From positions 1-26,076 of IMG/VR virus record IMGVR_UViG_3300048032_000472: a stretch of DNA of 26,076 nt. One strand, given 5' to 3'. The stretch comes from a virus. This document shows, piece after piece, positions 1 through 26,076 of the stretch; position 1 is the first letter of the stretch, and each line of letters begins with the position of its first letter. The translations under genes and the position numbers were made by a program. A model generated the notes under the pieces. That model was not told the origin of the DNA. It saw only the letters and a program-made list of their open reading frames with translations, and did not search any database.

Positions 1-1602
1 ATTTCCATCAACTACAATACCGTCTGACCTTACATCAAGCATTGCGTTATCATAACCAATCTTAATTGTTGAAGCGTCTTTATTATAGACGTTCTTACCA
101 ATTGCAATACAATCTGCATCTGTTTGAGATCCAGGACCAATTTGGTATGCTGTATAATCACCATGATTATTAGCGTCAAAGTTAATTAAATTATCACCCA
201 GTGTATCATCGTGGATACCATCGGTACTTCCTTTATGTAAAGTCCAATTAGAACTACCAAATGCTGTAAATGGACCTAAATCAAGTTGTGTAATTCGACG
301 ACCTAAAACAAGTATTACGCTTAATCCATCACTATCAGGATCTGGATCGAGAACATACGCAGCATGTTTAATTATTAAATCATCCCGACCATCTGTAATA
401 AGCGTACAGTGTTCGTTCTTTACCAATCCATGAGCTACTGACCATGTTGCTTTTACTGTTTCATCTTTTAAGCGATTTGGCGTAAAGTTTGTTTTTGAAT
501 AAAGTTGTAGGTTTGTTTCATTACCAGGTTGAACGATAGTGCTTGTTCCAATCGTTTCAAGCACTACATTATCGAACGTCAATGCTGTTTGATCTGTTCC
601 AAGAGGTACTTCGCTCGTTGTTTTATAATTGCCTCCGTATAATTCAACTGTAATCCGCTCAGTACCATTTGAGGCAAACACTCCAGTTACCTTACCGAAT
701 AACTTCGCTGCAACAATAGGACCAACGAATGAGTGACCGAATTTTATTCTTATCTGGGTTCCAGTCTGCATTCCGCTAAATACGTTATCGGCTGTGGGCG
801 CTGTAATTTCTAATTCTTCAGACTTATTTAAAGGTGTTGTATTACTTACAAAGAATACTTGATTATTAGCATCGCGATTACCAGAATTTTGAAGTAATGA
901 TACGTCAAGAGTAGCAGTCGATGTATCAATTACTGTTGTATCAATAGGACGAGCAACTCGATGTTGAGCCCAAAAGGCTGCTTTATTATTCGGAAGAAGA
1001 TTATCTTGAATAGCATAATACCTTTCTTGAACTCTTAGTATATTCTTTACATCTCCTGCAGGTTCTTGTTTAATACGATTAATATCGATTAAAGAGTGAA
1101 AATGATTTGAGCCATCGCTAAACCCATTAGTAAAACCACTTTTTTGAAAAAGATCGTGTCCTATAGTAGCGGGCCCTTTCACCTCTAAAGTAACCGCAGC
1201 GTTATTTGGGTTACTTGAGAAAATTTCTAATCCTATTCCAGCGTTTGGTGTAATTTTAACCTTTTTATCAAAATTGGTTTGACCACCAAAGTTTATTAAA
1301 TTACCAGTGAACGATGGATTATTAATAGGTGCTTTTGTTGCAATATCAGAAGTATTGGCGTCAATACTATCTGTAATAGTCGTTGCAAAATTCTCATCGT
1401 CATTAATCGCAGCAGCCAATTCATTTAAAGTATCTAGTGTCTCTGGTGCAGAATTAACTAAATTTGCTATATTAGTATCAACTTCGGCCTTAGTATAAGT
1501 TGTGCTTTGATCCGCCTTTAAGTCTAAAGCCGAATCTATTTCACTTATATTATAAGTCTCTTCTGATACTAATGTGTTTCCTATGTAAATTTTATTACTC
1601 AT
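1..1602 (-). CDS. Tail-fibre-like protein, N-terminal 534 residues (partial)
   Basis: From ATG at 1602 the frame stays open without a stop for 534 codons to the window edge, so the gene continues outside. The start reads MSNKIYIGNTLVSEETYNIS. Residues ~25-82 contain LDLKADQSTTYTKAEVDTNI and then NSAPETLDTLNELAAAINDD, a widespread phage-fibre shaft motif. KAPINNPSFTGN at about 90-101 is another standard fibre joint. The middle has no motif I can name. The last visible part (TDADCIAIGKNVYNKDASTI, then KIGYDNAMLDVRSDG) is the CIAIGKN-type beta-roll motif of marine T4-like fibres. ATG follows an A-rich CATAAAATA without a spacer; an AAGG lies 12 nt upstream, too far to be an obvious ribosome site. 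The role is host adhesion by similarity. Confidence 0.83.
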   Translation of the reverse strand, partial: MSNKIYIGNTLVSEETYNISEIDSALDLKADQSTTYTKAEVDTNIANLVNSAPETLDTLNELAAAINDDENFATTITDSIDANTSDIATKAPINNPSFTGNLINFGGQTNFDKKVKITPNAGIGLEIFSSNPNNAAVTLEVKGPATIGHDLFQKSGFTNGFSDGSNHFHSLIDINRIKQEPAGDVKNILRVQERYYAIQDNLLPNNKAAFWAQHRVARPIDTTVIDTSTATLDVSLLQNSGNRDANNQVFFVSNTTPLNKSEELEITAPTADNVFSGMQTGTQIRIKFGHSFVGPIVAAKLFGKVTGVFASNGTERITVELYGGNYKTTSEVPLGTDQTALTFDNVVLETIGTSTIVQPGNETNLQLYSKTNFTPNRLKDETVKATWSVAHGLVKNEHCTLITDGRDDLIIKHAAYVLDPDPDSDGLSVILVLGRRITQLDLGPFTAFGSSNWTLHKGSTDGIHDDTLGDNLINFDANNHGDYTAYQIGPGSQTDADCIAIGKNVYNKDASTIKIGYDNAMLDVRSDGIVVDGN

Positions 1603-1636
1603 TATTTTATGATACCTTAGTAAAATTTTTTATTAT

Positions 1637-1882
1637 TTAATATGTATGATCGAATTTGACACCGCTAATTAATCTATCAGTATTTCCATCACCCCAATTT
1701 AAAGATACTATTCCAGCAAATTTGCATATAATTTCTATCTCTTCTCCTCCGCTAGGAGGACTAAATCCCCATATTCGCTCCGGATCTGATTCTGCAGTCC
1801 ATACCGAAGTTGAACCCAATTTGAGTTCGATAACTTGAGTTGATCCAAGCTTAATATCTGGTATATCGAGTAAAGAAGACAT
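1637..1882 (-). CDS. 81-aa protein with LGST repeat and truncated PKD-like end
   Basis: Residues 11-28 hold a doubled KLGST-x-V motif (KLGSTQVIELKLGSTSVW), a short strand repeat seen at the start of many phage attachment proteins. Residues ~47-81 look like a PKD-type beta-sandwich: EIEIICKFAGIVSLNWGDGN, with WGDG at 63-66, ending SGVKFDHTY. In full PKD-like domains the HTY is followed by a final strand; here the stop codon comes immediately after HTY. Only 34 nt separate it from the next gene, so no lost remainder lies downstream. Function unknown; probably a small virion or adhesin subunit. A TATAATAG that includes the upstream stop lies 6 nt before ATG. Confidence 0.68.
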   Translation of the reverse strand: MSSLLDIPDIKLGSTQVIELKLGSTSVWTAESDPERIWGFSPPSGGEEIEIICKFAGIVSLNWGDGNTDRLISGVKFDHTY

Positions 1883-1891
1883 AATAATCTA

Positions 1892-2137
1892 TTATAAATC
1901 TGTTATAACATAAAGAGTTGTACTTACCGGAGTGGTTAAAGCATCGTATTCTGCCAAAGTAAGAGTAACAATATTATTAACATTATCGCTTTTAACAGCT
2001 TTATACATTAAATTATCGGGAGTAATCTTTTTTGTTTCATTCCCGTCAGTATCAACAATTGCTAAAAAATCATTTCCTAAATCTAAATCAATAGCTGGTA
2101 AAGCGTTTAATTCTGTTATTTTTTTATCTTCTGCCAT
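1892..2137 (-). CDS. 81-aa mini fibre: attachment motif plus EYDAL tail
   Basis: The protein consists of two parts with almost nothing between them. Residues ~5-45 (KKITELNALPAIDLDLGNDF, then LAIVDTDGNETKKITPDNL) are the KI-[ST]-x-L...D...KI-x(3)-L motif found at the N-terminus of many marine phage fibres; a divergent version starts the 975-aa fibre in this window. Residues ~58-81 (LTLAEYDALTTPVSTTLYVI) match the C-terminal tag of the preceding 292-aa protein. It could be an adaptor or a fibre stripped of its shaft. ATG is 6 nt after a perfect TATAAATA, which supports its being expressed as its own gene. Confidence 0.72.
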   Translation of the reverse strand: MAEDKKITELNALPAIDLDLGNDFLAIVDTDGNETKKITPDNLMYKAVKSDNVNNIVTLTLAEYDALTTPVSTTLYVITDL

Positions 2138-2143
2138 AAAAAC

Positions 2144-2151
2144 TATTTATA
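2144..2151 (-). promoter_or_regulatory. Late promoter core TATAAATA before the 81-aa mini fibre
   Basis: Perfect TATAAATA, followed by GTTTTT and ATG (6-nt spacer). It lies in the 22-nt gap after the 292-aa gene. Confidence 0.62.
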
Positions 2152-2159
2152 TGAATCGA

Positions 2160-3038
2160 TTAAGCGCTGGTAACTATATATATAGTAGAGTCCAAAATTT
2201 GTCCAACATTGTCGAGGGCATCGTATTCTGCTTGTGTTAATTTACGAATTGAATCAACTGTGGTTGTGTCACTCCGATTGTTTTGAATAGCTGCTCCAAC
2301 TGAAGTATTACTGCCATTATTAGTTGATTCACCGAAAGAACACGTCGTAATCGTTCCGCCAATATTAACATCAAGAAGTATTTCATCTTCGTTTCTACGA
2401 ATAGCATACATCTCTCTTGGAAGAGTATCAACTGCTTCCTCACCTGTATCTACACCTCCATCAGTAAATGATACAGTTCTATTACTTAATGATATTCCTA
2501 CATTATTATTTCCGCATCGAATTGTAGATCCGCGAGTAGTGTCATTAGTCCATTTACCAAATTCAGCAACACCTGTTGGAGCTGTAATATAGGATCCAAT
2601 CGCAATAGCATCCTCACCTGTAGCTGTATTATTCCTACCAAATACAATTGTTTTTTTAGCTGCGGCTTCATTTGAAACTCCAAACAATAAACTATTTTCT
2701 GCATTCGCTCCTATTTCATTATTTAAACCATATGTTAGTGAGTTATGTGATCGTATAGCATTAATATTACCTCGACCAAAATCTAGATCTTCAGCTTCTC
2801 TAAACTGTAAATTAAGAAAATTTAGTGTATTAGTAAGAGACCTAACATCAGACGTTAAAGTTCCAATTTGTGTTGGAAAATCAGAAGATGCTACCTTATG
2901 AATAGTATTATCTGCCTTTCTAATATACAAATGACCATCTGAATAGTTAATCGCTATTTCTCCATACGACAAACTATTTTGAGCTGGAACAGCGCCAACT
3001 GCTTCACTCTTTGTATGAATTATTTTTGAGTATGCCAT
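2160..3038 (-). CDS. Short fibre-like protein with YadA-type head repeats
   Basis: The protein has 292 residues. The N-terminus (QNSLSYGEIAINYSDGHLYI, then RKADNTIHKV) is a beta hairpin start common in phage fibre and attachment proteins. Residues ~60-80 look like a short coiled coil. Residues 99-150 hold about four 14-16-residue repeats (NSLTYGLNNEIGANAE; NSLLFGVSNEAAAKK; TIVFGRNNTATGED; AIAIGS), the left-handed beta-roll pattern of trimeric autotransporter heads. After a Gly/Asn-rich part, the last ~27 residues (RKLTQAEYDALD, ending STIYIVTS) form a C-terminal tag that is also found in the next gene. It is probably a trimeric accessory fibre. A GTTAAATA box that overlaps the upstream stop lies 5 nt before ATG. 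Confidence 0.75.
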   Translation of the reverse strand: MAYSKIIHTKSEAVGAVPAQNSLSYGEIAINYSDGHLYIRKADNTIHKVASSDFPTQIGTLTSDVRSLTNTLNFLNLQFREAEDLDFGRGNINAIRSHNSLTYGLNNEIGANAENSLLFGVSNEAAAKKTIVFGRNNTATGEDAIAIGSYITAPTGVAEFGKWTNDTTRGSTIRCGNNNVGISLSNRTVSFTDGGVDTGEEAVDTLPREMYAIRRNEDEILLDVNIGGTITTCSFGESTNNGSNTSVGAAIQNNRSDTTTVDSIRKLTQAEYDALDNVGQILDSTIYIVTSA

Positions 3039-3042
3039 AAGA

Positions 3043-3390
3043 TTATTTAACCAATTTAGATTGTTTTTGTCTATTTTTTTCTAATGTAATATATTCTTTA
3101 GTTGAAAGAGTAGTTTGAATTTCCAGTTGTGTTTCTCGAATATGGCGTAATACTTTCCAATCTGTAGATTGTAAATATTTTAAAGCCTTTTTGGACTTTT
3201 CTTGGTCTTTAATTGACCTACTCGGATATTTGACAACATCTCTTTTATCTACATCATAATAACCCTTTTCTTCAGAAAGAATTTTATATTTGGCCTTAGT
3301 TATAGTTTCAACAATAATTGAACTAGGAACACTCGGTTCATAATCAACTATTGATGTTACTTGGTTATCTTCTATACAAACGTAATACAT
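3043..3390 (-). CDS. Likely tail-fibre assembly chaperone, 115 aa
   Basis: The C-terminal half contains ALKYLQSTDWKVLRHIRETQ followed by STKEYITLEKNRQKQ. This 'YL-x-STDW-x-V-x-R...R' pattern is the hallmark of small phage fibre-assembly and tail-chaperone proteins encoded directly after a fibre. The N-terminal ~45 residues (MYYVCIEDNQVTSIVDYEP) are a short beta domain, also usual in this group. Such proteins help a fibre trimerise and may remain at its tip. It lies 8 nt after the 1126-aa fibre, which would be its client. ATG follows AATAAATA by 5 nt, and that box contains the fibre gene's stop codon. The assignment is by motif, not alignment. Confidence 0.72.
   Translation of the reverse strand: MYYVCIEDNQVTSIVDYEPSVPSSIIVETITKAKYKILSEEKGYYDVDKRDVVKYPSRSIKDQEKSKKALKYLQSTDWKVLRHIRETQLEIQTTLSTKEYITLEKNRQKQSKLVK
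3044..3051 (-). promoter_or_regulatory. Imperfect late promoter core GTTAAATA before the 292-aa gene
   Basis: GTTAAATA, followed by ATCTT and ATG. It has one mismatch to NATAAATA but the same 5-nt spacing, and it overlaps the upstream stop. It is supported mainly by its position. Confidence 0.35.
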
Positions 3391-3395
3391 AATTC

Positions 3396-3403
3396 TATTT
3401 ATT
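3396..3403 (-). promoter_or_regulatory. Late promoter core AATAAATA before the chaperone-like gene
   Basis: AATAAATA, followed by GAATT and ATG (5-nt spacer). It contains the TAA stop of the 1126-aa fibre gene. A second overlapping AATAAATA starts 4 nt further upstream. Confidence 0.55.
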
Positions 3404-6400
3404 TATTCCACACAGCTATCCAATTGGCAGCTGGTTTTGATCTTTGTTCAGTATTTTGTACGTAAACTCTAATTCTATCTGATAAAACCGAATGAGTGCA
3501 CCTAATTGAGTCATCATAATTAACACCGCCGTTAAAATGAATGACATGTATAGAAGGTAGAAATGCCTCTAAATCTGACATAATAAACCCAGTTGGTGGA
3601 TATACATCAAACGAGTTTGCACTATTACTCCAACTCCCAACTATATTAGTAAAGCTATTAGCATAATTTCTACCACTTACAATTTTATAGCTCCCGCTTG
3701 CTGCAGCAGTTGCAGCAGCTACCTTATCATCTACATATTTTTTAGTAATAAGATGATCGTTTGATGTACCTTCTTTCTTAAGACTTACTTGACCGTTTGG
3801 AGCAACGGTTAAAGCAGTTTTTGTTATTCCGGCACGTCTACAAGCAATCCTTAAGTCAGTGTTATTCTTTTCTACTGTCCAATATTCATTGCTATCGCCA
3901 ATCACCAATTTAGTTTCTGATGCAATTCCGCCTCGTGCATGTATATCACCCGCAGAATATGTGTCACCTGTTCCAGATCTAATATGAAATACTTCTTTAT
4001 TGATAGCTTGAGATGTATTGTAAATCGATAAAGCGTGTTCGTCGTTATTAGTATCAGTAACATCAAGGAACAACCCACCACCATCAGAACCACTTGTAGA
4101 TGTTAAAATACCAGCAAAGTGTTGACCATGCGAATGATTTCCTGCGCCTACTTTTGGAATAGAATTGCCTAAAGGTGACTTAATATAGTTATATACACCT
4201 TTAGAGTAAGAAATATTTCCAGTTGCTTGAAATACATCTGAACCACCGATATTAACTAAACCACCTGTAGAGATCGCAGCCTCAACCCAACCTCTATTAA
4301 CGAGAGCCTTAGCATCATTTAAAACCGTGTTTACTTTACCACCTTTAAGAATATCTACTGTAGCATTACGGTAAACTCGTATAGCAGGTGTTCCTGAACC
4401 TGCTGTAGTTTGAGGACCAATCGCTAACTGATCATTTGTGTTTTCTTTCCAAATACCGAATCTTCTTGTTTGCTGATTGGCATCAGATAATACTAGTTGT
4501 GGATAGGCGTCATTTGTCAAGAACATCAGGCCAGAACCTTTAATATTTCCGCTAACGTCAAGTGCTTGGGTTGGATTACTTACACCAATACCGAAACGAC
4601 CATTTTCATCGAACCGGCCAGATTCTGTTACAGTATAATTAGCATCATTAGTGTCATTTGCTCTTAAGAACTTAATTTCTCCCGTGCTATTACTTCCTTC
4701 AATAAATTCAATAGCTGCAGATCCTCTAAGATTTGTTCCCTTTTGGTATGATGAATCAGTAACCTCTTGAAATCTACCTTGGAAAAAATACGTTCGGTTA
4801 AGTTCTGTGCCGTCAGGCATCCAAATAACTTCAGCAGATCCGATATCCCCTCCAGGGACAGCTGCGATAAGACTCTGCTTAATTACTTGAAAGGTGCCAT
4901 CTACTGGTATAGAACCTCCGAAGTTGAATAAATTATTGCTTACATTCCAACCAGTTGAGAATGGTCCAGCAGATGCTTTAATATCAGTCTTATTTGTTTC
5001 AAAAACAACCTTTCCATCAACGATTATTACGTAACATAGACCGTATGGTCCACTAGTATTAATAGCCTCTACACCTATTCGATCGTTACCAGTAACTATA
5101 AAGGTATGCGACTGTGGGTTTTGCCAATCTGCACCCTCTCCAATTAAAGCATCGTTGTGATAAAGCTTATATTGATTATCACAGGTGATCCAAACAGTAG
5201 CAGTTTTGCCAACATTACTTGCTTCACCTGTAAGGTTTGAAAGACGAAGGTTACCTCCGACCATGGCTGATCCTTGGCTTGTCGATAGAAATGCATGTGC
5301 TCTACTTATTTGATCAAATTGATTAACTTGAATAGTACCTCTAAATTGTGATGATACTGCACTATCAGATGAACCTTTTACTGTGAATTTGGCACTAGAA
5401 CTAGAAACAAATCCGCCAACAGCCAATTTACTTCTAACATTAACACTATTATTAGAATAAAAATCTAATACGGATGTGTCATCATAGACATTCTTAGCCG
5501 AATTCCATTTTCGTGATACAACACCCATTGATCCGCCCTTTGAATCATACGCGTTGATTAACCAAGCGTGAGTGGTATTCTTTTTAGGTCTTAATGATAT
5601 CGCACCGCCATCAGCATACATTGCTACATGACCAGCTTCAGTGGATTTATTACCTACACATAAGTCCCAATCTGGATAAAATCCGGGCTTATCTTTTGTT
5701 TGTATAGCAACCTTTTCGCTTACATTCAGGGTTCCGCTTACTAATGTATCCTTAAGTAAATATACATTAGTAGTTGATAAGGATAAAATCGATGGTAACT
5801 CTTGAGAACTATTTTTAACAGCATTAGCTCCTAAGTGAAAGTGCATAAATGGTTGCGCGTCGTTAACATTACAGCTAATTCTTCCAGATGATCCATCTAC
5901 AGCAGCTTTACCACTATAATGATTAAATGTAACATTTGCTCTATCATCATCCCGAGTAAGAGCAACTCCACCTAGTAAACCAGCAGATTCAATCGAACCA
6001 GTAGTTTTTAAGTTTCCGTTTACATCAAGCTTTTCAGAAGGAGAACTCGTTCCTATACCAACATTACCATTAGAAGTAATACGAACTCGTTCAGCTGAAT
6101 TATTATTACTATCTTCTCCAGTAAAAAATCTCATCGAGTTACCGATATTGTGATACTGAATTTGGCCAGACTTATAGCTTTTACTGTCACCAAATGTTAC
6201 TGCTGCATACTTATCATCCTTTGATCGAATAGATATAATGCTATTATTAGTAGCTGTTTGAACACTTAATTGTGTTGACGGTGATGAAGTTCCAATTCCA
6301 ACATTACCGTTAGAAGTGATTCGCATCTTTTCAATGATGTCTTTAGTATTTTTGCCAGTGTAAAATACCAATGATGCATCTGGCAAGATATCTGAATTAC

Positions 6401-6779
6401 TTTCAGTAATAGAAGCAATACGGGAAGTCAACCAAGTGTTTCCTCCAGTAGTAGTATCTGGATTATAGAAGTCGATCGATGGACCAGATCCTTTATGGCC
6501 AATATTTTGACCATACGGGGAACTAGAATTTGTAACTCTTAGCTCCAGCATAGGAGTTACCTCGTGTTGGGTATACTCCTTTGTCCATCTAGACTTTTGT
6601 ATGAATGATTTAACACCGTCGATTGTTTGATTTCCAGTAAGTAGTACAACTCTACTATCTAAAGTATCAAGCTCGTCATAGATGTCTTGAAGATTAATCT
6701 TAATCGAATTAGTCTTAAGTCTCCATTCGTTAAATGTATCAGTTTCAAATACGTCTGTAAATAGTTCTTTTCGGGCCAT
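3399..6779 (-). CDS. Long tail-fibre protein with VGIGT repeats and a lectin-like domain
   Basis: The protein has 1126 residues. The N-terminus ends a helical stretch with LTGNQTIDGVKSFIQKSRWT, a common fibre start. Three copies of the (N)GNVGIGTSSP..LDV module occur near residues 152, 232 and 725. These repeats are typical of marine phage fibres and bacterial adhesins. Residues ~525-610 (ATVWITCDNQYKLYHNDALI, GEGADWQ, then DRIGVEAINTSGPYGLCYVI) resemble a galactose-binding-like beta-sandwich with the 'DNxYxLYxN' pattern of carbohydrate-binding modules. A KKYVDDKVAAATAAASG helix at about 1013 precedes a C-terminal domain (YPPTGFIMSDLEAFLPSIHV, then SDRIRVYVQNTEQR...ANW) that I have seen as a terminal head of marine fibres. 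The likely role is host recognition. ATG is 5 nt after AATAAATA. Confidence 0.85.
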   Translation of the reverse strand: MARKELFTDVFETDTFNEWRLKTNSIKINLQDIYDELDTLDSRVVLLTGNQTIDGVKSFIQKSRWTKEYTQHEVTPMLELRVTNSSSPYGQNIGHKGSGPSIDFYNPDTTTGGNTWLTSRIASITESNSDILPDASLVFYTGKNTKDIIEKMRITSNGNVGIGTSSPSTQLSVQTATNNSIISIRSKDDKYAAVTFGDSKSYKSGQIQYHNIGNSMRFFTGEDSNNNSAERVRITSNGNVGIGTSSPSEKLDVNGNLKTTGSIESAGLLGGVALTRDDDRANVTFNHYSGKAAVDGSSGRISCNVNDAQPFMHFHLGANAVKNSSQELPSILSLSTTNVYLLKDTLVSGTLNVSEKVAIQTKDKPGFYPDWDLCVGNKSTEAGHVAMYADGGAISLRPKKNTTHAWLINAYDSKGGSMGVVSRKWNSAKNVYDDTSVLDFYSNNSVNVRSKLAVGGFVSSSSAKFTVKGSSDSAVSSQFRGTIQVNQFDQISRAHAFLSTSQGSAMVGGNLRLSNLTGEASNVGKTATVWITCDNQYKLYHNDALIGEGADWQNPQSHTFIVTGNDRIGVEAINTSGPYGLCYVIIVDGKVVFETNKTDIKASAGPFSTGWNVSNNLFNFGGSIPVDGTFQVIKQSLIAAVPGGDIGSAEVIWMPDGTELNRTYFFQGRFQEVTDSSYQKGTNLRGSAAIEFIEGSNSTGEIKFLRANDTNDANYTVTESGRFDENGRFGIGVSNPTQALDVSGNIKGSGLMFLTNDAYPQLVLSDANQQTRRFGIWKENTNDQLAIGPQTTAGSGTPAIRVYRNATVDILKGGKVNTVLNDAKALVNRGWVEAAISTGGLVNIGGSDVFQATGNISYSKGVYNYIKSPLGNSIPKVGAGNHSHGQHFAGILTSTSGSDGGGLFLDVTDTNNDEHALSIYNTSQAINKEVFHIRSGTGDTYSAGDIHARGGIASETKLVIGDSNEYWTVEKNNTDLRIACRRAGITKTALTVAPNGQVSLKKEGTSNDHLITKKYVDDKVAAATAAASGSYKIVSGRNYANSFTNIVGSWSNSANSFDVYPPTGFIMSDLEAFLPSIHVIHFNGGVNYDDSIRCTHSVLSDRIRVYVQNTEQRSKPAANWIAVWNK

Positions 6780-6783
6780 AACT

Positions 6784-6990
6784 CTATTTATTCATTTTAA
6801 CGATGAGTGTTTTAACTAAATCTTTTAACTCTGATATTTCACCTTTTAAGTCTGCAATTTCTTTTACAGATTTTTTATTATATTTCTTTCTTAGTAAGGC
6901 AGCTTTATATCCAGAAGAATCATTATTTAGTATTGCATTTGTTTTATTGTCTCGTTCAAGTGCAGTGTTTTCTTTTACTATTAATTTCAT
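6784..6990 (-). CDS. Small coiled-coil protein, 68 aa
   Basis: This is a short, Lys-rich, strongly helical protein. The C-terminal half (VKEIADLKGEISELKDLVKT) shows heptad spacing of Ile/Leu, so an oligomeric coiled coil is likely; the middle contains a YKAALLRKKYN segment. The function is not recognised. It sits between two large virion proteins, so a small structural or assembly factor is plausible. I chose ATG at 6990, one nt after the upstream TAA. A TTG at 7005 would add five residues and overlap the upstream gene by 14 nt; an AGGA lies 10 nt before that TTG, so this start cannot be excluded. The last two codons and stop (AAT AAA TAG) coincide with the AATAAATA box of the next gene. Confidence 0.75.
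   Translation of the reverse strand: MKLIVKENTALERDNKTNAILNNDSSGYKAALLRKKYNKKSVKEIADLKGEISELKDLVKTLIVKMNK
6785..6792 (-). promoter_or_regulatory. Late promoter core AATAAATA before the 1126-aa fibre
   Basis: AATAAATA, followed by GAGTT and ATG (5-nt spacer). It matches the relaxed NATAAATA late core reported for T4-like cyanophages. It overlaps the TAG stop of the 68-aa coiled-coil gene. Confidence 0.55.
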
Positions 6991-6991
6991 T

Positions 6992-9900
6992 TTAGATAGT
7001 TGCAATTGCTCTAAAGTCCTTTACTGTAGGAACAAGAGCGTGATCATTAGAAACTAAAACAATTTTAATTTGGAAAGATGTAAAAAGCGGTGGCACCGGA
7101 GAATCAGCTGAGAAATCTCGCGTATATTGGATTTCACTATAGTCATCAAAATCATTAATTGGTATTGGAGTAGATGGATCAATTCTTTCGAATGCAACAT
7201 CTTCAATATTATCTTCTGATCTTTTAAATCGGGCGTATACTAATACGTTACTATCAGCATATGGTTTATTAATGTTAAGATATGAATCTAATCTATCTGA
7301 AGCATTATTAAGCGCAACTTCCTTAGTCATATAGACCGCAGTTGCATTACCGTGATCTGCCGATAGTTCGCTATCAATTTTGACTGGTGGTGAAACTTCT
7401 ACATCATATTGTATTAAACTATCGAGAGAAACATTATCGAGAGGAGAACCAGCAAGTTCTGCACTATCTTCTGCTCCGATAATATTCTTAACAGCAATAA
7501 GAGAAATACGATCTAAGTCAACTACTGGAGATACTTTTGAGTTATTACTCTCCATAGTAATTTTTATCTTTATATCCGAATTATCTGTAATTGGTGTAGT
7601 AGTAGAAATATAATGATTTTCATTTGGAACAATTACTTCATAATTTGATCCACCATCAACTGAAATTTGGTATAGCACATTTGTTTCTGGATGTTCGATA
7701 AAGTCAGTGTTCAACTGAATTTGTGAGAACTCAAGCGGACCATCACTTTCGTCAGTTATAGCAGAACTAATTCCACTTGCTTGTAGTATAATACTTCCAG
7801 ATGTTTGATAGTCTGCTCTTCGAACAACCATCTTAAAGTCCTTCATTTGGTCTGGTGTCCAAGTAGAAGCATTCTGAGACTTAAACGATACACCTAAGAA
7901 TGGATTCTTTGAAATATATTCACCAGTTGTAACATCGTCTTTACCTACTTCAGATAACCATTGACGATAGTGCGATGAATTTGATTCAGTAACAATAGCG
8001 TATTCAGTACCATATTGAAGATATAAAGGAGAATCAAACTCAAATGTTGTTGCAGCAGTTGCATCGCTACTAGTTGCTACTTCATTAGGTTGTTTTATTA
8101 CATCACTTAATGGGACACGACGTTGAGTCGGCATACCGTTTTCAACCTCAACTAGATACATCTTAATAGGAACGTTCTTAGTAGAGACGTGACTAAAATA
8201 TAGATCTACTGAATGAATGAAAATACCAGTTGGATTTTCACCGATGATAAACGATTGTGCTAGTGGATCGTACCATTGTGTACGAGTAACACGATTTGAC
8301 GATTGAATCCGGGATTGCGAAACACGTTGACTTTGTCTAACGACCGTTCTTGTTGTGATAAGCGTTCTCTGTTTAGTTTGAACTTTACCTTGAGCGGTGT
8401 ATACTGCATCTGCGCTTGTAGAAGCTGCAGGATCAGTAGCAGTTTTACCATCAGATAGAATAACTTTTCTTTCACCGGCGGAAAACTGATGCTCTGAATT
8501 ATTTGGTATAACAAACCAACCATACACCTCACCCTTATTATCAGTAATAATATCACCGCCACTATTTGTAATTGCTGTATTAGATTGATTATGATAAACT
8601 CGTACTGAAGCATTTTCAGACCATTCTTTATAATCATTTTTTACAACACCAGTAGCATATTTTGTAATATCTTCACCATCAAAAAATACCTTTAGCTTTG
8701 TATTAGGTTTGAATAACTTACCCTTAAAGTAAACTTTACGAGCACGAATAAATGGTACAAAACTTACATCAATTACACGATCATCTTTTTGGCGAGTAAC
8801 GCTATTTATTCTAGCAGTAGTTCTAATTCCTGTTCGCACTTGTTTTGATTCAGTAGTAGTAGTAGTAACTCTACGAACCCAACCTCTACCGGGACCTCGG
8901 CCCCAAGGAATTCCAGTGCGGTCTCTTCGTTCCATTGTGGTTTTTGTTACCGGTTTACCAGTCCATGTGGTTTGCCACGAATTCCACCTTGTGCCCATTT
9001 GATTGACTCGATCAACCTCTGCTCTTAGGTCAGAAAGACTTCCGCCAACTTCGTTTACAATGTTTGGTGCTCTACGAGTTTCCATCCACTCATCAGATGA
9101 GGGAGAAAGTTTGAAAGAACCTAACCAAGTTGCAACATCATAAGGATTAACACTGATTGATACTGCAGCTTTTTGCTGATCAATCCATGCTGGACCTTGG
9201 TCATATGAAAGAGTAGCAATTCCATCATTAATTGATACGTTATTAGTATCTGCGCTATCACCAGTTTGTGTGAATGGAACACTTCGTGTTTCGAAATATG
9301 GTCTAAGAACTGGATCTTCTGAATCCATTGAACAATTATAATGTGAATCAAAGATATTTCCTACATCGTGACCAGCAAAACTATCAACAATAATTCCATT
9401 CTTAAATCTATCATATGGGTTACCAGCAGATGTTTCAAATATTTGCTTACCGTTAGCTTCTCTTTCAAGTAATGACAGAGTAGTATAGTATTCTAGATTA
9501 TTTACTCGCGAATTAATATTACCGATATCCCGCATTGTGTATCTACGATTATCAATAAAACTGGTTTCGATCATAGTATGGCAGAACGTATATGCCGGGA
9601 TATGAAGAGTATAGAGATGCATCGCTGTTGATGGGACACTCGGCTCTTCAGGAACTACATTTGGAATACCTTCAATAAGTTTAAATTCACTTTCACGAGT
9701 AACAACTAATTTATCAATGCGAGAAAGATAATATTGAACTTGAGTATCAATAGTGCTATTGGGATCTAAGTATGTACCATAATCTCCACCATCGAGTTTA
9801 GCTCTAAAGTCAAGAGCATCAGAAAGTCGTATATCTTGATACGTTGGAATTTCTGGATATTCAACTGAGTATGAATCTACTGAAAAATAATCTCCTCCTC

Positions 9901-12166
9901 CATGCGCAAAATACGTATAAGATATTTTAAGACCGCCTGTATTTTGACCAGAAGCAACTATTCCAGAACCAATATACTTAACTCTTCCTTTTTTATAGCA
10001 ACCATCTCTTTGACCATTATCAAGAACTAAATCAGTTAATTGAATATCGTTACCAGCAAAATCTTGTGCAGATGTTATTGCAATAATATCATGATTAGCT
10101 AATTCAATCTCGCTATTTGTATTAACAGTAGTATTATCTCCTGACAATACTTCATCAGTAATAGATGTTAGAGTTTTCGATCTTTTACCTAAGCTTGTAC
10201 GATATGATGCGATAACCGATATCGTGCCGTTTGTATCAATCGTACCAGAACACGTAAGTGTTACTTGATTATTATTTATTCCTCCTAGGACAGGATCACT
10301 AGTTACAGGACATATAGCACCAGAAGCATCAATTACAATATATGAATTAGGACCAAATTCTTCGAATCTATCGGGACTAGTTACTTGAATTACTACTTGA
10401 GTCGCTGTTGATGATACAGGATTAAATATCTTTCTTGCAGTAAACTCAATTTCTCCAGATTGGTTTTTAACGGACTTAATAAAATCAGCTGGAAGTTTAT
10501 AAATTGATTTATTGTATTGTGGATCATATAGACCAACACCATCAGTAGTATCTATTGTAAAACTAAATGCTCCACTTGTAATTGTAGTTGCTCCTGTTAA
10601 AGAAGTATAAGAACCAGCAAATTGAATATCATAAACATACAACCTATATTGCGATCCGTTTCTTTCAATTGAACGCACTCTACATGTAGCAAAAGTATTA
10701 GATCCACCTGTATCTGTAATATCATATACTGTATCTACATCAAATGAAGGTGCTCCAGTAAACACAGTACCTAAAAGATATGAACCAAGATTAGCGTTAC
10801 TATACGTTTGTTGAAACTCTGAAGTCGTACGGGCTTTTCTTCCTGTAACATTAATTTTTTCAGGTTCAGCAATTCGATAACCATCGACGTATGCCACAGA
10901 TGGTTCAACACCCACATTAAATCGTGATTCACCAAATTTAATTCTATCTGCTTCTGATTTCTCAGATAATTGTCCAGCAGACACTTCAGAAATATCACTG
11001 TCAGGAATAACAACGTCGCTATCGAGCATTTGCTCCGCGCTATATACACCACGACCACACTTAGAATTGTCTGTAGTATCGTTATAGAATCCAGTAATAT
11101 CGATTAGAAATGGGTCTAATGCATAGTCTCCGCTTTCTTCTCGTGTACGTTCAGCTAATACATCGGTTATTCCACTAAATTCTGGTCGAGCAACTTGAAC
11201 AACTGCACCATCATCAACTTCTAGAAGAGATAGCGTATCACCGATAGAAGTACTATAGCCAAAAATCTTTTCATGACCACCAATAAAATCTTGATCATTA
11301 TCAGATACGTCTTTACTTAAGATTGACAATTGAAGATCAATCGTATAACGATCTGCGCCTGGAGCAGTTTCATTTGGATAACCAGCTGCGTTATCAAGTA
11401 AGGATCTATCAGTTTGATAGTTTACAATAGTTTCTACAACTTTAAATACTAATTTAGCATTAATAAGATAGTCTTCTGTAGGAATCTTTGCGTAAATATC
11501 TTGATCTTCAGCATAAACAAATTGGCCTTTAACAAAGAATACACCTTCTTCTGATTTTGCATGAATAGCTCTACCAGTATCTACTACGGTACCGAAACTT
11601 GTTCCAGCAGCATATTGAGTTTGCAACTCAGTAGTAATAAGATTAGCTAATTCTACAACCTGTGAAGGACTTGCTAAATGATCAAACTTTTGTACATTAT
11701 CTCCATCATCATCTTGTACTGAATTAAGATACTTAATAAAGAATCTAAATCTATTTGTTTCAGGAAGAGCTTGATAATGCAACACTTCAGCATTAATAAA
11801 AACTTGAGGACTTACTGCAGGATTATAATCAAGTCGAATTTCATCGACTAAGTTTAAATATGGAACCAATCCAGTGATGAGTGCTGGATCTATATCTAAG
11901 TCAACGTAATGTACTGATCGATCTAACGTTGCTTCTGTAGCTAATTCAGGAACTGGACCCTCTTTAAAAACACCTCGACCGACCTTATCAATTTGATTCT
12001 GCAGAATAGACTGCATTTGATTAAGCTCGCGTACTTGTACGCTAACACCAGGTTTAAAAAGAATTCGAAGAAAGTTCTTTTCTTCAGCTGTCTTATTATT
12101 AAAATTTATGTCTTGTACAGCGAAATCGTCGACATACGGTGGGACTTGATAAGTTTTTATGGCCAT
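6992..12166 (-). CDS. DUF4815-containing virion structural protein (gp10-position wedge/fibre protein)
   Basis: The protein has 1724 residues. The N-terminus has the DUF4815 hallmark FLRILFKPGVSVQVRELNQM at about residues 32-51, followed by LQNQIDKVGRGVFKEGPV. Long beta-rich stretches follow. A basic stretch at 1078-1112 (ERRDRTGIPWGRGPGRGWVR, then a run of five Thr) may be a flexible or nucleic-acid/anion-binding linker. From about residue 1300, the DPLAQSFIIGENPTGIFIHS segment opens a C-terminal module known from marine T4-like structural proteins, including a YLQYGTEYAIVTESNSSHYR strand pair. In cyanophages such proteins are virion components encoded next to gp8, and this one occupies the place of T4 gp9/gp10. 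Equivalence to gp10 is inferred from position only. The start overlaps the gp8 stop by 1 nt. A TATAAATA inside gp8, 46 nt upstream, could be its promoter. Confidence 0.88.
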   Translation of the reverse strand: MAIKTYQVPPYVDDFAVQDINFNNKTAEEKNFLRILFKPGVSVQVRELNQMQSILQNQIDKVGRGVFKEGPVPELATEATLDRSVHYVDLDIDPALITGLVPYLNLVDEIRLDYNPAVSPQVFINAEVLHYQALPETNRFRFFIKYLNSVQDDDGDNVQKFDHLASPSQVVELANLITTELQTQYAAGTSFGTVVDTGRAIHAKSEEGVFFVKGQFVYAEDQDIYAKIPTEDYLINAKLVFKVVETIVNYQTDRSLLDNAAGYPNETAPGADRYTIDLQLSILSKDVSDNDQDFIGGHEKIFGYSTSIGDTLSLLEVDDGAVVQVARPEFSGITDVLAERTREESGDYALDPFLIDITGFYNDTTDNSKCGRGVYSAEQMLDSDVVIPDSDISEVSAGQLSEKSEADRIKFGESRFNVGVEPSVAYVDGYRIAEPEKINVTGRKARTTSEFQQTYSNANLGSYLLGTVFTGAPSFDVDTVYDITDTGGSNTFATCRVRSIERNGSQYRLYVYDIQFAGSYTSLTGATTITSGAFSFTIDTTDGVGLYDPQYNKSIYKLPADFIKSVKNQSGEIEFTARKIFNPVSSTATQVVIQVTSPDRFEEFGPNSYIVIDASGAICPVTSDPVLGGINNNQVTLTCSGTIDTNGTISVIASYRTSLGKRSKTLTSITDEVLSGDNTTVNTNSEIELANHDIIAITSAQDFAGNDIQLTDLVLDNGQRDGCYKKGRVKYIGSGIVASGQNTGGLKISYTYFAHGGGDYFSVDSYSVEYPEIPTYQDIRLSDALDFRAKLDGGDYGTYLDPNSTIDTQVQYYLSRIDKLVVTRESEFKLIEGIPNVVPEEPSVPSTAMHLYTLHIPAYTFCHTMIETSFIDNRRYTMRDIGNINSRVNNLEYYTTLSLLEREANGKQIFETSAGNPYDRFKNGIIVDSFAGHDVGNIFDSHYNCSMDSEDPVLRPYFETRSVPFTQTGDSADTNNVSINDGIATLSYDQGPAWIDQQKAAVSISVNPYDVATWLGSFKLSPSSDEWMETRRAPNIVNEVGGSLSDLRAEVDRVNQMGTRWNSWQTTWTGKPVTKTTMERRDRTGIPWGRGPGRGWVRRVTTTTTESKQVRTGIRTTARINSVTRQKDDRVIDVSFVPFIRARKVYFKGKLFKPNTKLKVFFDGEDITKYATGVVKNDYKEWSENASVRVYHNQSNTAITNSGGDIITDNKGEVYGWFVIPNNSEHQFSAGERKVILSDGKTATDPAASTSADAVYTAQGKVQTKQRTLITTRTVVRQSQRVSQSRIQSSNRVTRTQWYDPLAQSFIIGENPTGIFIHSVDLYFSHVSTKNVPIKMYLVEVENGMPTQRRVPLSDVIKQPNEVATSSDATAATTFEFDSPLYLQYGTEYAIVTESNSSHYRQWLSEVGKDDVTTGEYISKNPFLGVSFKSQNASTWTPDQMKDFKMVVRRADYQTSGSIILQASGISSAITDESDGPLEFSQIQLNTDFIEHPETNVLYQISVDGGSNYEVIVPNENHYISTTTPITDNSDIKIKITMESNNSKVSPVVDLDRISLIAVKNIIGAEDSAELAGSPLDNVSLDSLIQYDVEVSPPVKIDSELSADHGNATAVYMTKEVALNNASDRLDSYLNINKPYADSNVLVYARFKRSEDNIEDVAFERIDPSTPIPINDFDDYSEIQYTRDFSADSPVPPLFTSFQIKIVLVSNDHALVPTVKDFRAIATI

Positions 12167-13746
12167 TAGAATTGAATAACAAGTTTTACTTCATCAGTTT
12201 GATTATAGTTTCTATTTATAGGCTTTCTATTCTCATAAAAAATAACTTCACCGGTTTGAGATAAGTATTCAGGCTCTTCACAACTAATAACTGGATATTC
12301 TTCATTATCCCAGAAACCTGCTATACTTGTAATTTTTACTTTCTTATCTTCTCCTTCTGTAGGTGAAAACTTTTTAAAGTTAACAAGTGGAGAACCATTT
12401 TGATGATAATATAATCTTTCATTTACATTATCCGCATAGTCTAACCATGCTTTTGCTCCAGTACTTTCTTGTTCAATAATAAAATCTCTACCAATATAAT
12501 CTTTCTGCAAAGAAGAAGTTTGAAGCGTTAGATACTTTAATGCATCATATGCTTCTTCACTTGTATAAAAACCTTCATTTGTATCATCATCATTATCTGT
12601 TTCCGATGTTACTGCTGGGTTTCTTTCAGGATTTTTAATTAAACTAATTTGACGAACGTCAACGCTATATCCAACAGGCGCTTCTCCGTCAACTTCACCA
12701 ATAAAATCAACCGCAATACCAGCATAATAAGAAGGAAGATCATTATCAGGATATTTTCCTAAACCTTCGTATGGTAAAACATATGGTATAATATCGATAT
12801 CTTCGTTAATAATCTCATTACCAGTTGCACCGACTTTTACTATAATAGAAGCAGATAGAAAGTCTTTTACCCAAGGTATATTAGAATTCTCTGGTTTATA
12901 TTTAATTGATTCAATGCCATTAGCGCCGAATGTTACAAGAAAGTCACTAGTAGTTGCATTATTTTCATGTATTATTACATCAGTGGCTGGTATAATTTCA
13001 CCACTACCAGATTCGCGAGTTGTACCAACTATTTTTATTACACAATTGGCAGAAGTAACGGTTGCTCCTCCTCCATTAACAACTTTAAAATCATAAATTA
13101 AACCACCAGTGGCATTATATGGTTCAACAACTCCGGGTGTAGGATATGTATAATTTACAAACTGATCTGTGTAAAATTTAGAATCTTCATCTAAAGATGT
13201 TACATACGACCAAACATAACCTTCACCATTAGAGAGTCTTTGTGGTGTATGATAAGTTAGTTCTGGTGCTCCTGCTCCCGATGGAATAGCAGTAGTTGAT
13301 TCTATGATTTCTCCGTTGCTATCAACATTAGAGAGACACATATAGATCCGATCATTAGAAGTAACATAGCACGGATAATGCGCAACACCATCAATTGTTT
13401 CGTAATCAAAACATTTTGGATCAGTTGGATCATATACCTTATAGATACGATTGAATGCCCAATTATTTCTTGGGATAACGTTAAAAACCTCGGCTGAATT
13501 TGTTCTTACTAGAACCATAAGATTCTGTAACACATCGTTCTTATTAACAATTGTGTCAGTTGGCAATGGAGCAGAAAACTGTCTACTATATTCAGTTACC
13601 TGATTGCCTTCAGCGTCGGTTGTATCAGGCCAACTATCTGTCTTACCTAATCCAATAAAGTAGTCATCTACTGTTGATGTCTTAATATCATTAGTAAAAA
13701 TCTTACGAGAGTTTTTTCTAAATTCTGATGTAATAATTGCGGCCAT
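12166..13746 (-). CDS. 8: Baseplate wedge subunit gp8
   Basis: The protein has 526 residues; T4 gp8 has 334. The N-terminus (IITSEFRKNSRKIFTNDI, then DYFIGLGKTDSWPD) parallels T4 gp8 'IVTSKFR...FITFGRSEPW'. APLPTDTIVNKNDVLQNLM parallels 'YPTDSVLGVTDMWTHMM', and VIPRNNWAFNRIY parallels 'VIPRRDW'. GEGYVWSYVTSLDED matches the GDGYVWEYLF segment. The last ~30 residues (TGEVIFYENRKPINRNYNQT, then DEVKLVIQF) match the T4 ending 'SGEMIYMENRPPI...DQTEEINILFTF' well. gp8 dimers bridge gp7, gp10 and gp6 in the wedge. The extra length lies mainly in the middle (about residues 200-400). ATG is 5 nt after a perfect TATAAATA, and the stop overlaps the next ATG (TAATG). Confidence 0.93.
   Translation of the reverse strand: MAAIITSEFRKNSRKIFTNDIKTSTVDDYFIGLGKTDSWPDTTDAEGNQVTEYSRQFSAPLPTDTIVNKNDVLQNLMVLVRTNSAEVFNVIPRNNWAFNRIYKVYDPTDPKCFDYETIDGVAHYPCYVTSNDRIYMCLSNVDSNGEIIESTTAIPSGAGAPELTYHTPQRLSNGEGYVWSYVTSLDEDSKFYTDQFVNYTYPTPGVVEPYNATGGLIYDFKVVNGGGATVTSANCVIKIVGTTRESGSGEIIPATDVIIHENNATTSDFLVTFGANGIESIKYKPENSNIPWVKDFLSASIIVKVGATGNEIINEDIDIIPYVLPYEGLGKYPDNDLPSYYAGIAVDFIGEVDGEAPVGYSVDVRQISLIKNPERNPAVTSETDNDDDTNEGFYTSEEAYDALKYLTLQTSSLQKDYIGRDFIIEQESTGAKAWLDYADNVNERLYYHQNGSPLVNFKKFSPTEGEDKKVKITSIAGFWDNEEYPVISCEEPEYLSQTGEVIFYENRKPINRNYNQTDEVKLVIQF
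12213..12220 (-). promoter_or_regulatory. Possible internal late promoter TATAAATA for the DUF4815 gene
   Basis: Perfect TATAAATA followed by G, inside the gp8 codons for the P-I-N-R segment, 46 nt before the DUF4815 start. The DUF4815 gene overlaps gp8 and has no box next to its own ATG. A leader of roughly 40 nt would result. A chance occurrence in AT-rich DNA is possible. Confidence 0.35.
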
Positions 13747-13750
13747 GGTG

Positions 13751-14296
13751 TTATTTATATAAATTTAAATGTGTTATGTTATTATTATTTATAACATCAC
13801 CAACACTTACACTTTGAGGGATCATAAAAATAACCCAAGTATTTTTAGAGTGAACCGGCTGTATTTCGTGGAGATCAATAGGGCTAAACTCTATAGCGCT
13901 ATATTGTGGCACAAAATACTCCTTATTATTAATAATAATATTATTATTTGTTGTTAATGCTATTGAAAAGAATTTACCAACAGGGTTTCCATGATCAGCT
14001 CTACGCCAATCGTCTTGAATATCTAAGAAATCATCCTTTTGAAGTTGTAAAACATAATTTACAAGGGTATATTTCCAAATGCCTATTGCATTTCCCAAAT
14101 CCTTTATTGATTCGTATGCAGCCATATCACTCATAAAACGAGCGGTTCTAATATATTCATACTTAGATAAGTTGTTTCTAGTGTTACTCTTTCCAGTTCT
14201 GCGACCTACATTAGTAGCTCTTTTAAATCCCATCCTATTGCAGACATTCAAAAAAGAATCTAGTGCTTCTTGCGCGAAGCTGATATCATGTATCAT
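13751..14296 (-). CDS. 181-aa protein, possible degenerate 2OG-oxygenase-like fold
   Basis: Not recognised as a named family. Residues 1-60 are basic and rich in Arg and Asn. From residue ~80 the sequence can be laid against the neighbouring oxygenase. VLQLQKDDFLDIQDDW matches its YQIGEYIPPHKDKG region, GKFFSIALTTNN matches LYTVSVPLQTN, and HEIQPVHSKNTWVIFMI matches HWVPPTNSLRYSAIFLY without a gap. In this alignment the first iron ligand His becomes Gln94, the Asp (Asp96) and distal His (His143) remain, and the 2-oxoglutarate Arg becomes Asn152 with Lys151 beside it. It may therefore be a non-catalytic or altered cupin-like partner. The start overlaps the oxygenase stop (ATGA). The C-terminal LYK-stop is formed by the TATAAATA box of gp8. 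That the gene is real is fairly sure; the fold is a hypothesis. Confidence 0.72.
   Translation of the reverse strand: MIHDISFAQEALDSFLNVCNRMGFKRATNVGRRTGKSNTRNNLSKYEYIRTARFMSDMAAYESIKDLGNAIGIWKYTLVNYVLQLQKDDFLDIQDDWRRADHGNPVGKFFSIALTTNNNIIINNKEYFVPQYSAIEFSPIDLHEIQPVHSKNTWVIFMIPQSVSVGDVINNNNITHLNLYK
13752..13759 (-). promoter_or_regulatory. Late promoter core TATAAATA before gp8
   Basis: Perfect TATAAATA, followed by ACACC and ATG (5-nt spacer). It overlaps the TAA stop of the 181-aa gene, so its last two codons and stop are written by the box. Confidence 0.65.
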
Positions 14297-14859
14297 AGTG
14301 GTAAATTATATAAGAAAATTGCGCTATATCGAAGAGAGTTTGTTGGTGGTACCCAATGAATAGGATTAGTACCATTAAACATATAGCCTCTTCCTTTAAT
14401 ATCGGAAAAGGATTTTGTTATTCCTTCATTATCTGATTCAATTACTGGTTTATTATTATAAAATGCTGATGGATCACCAAATACTAAATAGTTTTTCTCA
14501 TTTGTTTGAAGAGGGACCGAAACTGTATACAGAGAAGTTCCTTTATCTTTATGTGGAGGTATATATTCACCTATTTGATATCTATTAATCTGAACCTCAT
14601 ACGGAGGGAATCCATTAACCAATCTGTCCTTTATAATTTTATTCCAAAGATCGGGATAATTGTTTGCTGTAATCCCAATTGATTCATACTTACCCACATC
14701 ATTATTTAAGCCATAATTTGGAAAAAACTCTGCGCGATTATTAAAAATTTTATCTAAGGTAAACTCAAGTATAATATCACATTGTTCTTCAGAAAGAAAA
14801 TCCTCAATAATATTTAATTTATGCTCAATTTTTTTTAAGTGATTGGCATATATATCCAT
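14293..14859 (-). CDS. 2-oxoglutarate/Fe(II)-dependent oxygenase
   Basis: The protein has 188 residues and a double-stranded beta-helix oxygenase core. The iron-binding triad reads clearly: His103-Lys-Asp105 in EYIPPHKDKG, and His168 in NPIHWVPP. Arg177 (LRYSAIF), nine residues after His168, is the expected 2-oxoglutarate salt-bridge residue, which is the prolyl-4-hydroxylase-like spacing. NRYQIG just before the HxD resembles the NxYxxG of AlkB-type enzymes, but the second AlkB Arg is Leu here (residue 183) and no nucleotide-recognition lid is obvious. Enzymes of this fold use O2 and 2-oxoglutarate to hydroxylate or demethylate a substrate and release CO2 and succinate. The substrate is unknown; the position between fibre and baseplate genes suggests a structural protein. 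It is coupled to both neighbours (TAATG upstream, ATGA downstream). Confidence 0.85.
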   Translation of the reverse strand: MDIYANHLKKIEHKLNIIEDFLSEEQCDIILEFTLDKIFNNRAEFFPNYGLNNDVGKYESIGITANNYPDLWNKIIKDRLVNGFPPYEVQINRYQIGEYIPPHKDKGTSLYTVSVPLQTNEKNYLVFGDPSAFYNNKPVIESDNEGITKSFSDIKGRGYMFNGTNPIHWVPPTNSLRYSAIFLYNLPL

Positions 14860-15497
14860 TAATAATGTTCTCCAGGTTGATCTACATCATTGTCAGGATC
14901 GAGGTGCGGTAAACTATTAAATTTATCTTCTGGCCCCAATAACTCATGCAGTCCACCATCTAATCTTTTCGCTTGCTCATTCCACACATCTCTTCTAGTT
15001 TTGAATTCAAAACTATCTTCTGCAATATACGCATCCTTATATCGACGATTAGCGTCTCTTCTTGCTTCAATAAATGAATTCATTTGATTAAACTTTTCAA
15101 CTTCTTCTCCAGATATGTTATTATCTTCAATAACCTTTTTTAGCAAATTTGTTAGAATATTAATTTGCGAAAACCACGGATACGATTCTTTTATTACTGC
15201 TCCAGCTTGATCATCTACATTCTCTTCATAGATAGCCGTAGGCAAATCATCCTTAGCTATTAGCTTACCATTATCATAATCACCATACCATTCATGCGTA
15301 CTAGCATCAAATTGCATTATTTTCCACTTATAGTACGTATCATCTAAACCAGAAGTATCATTAGATACTATCATTGAAATGTATGCACCTGAAACTTTAT
15401 TAAATAGCAGAACCTTATTAGTATTTGCCGATAATACTTCGACCAATTTGTCTTGGATATTATCTTTTTCAGAATCAAATGTTATGTTATTACTCAT
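14859..15497 (-). CDS. Unrecognised 212-aa protein, possible fibre-assembly partner
   Basis: I do not recognise this family with confidence. The N-terminal ~95 residues are beta-like and aromatic (YYKWKIMQFDASTHEWYGDY). They are followed by a predicted helical part around residues 100-185 (YPWFSQINILTNLLKKVIED, then FIEARRDANRRYKDAY). The acidic, Pro-containing tail ends DQPGEHY. There is no signal peptide or membrane segment. It comes directly after the 975-aa fibre and its stop overlaps the next start (TAATG), so it is probably co-translated with the oxygenase. An N-terminal beta part with a C-terminal helical part would suit a fibre chaperone, but this is a guess from context. An AATAAATA box overlaps the upstream stop and lies 18 nt before ATG. 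Confidence 0.7.
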   Translation of the reverse strand: MSNNITFDSEKDNIQDKLVEVLSANTNKVLLFNKVSGAYISMIVSNDTSGLDDTYYKWKIMQFDASTHEWYGDYDNGKLIAKDDLPTAIYEENVDDQAGAVIKESYPWFSQINILTNLLKKVIEDNNISGEEVEKFNQMNSFIEARRDANRRYKDAYIAEDSFEFKTRRDVWNEQAKRLDGGLHELLGPEDKFNSLPHLDPDNDVDQPGEHY

Positions 15498-15515
15498 ATC
15501 TATTTTTATTTTAAA

Positions 15516-15523
15516 TATTTATT
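15516..15523 (-). promoter_or_regulatory. Possible late promoter core AATAAATA before the 212-aa gene
   Basis: AATAAATA overlaps the TAA stop of the 975-aa fibre and lies 18 nt before ATG, so it would leave a leader of about 12 nt. A second A-rich AAAAATA sits nearer the ATG. This site departs from the 5-6-nt spacing of the others. Confidence 0.4.
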
Positions 15524-18449
15524 AGGCGAACCAAGAATTATAAACGGTCCATGTTGAATTTGGGTATGTTCCCGAAACTCCGTATATATAAAGGCGATTT
15601 CGATCTCTATATGAAGTTCCATTACCCCATCTATATGATTCATAATATCTAACTCTAGCCATAACAAAATTTCCGCTTTTAACTGAACTACCAAGTTGAC
15701 CTTTAGCCCAAGTAACCTGACTCGCTGTAGGATTGCCATTTACCGGTGTTCGACCAAGACCATACATATCAATATAGTGCAAAGTAGCTTTTCCAGATGC
15801 ATTAGCTACCTTAGAATCTACATATGCTCTTGTAGCTAATCCACTTACTTTAGAATCAGTATAAGACTTTGCAGCTTGGCCACTAGCGACTACACTGTGT
15901 GATGTAGTCGTTAAATCAGTATCGATTGCAACTAAATTTGGACTACCAGCTGGTTGACTATGACCTCTACCTAAAACAAAACCAGCAGGCACATCGGCAA
16001 GTTTGGCTTCAGTAACTTGACTATCAGCGATCTTCGCTGTTGTAATTGCATTGTTAGCGATTTTACTAGAAGTAACTTGGAGATTAGCAATCTTCGCTGA
16101 TGTAACTGCACTGTTTTTAATCGAGGCAGAAACAACTTGATTGGCTGCAATTCCTGTCATAAGGCTTGCGCCTTTATATGAAATCTCTGAATTCGAGATT
16201 TTTAGAAGATCAATTTTCTCTGCACCGGATGGTTGATGAGTAAATAAGAAATACTCGTTCCGATTATCTCCAGTTTGAAATTCTAAACGGCAATCAGTAT
16301 CTTGATCACCTGTATTATAAAATTTAATAGAAGCGAAATCACTATTTTTACTCCATGTTATACCCTTTCCAGATAGATTAGTAAATGCTAGATCTCCGCC
16401 AACATCTCCTCCAGTCTTAAGAATGTAATTATCATCGGGAAATACTTTTGCAATCTCAGATGTAACATACTCTTTTGTTGTAAGAGATTTCTGATTTGAT
16501 GTAATAAGTGCTTTAGTTTGCAACGGTGCAACAATATGACCAACATTACTAATGTCTATCGCAATACCAGATTGTGAATAAATTTTAGCAGTATCACTCT
16601 TAAGAGATAGATGATTAGACTCAATTATTCCTGAGTCTGTAACAAAACCTCCAGTGGCTTGAATATTTCCAGTATTACCGTGAACGGTTGCTATTGTATT
16701 TACACCTTCTTTAAAATATATATTTTGAGATATACCTTCAGACACACCCAATATAAGATGGTCTCCTTTTTGTATGATCTCATTTGAATCAATTGCAATA
16801 CCCGTTGCAGAACTACCAACCAATAAAGCTGGATTATTAAAATTAGTTCCATCAATCGTTGAAGATCCAGCACCAGTAATATGTACTGGATTAGAAAACG
16901 TTGATTTAGTACTACTAACTTGTAACTTCGTCGATATTCCACTTCCAGGAGAGAGATCAATGCTTCCTCCACTATTATTAATTAAAAGAGCTCCGTTTGC
17001 TCCAGTCTTACGTGTAATACTAGATGAGCCACTTGCACTCGCTAATAGCGATAATGAAACATTTCCGTGTGGAATTGCATTTGATCCAAGAGTAAAAGTT
17101 TGTCCGTTCGCTGTTAGTTTACCAGAAACAACAACGTCTCCAGTTGTATTCCATTGAGGACCAATATTTTCAATCTTAGCGCTCGTAATTGAATCATCAA
17201 GAATCTCAAAAGTTCCAACAGAGTTGTCAGACATATGTCTCAAAGCAATTGCATTATCTTGAATTTTATCACCTGCAATAGGATTGAGAAGAATATTAGC
17301 TGCATCGACATACTCTTTTGTTACGACTGATCTATTACCTCCAGCATTTATTGCTACATCATCTTGATCTGGAACCGTTACTACTCCTCGAATGTTTACA
17401 CCACCAGTATAATCTCTTGCATAATTAACAATTAGTTTATCGCCAACATCATGAACAAGCGCTCTACCGCTATGAACATTTGTTCCAGCTCTAGTAGCAC
17501 TATATAGTTTAAAGTCCGTACCATTTGACGAGATATTACTACCAACTGAAAGAGTCTGAGCAACATTTAACTTGGTTGGAATATCAACTTGAGTGCTATT
17601 CCATTGTGGAGCTCCGCTTGTTAATTTATTATGAGTTAGTGTATTATCTTTAACCTTTGCTCCAGTAATAGTTACATCATCAATCTTATCATTCGATATT
17701 GCCCTATCCGCGATCTTACTTCTTAGTACAGCATTATTACTAATCTTATTAGTAGTAACAGCATTAACACTAATGAGATTTGCAGTAATACCAGAATCTT
17801 TAATATTTAAACGTCTGCTTAAATCAATTTCATTAATTGTAAAGTGTGCAGTATTTACTTGACTTGTTCCGATCTTATCGCTATAATCAATTGTGTCAAA
17901 CTGCTCTTCTATCTTCTTAAATGTATTAAGTTCAGGTTTAACACCATCTAATAAATTTGTAAAATCTGTAGCTACATTTGCAAGAGTTGCAAAATCCGCT
18001 AATACTCCGCTATCATCATCACCAATATAACCTTTAATTTGGGTATCGTATAATGCTTCTCTATAGTCAATATGTTCATCTACAGATTTTGCAGTAGCGA
18101 GTTTACTATCACTAAGATTCGTAGCAATTGTTTGAGTAGAAGTAATATAACCATCTGGATTAATATGACTAAATGCTACATCATTATCTTGAATAGCGTA
18201 TTTGTCGATCGTTATAATATCTGCACTATTGTCTTCTTTCGTATATGTTAATTCGAACTGATTATTACTGTTTGCGGTTAGAGCAAGACCTGTTACCTTC
18301 TCATACCCTTGTCCACTTTGAAATAATTGATCAAGCGCAATTTTATATGTGTGATATGCTCCAGCAGTACTGTCGATTATTGGGAAAAACTCCTCCCCAT
18401 TAATATCACTCTGAAGTCTTTCGTCTAACGCTGAAATTTTAGTACTCAT
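15522..18449 (-). CDS. Modular tail-fibre protein with repeated KI/AKI and KEYVD modules
   Basis: The protein has 975 residues. The N-terminus (MSTKISALDERLQSDINGEE, then a DST...YKIALDQLF stretch) is of the KI-S-x-L...D type that many phage fibres and attachment proteins start with. The middle is built from repeated modules. Chains such as NDKIDDVTITGAKVKDNTL and ITTAKIADSQVTEAKLAD recur three times. Two of them lead into a PQWNxT strand and a '(K)LxxNGxxFxLGSN'-type strand. TKEYVD or RAYVD linkers sit near residues 380, 660 and 875 and look like short trimeric helices. The last ~85 residues are aromatic-rich (RVRYYESYRWGNG, then YPNSTWTVYNSWFA) and are the best candidate for a receptor-binding tip. 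The gene lies between gp7 and gp8, where T4 has nothing. ATG is 6 nt after a perfect TATAAATA. The exact role is inferred. Confidence 0.75.
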   Translation of the reverse strand: MSTKISALDERLQSDINGEEFFPIIDSTAGAYHTYKIALDQLFQSGQGYEKVTGLALTANSNNQFELTYTKEDNSADIITIDKYAIQDNDVAFSHINPDGYITSTQTIATNLSDSKLATAKSVDEHIDYREALYDTQIKGYIGDDDSGVLADFATLANVATDFTNLLDGVKPELNTFKKIEEQFDTIDYSDKIGTSQVNTAHFTINEIDLSRRLNIKDSGITANLISVNAVTTNKISNNAVLRSKIADRAISNDKIDDVTITGAKVKDNTLTHNKLTSGAPQWNSTQVDIPTKLNVAQTLSVGSNISSNGTDFKLYSATRAGTNVHSGRALVHDVGDKLIVNYARDYTGGVNIRGVVTVPDQDDVAINAGGNRSVVTKEYVDAANILLNPIAGDKIQDNAIALRHMSDNSVGTFEILDDSITSAKIENIGPQWNTTGDVVVSGKLTANGQTFTLGSNAIPHGNVSLSLLASASGSSSITRKTGANGALLINNSGGSIDLSPGSGISTKLQVSSTKSTFSNPVHITGAGSSTIDGTNFNNPALLVGSSATGIAIDSNEIIQKGDHLILGVSEGISQNIYFKEGVNTIATVHGNTGNIQATGGFVTDSGIIESNHLSLKSDTAKIYSQSGIAIDISNVGHIVAPLQTKALITSNQKSLTTKEYVTSEIAKVFPDDNYILKTGGDVGGDLAFTNLSGKGITWSKNSDFASIKFYNTGDQDTDCRLEFQTGDNRNEYFLFTHQPSGAEKIDLLKISNSEISYKGASLMTGIAANQVVSASIKNSAVTSAKIANLQVTSSKIANNAITTAKIADSQVTEAKLADVPAGFVLGRGHSQPAGSPNLVAIDTDLTTTSHSVVASGQAAKSYTDSKVSGLATRAYVDSKVANASGKATLHYIDMYGLGRTPVNGNPTASQVTWAKGQLGSSVKSGNFVMARVRYYESYRWGNGTSYRDRNRLYIYGVSGTYPNSTWTVYNSWFA

Positions 18450-18455
18450 TGATTC

Positions 18456-18463
18456 TATTTATA
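18456..18463 (-). promoter_or_regulatory. T4-type late promoter core TATAAATA before the 975-aa fibre
   Basis: Perfect TATAAATA on the minus strand, followed by GAATCA and ATG. The sequence matches the sigma-gp55 late promoter core of T4. With T4 geometry (core at about -13 to -6) the transcript would begin at or next to the start codon. Confidence 0.65.
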
Positions 18464-18469
18464 TCTTTT

Positions 18470-21400
18470 TTAGTTGTTTACCGTGACTACAGCATCTGTT
18501 TCGTGTGTTTTATCGATAATTGGGCTATCATATTGGCCAACTATAGTATATATTGTTCCATCTCTAAATAATTGATCTAATTTAGGCTCCGATGGAAGAG
18601 CTGCATTTGGAGATACACTTGTATTTATAGCGCCTCTCCATCCAACTAATATAGTATTTCCACCATTTAAAGTGCCAACTACTAATCCTTCGATCGTAAG
18701 ATTATCTCCATTACCATCAATAATATCTTGATATACAACGTTTCCATGAACTAGCTGCGGACCAGTATATGATGTAATATTAAGTTGAACTGGAGCAGAT
18801 AAATCGTTATCATTATTAGGATCATTCCACCATGTACCGTAAAGCTCATCAATAAGTAAACCTGCATCACCTTCATCGAATGGAGAAGAATCGCTTTCAA
18901 GGAATATTCCATCACCGTCTTCAGTATCAAGTTGATTTCTCTTTTTAACGATTGCACTAACATTCATAAAGATCTCTTTATTAACAAGCGCATCCGCAAT
19001 TGTAGTATTCAAATAAGAGCTAATATCTTCAACAGTTTTGAACTTAAGATTCTGTTCAAAGTCATATTTAGTAAACTCCCTTTGTGGTACCAATGAAGGT
19101 ATAACATACTTAAATGTGGTAAGAACTGCTCGCATAAACATCTCTGAATTAATGTCAATACTCGAACGATCTTGCTGTAAATATGCAGCATCTTGTTCAT
19201 CATCACCATAAACGTTTATAGCTTCTTCTTTTCTTTTTAAAGGTTCTGCCGCGATTGTTGCTGTTGTAACTGAATTTTCAGTATAAATCTCTCCGTCTTC
19301 AAAGCCACTACTATCCCCAACCAATTTAATTATTCCAGTAAATTCATTACCATCAGGGCCAATATTTGTTATAACACCTTGACGCGGTGGAGAACCAACA
19401 TCTTGATAGACTACATCTCCTATATTTAACTCAGGACCATTAACAACCAATACTCTAATTTCAAAATCTTCTGCAGGATTTCCATCAGAATAACTATATG
19501 TATATTTTGCAGCAGCCTCATTGCCAGGAACAGAACGAGCGAGCTTTGTCCATAGTCCAGCTTCAAAGATAAATTCGCGAACTCTAATATCTCCTTGTAA
19601 CCAACCTGGTTGGAATACAGGCATATGATAACCACCAGCAGCATTTGGTGCACTAAGAGATTCAAGCCATCTCATATCTTCTAATGGCTGAGTAGTTCTA
19701 AATGGAGAAAGAAATTTATCTTCTACTTTAATTACACTTTCATTCTTTCTTGTTTCGGAATCAAATAATACATACTTTGGACCAAACCAATGATTATCTC
19801 GTATAACAAGAAGAATAACACTTGCAAAGAATTTAAGACCAGCAGGATGAACTAAATTTAAGAATAGTTCTTCCCAATCATCTACGCGAATTCCACTTCG
19901 AATATTGTATGAGAATTTTTGCCAAAAGATACTATCTTGAATACGGTTGATTGATGATGCTCTTCCCTTTTTATCAAAGTATTCTCCAAGATATTCTAAT
20001 GTATACTGATGAATTATAGGCGCATTATCTAATACAGTGTCTAATCTTCCATCACCCCAATATATTTCATTGGATTCAGAAGTTATATCATTGTAATCCG
20101 CTGTTACTCTAATCGCAGTATTATCTTCTCCAATAATTGTCTGTGGTTCATCAAAGAATAAGAATGAATTAAAACTATGACCATCTAAATCAGAAAGTAC
20201 AAAGCGCTCTTTAGCTGTAGCCACAGAGGTAATTTTAGTAGCACCTTTAATATTTCCTTCAAGTTGTTCAAATAATACTCTATAAAACTTCTTAACGTTA
20301 TTCTTTAGATATTCTACAATTTGATCCTTTGAATAATTTGATATAGCACCGGTATAATATTGAGAATGGCTAATATCTCCATTATAGTGTCCATTAATAT
20401 TTTTACCAAGGATTAAGTTTGATTCAGGAGCGAGGATTAAATGCCGAATCGTATTTCCTTCTATTATTCTTTCAAAATCACTGCCATTATATGATATATC
20501 AACATAGCCATTATATCTATCGGCTTTACCTCTTATCATAATTATATTAAACTCATTTAATTCAACTGTTTGAGTTGAATAAACGGCCGAAGAAGGAGGC
20601 GTTGATATAACAAAGTCGCTATTAATTTGATCAACCTGTTTATAATATCCAATAGGATCGCCGTTAATATCTAACGTATGTTTTGTAATAGGTTTTTCTA
20701 CAGCAGTTGAATACATAAAATGCGGATATGAAAATATTGCATTATATGATGGAGCGTTATCTACAATTTTTAAAACTGCGCTATCATTCAATCTTCCTGA
20801 ATATGAAGTTACTGGTAAGAAACCTTCAGTTGGTCGAATAAATGGCAGTGAGCGAATGAAGTTATCTGATAATTTTCTCCAAATATCGTATTTAACTGTA
20901 GTACTATTTTGAGCTGAAAATAATTCTGAATTTGGTCCATTTAATATTCTATTAACACTATTTGGTTCAAGCGATATCGCGAACATATCATTATCATTAT
21001 CAATTACGATATCTACTCCGTAATTTAAGCCAACTTTAAAATCTTCTGAATTAAGTTGTTCAAATTCTATTGATGGAGTAAATATTCTATCTACTTTCCA
21101 CGTATTATGCGAAGTTTCAAATTGACTCTTAATATAATATAATATAGAAGGAGCATTATGTTCTTTTTTATTATAAACCGAATCAGAATACGAATATTGT
21201 TCTACAAATTGCTGAGCATTATTTAATCCACCATTCACCAATAATAGATCATCACCAAGGAATTTGTACGAATACAACCTTGATCCATTATGAGTAATAT
21301 AGTTTACCGTACCATTTGTTACAGAAGTAAATGGATTATAGTAATTTTTCCATTCGTTTTCTGACAACTTTTCCCAAATATTAATTCCGTATGAGCTAGT

Positions 21401-24400
21401 CTTAATTATAATCGTTCCAGTTTCGCTTACTTCAAATCTTCCTCCATCGAGTAAAGAATTAATTCCAGTCGTTATTGTTCGAGTATAATCGCTTGACAAT
21501 GTTCTTTCAATTCTTTCAAATTCGATATGAGTAAGATCTTTATCATAAAAAGAAATGTGCGAAAATGCTATATTTCTATAAAGATAAAACTCCGAAGTTG
21601 AACTAATACCATGAACTGGACTCCTTTGATCTACATCATTATCATCAATTAATATATCTACTGATTTTGATCTTTTAAATCCATTAAGAGAATAACGTAA
21701 ACCAGTAATTACCCTTTCTGGATTAACATTGTTTAACTCTCCAATTGTAAATTCAATTACAAGATTATTCCACTCATTAATTTTTATTTCATCGTCGAAA
21801 TATTCGTCACTAAATAATTCTCGAGGATTATTATCAATAATAACATTAGAGTCTATCTTATCTAAAAATACAGGATAGTCAACCTTTCCAGATTCTTGTG
21901 AAACAACTTGAAGAGTCCTCTTATTTGTTAATGGATTATTTAAAATACGTAGAGTTACATTACCTATTTTTAGTATATTGGTAACATTATTAAATAAATC
22001 TTTTGCATTAAAACGAACAGCTAAACTAAATTTAGAATCGATATCAAATCCAAGACCATTACCCGATGTATTAGTAATACTATCAAAAATAACGCCTCTA
22101 TCTACAGACAGCGTATCAACTAAGTTGGGTGAAGTAATTGTAACAGACTTATCTGTTGATTTCCATTCCCCTGTAGCCAATTCTTTATTAAGATTAAATT
22201 CTAAATTAGGTATAACAGATGGAGTATTTACAATAGGTAAACTTGTATACTGATTGTTTGACCAATAACCATCATTGCCTATATTATATACATGAATAAC
22301 TTGAGCAATATCAATATTATTTAATGTATGTGTTCCAACTACTATTTGAGAGTTGTTAAATTTAATATGTGCAAAATCAGCAGCACCTACATGTGTAGCT
22401 GGAAGATTTAATTCTACAGTTTGGTAATATTCATAACGATAATATTCATTTTGCTTAAAGATGACAAGTCGAGATGCATTATTAACTGGCTTATCTAAAA
22501 GAATAAGATGCGTATCATCAACAGCATAATCTAAAATATCCCACAATCTTTCTCCATTGTATTCAGTAGTGTCGCCAATAGTAATATCTTGCCACGGTAT
22601 ATATCCACCATTATGTTTATAAAATATAGACATATAACCTCTATTATGTAGAGTAAAAATATGATCATCGTCCTTTTTAATATTATCGCAGTGCGGTAAA
22701 ATAGGAAGACTTAGATCACCTTGTCTACTTCCGCTATTCCATACTACTCCTATATCGTAAGGATTAACAACGGAAATATCATCAACCCAATCTGTATAAT
22801 ATATTACTTTATTAAAAGATTTAATTGCCCATCTATAAGTTGAATCAGATGGATTTTTTTCTGCAAGTAAAAATGAATTTATATTAACATCAATAGCAAC
22901 TTGGTATACCTTTACTTGACCTTTATCTGTACCGAGTTGATCATTTCCAGGAGCACCAACAGCAACGCGTGTACCAGTGCCATTTAAACTAACACTCGAA
23001 CCAACATTTTCTGTATTACTATATCCGTTAATATCGTTACCAACTCTTTTCCAAGTATTATTTGCATAATAATATACTCTTACTTGACCAGTGTCATTGC
23101 CATTTTCATCATTCTTTGGTTCACCAATTGCAATAATATCACCATTGGTATTAAGAGAAACACTTGATCCGCTTGCTCCAGCAACCTGTTCACCTAAGAT
23201 TGTTTGTCCTAGTTTAACCCAAGTATTTGTATTATCTAACCTATAAATCTCAGTCTCTCCTCTGAAAGATGTATTAGTTCCATCTCCAAGAATTCCAATA
23301 GCAACTGTTTTACCATCATTGCTCAAACTTATTGGGATAATAGACTTATCATCAGAAGCCGTAAATGTCAAATCTCTACCAACTTGAATCCACGTAGTAG
23401 TGTTTTCTTTATTGTAATATGCTCTTACACACATTACAATATTTCCAAAGTCATTTACCTTATGTGTTCCAACAACTAATGTACGACCATCATCACTCAA
23501 TCTAACAGTATTTCCGCTTAAAGGATCATTGTTTATTTCAGAAATGTTACTTCCAACCTGTGACCAACTTGATCCGCTCCACTCATAAACAGCAGTTTCA
23601 TTCGATTGTCTATCAGGTCTTCTAAATCCAACAATCTTTCCACCGTCTTCTAATAATATTCCTCCACCAGATTGTAAACCAAGATCAAAGTCTTTATTTG
23701 GAAATGCTCCTGAGCCAAAGGCTACACGATCACCTACTCCATTTAAACTAACACTCGTTCCTAATTTACTATCATCATTTGATCCAATAAATGATGTACC
23801 TCTTTGTACCCAATTAGATCCAATTAATTCATAGATTTTTACTTCTCCAATTAAACTATCACCTGATTTATTTTGCGGAGCACCAATCGCTAAAACTGTA
23901 CCGTCAGCGTTTAAGCTAATATCACTTCCTAATAAATCTCCTGCACTATCACCATCAATATCGTTACCAATTTGTACCCAAACTTCTGGAGAACCTGTTA
24001 ATTGATAGACTCTTACGTGACCAGAGTTATTACCATTTCCATCATTTTTCGATGCGCCGATTGCAAGTGTTAAACCATCTTCGCTTAGTGCTGTTACTCC
24101 GCTTAAGTCACCAGTACCTTCACCGTATATTGTTTGACCAATTTCAAGATTGTTCGGACCATCAAATGATTCACCATCAGATTCATAAAATCTTAAATCA
24201 TCTTGTGTAAATGTCTTTAAAGTTGGATCATCGGAATGAATATAAACAAATTGTTCATTAAACTCAATAAGCGTTTTTTGCCATTTGCCATTAATCGGTT
24301 CATCAAATGGGGACAAAAACGATTTCATATAATCGTATCTATCACCTATTAGTGTATTTAAACCAACAGTTGTTTTATCAATAAAATTATAAAAATCATA

Positions 24401-25423
24401 TGATTCACCATCAGAATTAAGTTCAATTCTCGGTTGATTTGTATCAATGAATGATCTACCGATTTTTTGTGTAGTTTTATTAAAGAATAGCTCGTGTGAA
24501 TGAAGCTGTTGGTAATTATTTGATAAAGAAAATAATGGTTGGATCTCGCTATTTTCTCTATCAAATCTTGGTAAAGTACGAATAACAAATGAGTGTTCAT
24601 TAGTATCGATAGAAATATCTTTATTATCCCCAATATTTCCAAATTCGATAAAGGCACTTTTTCCATCAACCTTTACCAATTCTTCAAATTCATTGAATGC
24701 CGCACCATCATGAAAATAGCCTCGCACTACATTATCTAATATAGTTGAATCCCAAGTTTCATTAATTGGATTTAGGTCTTTCTTTGAATTAAGATCAAAA
24801 ACTAAAGATTGAATATTGGGTACTGTGTCATAAAGAACTACTTCTTCAGCATTAACAATTACACCTGTTCCTAATATTTGATCTAGATCATTTTTTACGT
24901 TGAATGGTGTATAATTATATTCTACATCTAAATCTTCAAATTCTATAGATGCGCTAATACTACGTGTAAATGTATTATTCGTTGGTTTCCAATCTCCTGA
25001 AGAAAGCTCAAACAGTTTCTCCTTTGGATAAGATACTTCTATAATTTCATCAAAGAACAAACGGAAAAACGTTGTAATACTTTCTTCCGACCCCTTTAGC
25101 GCGTAATATTGGATAATCTTTTTGTACAATGATATTCTATCCATCACTGAAGAATCTGGAATATTTTTGGCAATTTCTCCTTGAATACCGTCTAAATATT
25201 TAATAGACACTTTATCGATATCATGCTCATCAATAATTCTATTCGTCTCATATGTAGGAAGACCTTCTGTATTGAGATAATCATAATACTCCTTTATTAA
25301 ATTAATAAAGGTTTCTGAACTTTGTCTTAGTTGTCCAGGAATGAGTTCTTCAACGCGAAGAGATTCAGTATTATGCGGTACAGTAGCTTGTGGAGCAGCG
25401 GATGCTATAGAAATATGAGACAT
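18470..25423 (-). CDS. 7: Giant gp7-like baseplate wedge initiator with inserted beta-propeller and LamG-like region
   Basis: The protein has 2317 residues; T4 gp7 has about 1030. Residues ~1-140 hold the conserved marine gp7 start: a short Ser/Ala-rich leader, then LIKEYYDYLNTEGLP, a YLDGIQGEIAKNIPDS helix and a YYALKGSEESITTFFRLFFDE segment. Residues 428-843 are seven repeats of about 59 residues with the pattern GxSVSLNxDGxxxAIGAPxND...GxVRVY...W, which fits a seven-bladed FG-GAP-like propeller. Residues ~1070-1315 resemble a LamG/concanavalin-like sandwich. The gp7-type C-terminal region resumes at about 1710 and includes SIFWQKFSYNIR, LVHPAGLKFFASV and WFGPKYVLFDSE. In T4, gp7 starts wedge assembly and binds gp10, gp8 and gp6. 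The gene follows gp6 by 3 nt. Its start has no Shine-Dalgarno sequence; the sequence before ATG is A-rich. The inserts probably face outward and may bind glycans or host surface; that is inference. Confidence 0.85.
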   Translation of the reverse strand: MSHISIASAAPQATVPHNTESLRVEELIPGQLRQSSETFINLIKEYYDYLNTEGLPTYETNRIIDEHDIDKVSIKYLDGIQGEIAKNIPDSSVMDRISLYKKIIQYYALKGSEESITTFFRLFFDEIIEVSYPKEKLFELSSGDWKPTNNTFTRSISASIEFEDLDVEYNYTPFNVKNDLDQILGTGVIVNAEEVVLYDTVPNIQSLVFDLNSKKDLNPINETWDSTILDNVVRGYFHDGAAFNEFEELVKVDGKSAFIEFGNIGDNKDISIDTNEHSFVIRTLPRFDRENSEIQPLFSLSNNYQQLHSHELFFNKTTQKIGRSFIDTNQPRIELNSDGESYDFYNFIDKTTVGLNTLIGDRYDYMKSFLSPFDEPINGKWQKTLIEFNEQFVYIHSDDPTLKTFTQDDLRFYESDGESFDGPNNLEIGQTIYGEGTGDLSGVTALSEDGLTLAIGASKNDGNGNNSGHVRVYQLTGSPEVWVQIGNDIDGDSAGDLLGSDISLNADGTVLAIGAPQNKSGDSLIGEVKIYELIGSNWVQRGTSFIGSNDDSKLGTSVSLNGVGDRVAFGSGAFPNKDFDLGLQSGGGILLEDGGKIVGFRRPDRQSNETAVYEWSGSSWSQVGSNISEINNDPLSGNTVRLSDDGRTLVVGTHKVNDFGNIVMCVRAYYNKENTTTWIQVGRDLTFTASDDKSIIPISLSNDGKTVAIGILGDGTNTSFRGETEIYRLDNTNTWVKLGQTILGEQVAGASGSSVSLNTNGDIIAIGEPKNDENGNDTGQVRVYYYANNTWKRVGNDINGYSNTENVGSSVSLNGTGTRVAVGAPGNDQLGTDKGQVKVYQVAIDVNINSFLLAEKNPSDSTYRWAIKSFNKVIYYTDWVDDISVVNPYDIGVVWNSGSRQGDLSLPILPHCDNIKKDDDHIFTLHNRGYMSIFYKHNGGYIPWQDITIGDTTEYNGERLWDILDYAVDDTHLILLDKPVNNASRLVIFKQNEYYRYEYYQTVELNLPATHVGAADFAHIKFNNSQIVVGTHTLNNIDIAQVIHVYNIGNDGYWSNNQYTSLPIVNTPSVIPNLEFNLNKELATGEWKSTDKSVTITSPNLVDTLSVDRGVIFDSITNTSGNGLGFDIDSKFSLAVRFNAKDLFNNVTNILKIGNVTLRILNNPLTNKRTLQVVSQESGKVDYPVFLDKIDSNVIIDNNPRELFSDEYFDDEIKINEWNNLVIEFTIGELNNVNPERVITGLRYSLNGFKRSKSVDILIDDNDVDQRSPVHGISSTSEFYLYRNIAFSHISFYDKDLTHIEFERIERTLSSDYTRTITTGINSLLDGGRFEVSETGTIIIKTSSYGINIWEKLSENEWKNYYNPFTSVTNGTVNYITHNGSRLYSYKFLGDDLLLVNGGLNNAQQFVEQYSYSDSVYNKKEHNAPSILYYIKSQFETSHNTWKVDRIFTPSIEFEQLNSEDFKVGLNYGVDIVIDNDNDMFAISLEPNSVNRILNGPNSELFSAQNSTTVKYDIWRKLSDNFIRSLPFIRPTEGFLPVTSYSGRLNDSAVLKIVDNAPSYNAIFSYPHFMYSTAVEKPITKHTLDINGDPIGYYKQVDQINSDFVISTPPSSAVYSTQTVELNEFNIIMIRGKADRYNGYVDISYNGSDFERIIEGNTIRHLILAPESNLILGKNINGHYNGDISHSQYYTGAISNYSKDQIVEYLKNNVKKFYRVLFEQLEGNIKGATKITSVATAKERFVLSDLDGHSFNSFLFFDEPQTIIGEDNTAIRVTADYNDITSESNEIYWGDGRLDTVLDNAPIIHQYTLEYLGEYFDKKGRASSINRIQDSIFWQKFSYNIRSGIRVDDWEELFLNLVHPAGLKFFASVILLVIRDNHWFGPKYVLFDSETRKNESVIKVEDKFLSPFRTTQPLEDMRWLESLSAPNAAGGYHMPVFQPGWLQGDIRVREFIFEAGLWTKLARSVPGNEAAAKYTYSYSDGNPAEDFEIRVLVVNGPELNIGDVVYQDVGSPPRQGVITNIGPDGNEFTGIIKLVGDSSGFEDGEIYTENSVTTATIAAEPLKRKEEAINVYGDDEQDAAYLQQDRSSIDINSEMFMRAVLTTFKYVIPSLVPQREFTKYDFEQNLKFKTVEDISSYLNTTIADALVNKEIFMNVSAIVKKRNQLDTEDGDGIFLESDSSPFDEGDAGLLIDELYGTWWNDPNNDNDLSAPVQLNITSYTGPQLVHGNVVYQDIIDGNGDNLTIEGLVVGTLNGGNTILVGWRGAINTSVSPNAALPSEPKLDQLFRDGTIYTIVGQYDSPIIDKTHETDAVVTVNN
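22895..24142 (-). repeat. Seven tandem ~59-residue FG-GAP-like propeller repeats inside gp7
   Basis: These are codons 428-843 of the gp7-like gene. Seven units can be laid out by eye. Each starts with (I/V/L/R)G-x-x-I, continues with a GSSVSLNxDG-type strand, AIGAPxND, then GxVRVY, and ends with WxQ or WxR. Unit 3 carries an extra ~25 residues rich in Gly, and units 4 and 5 are the most divergent. Units 1, 2, 6 and 7 keep the NDGNGNNSGHVRVY-type loop best. The same repeat style is common in surface proteins of marine bacteria and some protists. Seven units match the blade number of a closed propeller of the integrin-alpha type. Confidence 0.8.
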
Positions 25424-25426
25424 ATT

Positions 25427-26076
25427 TTATGTATTATCAGGTCTGTGTCTTAAAAATGGTGTATATTCGTTAACTCCAGATGAACCAGATACTGCTATTG
25501 TGTCAACTTCTGGTGTAATCTGAGTTCTTCCAATATCAATTGTAAGAAGCTTATTTCTTTTTGACACAATATCATTCGATGCTGGAGAAACATATATATT
25601 TATAGTCTCGGTTTTATTAAGTGGGATATTATCAATAGATACTGCTCCAGTATTAGTATTAATAGTTCCTACATTGTTAAATAATATTCGTTTAATTCCA
25701 TCTGCTCCAATAGAATATGCATATATTCTTCTCTCAAAATCAGAATCAACTATTGGTGTGTCTTCCAATTGAAGAGTTACTCCATTATAAAGCCAAGAAT
25801 CTGAATATAATACTGGTTCTTTTTGAGAAGAATCTGCATATATTTCCATTTGGAAATCAATTGGTGTTGATGTAAGTTTACCGTATTCGAATACTCCTGT
25901 TTTATATACAAAAACTCTAACAAATGAATTAATAATTGCGATATCTAAATTGTCAATTTGAGTAAGTAGATGTGAATAACGAAATACTCCATCAAACCTT
26001 TGTAAATTATTTAAATTAAAATCTTCTAATAGAGATTCTATTCTCGAAGAAAGTTGACCAGATGACAACGATGTTC
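25427..26076 (-). CDS. 6: Baseplate wedge subunit gp6, C-terminal part (partial)
   Basis: This is the C-terminal ~215 residues of a protein whose start lies beyond the window. The frame is open to the edge, and the first possible start inside the window (TTG at 26068) is only an internal codon. In T4, gp6 forms the ring-closing core of the baseplate wedge around the tail tube. The visible part has features I associate with gp6 of marine T4-like phages: an FRYSHLLTQID-like stretch that leads into a beta-rich region, and near the end SNDIVSKRNKLLTID, close to the SND-x(3)-KRN-x-[IL]LTID motif of cyanophage gp6. A gp7-like gene follows after only 3 nt, which is the T4 order 6-7. It is identified by motif memory plus gene order, not by alignment. 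Confidence 0.82.
   Translation of the reverse strand, partial: TSLSSGQLSSRIESLLEDFNLNNLQRFDGVFRYSHLLTQIDNLDIAIINSFVRVFVYKTGVFEYGKLTSTPIDFQMEIYADSSQKEPVLYSDSWLYNGVTLQLEDTPIVDSDFERRIYAYSIGADGIKRILFNNVGTINTNTGAVSIDNIPLNKTETINIYVSPASNDIVSKRNKLLTIDIGRTQITPEVDTIAVSGSSGVNEYTPFLRHRPDNT

Follow-up and report, generated by a model that had tools for sequence, protein, structure and literature searches.

The gp7 locus

The DNA analysed here, called the window below, is a single stretch of 26,076 nucleotides, positions 1 to 26,076 of the IMG/VR virus record IMGVR_UViG_3300048032_000472. On its minus strand, one uninterrupted reading frame (18470..25423) encodes a protein of 2,317 aa, preceded by the C-terminal part of the baseplate wedge protein gp6 (25427..26074, minus strand; phrog_219, E 1.8e-19, with a weak Gp6_C-III match), which is truncated by the window end. 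The gene order is that of Kyanoviridae and of the cultured kin, with gp6 upstream, followed by gp7, fibre-like genes, gp8, and VrlC. Judged by the VrlC-type protein, the nearest cultured kin infect SAR11, OM43, and cyanobacteria. The interval between gp7 and gp8 holds extra fibre-like genes in the window phage, as it does in S-ShM2. A 975-aa fibre-like protein is encoded immediately after gp7 (15522-18449); its N-terminal part is matched at 44-81% in relatives, and its C-terminal part is diverged or rearranged.

The conserved core of the 2,317-aa protein lies in two halves. The N-terminal half (residues 19-147; 24983..25369, minus strand) includes a helix with a KGS/KGT motif, matches phrog_17744 (E 1.6e-19), and is conserved in compact gp7 proteins and in those of cyanophages. 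The C-terminal half (residues 1811-1997; 19433..19993, minus strand) carries an LVHPAG motif and matches phrog_26741. When profiles of the conserved core were compared with all PDB sequences, the top match was T4-type gp7 (E 0.0039), in two collinear pieces; further core profiles also ranked it first (E 0.00039 and 0.0014), the first non-gp7 protein following at 0.029. Profile alignment with hhalign gave E values of 1.1e-5 and 2.8e-5 over about 30 columns, with probabilities of 74-82%, and a tblastn search with a compact gp7 matched a T4-like 'baseplate wedge initiator' directly (E 4e-4). The homology is short, yet collinear at two motifs. Because of its place between gp6 and gp8 and the ranking of T4-type gp7 by the core profiles, the gene is assigned to gp7, a wedge protein of the T4-type contractile-tail baseplate. 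The full protein gave no phmmer match in the PDB and no NCBIfam family, and the whole-window DNA had no match among named phages.

According to one study, pelagimyophages and cyanomyophages have no gp7, VrlC taking its place (PMC7029224). The core matches to T4-type gp7 argue against this absence, and would identify the gp7 of both pelagimyophages and cyanophages. In S-ShM2, the core is borne by SShM2_093 (L118:6319-24915), a protein of 6,198 aa annotated as 'virion structural protein' that adjoins gp6, and the core profiles have no match in its neighbor SShM2_094 (L118:24940-26661), the gene annotated as gp7. This suggests that the giant 'structural protein' genes found in cyanophages are gp7 genes with very large inserts. 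HTVC008M gp055 (L114:11436-14486), annotated as 'head closure Hc2', also matches the core and sits between gp6 and gp8.

An independent contig (L004) holds a full-length copy of the window gene that is 99.96% identical, and more distant copies, about 57-84% identical, retain all seven units of the propeller described below. In L008, L009, L023, L026, and L029, gp7 starts with an N-terminal extension of about 100-160 residues that is absent from the window protein. In L006, the frame is broken near residue 1410 and the homology continues downstream, which could reflect a sequencing error or a real mutation.

An insertion slot between the core halves

In short marine gp7 proteins (contigs L038-L063; 369-703 aa when complete), the core halves, equivalent to residues ~19-147 and 1811-1880 of the window protein, are only 2-9 residues apart; in some of these proteins, the core is also interrupted closer to its N terminus, by another insert about 100 aa long. 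Since compact relatives join residue 147 to residue 1811, the insert of the window protein spans residues 148-1810 (about 1,664 aa; 19994..24982, minus strand). The length of this slot is 373 residues in Melnitz, 506 in HTVC008M, 1,664 in the window, 1,781 in S-CAM3, and about 2,700 in S-ShM2. A YHYH domain is found in the gp7 of S-CAM3, and a YHYH and two LamG domains in that of S-ShM2, where the YHYH and one LamG domain lie inside the slot. Judged from these sequence comparisons, the site is a slot widely used in this gp7 family.

The propeller is flanked within the slot by two beta-rich regions. The one before it (residues 148-425; 24149..24982, minus strand) occurs in every near relative, L019 among them, and is modeled with low confidence. 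The one after it (residues 844-1810; 19994..22894, minus strand) is conserved in relatives at 35-82% identity. A second structure model, too uncertain to give the rest of the insert an identity, has a mean pLDDT of 49.6, and its Foldseek matches to the propeller-plus-lectin folds of sialidases and GH43 enzymes are weak and local (TM 0.23 or less). By eye, residues 148-425 and 1076-1800 could be taken as lectin-like, a reading for which Pfam gave no support in the window.

Seven FG-GAP_2 units with a predicted propeller fold

Residues 426-843 (22895..24148, minus strand) comprise seven FG-GAP_2 units predicted to fold into a propeller, as judged by Pfam, a unit HMM, AlphaFold2, and Foldseek. 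The units are 52-82 residues long and correspond, all on the minus strand, to blade 1 (residues 426-482; 23978..24148), blade 2 (483-538; 23810..23977), blade 3 (539-620; 23564..23809), which has a longer loop, blade 4 (621-678; 23390..23563), blade 5 (679-735; 23219..23389), blade 6 (736-791; 23051..23218), and blade 7 (792-843; 22895..23050). The Pfam family FG-GAP_2 (PF14312) is matched with E 2.8e-7 and 31 bits, above its cut-off of 23. An HMM built from bacterial (Bacteroidota) units alone recovers the identical seven units at 15-60 bits, compared with 2.6 bits for the highest-scoring of 200 shuffled versions of the window protein. The integrin-type family PF01839 has no match in the protein at E<=1, and calcium-loop motifs of the canonical integrin type are not evident by eye. 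Seven units are found in every full-length relative that bears the propeller.

The AlphaFold2 model of residues 140-1085 has a mean pLDDT of 64.2, with 10-residue blocks of the propeller mostly at 64-94 and poor confidence in the loop of blade 3 (residues 574-606), and shows about four strands per unit. In the PDB, Foldseek matched this model to the WD40 ring of CIAO1 (6tbl_E; target-normalised TM 0.73, rmsd 5.0) and also to the integrin alpha-M and alpha-X headpieces; among viral models, the best match was an FG-GAP protein of Megaviridae. A propeller sequence profile had no match among PDB sequences. The fold matches suggest that residues 426-843 close into a seven-bladed ring.

The preliminary description had placed seven FG-GAP-like units at this site and had proposed a propeller fold for them; the units are indeed there, as FG-GAP_2 repeats, and the predicted model agrees with closed seven-bladed rings. 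Its further claim that the propeller interrupts gp7 stands in part. Core profiles and synteny support the gp7 identity, but the split is not caused by the propeller alone: the 1,664 residues of the full insert (148-1810, where that description gave 428-843) separate core halves that are adjacent in short gp7 proteins, so the propeller is one module of a much larger insert.

Distribution, cassette exchange, and cellular relatives

The propeller is missing from some sister gp7 proteins. L019, L020, and L021, which share about 80% identity with the window in their first 160 residues, can be aligned to it over residues 1-404 or 1-409 and again from residue 861 onwards, so that the site is cleanly empty; gp6 is likewise retained upstream in L019 and L021. 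The tree of the core is poorly resolved as to loss or primary absence in L019 and L021, and trees of neighboring stretches do not distinguish these either. In the complete protein of L019, about 700 extra residues are found near the C terminus instead (residues 1562-2263), with matches to F5/8 type C (E 2.6e-27) and one to FG-GAP_2. By eye, this region may be a propeller nested in a split F5/8C domain. Because sister phages lack the propeller at this place or carry other modules of sugar-binding type, gp7 looks like a slot for exchangeable surface-binding domains.

A second level of exchange is seen inside blade 3. At a junction after residue 592, in what is a loop in the window protein (residues 574-608; 23600..23704, minus strand), L008, L009, L023, L026, and L029 carry a cassette of about 183-209 residues. 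The cassettes of L009 and L029 are 91% identical, with 49-56% identity in blades 2-7 and 72% in blade 1; those of L008 and L023 are 89% identical, with 53-58% in blades 2-7 and 76% in blade 1. Flanks mostly share 47-58% identity where the cassettes share 89-91%. Conversely, the close pair L026 and L029 has cassettes only 35% identical, against 78-91% in the blades. These identities indicate a discrete cassette that is recombined between phages, as would be expected if it served in surface recognition and were under pressure to switch its binding partner. The cassette had no match in named phages. Another propeller insert, of about 90 residues, is located between blades 1 and 2 in L009, L023, L026, and L029.

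The propeller is under purifying selection, yet evolves faster than the N-terminal core, with dN/dS values of 0.15-0.21 compared with 0.04-0.05 (window-L005 and window-L006). Among the window, L005, and L015, blades correspond one to one in strict order, which makes a single ancestral propeller in these phages likely.

Outside phages, the best relatives found in one scan of a genome collection are seven-unit proteins of Flavobacteriaceae, with up to 34-35% identity and E values down to 2e-56, which by eye have a signal peptide and a type IX sorting domain. Only one of 50,697 phage records matched the window propeller, and two matched a flavobacterial one. A test for in-register blade similarity between the window and the flavobacterial proteins gave no signal and no common register. 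No particular bacterial protein is therefore proposed as the donor. For the same reason, the capture from a cellular adhesin suggested in the preliminary description is unsupported. Its expectation that the nearest relatives would lie outside phages is supported, as the nearest cellular ones found are secreted-looking marine bacterial proteins and almost nothing similar occurs among the 50,697 phage records. The empty site in L019, L020, and L021 answers the question, also put there, whether sister phages have a gp7 without the propeller; the insert is not universal in gp7 of this group.

Proposed role and alternatives

The reading favored here, with a probability of roughly 0.6, is that the gp7 slot and its propeller constitute a built-in adhesion module. 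In this mechanism, gp7 would act in the wedge as the partner of the gp6 dimer, and one site in its core would serve as a tolerant display slot, filled in the window phage by beta-rich modules strung together over 1,664 residues, the seven-bladed FG-GAP_2 propeller among them. With one gp7 per wedge and six wedges, by analogy with T4, the baseplate would carry six propellers, presumably facing outward and exposed on its rim. Either before the baseplate is triggered or during that step, the propeller and its neighbors would touch material of the host surface, probably glycans or glycoproteins, and in this way contribute to adsorption; the loop of blade 3 could be a main variable contact point. 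For the host contact that the preliminary description had also suggested, the best indirect evidence is the swapping of cassettes in this loop, along with the presence or absence of the propeller among relatives. XM1 gp17, whose loops hold the tail spikes (PMC10457771), is a precedent for host-contact parts borne on gp7 loops, and T7 gp12 (PMC6702177) is one for a seven-bladed propeller with a blade-3 loop that leads to the nozzle tip. Modules of surface-binding type (YHYH, LamG, and F5/8C) are found in the gp7 of relatives. Against an adhesion module counts the fact that fibre-like genes follow gp7, and therefore an extra adhesin is not required. A purely structural second layer of the baseplate, moreover, would show similar conservation, and the confidence of the structure model is moderate.

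The main rival is that the propeller is a structural platform on which another virion protein docks, for example the 975-aa fibre-like protein, with no contact to the host. Precedents exist for such a part: loops of XM1 gp17, a gp7 homologue, hold tail spikes (PMC10457771), and the seven-bladed propeller of T7 gp12 serves in assembly, sealing the DNA channel and contacting neighboring subunits (PMC6702177). A fibre-like gene, furthermore, follows gp7 in every relative whose locus extends far enough. One of these is L019, however, which keeps the fibre-like gene with no propeller at the site, implying that this gene does not need the propeller there. The swapped blade-3 cassettes are also more in keeping with surface recognition than with a conserved interface, and docking, even if it has to be taken seriously, is considered unlikely.

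An enzymatic or glycan-processing role, by which the propeller and its neighbors would help the phage through surface polysaccharide in the manner of the sialidase or GH43 propeller-plus-lectin enzymes, is suggested by the Foldseek matches of the second model. These matches reach the low TM values given above in a model of low confidence, Pfam detects no enzyme family, and FG-GAP_2 units are not known to have a catalytic site, making this role very improbable. Still harder to credit is an assembly chimera or a non-functional insertion whose frame was kept by chance. The contig is metagenomic, and the related copy in L006 has a broken frame; but the near-identical copy in L004 is independent, the diverged copies in L005, L008, L009, L015, L023, L026, and L029 are intact and have the same seven blades, and selection on the propeller is purifying.

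The adhesion module may be part of a wider arrangement, proposed here tentatively and with somewhat less than even confidence. The site between the core halves would be a general display slot of marine T4-type phages, carrying a receptor-binding array in cis built of nested swappable modules (propeller, LamG, F5/8C, and YHYH), with swappable cassettes within a blade, and host specificity would reside partly in the baseplate core and not in the fibres alone. If the adhesion reading is true, a structural subunit that is essential to an abundant type of marine phage doubles as its adhesin, and domain shuffling is tolerated inside a core wedge protein. The identification of gp7 also makes host recognition by the baseplate testable in cultured phages, among them S-ShM2, HTVC008M, and Melnitz.

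Comparison with known systems

Large inserts in gp7 are recurrent in this family, and what is new here is an FG-GAP_2 propeller in a baseplate wedge protein, the first found. No paper joining FG-GAP, baseplate, and phage was encountered in the literature searched, and FG-GAP domains in any virus were described in 2024 as nearly unprecedented (PMC11467894). The FG-GAP proteins of algal and giant viruses share with the window protein an FG-GAP propeller in a viral protein (PMC11467894), but belong to eukaryotic viruses and are not baseplate subunits. The integrin alpha headpiece is similar in its seven-bladed propeller fold of FG-GAP type, as seen with Foldseek, and differs in its PF01839 repeats and canonical calcium loops.

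The FG-GAP_2 proteins of Flavobacteriaceae (L086-L089 and L092) have seven units of the same type, with 25-35% identity over the propeller. Unlike the window propeller, they are stand-alone proteins, with their apparent (by eye) signal peptide and type IX sorting domain, and their blades are mostly more uniform and in no shared register. The nozzle propeller of T7 gp12 offers a likeness by its described structure: it has seven blades in a phage tail protein, and an extra domain arises from blade 3, whose loop leads to the nozzle tip (PMC6702177). It lies, however, in the channel nozzle of a podophage, with a role in holding DNA, and not in a wedge.

The closest parallels are other gp7 proteins. 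In that of T4, the core motifs follow each other in the same order (at T4-type residues ~733-765 and 844-897) and the gene order gp6-gp7-gp8 is the same, but the motifs are separated by only about 80 residues, FG-GAP units are absent, and the N terminus is longer by about 650-700 residues. The giant homologues of Kyanoviridae (the 6,198-aa SShM2_093, the 3,045-aa S-CAM3 gp173, HTVC008M gp055, and Melnitz 161) are annotated as structural protein, head closure, or hypothetical. Although none of the four proteins scanned matches FG-GAP_2, they share with the window protein the same core and a large insert at the same site, which in some of them also holds modules of surface-binding type such as YHYH and LamG.
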